Positions 1 through 37,017 of a DNA stretch of 37,017 nt are shown one piece after another. The DNA is from a virus. A program made the position numbers and the translations under genes. The stretch's first letter is position 1. The number at the start of each line of letters is the position of its first letter. The stretch covers positions 1 through 37,017 of the IMG/VR virus record IMGVR_UViG_3300041402_000238; one strand, 5' to 3'. Under the pieces are notes generated by a model that was not told where the DNA came from, made no database searches, and saw only the letters and a list, made by a program, of their open reading frames with translations.

Positions 1-127
1 TGCCAATTATCAGACATGCGATTATAAGCCCATGCGAGACAGGCTTTTGTATCCGGTGGATAATGTTTGGTTATTGGTGTGATTGTTACTACACCCTGAA
101 AATTACTTATATGTACATCTGGATGAG
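1..127. repeat. Terminal direct repeat, left copy (circular closure)
   Basis: These 127 bases are identical to 36891-37017. The repeat lies inside the small terminase gene, and joining the two copies gives an uninterrupted reading frame, so the window is a closed circle of 36,890 bp. A length of exactly 127 matches the largest k-mer commonly used by short-read assemblers. It is therefore more likely an assembly overlap than a true phage terminal repeat. The genome is probably circularly permuted or was assembled from concatemers. Confidence 0.95.
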
Positions 128-353
128 AATAACCGATAGCCCTATGGTACAAAGCTCGTTCGACCTGCATATTAGGCATGTCTTTACCAAGCTTTAAAGA
201 GTGACAAAATGCCTTATGCTTTAATTTCCATCGGTGAATCGTTCTAACATCAACACTAAATGCATCTGCAAGGTCTATATCAGTAGCGCCTAATTCGCAC
301 ATCTTACCCGCGATTTTATCGTATGTTTTCTTGTATACTGTTGGCCTTGCCAT
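1..353 (-). CDS. terS: Terminase small subunit, N-terminal part (continues at 36890)
   Basis: On the closed circle this is a 145-aa protein starting at ATG 353, behind a strong AAGGGG ribosome site, and ending at 36806. It begins MARPTVYKKTYDKI. A helix-turn-helix lies at about residues 20-45 (ATDIDLADAFSVDVRTIHRW), the usual DNA-recognition element of small terminases that mark the packaging site. Its stop overlaps the ATG of the large subunit (TAATG), which fixes its role by position. The C-terminal tail is acidic (SNNDDNDKELAEAL), as in the family. It is split here only because the circle was cut inside the gene. Confidence 0.88.
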   Translation of the reverse strand, partial: MARPTVYKKTYDKIAGKMCELGATDIDLADAFSVDVRTIHRWKLKHKAFCHSLKLGKDMPNMQVERALYHRAIGYSHPDVHISNFQGVVTITPITKHYPPDTKACLAWAYNRMSDNW

Positions 354-394
354 TCTAACCCCTTGGATTAGTTATATTTTGTTCTTATTTGGTA

Positions 395-411
395 TCAAAT
401 ATTATATTTGA
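395..411. promoter_or_regulatory. 17-bp palindrome overlapping a -10-like TATAAT upstream of terminase
   Basis: TCAAATAT and ATATTTGA face each other around one central base. On the minus strand the palindrome contains TATAAT (401-406), 42 bp upstream of the terS start. No good -35 sits 16-18 bp upstream, so any promoter here would probably need an activator. It is a candidate late promoter/operator at the entry to the morphogenesis genes, but AT-rich palindromes also arise by chance. Confidence 0.35.
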
Positions 412-440
412 ATTAAGGCTGTCATATCATTGTGAATCTC

Positions 441-674
441 TTATTGCTGCTTTTTTTGCTGCTCTTCTATTAGAATATTAGCAAGTTTATCTATATAAAT
501 ACCATATTTAATCAGATTTTTCTTACAAGTAAAGGTTTTATCTCGCTTTGGTAAATCCGGTATTTCAATCGGTGCAATTAGAGCCGGACTGAGCGCATTT
601 GATTTTACGCTGCAGCCTTGTGTAATGCTCATCTGAAAAATCGCTGCCATCAGGGGATAATATAAGGGACTCAT
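441..674 (-). CDS. Rz1-like outer-membrane spanin lipoprotein
   Basis: 77 aa. The start ATG 674 follows AAGG at good spacing and lies inside the Rz-like gene in another frame, the classical Rz/Rz1 overlapping arrangement. A short hydrophobic N-terminus leads to SITQGCS, a lipobox-like site with Cys21. A proline-rich segment follows (SPALIAPIEIPDLP), as in Rz1 proteins. Such proteins sit in the outer membrane and join the inner-membrane spanin to fuse the membranes at lysis. The gene extends 124 bp past the Rz stop, so the pair is overlapping rather than fully nested. The lipobox is not ideal (T-Q-G-C). Confidence 0.68.
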   Translation of the reverse strand: MSPLYYPLMAAIFQMSITQGCSVKSNALSPALIAPIEIPDLPKRDKTFTCKKNLIKYGIYIDKLANILIEEQQKKQQ

Positions 675-903
675 TATTTTTAACCTTATGCTCTAATTCG
701 GTTGTCTCAGAATTAAGTTTATTTGTGTTTTTATCAATGATAACGGCTTTCTTATCGCCTTCAACGACTTTATCGAGATTTGATATTGCCTGGGCCTCGC
801 CTATGTCTTTTTTGGCATACATATAACCAGATGGGGCACCTATGGCCAGCCCTATAATTAGTACTAATGTGCGAGGCAATTGTATGCCTGATAGATTAAT
901 CAC
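565..903 (-). CDS. Rz-like inner-membrane spanin
   Basis: 112 aa with GTG start 903, overlapping the upstream holin-like stop (GTGA). One N-terminal membrane segment (about residues 10-28, RTLVLIIGLAIGAPSGYMYA) is followed by a charged, probably coiled-coil periplasmic part (about 35-85). This is the topology of i-spanins. The out-of-frame lipoprotein gene inside its 3' end supports the call. The last residues (KCAQSGSNCTD) carry two cysteines that could form disulfides. Confidence 0.7.
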   Translation of the reverse strand: MINLSGIQLPRTLVLIIGLAIGAPSGYMYAKKDIGEAQAISNLDKVVEGDKKAVIIDKNTNKLNSETTELEHKVKNNESLILSPDGSDFSDEHYTRLQRKIKCAQSGSNCTD

Positions 904-1067
904 TTCAAAACCCTTTTCTCAGCCACATTAGCAACCTTATACATACCAAGAATAACGATCATCAATGCCAAGAATGTCTGTTCTGTTATCCAACTCATAG
1001 GTAATGCCACCATTAAATAAATCAAAGATAACGCGGTAAGCCAGAATTTTGTACTTGAATGGTTCAT
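900..1067 (-). CDS. Small holin-like protein with two membrane segments
   Basis: 55 aa, too short for routine ORF lists. ATG 1067 overlaps the preceding stop (TGATG) and its stop overlaps the GTG of the Rz-like gene, so it sits tightly in the lysis cassette. Two hydrophobic stretches (about residues 8-25 and 29-44) are separated by a short polar turn. A basic C-terminus follows (VAEKRVLK). Size, topology and position next to spanins fit a class II-type holin. No family signature is recognised. Confidence 0.6.
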   Translation of the reverse strand: MNHSSTKFWLTALSLIYLMVALPMSWITEQTFLALMIVILGMYKVANVAEKRVLK

Positions 1068-1411
1068 CACTGAACCCCTCGACGGGATTCATACCGCCAC
1101 TTTTTTAGGCTGTCTACGTCCACCCTTACCTCATGCATATTGTTACCAACTTTGTCGATCTTTTGAGTATTGAATTCTATTTTTTTACCGTAGCCGTTTA
1201 ATTCTTTCGTATGATATTCTAAGATAGTGGAATGAGTCGCCATTGTTTGCAGCGTTTCTTTTTGAAGATCATTTCCTTCTTTAATCTCGCTCCTGATCTC
1301 ATCAGCCCACCATGATCCAAGTGCCATTATTAACACCATAAACAAATTACTAGCCGTTATATGTCTCTCGACAAGCTTATCAACAACCCTGATCGGCTTA
1401 TCTTCCGACAT
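1067..1411 (-). CDS. Membrane-anchored coiled-coil protein, possible holin partner
   Basis: 114 aa. A membrane segment at about residues 21-38 (SNLFMVLIMALGSWWADEI) is followed by a long heptad-rich polar region and a basic end (KKWRYESRRGVQ). It lies directly upstream of the two-TM holin-like gene, with overlapping stop and start. The layout recalls haemolysin XhlA-like or antiholin-like accessory proteins, though XhlA carries its membrane segment at the C-terminus. It acts at the inner membrane. The exact role in lysis timing is inference. Confidence 0.5.
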   Translation of the reverse strand: MSEDKPIRVVDKLVERHITASNLFMVLIMALGSWWADEIRSEIKEGNDLQKETLQTMATHSTILEYHTKELNGYGKKIEFNTQKIDKVGNNMHEVRVDVDSLKKWRYESRRGVQ

Positions 1412-1413
1412 AG

Positions 1414-1524
1414 CTATTTACCATTATCTGCCAACATGGTTTTACCTGTGTAAGGCGCTGATTTCTTCTTCTTTTTCTTAATCGTGGACTTTTTCTTAGG
1501 TGCGGTTTTTTTCTTCTTAGGCAT
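1414..1524 (-). CDS. Very lysine-rich 36-aa protein
   Basis: ATG 1524 to TAG 1414. The sequence starts MPKKKKTAPKKK and has further lysine runs up to residue 21, then a short non-basic tail ending in LADNGK. About 16 of 36 residues are Lys. It lies 2 bp upstream of the lysis-membrane gene. The composition resembles histone H1-like tails and small nucleic-acid-binding peptides. Binding DNA, RNA or acidic membrane is possible. No family is recognised. Confidence 0.5.
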   Translation of the reverse strand: MPKKKKTAPKKKSTIKKKKKKSAPYTGKTMLADNGK

Positions 1525-1532
1525 GATAATCC

Positions 1533-1742
1533 CTATTTGTCGGGTTTTAAGTTGTCGAGTAAGTTACTAAACACTAGTTTATCATAGTCAATGTCTTTTT
1601 GCTTGTTGGGGCATTGGTGGCAAGATAGATGAACGGCTGATGTACAGCATGGTTCTACTGGGAATGGAACTGGATAGGGATTTGACATCTGGTGGGTGCC
1701 GATAGATGGCTGATAAATTCTCTTTGCTTTATCTTCATTCAT
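1533..1742 (-). CDS. Cysteine-rich small protein
   Basis: 69 aa. The middle holds C-C, then C..C pairs (EPCCTSAVHLSCHQCPNK), suggesting metal or disulfide bonding. Its ATG overlaps the end of the upstream 73-aa gene by 8 bp, so translation is probably coupled. I do not recognise a family. Confidence 0.5.
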   Translation of the reverse strand: MNEDKAKRIYQPSIGTHQMSNPYPVPFPVEPCCTSAVHLSCHQCPNKQKDIDYDKLVFSNLLDNLKPDK

Positions 1743-1956
1743 CAGAATAATCCCCGTTCATCATCTTTGCTTTAAATGTCTCTAATAACCATAATATCTG
1801 CTCTTGAGTCATGTTTGTAGAGGCCCTAGCATCGAGATAACCGTCTTTGCCATACCCAAGTATATAAACAGATTCATACTCGCCTATAGCCTGCTCTAGA
1901 ACATTGTCAGGATTATCTGCTGCATCTTTTGTGTATAACTTAACTATCTCATTCAT
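1735..1956 (-). CDS. Small phage protein, unknown function
   Basis: 73 aa, ATG 1956. A compact globular sequence with ESVYILGYGKDGYLDARAST followed by a helix (TQEQILWLLETFKAKMM). This resembles small phage proteins with a short beta-sheet followed by a WLLE helix that are often found near early genes. The function is unknown. It overlaps the next gene by 8 bp. Confidence 0.6.
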   Translation of the reverse strand: MNEIVKLYTKDAADNPDNVLEQAIGEYESVYILGYGKDGYLDARASTNMTQEQILWLLETFKAKMMNGDYSDE

Positions 1957-2017
1957 ATCTTATTATACCATTATTAGATGTTATCTGGTGTAAGGTGTTC
2001 TATTGGGTGGTTATGTG

Positions 2018-2215
2018 TTACGAAAACTCACAGTTTCCAGTCGCCCACTTCATTTTTTTTAGTAGGTCTGGTTTTCGTAAGCCGCATTTAATGTGTTTAT
2101 TAATTAGCTTAAATAACTCATCCTCGAACTTCTCAGGCGAGCCATCACATAACAACTCATTTGATCCGGACGCACTAACATTGCGCGAGTCCACAGCTTT
2201 TTTCATTTCTAACAT
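2018..2215 (-). CDS. Small hypothetical protein
   Basis: 65 aa from ATG 2215 (MLEMKKAVDSRN). The ORF is open to ATG 2251, but that start would run 28 bp into the upstream gene and has no ribosome site, so 2215 is preferred. A charged helical C-terminal half (EKFEDELFKLINKHIKCGL) ends in NCEFS. Function unknown. Confidence 0.45.
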   Translation of the reverse strand: MLEMKKAVDSRNVSASGSNELLCDGSPEKFEDELFKLINKHIKCGLRKPDLLKKMKWATGNCEFS

Positions 2216-2223
2216 TCTTTCTG

Positions 2224-2418
2224 CTATGCAGCCTCTAAAAATAGCGCCCATTGTTCTACGTGCTGGTCAAAATTATCGTTTGGCTGATCTTCGTATCTGA
2301 ATTTCTTGCCGTCCCATGCTGCTACTTGGTATCCAGAGTCACACCATTTCGGGCAGTAACAAATTAACGCTCTGTTTCTTGGTGGTTTATGGCCGTAATT
2401 AATTTCAATCCAGTTCAT
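2224..2418 (-). CDS. DUF551-like small protein
   Basis: 64 aa, ATG 2418. It starts MNWIEINYGHKPPRNRALI, then CYCPKW, then a tryptophan-rich end (QHVEQWALFLEAA). This pattern (W-I near the start, a P-P/L-P turn, an exposed beta-strand, then a W near the end) matches the DUF551 type of small phage proteins of unknown role. A second protein of the same kind is encoded at 11836-12096 in the opposite unit. It lies just downstream of the first attC-like site. Confidence 0.5.
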   Translation of the reverse strand: MNWIEINYGHKPPRNRALICYCPKWCDSGYQVAAWDGKKFRYEDQPNDNFDQHVEQWALFLEAA

Positions 2419-2438
2419 AATCTGTTCCTTAATAAAAA

Positions 2439-2501
2439 ATATAACAAATAAATCAAATCGGAGCGCATAAAGCCGCGCCCGTTTATTAATGGTCGTTATA
2501 T
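2439..2501 (+). repeat. attC-like site A (integron cassette recombination site)
   Basis: 63 bp. The outer boxes ATATAAC (2439-2445) and GTTATAT (2495-2501) are inverted. The left arm continues AAATAAATCAAATCGG and the right ends GGTCGTTATAT. The inner stem is CGG-A-GCGC against GCGCCCG with a loop of about 8 nt. The A after CGG is extrahelical, as in classical attC sites such as that of aadA1 (GCCGACGCC against GGCGCGGC). The left-arm extra bases give the plus strand the usual top-strand polarity. The right box contains the stop codon of the minus-strand gene 2496-2723. Confidence 0.65.
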
Positions 2502-2723
2502 TCCAAACTTCCCATATTTATCGGTTAGCCCTTTAATTAAATCAGTAGCCTCGTCCACGTCATCTTTCAATGCCTTTGCTAAATATTTGTTTTTTGTTGT
2601 CGTCATGCCGAGGCTTACCATATGCTCATTGTAAACTTCAAGCGCGTTATCTCTCGCCGTTTCCAAAGCAAAATATATACGCTTCATTAAATTTTCTTCA
2701 ACAGAATATAACAAATCACTCAT
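2496..2723 (-). CDS. Cassette gene 1: hypothetical 75-aa protein
   Basis: ATG 2723 is chosen because GGAG lies 8 bp upstream. The longer reading to 2765 has no ribosome site and runs through attC-like site B. Mostly helical and charged (ENLMKRIYFALETARDNALE, then KALKDDVDEATDLIKGLT). Its stop TAA lies in the outer box of site A and its first codons read through the outer box of site B. No family recognised. The gene is oriented against the usual attC polarity. Confidence 0.6.
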   Translation of the reverse strand: MSDLLYSVEENLMKRIYFALETARDNALEVYNEHMVSLGMTTTKNKYLAKALKDDVDEATDLIKGLTDKYGKFGI

Positions 2724-2786
2724 GTCACTCTCTCCGTTCATTCGGATGCGCGAAAAGCCGCGCACCGCATAGTTAAGCCGTTATAT
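2706..2786 (+). repeat. attC-like site B
   Basis: 81 bp. Outer boxes are ATATAAC (2706-2712) and GTTATAT (2780-2786). The inner stem CGG-A-TGCGCG pairs perfectly with CGCGCACCG over 9 bp, with one extrahelical A and a hexanucleotide loop (aaaagc). The left arm is about 18 bp longer than in sites A and C. The extra stretch carries the GGAG ribosome site and ATG of the gene at 2496-2723, so a start region seems to have been built into the site. Confidence 0.65.
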
Positions 2787-2963
2787 TTCAATAATCTCAG
2801 TATCAATACCTGTCGCCTGAAAAACATATTCCTGCAACGCTTCTGCTTTACTGTCTGGTATTTTCAACGCATGCTCGCTCTCTGTCCCATGTACCCATGT
2901 AACAAACACAGCACCCCTTAATTCACAAACATAAAACCCATTATTAGTTCGAAGTGATTTCAT
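2781..2963 (-). CDS. Cassette gene 2: hypothetical 60-aa protein
   Basis: ATG 2963 after AAGGATAAGTAA, a good ribosome site. A beta-rich N-terminal half (NNGFYVCELRGAVFVTWVHG) is followed by a helix (KAEALQEYVFQATG). The stop TAA lies inside the GTTATAT outer box of site B. No family recognised. Bounded by attC-like sites B and C, it is a complete single-gene cassette. Confidence 0.6.
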   Translation of the reverse strand: MKSLRTNNGFYVCELRGAVFVTWVHGTESEHALKIPDSKAEALQEYVFQATGIDTEIIEI

Positions 2964-2987
2964 TTACTTATCCTTTATTTTAAAAAA

Positions 2988-3054
2988 ATATAACAAATCG
3001 CTTAAGAATCGGACTCGCAAAAGCGGCGAGCCGCTTAGCTCAAGGTCGTTATGT
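2988..3054 (+). repeat. attC-like site C (best example)
   Basis: 67 bp. Outer boxes are ATATAAC (2988-2994) and GTTATGT (3048-3054). The left arm reads AACAAATCGCTTAAG and the right arm CGCTTAGCTCAAGGTCGTTA, very close to the aadA1-type arms TAACAATTCGTTCAAG and GGCTTAACTCAAGCGTTA. The inner stem CGG-A-CTCGC pairs with GCGAGCCG, with one extrahelical A. GCTTAAG against the complement GCTAAG leaves one extra T, at the place of the second extrahelical base in classical sites. Confidence 0.72.
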
Positions 3055-3249
3055 GTCTAATTTAATACCTTGTGGCATCCCGTCATTCTCAAAGTGCCAG
3101 CTTTCGCTATCATCTGGATATATAGCGTTGCTACTCAATGCCCCTACCTCTCTAGCTTCGGCTATTTTCAATGACTCTTCTTCTGTCTCAGCTTCAATTA
3201 CTGTCCATGCTGAAACGGTTAGTGTTGCGCCCACCGTAAACTTTTTCAT
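3049..3249 (-). CDS. Cassette gene 3: hypothetical 66-aa protein
   Basis: ATG 3249 (MKKFTVGATLTVSAWTVIEA) with GAGAGG upstream. The ORF is open to 3276, but that start would lie in site D. One beta-hairpin is followed by a helix (ETEEESLKIAEAREVG), a layout also seen in the unrelated-looking gene at 12773-13003. The stop TAA lies inside the GTTATGT outer box of site C. Role unknown. Bounded by sites C and D. Confidence 0.62.
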   Translation of the reverse strand: MKKFTVGATLTVSAWTVIEAETEEESLKIAEAREVGALSSNAIYPDDSESWHFENDGMPQGIKLDT

Positions 3250-3274
3250 ACTCAATAACCTCTCAATTAAAACC

Positions 3275-3324
3275 ACATAACAAATAAATTAAGACCGTTC
3301 GTTTCACATAACAAGTCGTTATCC
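3275..3324 (+). repeat. attC-like site D, shortened or degenerate
   Basis: 50 bp from ACATAAC (3275-3281) to GTTATCC (3318-3324). The left arm (AACAAATAAATTAAG) matches the other sites and the right end has the shared TCGTTAT. The inner GC-rich stem with the extrahelical A is missing. CACATAACAA occurs twice (3274-3283 and 3305-3314), which suggests deletion or fusion of two half-sites. It marks the upstream end of the cassette stretch. Confidence 0.45.
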
Positions 3325-3340
3325 TATTTATAATTAATGG

Positions 3341-3820
3341 CTATAAAGCAACATCTAAAACATATCGCTGATAATTGTCCATAAATTCACTAACCTCACC
3401 CGCGCCTAAATGCGTATTATAAAATTCTTTCCAGTATTCGGCCAAACCTATAATATCGTCTTTATCTGGCAATGCTTTTGGTACTCGTAAATAATGAATA
3501 CGGCACATTACAGCAGCATATCTAAGATTAAAGATCATCGTTTCTGGTTCAAAAAAATCATCATCAAATGCGCCCTGTAGATCTTTATACAACTGGCTTC
3601 TAAAGCCTATATAATTATGCCAGATGTCATCATGAGTCGCATCCTCCATCTGGAATATACCTTTTGCTGGCCCTGATGGATACTGAGATAAATAAGCTCC
3701 CATAGCTGATTCCTGAGCGCATGTACCAAGCAATAAATTAACAGCGGCATCACTGCCTTTGTCAATTTCATCTAATGCCGGAATGATTATTAAGTCTCTT
3801 AATTGTTTAGGATTTATCAT
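3341..3820 (-). CDS. Lysozyme/transglycosylase-like endolysin
   Basis: 159 aa. GTCAQESAMGAYLSQ holds the likely catalytic Glu37. It is followed by the substrate-groove segment AKGIFQMEDATHDDIW (52-67), a G-I-F-Q motif typical of lysozyme-superfamily phage lysins. No signal peptide or membrane segment is seen, so export would need a holin. It would cut peptidoglycan at lysis. It lies about 1.9 kb upstream of the holin/spanin genes, separated from them by the cassette stretch, which is an unusual split of the lysis genes. A virion-associated lysin is the alternative. Confidence 0.65.
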   Translation of the reverse strand: MINPKQLRDLIIIPALDEIDKGSDAAVNLLLGTCAQESAMGAYLSQYPSGPAKGIFQMEDATHDDIWHNYIGFRSQLYKDLQGAFDDDFFEPETMIFNLRYAAVMCRIHYLRVPKALPDKDDIIGLAEYWKEFYNTHLGAGEVSEFMDNYQRYVLDVAL

Positions 3821-3833
3821 TATCTACCTCTTG

Positions 3834-4025
3834 TTAAATCTCGTTATCATTGCCATATCTATCTATAGCATCCATTCCGGTTAATTCCGGCACAATCGTA
3901 CTCCCATATTTACCGGTTGTACTGTGCGCCATTACATGCATAAAGCAAAAATATATAAGTCTTTTGGGTAGCTTTCCAACCAACCAATACCAAAAGTTTA
4001 CCTCTTTTACGCTCATATTTTTCAT
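3834..4025 (-). CDS. Small conserved phage protein, unknown role
   Basis: 63 aa, ATG 4025 with AGGTAAGTA upstream. It contains LPKRLIYFCFMHVMAHSTTG and YGSTIVPELTGMDAIDRYG. This pattern (L-P-x-R-L-x-Y-F-C, A-H-x-T-T-G-K-Y, V-P-E-L-T-x-M-D-A) recurs in small proteins of many tailed phages close to lysis or early genes. Its function is not known to me. Ends 14 bp before the endolysin start. Confidence 0.6.
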   Translation of the reverse strand: MKNMSVKEVNFWYWLVGKLPKRLIYFCFMHVMAHSTTGKYGSTIVPELTGMDAIDRYGNDNEI

Positions 4026-4152
4026 TACTTACCTCTTGTTAGGGTAGCGATCCACTAGCACAATACCTCACGCTTTTTGCTTCCTCAAGGGTGGCCGTAA
4101 GCACCTTAGCTAGTTTCACGCCATATCTATTATAACCTTTAACGATCTGAAA
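4026..4152. other. Intergenic stretch with a possible micro-ORF
   Basis: 127 bp without a convincing gene. On the minus strand one frame is open across it and ends at 4039, reading GVKLAKVLTATLEEAKSVRY near the end. The only normal start in it is GTG 4119 (26 aa) without a well-placed ribosome site. It could be a gene remnant. No terminator is visible. Confidence 0.25.
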
Positions 4153-4434
4153 TTAGAAAATAAGCGATCTAATTTCATTTAAAATATCATGAATTTCAGA
4201 GCATTGGTTCTTGATCGTCTCCGGGCTCTCGTCTAACACCCTTAAAAGACTTGATTGTAGCGGCTTAACATCATTTACTGGCTCACCTTCTGGCCTTGGC
4301 GACTCTCTTATTTCATCCAATAAATCAATTGCGTGTTCTTTTACGTCTTGCAAGCTTTTAAGCGAGTTATGCAAAACGATATGCTTTGATTCTCTTGATG
4401 CAGCACCAGACCCTGGTATTTCTTCTTCGCTCAT
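4153..4434 (-). CDS. Hypothetical helical protein
   Basis: 93 aa, ATG 4434 behind GGAG. A polar start (MSEEEIPGSGAASRESKH), then helices with heptad-like hydrophobics (NSLKSLQDVKEHAIDLLDEI and IKNQCSEIHDILNEIRSLIF), probably an oligomerising coiled coil. It lies directly downstream of SSB, so a DNA-metabolism role is possible but unproven. Confidence 0.55.
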   Translation of the reverse strand: MSEEEIPGSGAASRESKHIVLHNSLKSLQDVKEHAIDLLDEIRESPRPEGEPVNDVKPLQSSLLRVLDESPETIKNQCSEIHDILNEIRSLIF

Positions 4435-4460
4435 CTTTACTCTCCGTTATGTTAAATTAA

Positions 4461-4925
4461 TTAGCCGTATTCTGTTAATGAAGCAAATGGAATATCATCT
4501 GAAAAATCATCTCCACAACTAGGCGCTGATTGTCGCGGCTGCTGGGAATTGCTTGACTGTGATTGACCGGCATTGTCATTGCTTTCTCTGCCGCCTAACA
4601 TCTGCATTTCATTGGCTTTGATTTTTGTCGTGTAACGATCATTGCCTGACTTATCTGTCCACTTCTCAGTATTCAAACTACCTTCAATATAAACCTGTGC
4701 GCCTTTTTTCAGGTATTCACCAGCAATTTCAGCCAGACGACCAAAGAACACGACATTATGCCATTCGGTCTTACTTTGCTTTTCACCCGTATCTTTTGCT
4801 TTCCATTCTTCCGTAGTAGCAATGCTGATATTGGTTACAGCTTTACCAGATGGGGTATAGCGAGTTTCAGGGTCTTTCCCACAGTTACCCACCAAAATTA
4901 CTTTGTTTACACCTCTGCTGCTCAT
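4461..4925 (-). CDS. ssb: Single-stranded DNA-binding protein
   Basis: 154 aa. The N-terminal OB fold is clear: [40 protein letters not shown], then [20 protein letters not shown] and [16 protein letters not shown] Gln/Ser-rich linker follows (about 115-135) and then an acidic DDFSDDIPF motif. In host SSBs the DDIPF tip ends the protein and recruits partners. Here seven more residues (ASLTEYG) follow. It would coat single-stranded phage DNA during replication and recombination, together with the ERF protein at 13189-13938. Confidence 0.93.
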
Positions 4926-4935
4926 TGCTTTGTCC

Positions 4936-5316
4936 TTATTTGACAGTTAACTGATTTAAGTCTACATTGAAGCGACTAAGCTTTTCTGGTGCGCCATACC
5001 AATATTCTAACCTTCCATTCCATAGGGTTACTTTTACTCGATATTGTATTGAATGATTATCTGTATTTCTTACATGATACCAAACATAGCCGCCATGCTT
5101 TCCAAAGCTGCCATATTGATAACCTTCATCGCGAATTATTTCCCATCCACGCTGTGATATATCGGCTGGCGCTATCGCTCTGATTTCTTCAATATTTCCA
5201 TCTGTCCCTACAATAGAGTAATAAATAAAACTTAGCACAAATAGTATTAATACAGACCTGATCGGGAATTTATCGATAATCCACCCAATTATTTTTTCAT
5301 AGTTTATGTTTTTCAT
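4936..5316 (-). CDS. Inner-membrane protein with one N-terminal anchor
   Basis: 126 aa, ATG 5316. One membrane segment (about residues 18-36, [19 protein letters not shown]) is followed by an approximately 90-residue soluble domain rich in aromatic residues ([31 protein letters not shown]). The charge pattern puts the C-terminal domain outside the cytoplasm. Possible superinfection-exclusion or cell-surface role by topology only. No family recognised. Starts at the stop of the upstream zinc-finger gene. Confidence 0.55.
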
Positions 5317-5537
5317 TAGCTAACTCCCGTAGTTTTCAATAATTGTTTCAATTCGTGCTCGTGTTCTTGCTTGCCTATTGCGCTGACATCAACTATAGGC
5401 ATCATTTTTAAATATAGCGCTCTTTTGTCTTTTCTGCTCATCGCTTTATGTACATTGCTTTTATACACATGGCTAGTTATTGACTCTTGACTGCGAGTTA
5501 AATATTTTTTACCACATTCTGGACATGACACAATCAC
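5316..5537 (-). CDS. Zinc-finger-like small protein
   Basis: 73 aa with GTG start 5537 overlapping the upstream TGA (GTGA). The N-terminus CPECGKKYLTRSQESITSHV with a later histidine (SNVHK) has the C-x2-C and H spacing of a single C2H2-type finger. The rest is basic and helical. It probably binds DNA or protein. The stop also overlaps the next start, so it is translated as part of a coupled string. Confidence 0.55.
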   Translation of the reverse strand: MIVSCPECGKKYLTRSQESITSHVYKSNVHKAMSRKDKRALYLKMMPIVDVSAIGKQEHEHELKQLLKTTGVS

Positions 5538-5884
5538 GCTGCCGCCCCATAAATGAACCGATTCATCAATAATTCAACCCGTTCCTTGTGTTCTTTTCCT
5601 TTCTCATTGATTCTGCGTCGATATTTTTGCAGACTCTCACAAACATAAGCGCCAATAGCCTCCTCCTCTGTCCAGCCACGACATACACGCTCGCTAATTA
5701 AAGAAGGCTTAACATTATCGACTCCCTCTGTAATTCCTTTGTAAATCGACCACCAATTCGAAGTTTTTGAAAATAAATTACCTTCTATTTTACCCTTATA
5801 GAGCTTTAAAGGCTGCAAACCACCGGCATTCTGTCGCTTATCTATATCTATTATCTCACTGGCTATCTCTAGTTTTGATTTCAT
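5534..5884 (-). CDS. Hypothetical protein with a GW-EEAI motif
   Basis: 116 aa, ATG 5884. ISERVCRGWTEEEAIGAYV (about 64-82) resembles the S-x-R-x-x-x-G-W-x-x-E-E-A motif found in DNA-binding parts of phage homing endonucleases and AP2-like proteins. No nuclease domain is present. The N-terminal half has WWSIYKGITEG, also reminiscent of such binding repeats. A stand-alone DNA-binding protein is the likeliest reading. Confidence 0.5.
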   Translation of the reverse strand: MKSKLEIASEIIDIDKRQNAGGLQPLKLYKGKIEGNLFSKTSNWWSIYKGITEGVDNVKPSLISERVCRGWTEEEAIGAYVCESLQKYRRRINEKGKEHKERVELLMNRFIYGAAA

Positions 5885-5893
5885 TTTGTTGGC

Positions 5894-6550
5894 CTAAAAC
5901 ATTGTTAATTGCCGAGTTTCACGGTCAAAGCGCTCACAAGCTGCTTTATAATAATCTTTATCTATTTCCATGCCTACAAAGTCACATCCGAAATAATGGG
6001 CCGCTATTGCGCTGGAGCCGCTACCTAGATGAGTATCTAATATTCTCATGCCTGGCTTAGCATAATTTGATAATAGCCAGTCATATAGTTTTATTGGCTT
6101 TTGTGTTGGGTGAATACGATACTCTTTATTTTTCATATCTCCCTGCAGCATTCCTGACCATTGAAAGGTAAATTTTCTTACCGCGGTCTTAAATGATGTA
6201 TAAGCGAGCTCACAATCAGCAAAATCACTATTTCCTGTTAATTTATCCCACACAATCCAACAACTAGATGATTTTTCTATTCGATCAAAATAATGATTAG
6301 CTCCCCATATTATTTGATTTTTGCTTATCCGTTGCAATTCTAGGAAATATTCAACTGGCATCGGCTCTTTGTCATTGCCGTGAAATGGCTTATAATCTTT
6401 AGCAATGGCTAATTTGCCTCTGCTTTTATTTGTTTTCCCGCTTTCACCTATCCCATATTGAGGATCTACTATCGCCAAATCAAAGCTATTATCTGACTGA
6501 TCTTTCATATACTCCATGCAATCCATATTGAGAAGCTGTATTTTTGACAC
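5894..6550 (-). CDS. Beta-class DNA methyltransferase (adenine-N6 or cytosine-N4) with DPQY motif
   Basis: 218 aa, GTG start 6550 with GAGGAG six bp upstream. Catalytic motif IV comes first (residues 29-32, DPQYGIG) and the SAM-binding motif I near the end (171-179, LDTHLGSGS), the beta-class order. In most family members motif IV is DPPY; here the second proline is glutamine. No endonuclease partner is nearby, so it is probably an orphan enzyme protecting phage DNA from host restriction. The specificity is unknown. Confidence 0.85.
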   Translation of the reverse strand: MSKIQLLNMDCMEYMKDQSDNSFDLAIVDPQYGIGESGKTNKSRGKLAIAKDYKPFHGNDKEPMPVEYFLELQRISKNQIIWGANHYFDRIEKSSSCWIVWDKLTGNSDFADCELAYTSFKTAVRKFTFQWSGMLQGDMKNKEYRIHPTQKPIKLYDWLLSNYAKPGMRILDTHLGSGSSAIAAHYFGCDFVGMEIDKDYYKAACERFDRETRQLTMF

Positions 6551-6691
6551 TCACTTCTCCTCATCTTCATTGATTAATTGTCTTATGCTTACTTTGCTTT
6601 GACAGAATGCGTTTATATATTTGTTGTTTTCCCTATCTACATTATGAAAATATAATCTTCTTTTAAATTCTCTAAATTCCTGCTTATCCAT
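6551..6691 (-). CDS. Small hypothetical protein upstream of methyltransferase
   Basis: 46 aa, ATG 6691 with AGGGTAGGA upstream. It starts MDKQEFREFKRRLYFHNV and ends SIRQLINEDEEK. Its last codons hold the GAGGAG ribosome site of the methyltransferase, so the two genes are coupled. Charged and helical. No family recognised. Confidence 0.55.
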   Translation of the reverse strand: MDKQEFREFKRRLYFHNVDRENNKYINAFCQSKVSIRQLINEDEEK

Positions 6692-6722
6692 ATTCCTACC
6701 CTCTGTTTATTTCAGACATAGC

Positions 6723-6878
6723 TTACCTTCTTCCCCTTGAACATGCTTCTTGCTCAAGTACCAGCTCTAAGCGACTGGCTACAGGTACTAATAATTCCCC
6801 TCTGGCGGACCAGACACATAAATCCCTTATGCGAATCACATCCTGAAATACATCAGGCTTCAAGGTACATGGTGACAA
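6723..6878 (-). CDS. Possible small or truncated gene (TTG start)
   Basis: The frame reads TLKPDVFQDVIRIRDLCVW and RGELLVPVASRLELVLEQEA, which looks like real protein. The only starts are TTG 6878 (51 aa) and TTG 6863, with no clear ribosome site. An in-frame ATG at 6893 is cut off by TGA two codons later. It is either a gene with a weak start or the 3' end of a decayed one. Confidence 0.4.
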   Translation of the reverse strand: MSPCTLKPDVFQDVIRIRDLCVWSARGELLVPVASRLELVLEQEACSRGRR

Positions 6879-7015
6879 GGCGGGTCAGAGCATGATTTTT
6901 ATTACAATGATTAATCACTTATATCCACGCGGCCACAATCAAAGCCCTTAATCTCGTTTGGAGTACGATCAGCGACTAGCAAGGAAGAAAAGTATTCAAG
7001 TAATCAGTTTAGTAG

Positions 7016-7043
7016 TTGAACTATTTGGGATTTGATCTATAAT
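7016..7043 (+). promoter_or_regulatory. Sigma70-like promoter pointing against the operon
   Basis: TTGAAC (7016-7021), a 16-bp spacer, then a perfect TATAAT (7038-7043). It would start plus-strand RNA near 7050, antisense to the leftward operon. No plus-strand gene follows. A hairpin with a partial U tract lies at 7130-7166, which would end an RNA of about 110 nt. Confidence 0.4.
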
Positions 7044-7113
7044 TGTCTTATCGACACGTTGGATCGTATTGTCCTTTGATTTAAATACTTCTGACGACCC
7101 TGCAAGGTCACCG

Positions 7114-7157
7114 ATACTAAAATAGTATACGCGCTATCGAAGAAATTTGGTAGCGCG
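7114..7157. repeat. Two adjacent inverted repeats, terminator-like on the plus strand
   Basis: The first is ATACTA-aaa-TAGTAT (7114-7128). The second is CGCGCTA (7130-7136) and TAGCGCG (7151-7157) with a 14-nt loop. On the plus strand it is followed by TTATTATTT, an imperfect U tract. On the minus strand the pair lies just after the methyltransferase stop at 7165 but has no T run, so it would act as a 3' hairpin rather than a terminator. The second repeat is the strongest hairpin in this stretch. Confidence 0.5.
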
Positions 7158-7164
7158 TTATTAT

Positions 7165-7782
7165 TTACCCCCATTGTTCAGCCATTGCTTTTGCGATACC
7201 AGGAAAGGTCTTGCTCCTTAGTTTCGCTCTTTCTTCTTTTGGCAATTTCCATGCTTCTGCGTACCAGGTAGGCATAGATTTACCGCTCTTAAATCTAGTT
7301 CTTTCAGGCGGCTTTACATCGTTCGTACTTTCAAGACTTGGCAAGCCCTTAATCCATAAGCATGTTTTTTTCTCAAAAGCATCGCCAAACTGGTAAGGGT
7401 TTATAATTTGATTTGGCTTTCTCCATTCACTGCTCATTACGCCAATAGGATTCTCAATAACAACTTTATCGCAATTAGCATTTGCAAAACCCATAAAGAA
7501 GCTTATAGCGTCTTTTCTGTCGGCGTGTCTTTTTATGGCCTTGTCGCCATATTTTTCAATATCAAACCATCTATTTCCTGTAACAGTCAAATAAGTACAT
7601 GGAGGGAATGCTATAATCATATCCCAGTCTTGGCTCAATAACTCAGTAACATCCTGCTGTAAATGCCATTCTGGATTATCTCCACTCGTTGGTATAATGT
7701 CGCAGGAATAAGCTTCATGGCCTTTTAATCTAAACTGCTTTGTTACTACCTGGCTTTCTTCGCATGCTATTAATATTCTCAC
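7165..7782 (-). CDS. C5-cytosine-type DNA methyltransferase, short phage form
   Basis: 205 aa, GTG start 7782 with AGGAG seven bp upstream. The N-terminus (MRILIACEESQVV) is the SAM-binding motif I region. FPPCTYLT (59-66) is the PPC motif with catalytic Cys62. ENPIG (110-114) takes the place of the usual ENV. The C-terminus PGIAKAMAEQWG resembles motif X. The target-recognition domain is almost absent, so the protein is far shorter than restriction-type C5 enzymes. It probably modifies phage DNA. Whether it methylates C5 or does another modification is not decided by sequence. Confidence 0.8.
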   Translation of the reverse strand: MRILIACEESQVVTKQFRLKGHEAYSCDIIPTSGDNPEWHLQQDVTELLSQDWDMIIAFPPCTYLTVTGNRWFDIEKYGDKAIKRHADRKDAISFFMGFANANCDKVVIENPIGVMSSEWRKPNQIINPYQFGDAFEKKTCLWIKGLPSLESTNDVKPPERTRFKSGKSMPTWYAEAWKLPKEERAKLRSKTFPGIAKAMAEQWG

Positions 7783-7827
7783 AATCTATCTCCTATTCTT
7801 TATTGATTCGATCAATCAGGGGTTCAA

Positions 7828-7998
7828 CTACCGAGGATTACTAGGCGGTTCATATTTGTCTATGAGTCTTGATACTTTCATTTTCAGACTTTTAATCTCT
7901 TTATTTGCAGCAATCAAGAGCTTGGCTGTTTTACGCTCATTTATATGGGGAGCCATTTGCCGAACATGTTTGTCAATTTCTTCTGTTAATTCTCTCAT
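7828..7998 (-). CDS. Small helical protein
   Basis: 56 aa. ATG 7998 is preferred over ATG 8007 because AGAGG lies 8 bp upstream of it. It starts MRELTEEIDKHVRQMAPHIN and continues with a coiled-coil-like helix (AANKEIKSLKMKVSRLIDKY). Function unknown. Part of the leftward chain of tightly packed small genes. Confidence 0.55.
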   Translation of the reverse strand: MRELTEEIDKHVRQMAPHINERKTAKLLIAANKEIKSLKMKVSRLIDKYEPPSNPR

Positions 7999-8028
7999 CT
8001 CTCTCATCCTCTAATTTGTTAGGTGGGG

Positions 8029-8208
8029 TTAATTGACTCTCGATGCGATTCTGATATTTTCATAAATATCAAAAGCCTTTGTTCGTTCATCACCTACATC
8101 ACAATGAGTAGCATAAGAGTGCATTGCTTTTTCTGTCTCTGCTAATAATTTAAAAGCATAATCTTTTAATATTTCTTTGAGGGCTTCTTGTCTTTTAGAT
8201 TCACTCAC
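8029..8208 (-). CDS. Small helical protein, GTG start
   Basis: 59 aa. AAGGAG lies 4 bp before GTG 8208. It starts MSESKRQEALKEILKDYAFK and contains SYATHCDVGDERTKAFDIYE, a predominantly helical, charged sequence. No family recognised. Confidence 0.55.
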   Translation of the reverse strand: MSESKRQEALKEILKDYAFKLLAETEKAMHSYATHCDVGDERTKAFDIYENIRIASRVN

Positions 8209-8226
8209 TTCTCTCTCCTTACTCTG

Positions 8227-8394
8227 TTACTGATAGGGGTTAGGTCTTTTTGCTAGTAACGGATATTGTGTAAGCGTTAATACCGCCACTATTGATCTAG
8301 CCCCTACAGGTGGCATTGGTGCGCCATTAATGAAGCATCCAATTGTGACTAATGCGCTTTGAAGTCTTCTAGGTAATTTCTTGTTATCACTCAT
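8227..8394 (-). CDS. Small hypothetical protein
   Basis: 55 aa, ATG 8394 with GGAG 8 bp upstream. It starts MSDNKKLPRRLQSAL; the middle is hydrophobic (ARSIVAVLTLTQYPLLA) and could associate with membrane. Unknown function. Confidence 0.5.
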   Translation of the reverse strand: MSDNKKLPRRLQSALVTIGCFINGAPMPPVGARSIVAVLTLTQYPLLAKRPNPYQ

Positions 8395-8409
8395 TCTCTT
8401 ATCTCCATG

Positions 8410-8568
8410 CTAGTTATGGGTGGTTAATAGTTCGCATATCCACGATAAATAGAAAAACAATATCGGGAACATTACAGTTAAATATCCCAGAAGATCTGTA
8501 TTACCTTGATAAATATTAAGTGCGGTGGCGGCAACAGCGGTAGCCATCCATAAATCTTTTATTTTCAT
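8410..8568 (-). CDS. Small membrane protein
   Basis: 52 aa, ATG 8568 with AGGAG inside the end of the upstream gene (TGA in AGGAGTGAGCAATG), so translation is coupled. Two hydrophobic parts: a weak one at 6-20 and a clear membrane segment at about 29-47 (YLTVMFPILFFYLSWICEL). Role unknown. Confidence 0.6.
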   Translation of the reverse strand: MKIKDLWMATAVAATALNIYQGNTDLLGYLTVMFPILFFYLSWICELLTTHN

Positions 8569-8571
8569 TGC

Positions 8572-8847
8572 TCACTCCTGTTTATCATTGGTAGAGGGTG
8601 GCAATGTGCTATTGCACACATTCAGGGTAAATCTTCGATGATAGCCAATACACTGCGACCGGCTTTTATTGAAATGATTTCTGATATGATTGATTCCATA
8701 TTTCAAAGTAGCCACTTCTGTTTCCATGCCTTTAGTCGCCTCATAATGAGCTATGAGATTTCTTATTCCTTCTCTGACTTCTTCGTTATCTTCCTGATAT
8801 GTTGAATCATAAATTGTTGATAAAAGGTCATCGCTTATCTTATTCAT
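8572..8847 (-). CDS. Hypothetical protein
   Basis: 91 aa, ATG 8847 with AAGGTG. An acidic helical first half (STYQEDNEEVREGIRNLIAH) is followed by a His/Arg/Cys-rich end (INHIRNHFNKSRSQCIGYHR). No family recognised. Its leader, GGTGAATTATG, is identical to that of the next upstream gene (8851-9012). Confidence 0.55.
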   Translation of the reverse strand: MNKISDDLLSTIYDSTYQEDNEEVREGIRNLIAHYEATKGMETEVATLKYGINHIRNHFNKSRSQCIGYHRRFTLNVCNSTLPPSTNDKQE

Positions 8848-8850
8848 AAT

Positions 8851-9012
8851 TCACCTTTGGGCTAAAATCCAGCGCAATTGACTGGAGTTACATAGTTCAA
8901 TACAACAACTATTACACTTACTATACTTAATTAATCTTCTGTATTTAGACACCTCATGCCTAACTCTAGGGTGCAATTTTCCTTCGCCACATGCTGGACA
9001 TACTTTAGCCAT
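8851..9012 (-). CDS. Zinc-ribbon microprotein
   Basis: 53 aa, ATG 9012. MAKVCPACGEGKLHPRVRHE opens with a CPxCGxGxL knuckle like that of YgiT/MqsA-type zinc ribbons, and a second knuckle follows (KCNSCCIELC). It likely binds one zinc. Whether it contacts DNA, RNA or a protein is unknown. It lies 3 bp after the stop of the upstream membrane peptide. Confidence 0.65.
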   Translation of the reverse strand: MAKVCPACGEGKLHPRVRHEVSKYRRLIKYSKCNSCCIELCNSSQLRWILAQR

Positions 9013-9015
9013 AAT

Positions 9016-9144
9016 TCACCCACCTATATAATCATTAATAAACCAATTCCAAATACCAGAGGAATTAAGGAGCCAAGCCCATAAGCAGATACAGAATATG
9101 GTGCCGATGATAAGCCAGGTCATTGTTTTGTCTTTACTTATCAT
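9016..9144 (-). CDS. 42-aa single-pass membrane peptide
   Basis: ATG 9144 with GGAG upstream, overlapping the preceding gene by 11 bp. One membrane segment (about 9-29, TWLIIGTIFCICLWAWLLN) rich in Trp and Cys, with a short polar tail. Function unknown. Small inner-membrane peptides encoded early in phages often affect exclusion or lysis control, but nothing here proves that. Confidence 0.6.
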   Translation of the reverse strand: MISKDKTMTWLIIGTIFCICLWAWLLNSSGIWNWFINDYIGG

Positions 9145-9319
9145 TTGATTGCTCCTTAGATTTATATTCTGTACAGTCATGCTTCTTGTTATAATCCTCT
9201 ATGCAGACAAGAACTTTTATTGACGGCGGCGGCATAAAATATTCAGCGACTCTGAACGATGCGATAATTATGAAGCATATAGCTACAAGCTTTGCTATTG
9301 ATTTTATTTGTTCAACCAT
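9134..9319 (-). CDS. Small membrane-anchored protein
   Basis: 61 aa from ATG 9319, chosen for GGAG 7 bp upstream. The ORF is open to 9349 without a ribosome site. One membrane segment (about 9-27, LVAICFIIIASFRVAEYF), then PPPSIKVLVCIEDYNKKHDC with two cysteines that could pair outside the cytoplasm. Overlaps the upstream gene by 8 bp. Confidence 0.55.
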   Translation of the reverse strand: MVEQIKSIAKLVAICFIIIASFRVAEYFMPPPSIKVLVCIEDYNKKHDCTEYKSKEQSNDK

Positions 9320-9494
9320 CACAATTCTCCGTAATATCTGGTAGCTCATCAGGCCACTTGGCTGTTAATTCAAACTTGGTTATAAATTCCTCTGCAAATT
9401 CCGATGCTTCTTTACTCGTTCCTTTGAGTATAGGGCACATTACTTTTGCCATATAAATAGCTACATGGTCAGGTAGGTTTAGTGGGATGATCAT
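9312..9494 (-). CDS. Small hypothetical protein
   Basis: 60 aa, ATG 9494. It starts MIIPLNLPDHVAIYMAKVMC and ends with an acidic segment (ELPDITENCDG). The start overlaps the stop of the upstream gene (ATGA). No family recognised. Confidence 0.55.
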   Translation of the reverse strand: MIIPLNLPDHVAIYMAKVMCPILKGTSKEASEFAEEFITKFELTAKWPDELPDITENCDG

Positions 9495-9733
9495 TTGTTT
9501 TCCTCTTCAATCATAATTTGTTTTAAACAACGTTCTCTAAGCCGATCTACAGCGTCCACTGTTAAGATGTTATCAATATCATACCCAAAGGTAGTAATGC
9601 TCTTAATATCTACACTGGCCTTTATCTCAGGGCTTTTAATACCGTCTATCTTTTTTTCGGGCTGGTATGGCTGATACTCTAAAATAACCTTTACCGGCAG
9701 ATCATCGCCTATATGATTAATTATTGTTTTCAT
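9491..9733 (-). CDS. Small hypothetical protein
   Basis: 80 aa, ATG 9733, overlapping the upstream HTH gene by 17 bp. A beta-rich first half (DLPVKVILEYQPYQPEKK; IKASVDIKSITTFGYD) is followed by a helix (DAVDRLRERCLKQIMIEEEN). Unknown. Confidence 0.55.
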   Translation of the reverse strand: MKTIINHIGDDLPVKVILEYQPYQPEKKIDGIKSPEIKASVDIKSITTFGYDIDNILTVDAVDRLRERCLKQIMIEEENK

Positions 9734-9947
9734 TCTTTGATTCCTTGTTAGCTTTGCGTTTTTGTTTCGCTGCTTCCTTTGTTAGGTATTTCTTAAGCTC
9801 GTCAACCCGATCAACAGCGCCACCATTAAATTCAGCATTTCTAAACTTATTAAGCCATCGTTTAGGTATGCCGGTATCATGCTCTATTTTGACATCCGTT
9901 AAACCAGTCTCTTTCATCAATGTATGTGTATCTGCGTAAATTCCCAT
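9717..9947 (-). CDS. Helix-turn-helix protein, first gene of the leftward unit
   Basis: 76 aa, ATG 9947. LMKETGLTDVKIEHDTGIPK and RWLNKFRNAEFNGGAVDRVD make a Cro/transposase-type helix-turn-helix in which an (N)GG-A-V-D-R-V-D-E-L-KKYL ending follows the recognition helix. The tail is lysine-rich. It is first behind the strong leftward promoter, so it could act on the nearby palindrome and direct repeat and control early transcription. No separate CI-like repressor is found. Confidence 0.6.
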   Translation of the reverse strand: MGIYADTHTLMKETGLTDVKIEHDTGIPKRWLNKFRNAEFNGGAVDRVDELKKYLTKEAAKQKRKANKESKNENNN

Positions 9948-9980
9948 GCTTATAGCCTGTTGCGTTAAATAGTAAATATG

Positions 9981-10009
9981 ATATTATGCCTATTAGTTCT
10001 CTATGTCAA
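9981..10009 (-). promoter_or_regulatory. Strong leftward early promoter
   Basis: On the minus strand: TTGACA (10009-10004), a 17-bp spacer, then TAATAT (9986-9981). The -35 is perfect and the spacing optimal. Transcription would start near 9974, about 27 nt before the HTH gene ATG. It is the only visible strong promoter for the small genes to its left. Confidence 0.7.
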
Positions 10010-10045
10010 GAATAGTTAGGCCAAGAATAATTTATGCACCATAAA
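10007..10045. promoter_or_regulatory. Candidate operators between the divergent promoters
   Basis: A direct repeat CAAGAATA occurs at 10007-10014 and 10022-10029 (15-bp period). A 15-bp palindrome TTTATG-cac-CATAAA lies at 10031-10045. The first repeat overlaps the -35 of the leftward promoter. Another palindrome (AAATATATTT, 10043-10052) follows. Placement between both promoters fits control of the early switch, possibly by the HTH protein at 9717-9947. Confidence 0.4.
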
Positions 10046-10066
10046 TATATTTAAGAACTAAAAGGC

Positions 10067-10094
10067 TTGCATTAATCTTGAATGGGTATATATT
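10067..10094 (+). promoter_or_regulatory. Probable rightward early promoter
   Basis: TTGCAT (10067-10072), a 16-bp spacer, then TATATT (10089-10094). This leaves a leader of about 120 nt before the first rightward gene at 10220. The -35 departs from consensus at two positions, so it may be weaker than the leftward promoter or need help. Confidence 0.45.
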
Positions 10095-10219
10095 GATAAC
10101 CATACCGCTACTTAATAGAGTTTAAGTACATAGGCGATGTAAGTGCTATATGACCATTCGTACTAGGCTAGGCTAATAACCTTTTGCGGTAACTAACAAT
10201 AAATAACTGGAGAAAAGAA

Positions 10220-10429
10220 ATGAAAAAAACATATCTAGCAAGCGCAATGATTCATGCAATGAGCGCATTGAAGACCGGTTTTGGTTTATTTAAAAATAAG
10301 GCGTCCGATCTTAATAAGATTCACGATTATCAACATCCTTATTCACATGGCGGCAAACGAACTGGTTTTGCAGCAGCTCGACGAATGGCTAAGAAAAATC
10401 GTAATGTCCGCGCAAGAGCTAAAAGGTAG
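10220..10429 (+). CDS. Basic small protein, first gene of the rightward unit
   Basis: 69 aa, ATG 10220 with GGAG upstream. The N-terminus is hydrophobic/helical (KKTYLASAMIHAMSALKTGF) and the C-terminus strongly basic (AARRMAKKNRNVRARAKR). Net positive charge suggests nucleic-acid binding. No family recognised. Confidence 0.6.
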   Translation: MKKTYLASAMIHAMSALKTGFGLFKNKASDLNKIHDYQHPYSHGGKRTGFAAARRMAKKNRNVRARAKR

Positions 10430-10458
10430 TTATCTAAACATTAATTAGGAGAGAGAAG

Positions 10459-10911
10459 ATGGGATATGAAACAGAATTATTGATAGGAATTAGTTCTAGC
10501 TCAGCTAGTGATGAAATCAAATATGGAGAGCTAATTGTTGCAGATGAAGAGGCTTATCGTCCAATGATGAGAAATGCTAAAAATAATACTATTAAAACAG
10601 GCAGAAAAGAAACGTATTTTTCTATCTATGCAACTATCGATTTATGTAAATGTGGTGGTAGAGAAATAAATAATCTGGACAGGATTAACAAAGATACAAG
10701 TCATCATTGGTATTGGTATACCGGAAATGGAAGAACAGTAGAAGATTGTTATGGTGATAAATTAAAGCCAGTCCCAATTATTGATGTTATAAATGCCATT
10801 GAACAAGATTCATTCGATAATGATTATCGCAGATTCGAATGGGCTTTAGCATTATTAAACTCAATGAAAAATGATACAGAAAACTTGTCTGTATTGTTGC
10901 GCGGACATTAA
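10459..10911 (+). CDS. Hypothetical protein
   Basis: 150 aa, ATG 10459 behind AGGAGAGAG. It has KCGGREINNLDRINKDTSHH and WYWYTGNGRTVEDCYGDKLK in the middle, then an acidic helical end. Aromatic and glycine content suggests a compact alpha/beta fold. No family recognised. Confidence 0.6.
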   Translation: MGYETELLIGISSSSASDEIKYGELIVADEEAYRPMMRNAKNNTIKTGRKETYFSIYATIDLCKCGGREINNLDRINKDTSHHWYWYTGNGRTVEDCYGDKLKPVPIIDVINAIEQDSFDNDYRRFEWALALLNSMKNDTENLSVLLRGH

Positions 10912-10929
10912 CTAAACAGGAGCAAACCA

Positions 10930-11148
10930 ATGGCTACATATGATGTTAGAAAGCAGCAGCAAGAAGAGATCACGGAGATTCAGTTTAATGATTCGTTTAA
11001 TCGAATAGTTGGATCATCTGGAGATAGTTTAAATGGCCTTACGCTAATTGATTCTAATGGTGCAATGGCAGATAAATATCTTGCTGATTTCGATGAAATT
11101 GATAATCTTATAGCCGCTTTAAAGAAAGCTAAAGAGCTATGGGGGTGA
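10930..11148 (+). CDS. Small hypothetical protein
   Basis: 72 aa, ATG 10930 with AGGAG upstream. Acidic; it starts MATYDVRKQQQEEITEIQFN and ends in a helix (IDNLIAALKKAKELWG). The stop is 1 bp before the next ATG. Unknown. Confidence 0.6.
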   Translation: MATYDVRKQQQEEITEIQFNDSFNRIVGSSGDSLNGLTLIDSNGAMADKYLADFDEIDNLIAALKKAKELWG

Positions 11149-11149
11149 T

Positions 11150-11386
11150 ATGAAAACAGGCAAAGAGATAATAGAGTTTTATTTTGGTAAAAAGAAGGCT
11201 GAGGCAAACAACTATACATCTTTAATGGGGATGATAGACATCGCAATATTAGAAACCAGAGTAGAGCAGGACAAGATAACTCGTCACGCTTGTGCTGAAG
11301 CTGTCATCCAATGTCCTGAAGATATGCCAAACTCAGCATTAAAGGATTGCGCCCACAATGCCTGTATGAACGTAAAAGCCGTATAA
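11150..11386 (+). CDS. Small hypothetical protein
   Basis: 78 aa, ATG 11150. It contains two cysteine-bearing helices (HACAEAVIQCPEDM and LKDCAHNACMNVKAV), similar to small phage proteins of unknown role. GGGGG of the upstream gene end serves as ribosome site. Confidence 0.6.
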   Translation: MKTGKEIIEFYFGKKKAEANNYTSLMGMIDIAILETRVEQDKITRHACAEAVIQCPEDMPNSALKDCAHNACMNVKAV

Positions 11387-11394
11387 GGAAAAGA

Positions 11395-11585
11395 CTGCAA
11401 GGACGAATCAAATACATACTAAAAGCCGGTGCAGTTATCGCAGCTTTAATATTTGGTTGTTTTGCCCGGAGTATATCGAGCTTAAAACCGATGAAGATTA
11501 CCCAAACGGTGAACGTGAAATGAAGATTAAAATATACAATGATGTTAACGATAATATAGGCCGTGTGGTCGAGGAGTGGAGATAA
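11395..11585 (+). pseudogene. Probably frameshifted small lipoprotein-like gene
   Basis: Two frames make sense only together. The first reads GRIKYILKAGAVIAALIFGC, a signal-peptide/lipobox-like stretch, after AAGGAA and a CTG (11395). The second continues PEYIELKTDEDYPNGERE and ends VVEEWR at TAA 11583-11585, which overlaps the ATG of the next gene (TAATG). Adding one T in the TTTT run near 11461 would join them. No ATG starts the first part. It is either a real single-base deletion, an assembly error, or two tiny overlapping ORFs. Confidence 0.4.
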
Positions 11586-11830
11586 TGATCATTAGTTCAC
11601 GTTCAACTTACTACACCGGTCAGAATGAAGGCGCTACCAAGAAAGAAATTGACGAAATAATCAATTCCAACGGTGATCTGATAGAAATTATCGGAATGAT
11701 CAATGATTCAGATGAGTGGTTGAATTGTATCAGGGCGGCCGTATATCGTTCTGATAAAGTAGCACAAAACGACATGCTCATGCTACTAGAAAACGCAGCA
11801 CGAGAGTATTTAGACCCTGATAATAGGTAA
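11585..11830 (+). CDS. Small hypothetical protein
   Basis: 81 aa from ATG 11585 (MIISSRSTYYTGQNEG), chosen for GGAGTGGAG upstream. GTG 11576 is the alternative. Acidic and helical (GATKKEIDEIINSNGDLIEI; MLMLLENAAREYLDPDNR). Unknown. Confidence 0.6.
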   Translation: MIISSRSTYYTGQNEGATKKEIDEIINSNGDLIEIIGMINDSDEWLNCIRAAVYRSDKVAQNDMLMLLENAAREYLDPDNR

Positions 11831-11835
11831 ATCAT

Positions 11836-12096
11836 ATGGAAAAGGCTTGGATAAAAACGGCAGACCATCTGCCAACGAAAGAGTTTCTAAAAAGCGAGTA
11901 TGGACAAGGCTGTGTAGACAATAGTCATGCCGATTGTTTTATTTTTATTAACGGCCAGATTCAAGAACGACCATTTAATTTTTATCACAAATGCTGGGAT
12001 GATAAAGAATATGATGATATTGAGTACGAAGCCAAAGAGCCTTCACACTGGATGCTGTCAGACCCGTGGCCATTACCACCAAGTGATACTAACTAG
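11836..12096 (+). CDS. DUF551-like protein
   Basis: 86 aa. It starts MEKAWIKTADHLPTKEFL and ends PSHWMLSDPWPLPPSD, the W-I-x-x-x-D-x-L-P opening and T/S-H-W-M-P-x-P-x-P ending of DUF551 proteins, which are common in phages and of unknown function. HADCFIFINGQIQE forms the central strand. A shorter relative is at 2224-2418. Confidence 0.65.
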   Translation: MEKAWIKTADHLPTKEFLKSEYGQGCVDNSHADCFIFINGQIQERPFNFYHKCWDDKEYDDIEYEAKEPSHWMLSDPWPLPPSDTN

Positions 12097-12162
12097 ACAA
12101 TAGAACATCTTAACTAAATAAATTAACAACCATTTATAGGAGGAGAGAGAAGGAAGATAGCA

Positions 12163-12426
12163 TTGTATAAAAATATGTTAGCGAACTATGAGACTGTATT
12201 TGAAGTATCAGAGTTGATGGAGAATCACGAGGGTTATATAAGAACTACAGCGATTATTGAAATCGAATTCAACCCGATAAAAGCTGACGAGCTTATCAAA
12301 ACGCAAGTTGCTTTTATCGACAATGAAATCAACAAAGTGAAAGCGGTATCAGGGGCAAAGCTGGTTGATTTAGAGCGTCAAAAATCAGAGTTACTGGCAC
12401 TACCTGCTCCAAAAGGTGATCTATGA
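12163..12426 (+). CDS. Small coiled-coil protein
   Basis: 87 aa from TTG 12163, which has AAGGAAG about six bp upstream. ATG 12175 is the alternative but lacks a ribosome site. A beta-rich N-terminus (GYIRTTAIIEIEFNPIKA) is followed by a helix (AFIDNEINKVKAVSGAKLVD) and a short Leu-rich tail. Overlaps the next gene (ATGA). Confidence 0.55.
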   Translation: MYKNMLANYETVFEVSELMENHEGYIRTTAIIEIEFNPIKADELIKTQVAFIDNEINKVKAVSGAKLVDLERQKSELLALPAPKGDL

Positions 12427-12746
12427 GCTTATTACAAATCGCTTATTCATGCAGGCGAGAATTAGGCATGAACCATGATGAGGTGATTAAATCTGGCTTT
12501 GGTTTTGGCCGGGAAGACGAGCTTAGAGCAACTTATAAAGTTGAGCAGATGCTTAAGTCATCGGCTTTCGTGGCTTATACGGCTCTTCGCGAGACTAAAG
12601 GTGCTGAATCAGTAGCAGAGATTATGATGCTGAGTGATGAGGCTGAGAAGTATGAGACAGTTTATTTGCAGGAGAGAGATGCCGCAACATGCCCGTGCTT
12701 GGATGATGATTTTGATTATGAAACTGATCATGATATTGGCAATTGA
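12423..12746 (+). CDS. Hypothetical helical protein
   Basis: 107 aa. All-helical appearance (SCRRELGMNHDEVIKSGFGF, ALRETKGAESVAEIMMLSDE) with an acidic tail (CPCLDDDFDYETDHDIGN) that also has two cysteines. Coupled to the preceding gene. Unknown. Confidence 0.55.
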   Translation: MSLLQIAYSCRRELGMNHDEVIKSGFGFGREDELRATYKVEQMLKSSAFVAYTALRETKGAESVAEIMMLSDEAEKYETVYLQERDAATCPCLDDDFDYETDHDIGN

Positions 12747-12772
12747 TTAACCACTAACTGAATAGGTGAGAT

Positions 12773-13003
12773 ATGAGTAAAGAATATTGGGTAACAATTC
12801 CGATAGCTGGCGTTATTGCTGTAAATATTACAGCCGATAGCGAAGACGAGGCCAAAGAAAAAGCTATGACGGAAGAATGGCATATTGATTTAATATCAAA
12901 AAATGGGAATATTGAATTAGAAGAGATTGATCAATACGAAGAATTAATCACCGGTAATGTTATGCATGTTCCGCAATGGACGATAGACGTAGAAGAGGTT
13001 TAA
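12773..13003 (+). CDS. Small acidic alpha/beta protein
   Basis: 76 aa, ATG 12773 with AGGTGAG upstream. It starts MSKEYWVTIPIAGVIAVNIT, then a helix (DSEDEAKEKAMTEEWHIDLI), the beta-hairpin plus helix layout of small phage proteins of unknown function. Last gene before a 185-bp gap. Confidence 0.55.
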   Translation: MSKEYWVTIPIAGVIAVNITADSEDEAKEKAMTEEWHIDLISKNGNIELEEIDQYEELITGNVMHVPQWTIDVEEV

Positions 13004-13009
13004 TTAAAT

Positions 13010-13034
13010 GCGCCCAGTTCAATGAAAAGGGCGC
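13010..13034. promoter_or_regulatory. GCGCCC/GGGCGC inverted repeat beside TATAAT
   Basis: GCGCCC (13010-13015) and GGGCGC (13029-13034) flank a 13-nt loop, 7 bp after the stop of the upstream gene. A perfect TATAAT follows at 13035-13040, but no -35 is visible at the right distance. It could be an operator, a weak terminator without U tract, or part of an activated promoter for the recombination genes. The rest of the 13041-13188 gap shows nothing clear. Confidence 0.35.
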
Positions 13035-13188
13035 TATAATACAACTGTCAGCACTGGTAATTGTGAGATTTTACCAAGTTGCATGACCCGTTGATAAGAG
13101 CAACAGATCAAACACGGCCTTAGCGCCATTATAAGCAATCTGTTATCTCTTTCAACTATTCAAGTGATTAATTTAATTGGAGAAGATA

Positions 13189-13938
13189 ATGACAAAGAAG
13201 CGTGGAAATAAAGAAATAGCGGCAACAGAAGAAAAAAAAATGCCTCAAATACAGCAACCAGGTCAAGTTGATTATGTGATGGCGGCAATGGAAAAAGGTA
13301 TGGATTTTTCGGCTATTGAAAAATTCATGGACTTACAAGAGCGCAATAACGCATATGAGGCAAAAAAACAATTTGTCGCAGCTATGTCTGCCTTCCGCGC
13401 TGATTGCCCGTCTATCGTAAAAACAAAAGAAGGCCACAATAGTAAGTATGCGGGATTGGCTGAAACCATTGATCAGATCAAAGGAATTCTGGCAAAGTGC
13501 GGACTGTCTCATTCATGGCGAACTGAACAAAAAGACAATAAAATTATTGTGACCTGCATTGTAACTCATGTCGCTGGCCATTCGGAAAGCACGTCTTTAG
13601 AGTCGCCCCCTGAAACAAGTGGGAACAAAAATGATATACAAGCTATCGGCTCTGCTGTCGAATACATGAAACGATATACATTTTTTGCAATACTTGGTCT
13701 ATCATCAGGCGATGAAGACAATGATGGCGGTGGTAATCAGGAAGTAGATAGAATTACTGAAAACCAAGCCAATGAACTATATGCCTTATTATCAGATAAT
13801 GATATAGAGCAGCCAAAAGTAATGACATGGCTAAAGGGGCGCTTCAAAATTGACTCTTTTGAGGCGGTTAGTGTTGCTGCTTTTCAAGATGTCAAAACAG
13901 GCATTCGAGCAAAAATCAAAGCAAAGGCTAACAAATGA
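13189..13938 (+). CDS. ERF-family single-strand annealing protein
   Basis: 249 aa from ATG 13189 with GGAG upstream (TTG 13177 is the longer alternative). The ERF core is clear: QFVAAMSAFRADCPSIVKTK, KYAGLAETIDQIKGILAKCG, then AIGSAVEYMKRYTFFAILGL and GDEDNDGG. ERF proteins form rings that anneal complementary single strands in phage recombination and circularisation. It overlaps the YqaJ exonuclease gene (ATGA), making a two-part recombination system with SSB supplied from the other strand. Confidence 0.9.
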   Translation: MTKKRGNKEIAATEEKKMPQIQQPGQVDYVMAAMEKGMDFSAIEKFMDLQERNNAYEAKKQFVAAMSAFRADCPSIVKTKEGHNSKYAGLAETIDQIKGILAKCGLSHSWRTEQKDNKIIVTCIVTHVAGHSESTSLESPPETSGNKNDIQAIGSAVEYMKRYTFFAILGLSSGDEDNDGGGNQEVDRITENQANELYALLSDNDIEQPKVMTWLKGRFKIDSFEAVSVAAFQDVKTGIRAKIKAKANK

Positions 13939-14552
13939 TTCCTCATGAATGCAAACAGAATTCTGAAGAGTGGCGCGGTCTTAGAGCTGGAATGCCTACA
14001 GGGTCAGCTTTTGGTAAATTGATAACAAGTACAGGAGCTGTTTCAAAATCACTGCCTGAGTATGCTTTTGAGCTTGCTATTGATATGAAAGCGGGTAAGC
14101 CGGTAGATTCATTTGGCGGTAATAAATGGACAGAAAGAGGCCATGAATTTGAACCAATAGCCCGTGCCGATTATGAATTCAATAATGATTGTGAGGTTGA
14201 GTTAGTTGGCTTTATTACTGATGATCTTAAAAGATATGGTGCATCACCTGACGGCCTTGTCAACGATGACGGCATGGTGGAAATAAAATGTTTATCTACA
14301 AAAGAACATTTAAAGGTTTTGATCGCACACAAAAAAACAGGTAAAACACCGCCTAAATATGTACCGCAAACTCAGGGCGAGCTATTAGTAGCTGAAAGAA
14401 AATGGAATGATCTATTTTTCTTTCATCCATATTTTGCCAGCCTGACTATCAGAATTGAGCCTATACCCGAAATAGCACGAGCATTAAAAATGCAGTTAGC
14501 AGAAGTCATTAAACAACGTGATGAAATATTAAAAACAATACAGGAGTTTTAA
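13935..14552 (+). CDS. YqaJ/lambda-exonuclease-like nuclease
   Basis: 205 aa. Family features in order: SEEWRGLRAGMPTGSAFGKL (10-29), TERGHEFEPIARADYE (66-81), SPDGLV (104-109), and VEIKCLS (115-121), followed by QTQGELLV. The Glu, Asp and E-x-K residues form the PD-(D/E)xK metal site. It would resect DNA 5' ends to give the 3' single strands used by the ERF protein just upstream. The length is normal for the family. Confidence 0.9.
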   Translation: MIPHECKQNSEEWRGLRAGMPTGSAFGKLITSTGAVSKSLPEYAFELAIDMKAGKPVDSFGGNKWTERGHEFEPIARADYEFNNDCEVELVGFITDDLKRYGASPDGLVNDDGMVEIKCLSTKEHLKVLIAHKKTGKTPPKYVPQTQGELLVAERKWNDLFFFHPYFASLTIRIEPIPEIARALKMQLAEVIKQRDEILKTIQEF

Positions 14553-14554
14553 TT

Positions 14555-15553
14555 ATGAATGCAGAAGTAATTGAAAAAGTAGTAAATGAAATCGCTGAAT
14601 TTAATCAGTTCGAGGCAAATCTGGTTGAATTTAAAAAACAATATGAAGGTGTTGTATATGATCTAAACGATCCAGCACAGGACAAGCAGGCACGATCTGA
14701 CCGTCTTTCTGTTGGCAAGGTCATCATTCTACTAGATAAGACCCATAAAGAGCTTAAAGCGCCCCTGAAAGCTAAAACTGATTTAATCGACCATGAGCGA
14801 AAGCGCATTAAAGATGATCTATTAAGCGTTCAATTATTAATCAAATCTCAGATTGAAAAGCATGAACAGGAAATAGCCGATCATGCTGAAATGCTGCAAG
14901 GTAGAGTTGAGGCTATCGAATTATGTTTTACGTTAATCGCTGATAGCAACCCTACATCAAAAGAAATTAAAGAAAGCATCGAAACCGTAAACTCATTTAA
15001 AGTAGATGGCAGCTATGAACACCGTAAGGCAGACGCTTTGCTGGCTAAAACCGAATCACTTGAAAAGCTAGAGCTTATGCTAGAGGCTCAATTGAAAGTT
15101 GAATCTGAGCAGGCCGAATTACAACGCCTACGAGATGAGGAGGCCGCAAGACTTCAAGCTGAACGAGATGAAGCAATCCGAAAAGAAGCTGCTGAAAAAG
15201 CCACTCATGATGCGGAATTAGCAGCGCAAAAGAAAATTGATGATGCTGAAAATGATAAACTCCAAGCCATTGAAGAAACAAAGCGGGCAGAAGAGCAAGC
15301 AGAAAGACAGGCAGAACAAGCAAGAAAGCAAGAACGCGAACGCATTGAAGCCGAACAAGCAGAAGCTAAACGAAAGCAAGATGAGGCTGATAAAAAAGAA
15401 GCGGCTAAAAAGGAAAAGCAAGCTTATCGCGCTAAGGTTCATAAGGCCGCTAAAGCTGATTTTATCAAAGCTGGATTTTGTGAAAGCGATGCTACCAATC
15501 TTGTTAATATCATAAAGGACGGTAAAATAAAGAATATCATTATTGAATACTGA
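14555..15553 (+). CDS. Long coiled-coil protein of the recombination operon
   Basis: 332 aa, ATG 14555, 2 bp after the exonuclease stop. A globular N-terminal part (1-130, including DKTHKELKAPLKAKTDLIDH) resembles DUF1351-type proteins that accompany phage annealing proteins. Then a very charged coiled coil runs from about 185 to 300, ending in a short basic domain (KADFIKAGFCESDATNLVNI). It probably assists recombination or replication as a scaffold. The coiled coil produces long spurious ORFs in other frames. Confidence 0.7.
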   Translation: MNAEVIEKVVNEIAEFNQFEANLVEFKKQYEGVVYDLNDPAQDKQARSDRLSVGKVIILLDKTHKELKAPLKAKTDLIDHERKRIKDDLLSVQLLIKSQIEKHEQEIADHAEMLQGRVEAIELCFTLIADSNPTSKEIKESIETVNSFKVDGSYEHRKADALLAKTESLEKLELMLEAQLKVESEQAELQRLRDEEAARLQAERDEAIRKEAAEKATHDAELAAQKKIDDAENDKLQAIEETKRAEEQAERQAEQARKQERERIEAEQAEAKRKQDEADKKEAAKKEKQAYRAKVHKAAKADFIKAGFCESDATNLVNIIKDGKIKNIIIEY

Positions 15554-15562
15554 TTTCTCCTA

Positions 15563-15577
15563 GCCGGTAAGCCCGGC
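15563..15577 (+). other. Short GC hairpin in the leader of the phosphatase gene
   Basis: GCCGG (15563-15567), a 5-nt loop and CCGGC (15573-15577), 10 bp after the coiled-coil gene stop. No U tract follows. Together with the stronger hairpin at 15609 it may slow or structure read-through RNA. Confidence 0.4.
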
Positions 15578-15608
15578 AACTCCTGCAAGTCCGTAAGGGC
15601 TATGTGTT

Positions 15609-15641
15609 CCCCGTGTATCATCCTTGATCGCGGGGTCTTTT
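15609..15641 (+). terminator. Probable intrinsic terminator before the phosphatase gene
   Basis: CCCCG (15609-15613) pairs with CGGGG (15631-15635). Inside, ATCA (15617-15620) pairs with TGAT (15625-15628) around a tetraloop. TCTTTT follows. It would reduce transcription from the recombination genes into the phosphatase group. ATG 15653 lies just behind, with GAGG at 15643. Confidence 0.5.
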
Positions 15642-15652
15642 ACGAGGATAGC

Positions 15653-16288
15653 ATGAACGAAATATACGAATTAAATAAAAAAGGTAGAGATTTTGTTATT
15701 GGTGATTTACATGGCTGCTATGAGTTATTTATGCAAGCTCTTGAAAAACTGGAATTTGATTTTGATAATGACCGCATGTTTTCTGTTGGGGATTTAATTG
15801 ATCGGGGAAATAAAAGTATTGAATGTTTGCGATTAATAACACAGCCTTGGTTTCATTCTGTTTTAGGTAATCATGAAGATATGATGATTAAAGCCGTGTT
15901 GAAAGATGAGAATATTGACCACTGGCTGTCAAATGGCGGTGAATGGATGATAGGGCAGGATAAGCAAGAATTAATAGAATTATCATACTTACTTAAGTGC
16001 CTACCTCTTTCAATTACTGTGAGAGCCAAAGACGGCGATATTGGTATTTGCCACGCTCAGCCTCCAAGTTTAGATTGGAATGATGCTCTTGATCCAGACC
16101 AAAGATCAAGAGACATTATGTTATGGGCTAGAATGTGGATAGCAGATAAAGATACGGATGACGTTAAAGGTGTGAACATGACAATACACGGACATACGCC
16201 TGTTGACGATCCTCTACAGATCGGAAATGTTTTATTCATTGATACCGGCGCAGTGTTTACCGGTAAGCTAACCTGTATGCAAATTTAA
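15653..16288 (+). CDS. Serine/threonine protein phosphatase (lambda-type PPP family)
   Basis: 211 aa from ATG 15653, preferred to ATG 15602 because it has GAGG and the longer form would start inside the terminator hairpin. Metal-site motifs in order: GDLHG (17-21), GDLIDRG (46-52), GNHED (71-75), CHAQ (about 133), HGHT (about 178). This is the lambda NinI phosphatase class, a dimetal enzyme removing phosphate from Ser/Thr (and often Tyr). The cellular target is unknown. Stop overlaps the next ATG (TAATG). Confidence 0.92.
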   Translation: MNEIYELNKKGRDFVIGDLHGCYELFMQALEKLEFDFDNDRMFSVGDLIDRGNKSIECLRLITQPWFHSVLGNHEDMMIKAVLKDENIDHWLSNGGEWMIGQDKQELIELSYLLKCLPLSITVRAKDGDIGICHAQPPSLDWNDALDPDQRSRDIMLWARMWIADKDTDDVKGVNMTIHGHTPVDDPLQIGNVLFIDTGAVFTGKLTCMQI

Positions 16289-16470
16289 TGACCAACCCCA
16301 CAGCCATAGAGCTAATAAACATGGCTAATAATGGCCAGAGACAAAAGGCTTTGTTTAAATTACGAAACATCAAGAAACACCACGGTATAGAGCATTACAA
16401 TAAGTTATTAGCAGATATACGAGTGATTAAGGAGAATGAAGATCAAGCAAAAACTAAAAGGAGGGTTTGA
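16288..16470 (+). CDS. Small basic protein
   Basis: 60 aa. ATG 16288 overlaps the phosphatase stop. It starts MTNPTAIELINMANNGQRQK and ends in a basic helix (EDQAKTKRRV). Unknown, but translationally coupled to the phosphatase. Confidence 0.55.
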   Translation: MTNPTAIELINMANNGQRQKALFKLRNIKKHHGIEHYNKLLADIRVIKENEDQAKTKRRV

Positions 16471-16600
16471 GTGGGATTGGACGGGTAAATATCGACATGT
16501 ACACAAATGGAGCGCTGGTGTCGGCAAATATATTAAACGCCGCATGAATAAACGATTCAGAAAAGAAGGTAAGCATGCAAATACACCTAAAGAAGATTGA
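16436..16600 (+). CDS. Very basic small protein overlapping the upstream gene
   Basis: 54 aa, ATG 16436, out of frame with and overlapping the previous gene by 35 bp. It contains KGGFEWDWTGKYRHVHKWSA and KYIKRRMNKRFRKEGKH. A tryptophan/aromatic segment with a strong basic run suggests RNA or DNA binding. The ribosome site (GGAG) is very close to the ATG, so initiation may be weak or coupled. It fills the only gap between 16470 and 16613. Confidence 0.5.
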   Translation: MKIKQKLKGGFEWDWTGKYRHVHKWSAGVGKYIKRRMNKRFRKEGKHANTPKED

Positions 16601-16612
16601 CGGAGTAAAAAT

Positions 16613-16795
16613 ATGGCTGAATTTAGATTAATTATAACAGATATGCCTAATGGAGAATCGAAGGTTAGTTTTGAGCTTGATGAAAAGGGGTCTATATCTT
16701 CGCCAGAAAATAATACATTGGCGCAAAATATGGCTATTTTCATTGGCATTAAACTTAAAGAAGCCGGTTTTGATGGTATTGAATATCCAAAATGA
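16613..16795 (+). CDS. Small hypothetical protein
   Basis: 60 aa, ATG 16613 behind CGGAG. Beta-rich start (MAEFRLIITDMPNGESKVSF), then a helix (NTLAQNMAIFIGIKLKEAGF). Overlaps the next gene by 4 bp (ATGA). Unknown. Confidence 0.55.
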   Translation: MAEFRLIITDMPNGESKVSFELDEKGSISSPENNTLAQNMAIFIGIKLKEAGFDGIEYPK

Positions 16796-17268
16796 AGACC
16801 GAGTCTTTCTACATGATAAACGAAACTGTCTATCAGAATTTAATAGATAGGCTATGCACTATTGAGCTTGACGGTAAGACTAAAATAACTATCTCTAATG
16901 CTGGCGATAAAACAACCAAGCAGCGCGGGTACCAATGGCGGTTATATTTAGATATTTCTAAATCTGGAGTAGGTGGTGAGCGTAATGACACGGCTGAAGG
17001 CGTACATGTTGATTGTAAATGGCGCTTTGCCCTGCCTATATTCATGCGTGATGATGATTTCTTTCAAGAGCTATACTTAGCCTTCAAAAACAAGTATGAG
17101 ACTGATAGTGAGCGTATGCGGTGGTTTATTGCAAATCAAGTTCATACAGAGCAATTTAATACTTCTCAAATGGCTGAATATTTAACTATGCTGATTAATT
17201 TTTATGCCCCCATGGGTGTTCAGTTATCTGATCCAAAAGACTACGGACTAAAAAAAGGTAAATTATGA
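16792..17268 (+). CDS. Possible NinB/Orf-like recombination protein
   Basis: 158 aa, ATG 16792. It has TKITISNAGDKTTKQRGYQW, where a basic K-T-T-K-Q-R-x-x-x-W precedes a helix as in the S-x-x-Q-N-R-x-x-W segment of lambda NinB. Then CKWRFALPIFMRDDDFF and a C-terminal QMAEYLTMLINFYAPMGVQL, which matches the E-F-x-E-L-L-x-x-I-x-x-F-G end of NinB proteins. NinB (Orf) helps load annealing proteins on SSB-coated DNA. The similarity is by pattern only. Followed by the Ref-like gene, as in ninB regions. Confidence 0.5.
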   Translation: MKTESFYMINETVYQNLIDRLCTIELDGKTKITISNAGDKTTKQRGYQWRLYLDISKSGVGGERNDTAEGVHVDCKWRFALPIFMRDDDFFQELYLAFKNKYETDSERMRWFIANQVHTEQFNTSQMAEYLTMLINFYAPMGVQLSDPKDYGLKKGKL

Positions 17269-17555
17269 AAGGCAGAACCCCAACGAAAGCCGAAAAAGAA
17301 TGGATGAACAGAGTTGCTGATTTAGGTTGTATTGCATGCTTGAATCAGTTTTCTATCTACTCACCAGCTGCGATTCATCATATCGAAGGGAAAACAAAAG
17401 AAGGAGCACACTTTCTGACTATTGGACTGTGTGGAGCTCATCATCAAACGGGTGGCTATGGTATAGCATTGCACTCAGGTCGCGTCGAATGGGAAAATAG
17501 ACATGGTACTCAGGCCGAGCTATTAGAGCAAGTTAGAGGGCTTTTAAATGCCTAA
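17265..17555 (+). CDS. Ref/HNH-like zinc nuclease domain protein
   Basis: 96 aa, ATG 17265 overlapping the upstream stop. Cys22 and Cys25 (LGCIACLNQ), His38-His39 (IHHIEG), Cys56 with His59-His60 (LCGAHHQTG), and His70 form a beta-beta-alpha metal site. This is the core of P1 Ref and related RecA-dependent or HNH nucleases; the N-terminal disordered extension of P1 Ref is missing. It would cut DNA during recombination. Overlaps the VRR-NUC gene by 8 bp. Confidence 0.75.
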   Translation: MKGRTPTKAEKEWMNRVADLGCIACLNQFSIYSPAAIHHIEGKTKEGAHFLTIGLCGAHHQTGGYGIALHSGRVEWENRHGTQAELLEQVRGLLNA

Positions 17556-17931
17556 ATATCCAGAGTCAGATTTACAAAGATCAATAATAAAATGGTCAAA
17601 GCTTTACCGGTTGCCAGCCGCTCCCGATATTGAAAAAAATACAAAGCTATTTGATTATTTATTTTCTGTGCCTAATGGTGGTCGATATACAAAAATTCAG
17701 GGTGCTAGGTTAAAAGCATTAGGGGTCAAATCTGGCGTTCATGATCTAATGGTGAATGTTTCACGTGGAACATATCACGGCCTGGATATTGAATTAAAGG
17801 CTGGGAAAAATAAGCTGTCAGATAAACAGGTTATATGGGCTAATAGAATGAAATTAGCAGGGCGTAAAGTCCTGCTAATTTATTCACTTGAAGATTTTAT
17901 AAAAGAAATAAAATTATATTTTGAAGAGTAA
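17548..17931 (+). CDS. VRR-NUC domain nuclease
   Basis: 127 aa, ATG 17548. The PD-(D/E)xK core is visible: SVPNGGRYTKIQGARLKALG (40-59), VKSGVHDLMV with Asp66, GLDIELKAGKNKLSDKQVIW with Glu82 and Lys84. VRR-NUC proteins are stand-alone structure-specific nucleases and in phages take the place of Holliday-junction resolvases such as RusA. It ends the rightward unit; its stop is 3 bp from the stop of the convergent tail gene. Confidence 0.88.
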   Translation: MPKYPESDLQRSIIKWSKLYRLPAAPDIEKNTKLFDYLFSVPNGGRYTKIQGARLKALGVKSGVHDLMVNVSRGTYHGLDIELKAGKNKLSDKQVIWANRMKLAGRKVLLIYSLEDFIKEIKLYFEE

Positions 17932-17934
17932 TTA

Positions 17935-18375
17935 TTATTGACTTATAGAGATTCTTAATTCTTTCCTTTCCGTTATTTTATCTTTAATCTCCTGATTCAT
18001 CATAGGTAAAAACTCAGGGTCTTTCTGTGATAAATAATCGAAAATATCTTCTGATAATCGCGCCATGTCTTTATCGGTAGCGATTAAATCAGAAAAAGCT
18101 TTCTTATTTGCTTTTTCTGCAATGATAATGTCAATTTCAGCTTGTGGCTTGCCCTCATCCCAGCTGCCCTTACGCGGGTCATCGACATTTGTTGGGGTGA
18201 ATTTATGCAGGTAACTACCAGGCACAGGAACACCGCCTATATCGCCGATAGGCACACCGCAAGTCTCGGCACTGGTGATTGCTTCGTTAGGGTCAAATGA
18301 TTGTGTTTCGCCGTCCCAATGAGGAACATCGGCAGAAAAAATACGAGTTATTTTGTTATATTGATAGCCGTGCAT
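17935..18375 (-). CDS. Tail-fibre-associated protein, possible fibre assembly factor
   Basis: 146 aa, ATG 18375 overlapping the stop of the fibre gene. The N-terminal half is beta-rich and glycine/proline-rich (GVPIGDIGGVPVPGSYLHKF), the C-terminal half helical (KKAFSDLIATDKDMARLSED). Size and position directly behind the fibre gene fit a fibre assembly chaperone or small fibre component. No family is certain. Last gene of the leftward unit. Confidence 0.5.
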   Translation of the reverse strand: MHGYQYNKITRIFSADVPHWDGETQSFDPNEAITSAETCGVPIGDIGGVPVPGSYLHKFTPTNVDDPRKGSWDEGKPQAEIDIIIAEKANKKAFSDLIATDKDMARLSEDIFDYLSQKDPEFLPMMNQEIKDKITERKELRISISQ

Positions 18376-19472
18376 TATTGTTCTGCCTTAAAAGAAGTAT
18401 CACATAATATATCTATTGCAGTTCCTAAACTATACACTTTAAAATTACCGGATGTATCAATAAGTATTCTCGCATTAGCTGCCAAACCTGCACCTGTTGA
18501 GGCAAAAGGAATAACCATTAATTTGCTTGGCCTATATCCGACTGGTAATGTAAATAATATAGTTCCACTTATTGTGGTCCCACCTTCAATACCAAACCTA
18601 ATATCAATTATTCCATTTGAATTCCTAGCATATACCGCGTCATAATTTATTATTACAGACCAGCCATTAAGTAAAGTCGCATCATTCAAGTCTTCATTTC
18701 CATCTGGCACGCCGTTTTTATAAGGGGCCGCTGTGGTGTCGAGTGAAAGAGTGCCGCCGCCGCTGGTAGGATCTGTGATGCTAATTACTTTGTTGGGCGG
18801 AATAATGGTAGCCAAAACAAATAAACCTGTCGATACCAATTTTACTGAAACATTAGCCCAATCAGTACCGTCATCATAAATATATACTGATAAACTATTA
18901 TCAGTTTCAACATAAGTACGTATCCCTGCCTTTGATAACGATAACGTATTACCAGATTTAAGGCTATAAACCTTTTGTATGAGCGCATCTCTAGTAGCTA
19001 AATATATGTCCAATTCATTATCATATCCGCCCCCATGCCTATCTATAGAAACCAGCATCCTCACATGCGCACCTGTTCCGGACGGTATAGGTAATGTTGC
19101 TATTTTTCTATAACTAACAACACCCTCTACAGCATATTGAAAAGAGAAAAACGCTTTTCTCGCGGCATCGTGCACTATCATTGCCCCGTCTTGCTCACCT
19201 TCTATGCCATCTAATACAATGCCTTTTTTCCAATCAGTTATTGCGCCCGATACGACTTTAATATCATAAACACCATTATCAGCTTTAAACCAAAATGAAC
19301 CATCTGTATCATAATTTGAATCTGAAATAGTGAATGGATTATTTAATGAAGTTGTTTCATTCTCAGCATATATGTTTGAAGGCGTACCAGTTCCAGCATC
19401 ATATACCGTCACAACTGCTATTGTGATTATATTGCCTTCTGCGTCTTGTATTGTGTCGTGATAAGTTTGCAT
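18375..19472 (-). CDS. Tail fibre or tip receptor-binding protein
   Basis: 365 aa. The N-terminal 80 residues have the fold seen in many phage fibre anchors (VYDAGTGTPSNIYAENETTS followed by DNGVYDIKVVSGAITDWKKG, typical of a repeated extension domain for attachment to the tail). The rest is a beta-rich, Ser/Thr-rich receptor-binding region without an enzyme motif. Probably the main host-recognition protein; not a depolymerase by visible motifs. Confidence 0.62.
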   Translation of the reverse strand: MQTYHDTIQDAEGNIITIAVVTVYDAGTGTPSNIYAENETTSLNNPFTISDSNYDTDGSFWFKADNGVYDIKVVSGAITDWKKGIVLDGIEGEQDGAMIVHDAARKAFFSFQYAVEGVVSYRKIATLPIPSGTGAHVRMLVSIDRHGGGYDNELDIYLATRDALIQKVYSLKSGNTLSLSKAGIRTYVETDNSLSVYIYDDGTDWANVSVKLVSTGLFVLATIIPPNKVISITDPTSGGGTLSLDTTAAPYKNGVPDGNEDLNDATLLNGWSVIINYDAVYARNSNGIIDIRFGIEGGTTISGTILFTLPVGYRPSKLMVIPFASTGAGLAANARILIDTSGNFKVYSLGTAIDILCDTSFKAEQ

Positions 19473-19484
19473 ATTTAGCCTATA

Positions 19485-20024
19485 TTATGCTGCTGGAACA
19501 TATGTTTCGGCAATAACGCAGACTTTTACCGGGTTTATTGTTCCTATTAATATTCTTTTTAATTCGCCAATTGTTGAGCTAGTTGTTTTTACATAAATTT
19601 GTAATAAATCATCTGCCGAAACAGTAATATCATCGGAAAAATTTGCATATGTTGTTTGATCGTGTGACTTTTCAACTCCAATCGGCGAACCATTTATATA
19701 AACTTTTGCATATGTTGTTTGTACGCCAGCACCAATTTGATTAAGCAGAGAAAAAAATACTCTTATAACACCACCCCTTCCTATTTTTGATTCCCATTTA
19801 ATCGCATAAGCCGCATTTGTAAAAGTTCTAATTTCAGAATCTTGACAATCAATATAATTTCCAGCCTTTGAATCATCATCCATAGCCAATTGTTTTATTT
19901 TTGGCGCACCAGTAGCGCCTTCCGCCATTGCTATTGGATTATTGCGAAGATTTGTAAATAATAAAGTTGTGCCAGGTGATTCTGGATCGATCTCACTATC
20001 AGCTATAGGGCTATATGCCGTCAT
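19485..20024 (-). CDS. Beta-rich tail protein
   Basis: 179 aa, ATG 20024 overlapping the upstream stop. Almost all beta-strand: GGVIRVFFSLLNQIGAGVQT, TTYAKVYINGSPIGVEKSHD, SADDLLQIYVKTTSSTIGEL. A jelly-roll-like decoration or fibre-tip module is plausible. It lies between hub and fibre genes. No specific family. Confidence 0.5.
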   Translation of the reverse strand: MTAYSPIADSEIDPESPGTTLLFTNLRNNPIAMAEGATGAPKIKQLAMDDDSKAGNYIDCQDSEIRTFTNAAYAIKWESKIGRGGVIRVFFSLLNQIGAGVQTTYAKVYINGSPIGVEKSHDQTTYANFSDDITVSADDLLQIYVKTTSSTIGELKRILIGTINPVKVCVIAETYVPAA

Positions 20025-20233
20025 TATTCATCCATCCATTGAATTAATTTTCTTGTAACTGGTCTTTTACAGATAACCTGTATTTCTTCTGGCCTGCAAT
20101 CTTCTATCTGCTTACCGTTTACTATTGGTTTTGATAAGCTGCCATAATGATTACAATTAAAACAGATTTTAATGCTTCTCAAATTAAAATTAATTTCAGG
20201 GCATGGTATTAGCATATTATCTGGTAGATTCAT
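20024..20233 (-). CDS. Cysteine-rich small tail-region protein
   Basis: 69 aa with five Cys (CPEINF, ICFNCNHYG, EDCRP, VICKRP), spaced like a zinc ribbon. Overlaps both neighbours by 1-4 bp and so belongs to the tail operon. Small zinc or iron-sulfur proteins occur at this point in related phages, perhaps as assembly factors. Unknown. Confidence 0.5.
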   Translation of the reverse strand: MNLPDNMLIPCPEINFNLRSIKICFNCNHYGSLSKPIVNGKQIEDCRPEEIQVICKRPVTRKLIQWMDE

Positions 20234-22719
20234 ATTATTTTGTACCCTTCATTGCCATCAGCAAATAAGCCTGTATTTAAACAAATAAAGCCATATTTTT
20301 CTTTTTGTTCTTCCGTTGCAGATGAATAATCAGGCGTTCCATTTGGAGCTATAAAGAAATAACGGCCAGAAAATGAGCTTGTTAAACATTTTATCATTAA
20401 TTCATGACCCGCGTCCGATTCATCAATCTCTAATACTTGAAATTTTCTTGATTCATTTGCGCCTGTAGCGTCTTGAAATTGCCAAGAATTTAACTCAACA
20501 CGGCCAGCCATTTCTAATTTTCCATGATCTTTATTATCTATTTTAAATGTTACTATTTCTGGTGTATCATTAAATCTAGCCAATAATCTGCCGGTCAATT
20601 GAGCCGCATTTGCTGCGTCTTCAAACCACCGGCTGATAATCGTTTTTATAGAATTTCCATCATAACGGTCAGAGCTTGCTCGGCTTATATCTGATGAAAT
20701 TTGAACAGATTTAAAATTCTCTGTTTTATTATCCTCGCTATAATCTGATTTATTATAAAAAACCCTTATTTCCGTATATCGATTTTTTGATTTTCGATCG
20801 ATTTTTACACTGCCTTTTATAATATTAGCACCTTCTGTCAAGGTGTTAATTGTGACCCCACTTGGTTCAGGAGATAAGGCCTTTATTTTTACGGTTTGGC
20901 TTGTCGCATCCCACCAAATATCAAACATAAAAGATTCTGATAATTCAGCAATCACTTTTTCTATTGACTCAGGTTTTAATAAAATACCTTTCACATTAGC
21001 AGATGATAACCACAAATCTTTCTCAGCCTCCCATTCTGAGGTCGGAATATAAGAAGCTGGTAAACCAGAGCCATTTACCAACAATTCATTTAATACATCT
21101 ATTATATTATCACCATTCCATGATGCACAAATTTGCACGGTATTATAAGGTGAATGTGATTCTCTTTTTGTGCCCCATTGATTACGAACAAGTGTAAGCT
21201 CATCATCTGTTCTCGTATATAGCATAGCCTCTTTGCCTATTGAAATAGTACCAGATGATGGGTATTTGTCATTTGCCTCAATATTGTCCGTTAATTTTGC
21301 TTTAGTATCATAAACCTGAACTAGATCACCTAAAGAATGGGTTGTTGCTGTAGTACCAAATTGAGCGCGTTCAATTGTTAAATTATCGCCCAATCTATAA
21401 AATAATATATCTTCTGAATTAATCAAAATAATACCAGACTCTGGATATTCTGTATCTCCAATACCAGAAGGAGAAAGTACAGCTGTTGTTTGTGCGGCTG
21501 TTATATTTGCAGCAAGTGTTCCAGTATTTATTATAGGCTGTTCAATAATATCAGTTAATAACTTGCCCTCACTGGCTTCTGGATATTGTGATTTTCTACT
21601 ATGCGTTCTAATTAGCACATCTTTTGCCGTTATATCAATATGACCATTTGAAATGCCAGCTATATCTATAATGTCATATTCTTGAATTTCAAAATCATCA
21701 AATGAAAAAGAATCGCCTATATATCCATAATATATTTTTAATGTACGCCCTTCATAATATGGATTTCTTTTTAAGAATTTACCAAAAAATGTGCCTCGTT
21801 CTAAAGCATTATAACTGCGCTCAGATATATAAGGATCAATGCCTCTATCATGATGCGGGAAATCTTTTAATTTTGCTTTTAAAACGGCTCTTTTGCCAAG
21901 CCCTGAACCGGCAGTCGTGCTTGTTCCGGATTTCATTATGCTACCGCTGATAACAGGGAACATATTTTCACCGCGAGGAAGTGACGATCTTGGCTGACAA
22001 AATTTATATTCTTTTGTATCTTTCGTGTAATCGACCGCGCTATTACAAGTCGACCTGGTATTAAAACACTTTGAATCACCCGTTTCAGTTGCAGTACAAC
22101 CATCTGTTGCCGTTGTTGAAGTCGTTAATACATAACTGCCCGGGATAACATCCTCAACTATTTGAGCGCCATATATATAAGCTCCTTCTAATGATGTACC
22201 CAAATAAACCGTGCTTCCTGCTTTTGATAAAGCTATTTGGCAAACAGCAGAAACATCAGAGGTTGTCCATGTTGCAAAACATCTGAACCAACCGTCTCCC
22301 TCGTCTGTAATAGAAGCATTAGAACCACTTAATACGGTTCCAGCCAATAAATCGAAAATTGCGCCTGCATAATCAATAGTTTCTCTTATATGAATCTCTG
22401 ATCGTTCTCCAGCTTTTGCATAAATACTAAATGTAACCGATACGCCTGATGATGTTGTAGCTGCTTTATATGCCCTGTGAACACTTGTAAAAGCATTTTC
22501 TGTAAGCTTGTCAGCAGTCAATTCATCAAAAGGACTATTAATAATATCAGGCGTTACACTAGCAGCCGTTTTTATCCATGATGCATGGTCGAATTGCTCA
22601 GAATATGTCAGAAGATTAGTATAAGAAAGACCGGCAGCCAGCCTGCAATAATCCATCACCAATCCGATTATAGTAAATGGCTCTCTGCCTAATTTTATTT
22701 TTTCGCTATCGTAGCTCAC
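20230..22719 (-). CDS. Tail hub/tip protein with inserted lectin-like domain
   Basis: 829 aa. The C-terminal about 600 residues look like a central tail hub (VLKAKLKDFPHHDRGIDPYI, TFFGKFLKRNPYYEGRTLKI, LTDIIEQP, SFMFDIWWDATSQTVKIKAL). The N-terminus MDYCRLAAG (22-30) and a second cysteine segment (DSKCFNTRSTCNSAVDYTKD) resemble one continuous Cys motif of related hub proteins. Between them sits about 170 residues starting NLLTYSEQFDHASWIKTAAS and ending near YGAQIVEDVIPGSYVLTTST. That is the pattern of a phage carbohydrate-binding-like jelly-roll module, probably contacting host glycans. Confidence 0.72.
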   Translation of the reverse strand: MSYDSEKIKLGREPFTIIGLVMDYCRLAAGLSYTNLLTYSEQFDHASWIKTAASVTPDIINSPFDELTADKLTENAFTSVHRAYKAATTSSGVSVTFSIYAKAGERSEIHIRETIDYAGAIFDLLAGTVLSGSNASITDEGDGWFRCFATWTTSDVSAVCQIALSKAGSTVYLGTSLEGAYIYGAQIVEDVIPGSYVLTTSTTATDGCTATETGDSKCFNTRSTCNSAVDYTKDTKEYKFCQPRSSLPRGENMFPVISGSIMKSGTSTTAGSGLGKRAVLKAKLKDFPHHDRGIDPYISERSYNALERGTFFGKFLKRNPYYEGRTLKIYYGYIGDSFSFDDFEIQEYDIIDIAGISNGHIDITAKDVLIRTHSRKSQYPEASEGKLLTDIIEQPIINTGTLAANITAAQTTAVLSPSGIGDTEYPESGIILINSEDILFYRLGDNLTIERAQFGTTATTHSLGDLVQVYDTKAKLTDNIEANDKYPSSGTISIGKEAMLYTRTDDELTLVRNQWGTKRESHSPYNTVQICASWNGDNIIDVLNELLVNGSGLPASYIPTSEWEAEKDLWLSSANVKGILLKPESIEKVIAELSESFMFDIWWDATSQTVKIKALSPEPSGVTINTLTEGANIIKGSVKIDRKSKNRYTEIRVFYNKSDYSEDNKTENFKSVQISSDISRASSDRYDGNSIKTIISRWFEDAANAAQLTGRLLARFNDTPEIVTFKIDNKDHGKLEMAGRVELNSWQFQDATGANESRKFQVLEIDESDAGHELMIKCLTSSFSGRYFFIAPNGTPDYSSATEEQKEKYGFICLNTGLFADGNEGYKII

Positions 22720-23504
22720 AAAATACCTTCAAAAGATAATGATATATTCATGTGCAAGCTATCACCATAAACAGGCGATTTTATTTTTTTGGTTATCCAG
22801 GCCAAAACAACTTCACTTGAATGAGTGTCATTATCCCAGGCGAAAACAAAAGGCTTTGGAGTTTGCGCGTGATTAACAAAGGGTATCCAATTAGAGCGAA
22901 CCCATACAGGATCAAGAGTTTTCATTGAGAAAGAACCGATAATACCTTCATATAAAGCGGATCCACCAATAAAAGCACCTTTCTCAGATTGCGCGGTTTT
23001 GCTTTCAACCACTGGAACTAATGACGGCGGTGAAAATCCGGTATCAACATTTCGTGGAAATTTTAAAACTTCGCCAATTTGAACGCCACCAATAACAGGG
23101 ATAGTTGTTGAGCAATTAACTAATAAACGCCAATCGGCAGCATTTATGTCATCCCAAACAAAGAAAATAGTATTATTATCCGCTGGCAATACAATACTAG
23201 CAGCATCGTTCCACGTGGAACCACCATTAGTAGAATATTGCGGTTTAACGCTGGCACTATGGTCAGCTAAATCATGTCCCCATACAGCCATATAATTTGC
23301 TAATTGAGCCGAACCAAAAGAAACTCTTAACCAGCTGTCACCGGTTACTGTAGGCTTCCACCAATCGAAACCGAACCAATCATAAGCGTTTTCTTTTTCA
23401 TAGCCTGTGGCCTCACTAGAAGCAGTGACAGCGCCATTCTCAAAAAGATTTTTATAACCAATTCGAGGTACTCCAACTTCTGCATCTTCTAAAATAAATG
23501 CCAT
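22716..23504 (-). CDS. Distal tail-like protein with discoidin-like start
   Basis: 262 aa. The N-terminal 140 residues (AVTASSEATGYEKENAYDWF, DSWLRVSFGSAQLANYMAVW, then DWRLLVNCSTTIPVIGGVQI) resemble F5/8-type discoidin domains. The C-terminal part with MKTLDPVWVRSNWIPFV and KPFVFAWDNDTHSSEVVLAW fits distal-tail/tip proteins. It lies between tape measure and hub genes, where distal tail proteins are found. Confidence 0.6.
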   Translation of the reverse strand: MAFILEDAEVGVPRIGYKNLFENGAVTASSEATGYEKENAYDWFGFDWWKPTVTGDSWLRVSFGSAQLANYMAVWGHDLADHSASVKPQYSTNGGSTWNDAASIVLPADNNTIFFVWDDINAADWRLLVNCSTTIPVIGGVQIGEVLKFPRNVDTGFSPPSLVPVVESKTAQSEKGAFIGGSALYEGIIGSFSMKTLDPVWVRSNWIPFVNHAQTPKPFVFAWDNDTHSSEVVLAWITKKIKSPVYGDSLHMNISLSFEGIL

Positions 23505-25576
23505 TATGAAATCACCAAACTACCGACACCACCCATATCCTCTATAGTCTCCGCTAATTGTTCAGCAAATTGTCGCATATATGGAGTGTGCGCACCATCC
23601 TCTGGCAAAACAACCCGCAATTCTTGAACCAGTGGCGCACTTGTTTGTTCTGTGGGAAATATATCAGAATTATCAATTGCAGTAGATCCAGGAGGCGTAG
23701 CAGTTGCAGGGCTTCCACCCATTCCACCAGCGCCAGGAGCAGCGCCGCCACCGCCAAATGATTGCGATTTTATATTTTGAATTTGAACTGCTGTTGCAAT
23801 ACCGGCAGTAGCAGCAAAGGCAGCCCCGAGTATTGGCCCGCCTATTTTTGTACCTGCAGCATAAGAATTTAAAATTGATTCATAGCCTTTAATCATTGCA
23901 CCGGCAATTGCAGCAGCTTTACCAATCTTAAATAAATGACGACTTTTTGAATTCATCAAAGATGCGAGATTCCCAGCCATACCGATCATAATTGCATTTT
24001 TTGATTGCTCAATTTGCTTTTCTTTTTCGGCTTTTCTTCTGGCAATTTCTACCCGCTGATCAGCATAAGACTGTACTAAATTAACCCGCATTTCTTCCGC
24101 TTGCTGCTCGGTTAAAGCTTTGTTGTCCTCTGCGTCTTGAATAAGCATTAATTCTGAATTTTGTTTTTCAGCCAATAAAAGAAGCTCGTCAGCATACCGC
24201 TGCCTTAATTTGTCGAGTATTGCTTGATGCTCATAAGGATCAGCTGCAACAATTGGTGGTTCGGCCGCCGCTGTCTCGGCTGTTGTTGTGGCTCCGGCCT
24301 GTTTTGAAGCGTTTAGTTCGTCGGTCGCTGCTTTTTCAGCCCAAATTTGAGTTATTCTTTCATCATTTTTCTTTCGTTCTTCCTCTCGAAGTTCAAGAAT
24401 TGCACTCGCTTGCTCAAAATTAAGAGACATTACACTTGCGGCAACAGCAGCATAAGCACCCAATGCACTACCCATATCATTAAGAGCAATTATAAAAGAT
24501 TGCGCGACTTTCGCCACAACCCCGAAGCTTTGAGTAACCGCCCTTAATGCAGGGTCAAAGGTTTCACCCAATAAAATACCGGCAGATTCCCAGGCCGAAC
24601 CCATGCGCTTAATGTCACCATCAAGATTGTTTGTTCTGACTCTCGCCTGCTCTATAGCAACTGATGTGCCGGTCAATTTTTTTGTAAGAATATCCATTTT
24701 GTCAGCAGATTTAATTAACGCCTCACCCGATGCAAGATTTTCCTTACCAAATAATTTTGTAAGCTCAGTTACTTCAAGATTTCTATCTGCTAAATTTTTA
24801 AACGCCTGGCTTAATCCAACTATTGATGGGTTGATTGCGTCAATTCCTGCAGTTCTTAAATTTACGATAATATTTCTTAAATTCGTACCGGCCTGAGAGC
24901 CTTTGATTGCGACAGATGCGAGTTGTTGAATTGCTGCATTAGTTTCTTCAAATGATAGGCCAGCAGACGAGGCAACCGTACCGGCTTCTCTTAATGCGTT
25001 GGCAGTTGCGCCAATCTCTGACGCTCCATATTTAGAGCCAGCCGCCAATATGTTAATAAATTTTGCCGCTTCGTCCGCGTCAGCACTGAATTGATTTAAT
25101 GATGCACCTAACGCATTGGCAGCCGTTGGAAGGTCTAAGCCTGCCGCCTCTGCTAATGTCACAGCCTGTTTTGTTACCGCTGCCAGGGCCTCCGCGCTTT
25201 CTAATAAGTCAGGCTTTGCAGACGCAATTAATTTAAACGCTTGGCTTGCCTGGGTCGCGCTTAAAGTGGTGGCCTCTCCGATTAATTCAGATTGTCGCTT
25301 GAGATATTCTAAATCTTTACCAACTGCACCAGTAATTGCAGATAGTTCGCTTATCGAGGCGCTGAATTCTCGCCATACATTAAACGATGCCGATATTGAT
25401 TTATAAGCAATTGCAGTAGCCGCAGCCGCCACAGCCAGCGACTTGAAAGAACCACCAAGACTTTTATTTGCTTTTTCGGATTGTCCAGATTGAGTCTCTA
25501 ATTTATCAAGATCAGTAGTTGCTGTTTTAACGTCACCAGAATCAACCTCAATACCTAATGATGCAATATCAGTCAT
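23504..25576 (-). CDS. Tape measure protein
   Basis: 690 aa. The first 400 residues are alpha-helical with the TP901-type core (SELIGEATTLSATQASQAFK, LTKLFGKENLASGEALI). A hydrophobic patch lies at about 43-64, a charged coiled coil in the middle (EEERKKNDERITQIWAEKAA), and a hydrophobic segment near the end (about 565-600) before a glycine-rich stretch (GGGGAAPGAGGMGG). It sets tail length; by the usual rule of about 0.15 nm per residue this predicts a tail near 100 nm. It overlaps the chaperone extension by 8 bp. Confidence 0.88.
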   Translation of the reverse strand: MTDIASLGIEVDSGDVKTATTDLDKLETQSGQSEKANKSLGGSFKSLAVAAAATAIAYKSISASFNVWREFSASISELSAITGAVGKDLEYLKRQSELIGEATTLSATQASQAFKLIASAKPDLLESAEALAAVTKQAVTLAEAAGLDLPTAANALGASLNQFSADADEAAKFINILAAGSKYGASEIGATANALREAGTVASSAGLSFEETNAAIQQLASVAIKGSQAGTNLRNIIVNLRTAGIDAINPSIVGLSQAFKNLADRNLEVTELTKLFGKENLASGEALIKSADKMDILTKKLTGTSVAIEQARVRTNNLDGDIKRMGSAWESAGILLGETFDPALRAVTQSFGVVAKVAQSFIIALNDMGSALGAYAAVAASVMSLNFEQASAILELREEERKKNDERITQIWAEKAATDELNASKQAGATTTAETAAAEPPIVAADPYEHQAILDKLRQRYADELLLLAEKQNSELMLIQDAEDNKALTEQQAEEMRVNLVQSYADQRVEIARRKAEKEKQIEQSKNAIMIGMAGNLASLMNSKSRHLFKIGKAAAIAGAMIKGYESILNSYAAGTKIGGPILGAAFAATAGIATAVQIQNIKSQSFGGGGAAPGAGGMGGSPATATPPGSTAIDNSDIFPTEQTSAPLVQELRVVLPEDGAHTPYMRQFAEQLAETIEDMGGVGSLVIS

Positions 25577-25913
25577 TGTTACGCCTCAAAACGTCTATTT
25601 CTAACATTAAATAAGATTCCCAAACATTCAAGCAAGAACCCGAAACCATTTGATAATCTTTTAAAGCTGTCCAGGTTATATTTTCGCAGCCTTTTTTTAT
25701 TGCGACATATTCAGTCCATAAATATTCTAATTTTTCAGGTAATTCCGGCTTGTCTCTTAATCCATCAGGAATAGTACCTGATGATTTCTTTACCTGTAAC
25801 CACTGAGCCAAGCGAGAGACTTTAACCGGCTTTCCTTTGCTGTCTTTATCGTATCCATTCGCATAAAAAACCCATTTAGCATAGGTTAAAATCTTGTCGC
25901 TTAGCTCTTGATA
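25569..25913 (-). CDS. Tail assembly chaperone extension made by -1 frameshift
   Basis: This frame has no useful start. From the slip site it reads YQELSDKILTYAKWVFYANG onward and ends LMLEIDVLRRNND, 114 aa. Joined to the first 114 residues of the chaperone gene it gives a 228-aa fusion, the G/GT arrangement of lambda and many siphophages. The extension would bind tail tube protein while the shared part binds the tape measure. A TTG start at 25811 would give an 80-aa piece but lacks support. Confidence 0.85.
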   Translation of the reverse strand, partial: YQELSDKILTYAKWVFYANGYDKDSKGKPVKVSRLAQWLQVKKSSGTIPDGLRDKPELPEKLEYLWTEYVAIKKGCENITWTALKDYQMVSGSCLNVWESYLMLEIDVLRRNND

Positions 25914-26254
25914 AAATTTACTCGATTAACAATAAAGTCGTCAATTTGTTTAACAATATAAGGGGCGCTTAATAGAAGCCCTTTAATTCCGGCCTTGCTG
26001 AATTCCAACTTTTCACCATTATCAGTAAAACCACGCCAGGCAATAACGCATTCAGCGTAGAGCTCTGCACTTGCATCCTGGCTGTCATCAGATGCAAGTT
26101 TTCGCTTATTCTTTTTTAAAGCTTTATTCCACGTTTTAGAATCAAGCCCGACAATGGTTAAAAAGCATTTTGCAGGCTTACCATCTTTGCCGTGGACTTG
26201 CATTTCTGCGCCAGCTTCATGTTCTTCAACTGTATAGAGATTTTGAATATCCAT
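25901..26254 (-). CDS. Tail assembly chaperone (G-like)
   Basis: 117 aa, ATG 26254 overlapping the stop of the tail tube gene. It has CFLTIVGLDSKTWNKALKKN, ECVIAWRGFTDNGEKLEFSK and APYIVKQIDDFIVNRVNF, the pattern of phage tail chaperones that coat the tape measure before tube assembly. Normal product ends IKS-stop at 25901. A fraction of ribosomes should slip at 25913-25919 to make the longer form. Confidence 0.82.
   Translation of the reverse strand: MDIQNLYTVEEHEAGAEMQVHGKDGKPAKCFLTIVGLDSKTWNKALKKNKRKLASDDSQDASAELYAECVIAWRGFTDNGEKLEFSKAGIKGLLLSAPYIVKQIDDFIVNRVNFIKS
25913..25919 (-). promoter_or_regulatory. Programmed -1 frameshift slippery site
   Basis: On the minus strand the heptamer A AAT TTT is exactly in the X XXY YYZ register of the chaperone frame (codons GTA AAT TTT ATC). 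The zero-frame stop TAA is 10 bases further on, and the -1 frame is open to 25569 from just before the site. No obvious long stimulatory hairpin follows. Confidence 0.88.
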
Positions 26255-27195
26255 TAAATAGGATTCCTTTCAAGGGTGATTTGAGAGCCTTCGGCGCTGT
26301 CATATAAGGCAGTGAATGGCAGCGCAATAGTTACCTCGCCTTCACCTTCAACGTCAGGCTGACCACCCGTATATTTAATATTAGGCATGTTGAAAGTATA
26401 TTCATTTCCATCAGGATCAACCAAGGAAAACACTAATGTAGATGCCGTCTCATTTAAAAACTTATCAAGCAAAGTCTTGCTCTGGAAATAAGCAGTTAGA
26501 GTTCCAGTTAAACGAGATTTTCCGATAATAGGTTCAGCGGTTACATTACTTCCGACTGCAAATAAAGGATTTAATCCGTTTTCAAGTGATAATTCCAGGC
26601 TTGTAACCGTACCAATTGAAGAGCCACCCTCTAAAATAGAACCAGAAAATGAATCAAATGGTTCTGTATCTATTGGATCTGGATAAGTCGCGCCTGAAAT
26701 AATTGCTGTATCGATTGAACCATCTTGAGAAATAACACCGAAAGAACCAGTAATCATTGCATCAGGTGCAACACTTAAACTAAATGTATTGATTTCTGAG
26801 CCGGTAAACCTGTGATATTCAGGGGTGGCTAAATTTGCAAACTTTCGCTCAATGGTAAAACTTCGTCGAGTGGTACCAGCCTTTAATTCGTCAATGCCTA
26901 CAGATGGTGAGTCAATATCCCATGCGCCACCGAAAACCGCCTCAATAAAATCATCAAAAGATGTGTAAGATAATTCAATACCAATATCACCAGATACTGA
27001 TTTATTACCATGACGCAAATAAGCAATTTGTCTGTCTGGTCGAATCTCTGCAGACTCAATTGAATTTTTCGATACGCCAATCGAACAACTAGTATGCCGA
27101 ATATCTTCAAAAGCGGGAGTAGATGGCGTTTCTCCATAAGTGGCCTCTACTATATACCCCATGCTATGTCGTGAACCTGTTGCAGTTTTAGCCAT
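26254..27195 (-). CDS. Major tail tube protein
   Basis: 313 aa. It starts MAKTATGSRHSMGYIVEATY, then GNKSVSGDIGIELSYTSFDD and FIEAVFGG. Together with RRSFTIERKFAN and LTAYFQSKTLLDKFLNETAS this matches the phage tail-tube family with two tube-like halves. It polymerises around the tape measure. It lies between tail terminator and chaperone genes as usual. Size is in the family range. Confidence 0.85.
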   Translation of the reverse strand: MAKTATGSRHSMGYIVEATYGETPSTPAFEDIRHTSCSIGVSKNSIESAEIRPDRQIAYLRHGNKSVSGDIGIELSYTSFDDFIEAVFGGAWDIDSPSVGIDELKAGTTRRSFTIERKFANLATPEYHRFTGSEINTFSLSVAPDAMITGSFGVISQDGSIDTAIISGATYPDPIDTEPFDSFSGSILEGGSSIGTVTSLELSLENGLNPLFAVGSNVTAEPIIGKSRLTGTLTAYFQSKTLLDKFLNETASTLVFSLVDPDGNEYTFNMPNIKYTGGQPDVEGEGEVTIALPFTALYDSAEGSQITLERNPI

Positions 27196-27197
27196 TT

Positions 27198-27614
27198 TTA
27201 AACCCTCGCCTCAGTATGAGCTATGTAATTAATTTCTATTGGTATCATATACCAGCCATCCGTATTTGCGCCAACTCTGCGCGAAACATTTTTAATTCTT
27301 ATTACCCGGTCATTATATGTCAAGTATGTGCCGCGTTTAAATCTATTGGCTATTAAGTCAGCCATATCAATAGATTCTTTTTTTCCGGTCCCTGCTTTTG
27401 CAAAAATATCTACCTGGTAAATACCTTTGTTTTCATCGGTGCCATTATCACCTAATGCAGCCTGAATTGTATCGGCAGGTAATAAAGTCGGTCGCAAATA
27501 TAAAGCATCTAATTTAGGAGTGAATTTCTTATTTTCCCATGCAACATCTGGCACGCCTGGCATATCATTCAAATGTTTATCAAGAGCCGCTGAAATATCT
27601 ACAAAAATACTCAC
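27198..27614 (-). CDS. Tail terminator-like protein (DUF4128 type)
   Basis: 138 aa. It has VAWENKKFTPKLDALYLRPT and GIYQVDIFAKAGTGKKESID, then RVIRIKNVSRR and a beta ending (YMIPIEINYIAHTEARV). This is the pattern of minor tail/terminator proteins that cap the tube and join it to the head. Stop lies 2 bp before the tube gene. Overlaps the upstream gene by 4 bp. Confidence 0.72.
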   Translation of the reverse strand: MSIFVDISAALDKHLNDMPGVPDVAWENKKFTPKLDALYLRPTLLPADTIQAALGDNGTDENKGIYQVDIFAKAGTGKKESIDMADLIANRFKRGTYLTYNDRVIRIKNVSRRVGANTDGWYMIPIEINYIAHTEARV

Positions 27615-28015
27615 TGACTAGCAACCTTTTTAGCGTTTGAATCGACGATATTTTGAAACTCTAAAACTGTAACTCTCACCATTCCTGCGGGCGCTTGCTC
27701 TCTGCTGTGCCCGTATTCTAAAGGAATGGCATAAGGTAAATTATTCACAAAATAAATTTTATCACCTAAATTAGCCTTATTTGTAACATGGGCCAATTCA
27801 TTTCTCACTAAAGAACCATCGGGGTCAACAACATCTAATTCACCTATTGGCGCAGTGTTTAAAGTTGTCTGCCAATTTCCACGAAAACGCCCTGAATCAA
27901 CCGGTGATCTATAATTTATTTTTATTCCCAAATCAAAAGCAGTCTTACGAAAAACAATACTCGCCTTTTCCTGAGTTTTCTTATTGAATTTTTTAATATC
28001 ATCAGAAAGACTCAT
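27611..28015 (-). CDS. Neck/tail completion protein (HK97 gp10-like)
   Basis: 134 aa. SPVDSGRFRGNWQTTLNTAP and FVNNLPYAIPLEYGHSREQA are the D-T/S-G-x-x-x-x-x-W and N-x-x-x-Y-A-x-x-x-E-x-G signatures of the HK97 gp10-like family. It sits between connector and terminator genes, where such neck proteins are found. Confidence 0.82.
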   Translation of the reverse strand: MSLSDDIKKFNKKTQEKASIVFRKTAFDLGIKINYRSPVDSGRFRGNWQTTLNTAPIGELDVVDPDGSLVRNELAHVTNKANLGDKIYFVNNLPYAIPLEYGHSREQAPAGMVRVTVLEFQNIVDSNAKKVASQ

Positions 28016-28368
28016 ACTCTTAATTGAATCTCATAAACTACATCAGTTCCAGCCGGTGAAATTGGCTTGCTTCTCATCACCCGGTAATCAAACCCATTAA
28101 CCACGCAAGTATCATCTTGCTTTGGCTCGGTACCAGCTTCAAATAATAATTTTAAATCTGTCGACTGAATAACAGTTCCATCAATCTCAGATTTATCATA
28201 ATTGAAAGCTGCACCATAACCTGAGAAAGTAGGGGCTGTTGCCGTTTCATCAGATCCGAGAACGGGATCAAAATCACCTTCGACAACCCGGGTAAAAACA
28301 ACTAAAGAGCCTTTGCCCTTTAATAACTTCCTGGCTGTATTCGCTAATGATTTGTAAAATTTAGACAC
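28012..28368 (-). CDS. Head-tail connector (head closure) protein
   Basis: 118 aa. A small beta-barrel-like sequence: VVFTRVVEGDFDPVLGSDET, GTVIQSTDLKLLFEAGTEPK, QDDTCVVNGFDYRVMRSKPI. This is typical of SPP1 gp16-like/head-closure proteins. Position between the DnaT-like adaptor and the gp10-like protein supports it. Confidence 0.7.
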   Translation of the reverse strand: MSKFYKSLANTARKLLKGKGSLVVFTRVVEGDFDPVLGSDETATAPTFSGYGAAFNYDKSEIDGTVIQSTDLKLLFEAGTEPKQDDTCVVNGFDYRVMRSKPISPAGTDVVYEIQLRV

Positions 28369-28369
28369 A

Positions 28370-28864
28370 TTAGCCTCTGATTACTCGGCCAGATGAATGA
28401 ATATATTTAGCAACTAACCGGGTGATTGTGGTGAACATTGGCTGTTGAGTCGCGCCTGGCTCATATTCCACTTCGATAACATCAACTTTTTCACGCTTGA
28501 CCTGACTTGAGCGATCAACATCAACCGCCAATTCGGTATCATTAATTAATAAAAACATGGCTTCTGCGGTTGCCTGCTCTAAATTAATAGGTATTCCACT
28601 AATAGGCGAACCATGCTCATCATATAAACCAGAGCGTGGCCACTCTAACGCCTGAGAAGAACTGTAGGTGGCACCAATCCAGGGGTAAGCCCCATCGATA
28701 TATTGGGTGGCTTTTCTTGCTGCAATCTCTTTATCCGAAACGCTGGCAGCATCCCACAAGGCATCAGCGCCTTTATAAAGCCCGATGTAGGTGTCGGCAT
28801 CATCAACAGAAATATAGCTTTCTGAATTAGATAAGCCTGTACCATCTTCAACAATAAGAGACAT
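28370..28864 (-). CDS. Head-tail adaptor with DnaT-like domain
   Basis: 164 aa. MSLIVEDGTGLSNSESYISV, then DADTYIGLYKGADALWDAAS, KATQYIDGAYPWIGATYSSS and QALEWPRSG form the standard pattern of the phage family often annotated as DnaT-like single-strand binding. In this location they are head-tail adaptors that dock on the portal. ATG 28864 with AAGG upstream, directly behind the terminator at 28880-28908. Confidence 0.8.
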   Translation of the reverse strand: MSLIVEDGTGLSNSESYISVDDADTYIGLYKGADALWDAASVSDKEIAARKATQYIDGAYPWIGATYSSSQALEWPRSGLYDEHGSPISGIPINLEQATAEAMFLLINDTELAVDVDRSSQVKREKVDVIEVEYEPGATQQPMFTTITRLVAKYIHSSGRVIRG

Positions 28865-28879
28865 TTTTTTAAACCTTAA

Positions 28880-28908
28880 AAAAAAGGGCAGATTACCCGC
28901 CCTTTTTT
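28880..28908. terminator. Bidirectional intrinsic terminator inside the head module
   Basis: AAAAAAGGGC (28880-28889) and GCCCTTTTTT (28899-28908) form a perfect 10-bp stem with a 9-nt loop, and either strand ends with a U tract. In the leftward direction it lies between capsid/decoration genes and the connector and tail genes, so it should let part of the transcripts stop after the highly expressed capsid genes. Confidence 0.85.
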
Positions 28909-28931
28909 AAGTTACGCCTTTCTGAAATTCC

Positions 28932-29186
28932 TTATTCTGCTGTAGCTTTTTCTAAAAGCTCTAGCAATTCAGGCTTTTTCGCTTTATCTGAGTATTCAAC
29001 TTTCAACTCGTCAAGCTTGGCTTTGATTTCAGGAACTTTTATACTGCCACCTGTATCTGACTTGTCTTTTTCTGACTCATCGTTAGGGTTTTTATCAGTA
29101 TAAAATTTCGATGCAACCAGTTCTTTAACGTCGACCGCTTCGCACTTTAAAGGCTTACCGGATTTGATCTCATAAACTGTCGGCAT
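28932..29186 (-). CDS. Small head protein with HeH/LEM-like motif
   Basis: 84 aa. It starts MPTVYEIKSGKPLKCEAVD; the C-terminal 30 residues (EIKAKLDELKVEYSDKAKKP, ELLELLEKATAE) form a HeH/LEM/SAP-type two-helix motif common in small proteins of phage head modules. It lies directly downstream of the decoration-like gene and before the terminator. Confidence 0.68.
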   Translation of the reverse strand: MPTVYEIKSGKPLKCEAVDVKELVASKFYTDKNPNDESEKDKSDTGGSIKVPEIKAKLDELKVEYSDKAKKPELLELLEKATAE

Positions 29187-29189
29187 TTC

Positions 29190-29585
29190 TTACTCCTTAG
29201 TTAAGAAACAATCATAGTCGATGCTAGGAGCGGCGCCAGTGATGGTAACAACAGATTGGATAAATGCTGAATCAGCATCTAAACTTTCTGCTAGTTTACC
29301 ATTTAGCGGAATATCCAAGCGACCAGATGTTACGCCATTATCACCAATATCAGGCATGGTTGCGATAGCAGTATAAGTGCCACCGACCAGGTCAGAAATC
29401 TTAATAGCGAAAATATAAGTTTCGTTTGTATACACCTTGCCGCTGTATTGAATTACAGCTTTATAGGCGCCAATTTTACGAACATCAAAAGCAATGCCGG
29501 TTTCCGAAGTTGTTGATGTAACAGGCGTTCCCGAAGCGCGAAGCACCAGTGCTGCGTCATAAATTTGAGATACACGATTTCCCAC
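29190..29585 (-). CDS. Putative capsid decoration protein
   Basis: 131 aa, beta-rich: IAFDVRKIGAYKAVIQYSGK, ETYIFAIKISDLVGGTYTAI, SGRLDIPLNGKLAESLDADS. It starts 11 bp after the capsid gene. Position and fold type suggest a capsid-surface or accessory head protein. No family identified by motif. Confidence 0.6.
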   Translation of the reverse strand: MGNRVSQIYDAALVLRASGTPVTSTTSETGIAFDVRKIGAYKAVIQYSGKVYTNETYIFAIKISDLVGGTYTAIATMPDIGDNGVTSGRLDIPLNGKLAESLDADSAFIQSVVTITGAAPSIDYDCFLTKE

Positions 29586-29596
29586 GATAATTCTCC

Positions 29597-30526
29597 TTAA
29601 ACAGTTACGGTAGCGTTTTTAATGCCATGCAGACGAGCCGCACCACGACCATGAAAAACAGCGAATGAGCTATACCATTCAACCAGAGTACGGTACAAAG
29701 TGCCGCTATCGGTTAAACCCAGATCTTCAACATCAATATCACCGTTTTGAATACCCATTACGCCCTCTTCACTAAAGCTCACGCAGTAGATAGAAGTTGA
29801 AGCCGCCGCGCCACCGCCAGGGTTAGCCTCAGTAAACGGTAGGATTTCATTAGACTCATTATCCAAATCTAATTCAATAATAGGCAGGCCGTTATAATGC
29901 GTGACCTGTTTGCCGAAATCATCGGTAGTATGAGTAATGAAACCACTAACAGAACTATTACGAGCCGCTGCAGTCAGTAATCGACGCATTGTCTTGTTCA
30001 TAATTAAGTTAGTAGGGTTGATTGTTTGGTCAATCAATTGATCAAGCTTAGCCAAACTTAACGCATCGCCACCAGAAGTATTACCGGCTGCAATCAATTG
30101 GCCATTAACCAGGCGAACTTGCAGGCCGTCAAATTCTTTAGGGGCTGAATTTGAGTCACCCTTAATGAATTTTTTAGTCCAGTTCAATGATAAGGCTTTA
30201 ACCTTCATTGCTTCATGACGAGCGCGGGCGCTTTCACCTTGGGTTTTAATAAGGAAGCGATCAACGTCCAAAGTACCACCGGCAATTGTTAAGCCCTCGG
30301 TTTGAGGATTGATAACACCAGTAGAAGCAGTGTAGCTTTCATTAATACCACGAAAGCCAACACCAGGAAGTTTGTCTTCTGTATTGTATTTCAGCGCATT
30401 GCCTTTGATATTATCAAACGGTAAATTTGCAAGCACACCAGAAGAGCCCGCGTAAATTTCAATTACGCCTACTTTCAAGTCGTCACCGGCAGAAAGTTTT
30501 GCGTATTCTAAAAGAGTCATAGCCAT
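29597..30526 (-). CDS. Major capsid protein
   Basis: 309 aa. It starts MAMTLLEYAKLSAGDDLKVG, and LANLPFDNIKGNALKYNTED, LPGVGFRGINESYTASTGVI are typical of a family of phage coat proteins of the HK97 fold (N-arm and E-loop region, then P-domain with NPTNLIMNKTMRRLLTAAAR). The C-terminus GRGAARLHGIKNATVTV is also standard. GGAG lies 11 bp before ATG 30526. It follows the scaffold gene. Confidence 0.88.
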   Translation of the reverse strand: MAMTLLEYAKLSAGDDLKVGVIEIYAGSSGVLANLPFDNIKGNALKYNTEDKLPGVGFRGINESYTASTGVINPQTEGLTIAGGTLDVDRFLIKTQGESARARHEAMKVKALSLNWTKKFIKGDSNSAPKEFDGLQVRLVNGQLIAAGNTSGGDALSLAKLDQLIDQTINPTNLIMNKTMRRLLTAAARNSSVSGFITHTTDDFGKQVTHYNGLPIIELDLDNESNEILPFTEANPGGGAAASTSIYCVSFSEEGVMGIQNGDIDVEDLGLTDSGTLYRTLVEWYSSFAVFHGRGAARLHGIKNATVTV

Positions 30527-30635
30527 GGCTAAAAAGTCTCCAAATAATTAAAGAAAATAAGATGGGATAATTCCCGTTTACCCTCTAGCCTTACCAGAGA
30601 CTTTTACCGGCCTTGCCGACCTAAATTAATAGGAT
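30527..30635 (-). promoter_or_regulatory. Leader of the capsid gene with short hairpins
   Basis: 109 bp between scaffold and capsid genes. On the minus strand CTCT/AGAG flank a 9-nt loop and GGGA-atta-TCCC follows, ahead of a pyrimidine-rich TCTTATTTTCTTT. A weak attenuator or RNA-stability element is possible. No promoter is evident. Confidence 0.3.
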
Positions 30636-31316
30636 TTAGCTTTTATTTCTGGCTCTCGCTAATCGAGTAGAACCAAAAACTTTTCCATCAGTTTCAGTTA
30701 CAACGGTTTTAGAGCCTTTAGCTCCGCTACCACTTAAACCACTGGCATCAAAAGCACCGGCATAAACCTCATCTGCCTTCATGCCTTCAATCAAGTCAGA
30801 GATTGTTAATGGCTTATTGTCTTTGGTGAAGCCCTGTAAGCCGTCCTCACCTAAGACCTGAACAATTAGCTCTCCGTCTTTATCTATGGCCTTTATACGA
30901 TTTTTAATGACAGGTGTCAATAATTTAGCATTTCCACCATGCTCAGTGATTGCTTTTAATGATTCGCCCTCGATCAAAATATCTTCAAGCTGCTTTTTCA
31001 ATGCGTCATTAGCACCTGAAAGACCTGTTTCTTTTTCGGTGAAATTATCAGTCAACTTTTTAACCAAAGCATCATAATCACCGCGGCTCAGCATGTCGGC
31101 ATTATTGATCTTATCAAGCTTTAATTTCATTTCTCGGTATTCATCAGCATCAATACCATCAAAACCAGAAAGCCTTGTTTTATAATCACTTACTTTACCA
31201 AGCAATTCGTCACGCTTAGAAACTAACCCGCCTTCTTCTGTTTTTTGTTGATCAAGTATCTTTCCGGCTAATGATTCGTCATCTACGCCAATTGATTTTA
31301 AAAAATCTATATCCAT
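30636..31316 (-). CDS. Capsid scaffold protein
   Basis: 226 aa. N-terminal helices with a coiled coil (KRDELLGKVSDYKTRLSGFD, YREMKLKLDKINNADMLS, LSGANDALKKQLEDILI) and a basic C-terminal tail (KVFGSTRLARARNKS) after a glycine/serine linker, the usual build of scaffolds whose basic tail contacts the capsid protein. It stands directly upstream of the capsid gene. ATG 31316 with AAGGTG. Confidence 0.8.
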   Translation of the reverse strand: MDIDFLKSIGVDDESLAGKILDQQKTEEGGLVSKRDELLGKVSDYKTRLSGFDGIDADEYREMKLKLDKINNADMLSRGDYDALVKKLTDNFTEKETGLSGANDALKKQLEDILIEGESLKAITEHGGNAKLLTPVIKNRIKAIDKDGELIVQVLGEDGLQGFTKDNKPLTISDLIEGMKADEVYAGAFDASGLSGSGAKGSKTVVTETDGKVFGSTRLARARNKS

Positions 31317-31353
31317 TTTATCACCTTATGATTTTACGGCCTGGCCGCGTTAG

Positions 31354-31488
31354 TTACATATCTGGCCAGTAAGAATTGCTTTTTGATTGATTCTTATTAG
31401 CCGCCAATATCTGTAAATTAAATCTGTTATGTAGACCACATACTTTATCGCTGACCTTGATCTTATTGCATTTTTTACATATTTTCAT
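31354..31488 (-). CDS. Zinc-knuckle microprotein
   Basis: 44 aa, ATG 31488. CKKCNKIKVSDKVCGLHNRF has C-x2-C then C-x2-H spacing, a one-zinc knuckle. Its ribosome site is weak. It fills an otherwise empty 200-bp gap between scaffold and the large beta-rich gene. Unknown role. Confidence 0.42.
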   Translation of the reverse strand: MKICKKCNKIKVSDKVCGLHNRFNLQILAANKNQSKSNSYWPDM

Positions 31489-31514
31489 AATTTTCGTTTA
31501 AAATCAATAGCTTA

Positions 31515-32693
31515 CTAGATCTCTTCCCCCCATTCCAAAACCACTTCAGCGGCTGCATTTGCACCATTACCAGCAACTACAAGATTATCACCATGTATTA
31601 AATAAAAATCTATATAATTAGGGTTTGGGTTATCAATCCTATCACTCCCTAGCGCCGGCATTTTTACGGTTGTAAATCTCTGCATTTTAGTCACATCAAT
31701 AGATGTGATCGCCTTATTTTCTTCTACAAAACTTCCGCTATTAGTGGGCTCCCACGTACCCCCAACAATAGACGTAGGATCTCTAGTTAAATAAAAATCA
31801 ATACTTGATTTTTTGTCTGCCTCAACATAAAGACGAGCGAGCATAATATCTCTAGTATTTATTTCCCCATTTATCAAATCTGGTTGTCTTATAGCAATAA
31901 TGGCGGTGTTTGTTGAGATAGTTACTGGCCCGCCAATAGCGGAATAATATTGTTGTCTATCTATGCCGCCGCCTGAGCTGGTTATATCCGCGCATCCTGA
32001 CCACAATCCATCTACTGCACCCAATGATGTAATCCGATAAGCAATAGGTAAAGCGGGATTTTGCATTGATACGCCATTTAGTGTACCTAACACCCTAATT
32101 GTATGGACTTTTTGCGATGAATGAGTTTTAGGATTTTCAATATAAAAGAAATAATCACCAACTCCGCGCCATTGGAATTGTATATCATAATTATGACCTT
32201 TTGAAATATCAAAATCATCAGGGAATGTGTCTGGTAATGTTATTGGTTCTTCGTGCGTTAATATTCCACCGCTCATAATGCAGGCGTATAAATCACCATC
32301 TACATTGCATCTAAAAAACACGCCATTTGTTGAAGTAAATAAACCAAAGTCCTGCACTGCGTTGCTAACCGGCACAGGTATTCCAATAGACGCCGAATAA
32401 TTATGCGATCGATTAGGCTGGTATCTTGGATGCCTGCGAGACTCTAATAAAACGACCTCGCCATTTGTTCCGCTTGTGATTAGATTTAATGCGCCATTAA
32501 CTGAGGTTATAAATTCTGATGCGCTTAAATCAATCTCAATCCCATCAATCTCACCTCTAAATAATCTCTGGGGAACATCAAAAGTAAACAAGGAATGGAA
32601 AAGAGAAAAGCGACGAGATACAACTTGATGACCCCATGCGTCAAGCGTTAAATCACCTTTTCCTAGATAAACTTGGTTTTGTTCTGTACCCAT
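31515..32693 (-). CDS. Large beta-rich virion protein in the head module, unknown
   Basis: 392 aa, ATG 32693 overlapping the upstream stop. Beta-rich throughout. An N-terminal lectin/concanavalin-like half has YLGKGDLTLDAWGHQVVSRR, SHNYSASIGIPVPVSNAVQD and FRCNVDGDLYACIMSGG. A C-terminal half has RLYVEADKKSSIDFYLTRD and FTTVKMPALGSDRIDNPN. No enzyme motif. Between MuF-like and scaffold genes it might be a head fibre/decoration protein binding host surface or environment. Homology was not recognised. Confidence 0.5.
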   Translation of the reverse strand: MGTEQNQVYLGKGDLTLDAWGHQVVSRRFSLFHSLFTFDVPQRLFRGEIDGIEIDLSASEFITSVNGALNLITSGTNGEVVLLESRRHPRYQPNRSHNYSASIGIPVPVSNAVQDFGLFTSTNGVFFRCNVDGDLYACIMSGGILTHEEPITLPDTFPDDFDISKGHNYDIQFQWRGVGDYFFYIENPKTHSSQKVHTIRVLGTLNGVSMQNPALPIAYRITSLGAVDGLWSGCADITSSGGGIDRQQYYSAIGGPVTISTNTAIIAIRQPDLINGEINTRDIMLARLYVEADKKSSIDFYLTRDPTSIVGGTWEPTNSGSFVEENKAITSIDVTKMQRFTTVKMPALGSDRIDNPNPNYIDFYLIHGDNLVVAGNGANAAAEVVLEWGEEI

Positions 32694-32902
32694 TAGATAA
32701 CCGTCATTTCCCCGTTAATAGCACACATTAAGCATGCTTTTGCTTTTATTCCTGCGCTTATTCCGTTTTTAATTCGGTGGATAGTATGCCTTATTTCTAT
32801 AAAAGCGACACCGCCACATTTTGGACAAGCGATAATATCAAGCGGCTTATCACCCCCTTTTATTATTTTAAATCCCTGCTTTGCTGAACGCTGCGCTTTC
32901 AC
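32693..32902 (-). CDS. Zinc-ribbon small protein
   Basis: 69 aa, overlapping the MuF-like gene end by 35 bp. CPKCGGVAFIEIRHTIHRIK followed by CLMC gives a C-x2-C...C-x2-C zinc ribbon. Small ribbons like this are common next to phage head genes. Its use is unknown. Confidence 0.6.
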   Translation of the reverse strand: MKAQRSAKQGFKIIKGGDKPLDIIACPKCGGVAFIEIRHTIHRIKNGISAGIKAKACLMCAINGEMTVI

Positions 32903-33959
32903 GTTTTCCTAATTCTTTTAGTGTATAACTTGAGCCGGTCCTATCAACAAATTTATCAAGCGTTAAATCGCCGTCTAAATATAAAGCAGCTCTATTTTTA
33001 CCCAGAACATCCTCGACAAAACTTCTATTCTGAGTTTTAAGCCAATCATTATAGCTTGCTGCGGTTGTTTGCCCGATTATATCACGCCTTTGTTTTTTTG
33101 GAATATCCGCAACTCTGCGGGTATCTGCAACAAAAGGACGCTTGTTTAATGGGTCAAATTCGTCCAAATCATCAAAGCCCAGTTCTTTCCATGATTTTGT
33201 AACCGGTACTCGCCTCGATCTGCAACCAAAATGTGCCGGGGGATACGGGCCTTTACCTATTTTATAAGTTTTTCCGTCTCTCGCTTGGCATACAGGCGTT
33301 GTTCTGCCATCAAGAGTGGCCACCCATACCTCACCCTTGAATAAATCAATATTAGCCTGGGTCGTTTTATTGGTGGCTACTTGAGCCATGTGATTAACTG
33401 CGGTCCGGACCAGTGCCTCGGTCTGTCTTTTATGCAGGCCCCCAACATCACGCAAACGACCTGTTATTTGACCAAGCGTTTCACCTTCGACAAATCCAAG
33501 TCGTATTGCCGCCTGATATTGCCGCTGTATGGCGTAGCTTTGATCTTTGTACCAATCCCTTAGAATCTTGCCTTGAAACGGCCTAGACATTGATGCAGCG
33601 TGAATTTGAGCGGGCGTGACAGTGGTTGTTTTTAATTCAATCGGGTAGGCTTGCTGAATTGATGTAACTTGAAACTGAGACTCATAAGCAGCTAAATCCT
33701 TTAATTCTCCGGTCATTGATGACTGTAGAGCATTGAATAATTCCGTACTAATGCCAGAAATAGACTTTAGTATTGCATCAAGCCGGGCTTTAGTGAATGA
33801 ATTATCAGCAGGCGCTCTGATTGATGACTGGTAAATTAAATCATTAACCGCCCTGTCAATTAAATTGCTGTGCTGAGTATAAACAGTTCGGGCGTATCGT
33901 AATAAATAAACCGTATTACGCATTGCAGCATCATTTAAGTTATCTTGAACTGTTGCCAT
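32868..33959 (-). CDS. MuF-like minor head protein
   Basis: 363 aa from ATG 33959, which overlaps the upstream stop (TAATG); TTG 33968 is less likely. The C-terminal MuF domain is clear: VWVATLDGRTTPVCQARDGK (211-230) and YPPAHFGCRSRRVPV with Cys224, His243 and Cys246. The first 200 residues are helical and probably bind portal or are packaged in the capsid. Such proteins assist portal incorporation or are ejected with DNA. No toxin domain is fused. Confidence 0.85.
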   Translation of the reverse strand: MATVQDNLNDAAMRNTVYLLRYARTVYTQHSNLIDRAVNDLIYQSSIRAPADNSFTKARLDAILKSISGISTELFNALQSSMTGELKDLAAYESQFQVTSIQQAYPIELKTTTVTPAQIHAASMSRPFQGKILRDWYKDQSYAIQRQYQAAIRLGFVEGETLGQITGRLRDVGGLHKRQTEALVRTAVNHMAQVATNKTTQANIDLFKGEVWVATLDGRTTPVCQARDGKTYKIGKGPYPPAHFGCRSRRVPVTKSWKELGFDDLDEFDPLNKRPFVADTRRVADIPKKQRRDIIGQTTAASYNDWLKTQNRSFVEDVLGKNRAALYLDGDLTLDKFVDRTGSSYTLKELGKRESAAFSKAGI

Positions 33960-34129
33960 TAATAACAAAAACCAAATAATGATCTTTGATTACCTACTCG
34001 ACAATATATCCGAATCCATAAAACCGTTAATACAGAAATTTCATCTACTCTTTGATATTTAGCGACAGGAAAAAATAGAATTGAATATCTGCTTATTTCT
34101 GCGTCAATATAGATTTTATCTATAGCCAT
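33959..34129 (-). CDS. Small head-module protein
   Basis: 56 aa, ATG 34129 behind a strong AGGAGT. Sequence MAIDKIYIDAEISRYSILFF, then PVAKYQRVDEISVLTVLWIR, ending FGFCY. Beta-rich and hydrophobic. Its stop overlaps the MuF ATG, so it is coupled with head assembly genes. Missed by length filters. No family. Confidence 0.6.
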   Translation of the reverse strand: MAIDKIYIDAEISRYSILFFPVAKYQRVDEISVLTVLWIRIYCRVGNQRSLFGFCY

Positions 34130-34150
34130 TATTTACTCCTATCGTCAATA

Positions 34151-35506
34151 TCAGAATGCTGGCGGCTCATCTGCTAATCGTTCAGATTCAACCTCATTGT
34201 CAAGATTGCTACCCCATTCCTTATTTAAAACCTCAAACATTCCCTTTCTGGAAATATCGCCAAGCGCTCTTATTTTAATCAGATCTGTAGTATTTACAGG
34301 ATTGCTAATTAAGCCAAGCTCAGTATTAATTAAAACATCACCATTAAACTCTACCCCCATCATTTTACCGGCCATATTTAGAGCATTGACAAGCGAATCT
34401 TTCAGATTTAACGCAAAAGCTGACAACTCGGAAATATCACCAGATTCATTTATGGCCTTTTCGGTAGCAGTAATTGAGCCTGATTTTTTAGGGCTTGTGA
34501 ATTCAGCACCTAAAGCAACCATTCTATCCTCGAGGTAAATCAAATCCTCATGTCCTGCGCCAATGGCCGCACCTGAATGCTCAACATATTCGAGCTTTGC
34601 ATTAGGGTCAGCAGATTTAGCCATGGTATTAGGGCTTATAACCAAATCAACAACTTCCCCTGCTGCGTCATATTGCGGTTTATATCCAGACCAATGCAGA
34701 ATAGGCACTCGGGCTACATGCAAAATATTTGATTGATCGCTCGACTTCTGCCAATGCTCAACATTCAGCCAGGCCAGATCAAGTAAAGGGGGGGTGGATT
34801 CTAAATAGCCCTGCCTATCTGCGAATACTGGAACAATAGGCACAAAATCAATAGATGTTCTGATTGTTTTATGTAACACCCATTCTTTTTTGCTGTCTTT
34901 CCGATAAAGCCTAACTAGATTCGGTTCTATAACTCTTATTTGCTCAACAGCATTTACTGTAAATTCACCAGTTGAAACGCTTACAACTTCTACCATTCTA
35001 AATTGAGTGATAATAATTTCACCGGCTACAACTTCTGTTTTCCAACCTAAAACATTGCGTCTATCAACTTCAATAAAATAAGGCCGAATACCTGCCGCTG
35101 TCTCATCTGCTTTTGTTTTAACTCCATCTGCAACAGGTGAATCAACCATAATAAACCGCAGGCCATCACGCATAGTGAAACGAGATAAGTCATAAACAAA
35201 GCGGTGAAAATCCCGACTCTCATAATCAACATTAGCAAGAAACTCGGAAAAAGCCGGTGCATTTTCTACCATTAATTCCGTTTCAAATATCCGACCGACA
35301 AAAGTGTTTATTGTTTTCTTGAAAATATTAGTGAGAGTTGTCCGATTCTTTCTGTTGTTATAATCTTCTTTTTCTTCTCCGGCTTCCTGAGGTAAAAATT
35401 CTTTTCCGGCTGCACGCATTGTCCGGGTACCGCCCCATAAAGCAGAAACCAGCTGTAAATCTGCCTCAACATCTGTAACCGCTTTCATTTTGTCATTAAC
35501 CGGCAT
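34151..35506 (-). CDS. Portal protein (DUF4055 type)
   Basis: 451 aa, 1 bp downstream of the terminase. The pattern LQLVSALWGGTRTMRAAGKE, FLPQEAGEEKEDYNNRK, TFVGRIFETELMV and LAWLNVEHWQKSSDQSNILH matches the DUF4055 group of phage portals. The stem and clip regions lie in the middle and a helical end carries AFALNLKDSLVNALNMAGKM. The portal is the DNA entry/exit channel at one capsid vertex. Confidence 0.85.
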   Translation of the reverse strand: MPVNDKMKAVTDVEADLQLVSALWGGTRTMRAAGKEFLPQEAGEEKEDYNNRKNRTTLTNIFKKTINTFVGRIFETELMVENAPAFSEFLANVDYESRDFHRFVYDLSRFTMRDGLRFIMVDSPVADGVKTKADETAAGIRPYFIEVDRRNVLGWKTEVVAGEIIITQFRMVEVVSVSTGEFTVNAVEQIRVIEPNLVRLYRKDSKKEWVLHKTIRTSIDFVPIVPVFADRQGYLESTPPLLDLAWLNVEHWQKSSDQSNILHVARVPILHWSGYKPQYDAAGEVVDLVISPNTMAKSADPNAKLEYVEHSGAAIGAGHEDLIYLEDRMVALGAEFTSPKKSGSITATEKAINESGDISELSAFALNLKDSLVNALNMAGKMMGVEFNGDVLINTELGLISNPVNTTDLIKIRALGDISRKGMFEVLNKEWGSNLDNEVESERLADEPPAF

Positions 35507-35507
35507 T

Positions 35508-36806
35508 TTAATACCTCACTTTATCGGTACTGTTTGAATTATGTGCAATAGGATACCGTGAATACATAAAATAACCTAACGCATCATTAGGGTGGTCTTT
35601 ATCATGCGCCTTGTCCGGCTTCCCATCTTTACCCCACTCTTGTTTTTCTAAAGCGTCTACCGTCATAGGGCATTTTTCAGCATTAACCTTATAGCGCCTT
35701 ACTCTTTCCGCGTTGCAAACCATGGCATTAACAGAATTCACCCTGTTTTTAATTCGAGGGTTTGCATTAGGGGCGATAACAATAAATTCTTTTTCTAACA
35801 GGCTTAAATCTGTAGTACCTGCATTCCTGGTGTCGTTATGATCACCACTTGCATCAGGATAAATCATAATAGTTCTATTATGATATTTTTTAACAATAGC
35901 GCTAATCATAGCGGGGGTATCCCGCAATCCCATAAATTCATCTACAGCATAAGGAAGATTGTCAATAATAACGTGCACCACTGCTGACATTTTACCTACG
36001 TTGAAATCCATTCCTATGTGCAGGGCCGCATCACCTAAAATCTCGTCAGCTTTCTTAACGGTCATATAAGTGCGGTTTAATTCCCTGTCAAAATCAGGAT
36101 ATACAACCCCTTCGACAGTCTCAAAACTTGCTTCGAATTCTTGCCTGAATTGCTGTGGTGACATCTGTCTTTTTGCAGAGGCAATTACATCAGGTGGTAA
36201 TATTTCAGAAGATAACCAGTGAAAATAGGCCCAGTCAGGATCATTGCCGGCCTTTGCATATTTCGCCATATCATAATAATGATTAAGGCCATCAGGAACA
36301 CCGAGCAGCCAGCACCACGCTCTATAATCAGGTCGAGTAGGATTAACCGTATTTAATGCTGGTAAAATATGTGACTGCCAGGCATTGGGTTTAATATCTG
36401 CAATCTCATCGATACCGCCACCCGTCCAGGGCACCCCCTCTATTCGCTCCGGCTTATCCAGCCCTATCAAATGAATCTCTGTTCCATTAGGCATGAATAT
36501 TTTTAATTCTGATTCAGAAGGTCTTTTTTTATGCTTGCATGAAAGCGTCAATGCTTTCATATCATCCCAATATATTTTTTTTACCTGGTCGCGAGTGGGA
36601 GCAGCTACAAAATATAACTCGTTTTCATTTTTCATGGCCTCTTTTGCCACGAATCGCTTAAACCTTTCTGTTTTCCCTGATCTTCGTCCAGCCGGAACAA
36701 CAGGGAATCGTACACCTATCTTTACAGCTTGAACTAATTTTAATTGAGTGGGGTGCGGTATCAATGGATACCACCTGTCTAGCTGCCTTTTAAATAATGG
36801 GTTCAT
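35508..36806 (-). CDS. terL: Terminase large subunit
   Basis: 432 aa. ATPase: Walker A GRRSGKT (40-46) and Walker B with IDEI (132-135, GGGIDEIADI). RNase H-like nuclease: HIGMDFNVGKMS with Asp267, Glu290 (AVDEF), YPDASGDHND with Asp318, and HPNDALGYF near the end. It cuts concatemers and pumps DNA into the prohead. ATG 36806 overlaps the terS stop. The tail of the protein (SRYPIAHNSNSTDKVRY) is short. Confidence 0.95.
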   Translation of the reverse strand: MNPLFKRQLDRWYPLIPHPTQLKLVQAVKIGVRFPVVPAGRRSGKTERFKRFVAKEAMKNENELYFVAAPTRDQVKKIYWDDMKALTLSCKHKKRPSESELKIFMPNGTEIHLIGLDKPERIEGVPWTGGGIDEIADIKPNAWQSHILPALNTVNPTRPDYRAWCWLLGVPDGLNHYYDMAKYAKAGNDPDWAYFHWLSSEILPPDVIASAKRQMSPQQFRQEFEASFETVEGVVYPDFDRELNRTYMTVKKADEILGDAALHIGMDFNVGKMSAVVHVIIDNLPYAVDEFMGLRDTPAMISAIVKKYHNRTIMIYPDASGDHNDTRNAGTTDLSLLEKEFIVIAPNANPRIKNRVNSVNAMVCNAERVRRYKVNAEKCPMTVDALEKQEWGKDGKPDKAHDKDHPNDALGYFMYSRYPIAHNSNSTDKVRY

Positions 36807-37017
36807 TAATTTGGCAGGGCATCAGCTAAAAGTTTAAGCGCTTCTGCAAGCTCTTTATCATTGTCATCATTATTACTTCCTGGTAATGGATGCCAATTAT
36901 CAGACATGCGATTATAAGCCCATGCGAGACAGGCTTTTGTATCCGGTGGATAATGTTTGGTTATTGGTGTGATTGTTACTACACCCTGAAAATTACTTAT
37001 ATGTACATCTGGATGAG
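36806..37017 (-). CDS. terS: Terminase small subunit, C-terminal part (start at 353 on the circle)
   Basis: Continuation of the gene starting at 353. The unique part 36806-36890 codes for HPLPGSNNDDNDKELAEALK and the end LLADALPN. Stop TAA shares its last A with the terL ATG. Positions 36891-37017 repeat 1-127. Confidence 0.88.
   Translation of the reverse strand, partial: HPDVHISNFQGVVTITPITKHYPPDTKACLAWAYNRMSDNWHPLPGSNNDDNDKELAEALKLLADALPN
36891..37017. repeat. Terminal direct repeat, right copy
   Basis: Exact copy of bases 1-127, inside the terS frame. It shows that the contig closes into a circle; see the left copy for interpretation. Confidence 0.95.

Follow-up and report, generated by a model that had tools for sequence, protein, structure and literature searches.

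A lectin-like domain inserted into the four-cysteine motif of a phage tail hub protein

That evolved Dit proteins and hubs can carry carbohydrate-binding domains is already known, as is the presence of such a domain within a four-cysteine domain of the kind described here. The RcGTA hub gp13 (Rcc01696) and the R4C hub contain a sugar-binding-type domain within a four-cysteine iron-sulfur domain (PMC7296036, PMC10276861), with horizontal transfer put forward by the authors of the R4C study (PMC10276861). This oligosaccharide-binding domain comprises about 80 residues and, by the published ranges, apparently lies between the second and third cysteines (C2-C3). The evolved Dit of skunaviruses is likewise a conserved tail-tip protein with a carbohydrate-binding domain, and its transfer restored adsorption/infection on EPS+ hosts (PMC10688798). 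The head fibres of RcGTA enable attachment to the host capsule (PMC7296036).

Four-cysteine metal sites are also described for lambda and JBD30. In lambda gpL, an iron-sulfur cluster is held by C173, C182, C205, and C212 in a domain on the outside of the tip, and the role of the cluster in gpL homologues is still to be characterised (PMC10721106). In the JBD30 upper baseplate protein, a putative metal ion is located at C147, C156, C238, and C245 (PMC11445458). In all known structures compared, C1 and C2 are separated by eight residues (x8).

We analyzed an entire virus record of 37,017 bases (the window), which encodes on its minus strand an 829-aa tail hub protein with a gpJ-like core (20230..22719, GTG start). 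While the RcGTA and R4C domains apparently occupy the C2-C3 interval, the window hub carries a domain of 177 aa, resembling CBMs and head spikes, in the C1-C2 x8 loop of a protein fused to the gpJ-like core; the skunavirus domain is found in Dit, whereas that of the window lies in the cysteine motif of the hub. Compared with the known cases, the loop used is C1-C2, the domain is of another kind, the hub is a fused protein, and such insertions recur in many phages.

The assignment of the 829-aa open reading frame as a tail hub, made in an earlier note on this DNA, agreed with PHROG, Foldseek, and gene position. The protein matched a PHROG family of tail fiber proteins (E 5.7e-101), and its AlphaFold2 (AF2) model, in which most core residues had a pLDDT >90, matched tail-tip/hub chains of phage Chi, JBD30, and lambda (Foldseek; listed matches E 6e-9 to 1e-5) and, in the same E range, the MuSo2 tail protein, VgrG, and an RcGTA virion chain. 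These matches identify a hub-type (gpJ/T5 pb3) core fold. The gene order is also that of a hub, since the tape measure gene (23504-25576; Pfam PhageMin_Tail and PHROGs) is followed by a gene for a 262-aa protein in the distal-tail position (22716..23504, minus strand; phrog_11633) and then by the hub gene. The 262-aa protein had no Pfam match; read from its sequence, it may adopt a discoidin-like fold, and in phage GJ44 the neighbour bears the annotation discoidin domain.

The four-cysteine motif and the inserted domain

In the window, the motif reads MDYCRLAAG-LSYTNLLTYSEQF...SYVLTTSTTATDG-CTATETGDSKCFNTRSTC and retains all four cysteines, i.e. Cys25 (22645..22647), Cys208 directly after the insert (22096..22098), Cys218 (22066..22068), and Cys225, which follows the third one after six residues (22045..22047; all on the minus strand), each of them invariant in 62 aligned hubs. 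We compared it with hub homologues drawn from viral contigs, the loci (L numbers) being picked by likeness to the window or by pattern. In close relatives without the insert, the joined motif consists of MDYCSLTAGVG followed directly by ACTATQTGDAKCHNTRATC. L003 and L026, the hubs of which are 76% (over 579 aligned residues) and 74% identical to that of the window when the insert is excluded, have the sequence MDYCSLTAGVGACTATxTGDxKCxNTRATC, a form shared by L004, and all three have the spacing C-x8-C-x9-C-x6-C. The earlier note had regarded MDYCRLAAG and DSKCFNTRSTC as one interrupted motif, and in these three hubs the two parts are indeed joined. The point of interruption was, however, to be refined: Cys208 (DGC) belongs to the motif, all four cysteines are retained, and the site is empty in relatives, so the insert lies between Cys1 and Cys2. 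Uninterrupted hubs mostly follow C-x8-C-x(6 to 11)-C-x6-C, a spacing seen in a 35-sequence alignment, and the motif was intact in 158 of the 192 distinct hub ORFs among those listed.

The two halves of the hub motif, C-x8-C and C-x6-C, have the same spacings as those of the lambda gpL and JBD30 sites, and this gpL-type arrangement was found across the hubs, with the x8 loop split by the insert in the window. Unlike the window, neither the gpL nor the JBD30 site has a domain in the x8 loop, and the extra sequence in JBD30 apparently lies between C2 and C3. No sequence homology with lambda gpL was detected when a profile of the motif and the following segment was compared with it (hhalign), a profile search of PDB sequences with the cysteine motif found nothing, and in Foldseek the hub model matched the lambda gpL chain weakly (E 0.019, prob 0.99). 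Judging by spacing and invariance, the motif is a probable gpL-type [4Fe-4S]/metal site. The earlier note mentioned neither this metal-site spacing nor the recurrence of insertions described below.

The inserted lectin/CBM-like beta-sandwich domain covers residues ~32-207 (22099..22626, minus strand), with NLLTYSEQFDHASW starting at hub residue 35, and it is absent from L003, L004, L026, and other hubs. The earlier note had placed it at residues ~33-203; the domain itself stands, whereas its end had to be moved to about residue 207. Matches of the 829-aa protein in phage records formed two separate sets, namely hub homologues aligned only from about residue 200 on and unrelated phages aligned only over residues ~19-197, and such disjoint sets are the signature of a domain insertion. 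When modeled in isolation, the domain folded with high confidence as an all-beta structure (AF2, pLDDT 96.8, pTM 0.91). In the full-length model, the core was resolved and most of the insert (residues 35-93, 105-133, and 155-203) fell below a pLDDT of 50; the alignment behind that model contained few insert-bearing rows, and the good model of the insert is that of the domain alone.

Homology searches with the insert gave matches far above chance level. Single-sequence phmmer matched it to the RcGTA head-spike fibre Rcc01080 (E 1.1e-17), a protein of solved structure that carries a homologous domain, but on the capsid and not at the tail tip, and to E217 gp45 and Pa193 gp46 (~1e-5). A profile search gave a stronger match to Rcc01080/E217 gp45, its alignment including their close kin, and two PHROG matches were found (5.5e-22 and 7.8e-19). 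The closest folds were those of the Pa193 (TMq 0.83) and E217 (TMq 0.73) baseplate proteins, followed by CBM16, CBM4, CBM35, CBM61, and CBM22, with TM-scores of ~0.45-0.65 to CBM16/4/35/61 (Foldseek). Among predicted viral structures, the best matches were other tailed-phage proteins, several of which are annotated as concanavalin A-like lectins. Pfam returned no convincing family and no CBM match for the insert and 11 relatives of the module. The insert is a discrete domain that is homologous to the CBM-like module of the RcGTA head spike and E217 gp45 and has the same fold; the carbohydrate-binding-like character proposed in the earlier note is supported by the Rcc01080 match and by the CBM folds among its structural neighbours.

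Insertions across hubs and the age of the gain

Among the 151 non-redundant hubs listed, 18 carried insertions of ≥70 aa in the motif, of several kinds; these counts apply to the hubs listed and are not population frequencies. Eight inserts were located in C1-C2 (window, L002, L030, L032, L033, L069, L093, and L122) and ten in C2-C3 (L005, L039, L048, L056, L076, L098, L113, L252, L275, and L326), with L005 counted in the latter group on account of the PCTAG that precedes its insert, although the automatic alignment had placed it in the first loop. The module type of the window, which was searched in viral contigs with a DNA pattern for PDGTxTADKL, was present in five of these hubs (window, L002, L032, L033, and L005). 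The only clear Pfam name among the other inserts was Laminin_G_3 in L076 (E 1.3e-10), and most of the others had no Pfam family match. Further inserts in the hubs were scattered or C-terminal. A full-text literature search for previous accounts of a hotspot of this type retrieved only R4C and a review. The four-cysteine motif is a recurrent insertion hotspot for different domains in these hubs, and so appears to be a site at which phage tail tips acquire additional parts for binding surfaces. It is quite conceivable, though we hold it at slightly less than an even chance, that the four-cysteine loops, C1-C2 included, serve phages as a general docking point for the exchange of surface-binding modules, the metal site acting as a stable staple that tolerates very different inserts. 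A motif that tolerates inserts in this way suggests a role for the gpL-type iron-sulfur cluster.

The age of the gain was assessed with a tree of the hub core from which the insert had been left out. In this tree, the window fell into a six-member clade (support 100/99) whose other five members have no insert, and grouping the window with L002 as one clade was rejected (p-AU 0.0021), as was a grouping of the window, L002, and L005 (p-AU 0.000123). Given the insert-free members and the rejected grouping with L002, the simplest reading is that the gain postdates the split from L003/L026. In the domain tree, constraining the hub inserts to a single origin was not worse. The GC3 of the insert (0.21) equals that of the core (0.23), and by composition the insert thus looks native. 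Its identity to the other modules found reaches 39% at most and is only 28% for that of L002, and no donor was found among these modules. The claim of a recent gain made in the earlier note thus holds in part: the gain is most simply recent relative to the closest relatives, with about 75% hub identity, and is not demonstrably very recent. A possible route is illustrated by L069 and L070, the hubs of which are 97% identical. The C1-C2 loop of L069 holds an insert of 78 aa, and the DNA differences between the two loci fall mainly within a short segment around the motif, the upstream sequence being identical, a pattern that suggests cassette replacement of the motif by recombination. By analogy with this other insert, the module of the window probably also arrived by recombination.

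Proposed function and alternative explanations

We consider it likely that the hub gained an independently folding CBM/lectin-like domain in the C1-C2 loop of a probable gpL-type site, and that this domain would bind cell-surface polysaccharide and so aid adsorption. The acquired part is a beta-sandwich of the kind present in the RcGTA head spike and Pseudomonas phage baseplates. The four-cysteine site would still form with the insert present because its two ends can presumably lie close together. Since the iron-sulfur domain of gpL faces outward on the lambda tip and the hubs of siphophages show threefold stoichiometry (PMC13243795), the insert would be expected to hang outside the tail tip in three copies. 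There, it may bind cell-surface polysaccharide and help adsorption as evolved Dit proteins do; fold, homology, and precedent make glycan binding and host contact likely.

CBM-like folds are also used as structural decorations, and the insert might accordingly be such a decoration, or a surface on which the phage docks its own fibres, instead of a host-binding domain. The occurrence of the same module in the baseplate proteins E217 gp45 and Pa193 gp46 would fit this explanation, and the E217 fibre does attach to gp45, but via a separate loop (residues 76-123; PMC10329688). We regard it as unlikely, as the hubs of most relatives lack the module, and inserts of such different kinds at one place hardly point to a single conserved docking partner. 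Somewhat less likely still is a near-neutral insertion into a tolerated loop that collects mobile domains of little or no function. Many unrelated inserts do share the same short segment, and L069 and L070 have near-identical hubs of which only one carries an insert, but the insert of the window has kept an intact reading frame, its fold, and most of the conserved positions of its family.

It is highly improbable that the domain was ancestral and has been lost from the insert-free relatives. The somewhat more distant L002 has a module of this kind in that very loop, and monophyly of the hub insert domains was not rejected, both of which would be compatible with such a history. However, the x8 motif is intact in five of the six members of the window's clade and in most of the hubs listed, both groupings with L002 were rejected in the hub-core tree, and repeated deletion is unlikely to have restored C-x8-C exactly. 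Hubs without the insert are numerous, and the segment is therefore not a constant part of the hub fold. The gain of a host-binding domain remains our preferred reading.

Further observations at the locus

A second cluster of insertions was present after Cys4 (around window residues 231-236) in 8 of the 151 hubs, with ~170-400 extra residues. At L052:578-1918 and L086:4614-5954, the lectin-like module of the window interrupts the phrog_11633 protein just upstream of the hub. The window hub also contains, at residues ~393-535 (21115-21543), an extra tandem copy of a module of about 70 aa of which L003 has one; the two window copies match a common L003 segment, each being about 50% identical to it. 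A megablast search of phage records with the region gave no match, and Rfam and tRNA scans of the window found nothing. Finally, an identical hub sequence occurs in L031 and L103, a viral contig and a contig of an Arcobacter MAG, the latter being a lead to the host group for part of the hub family.
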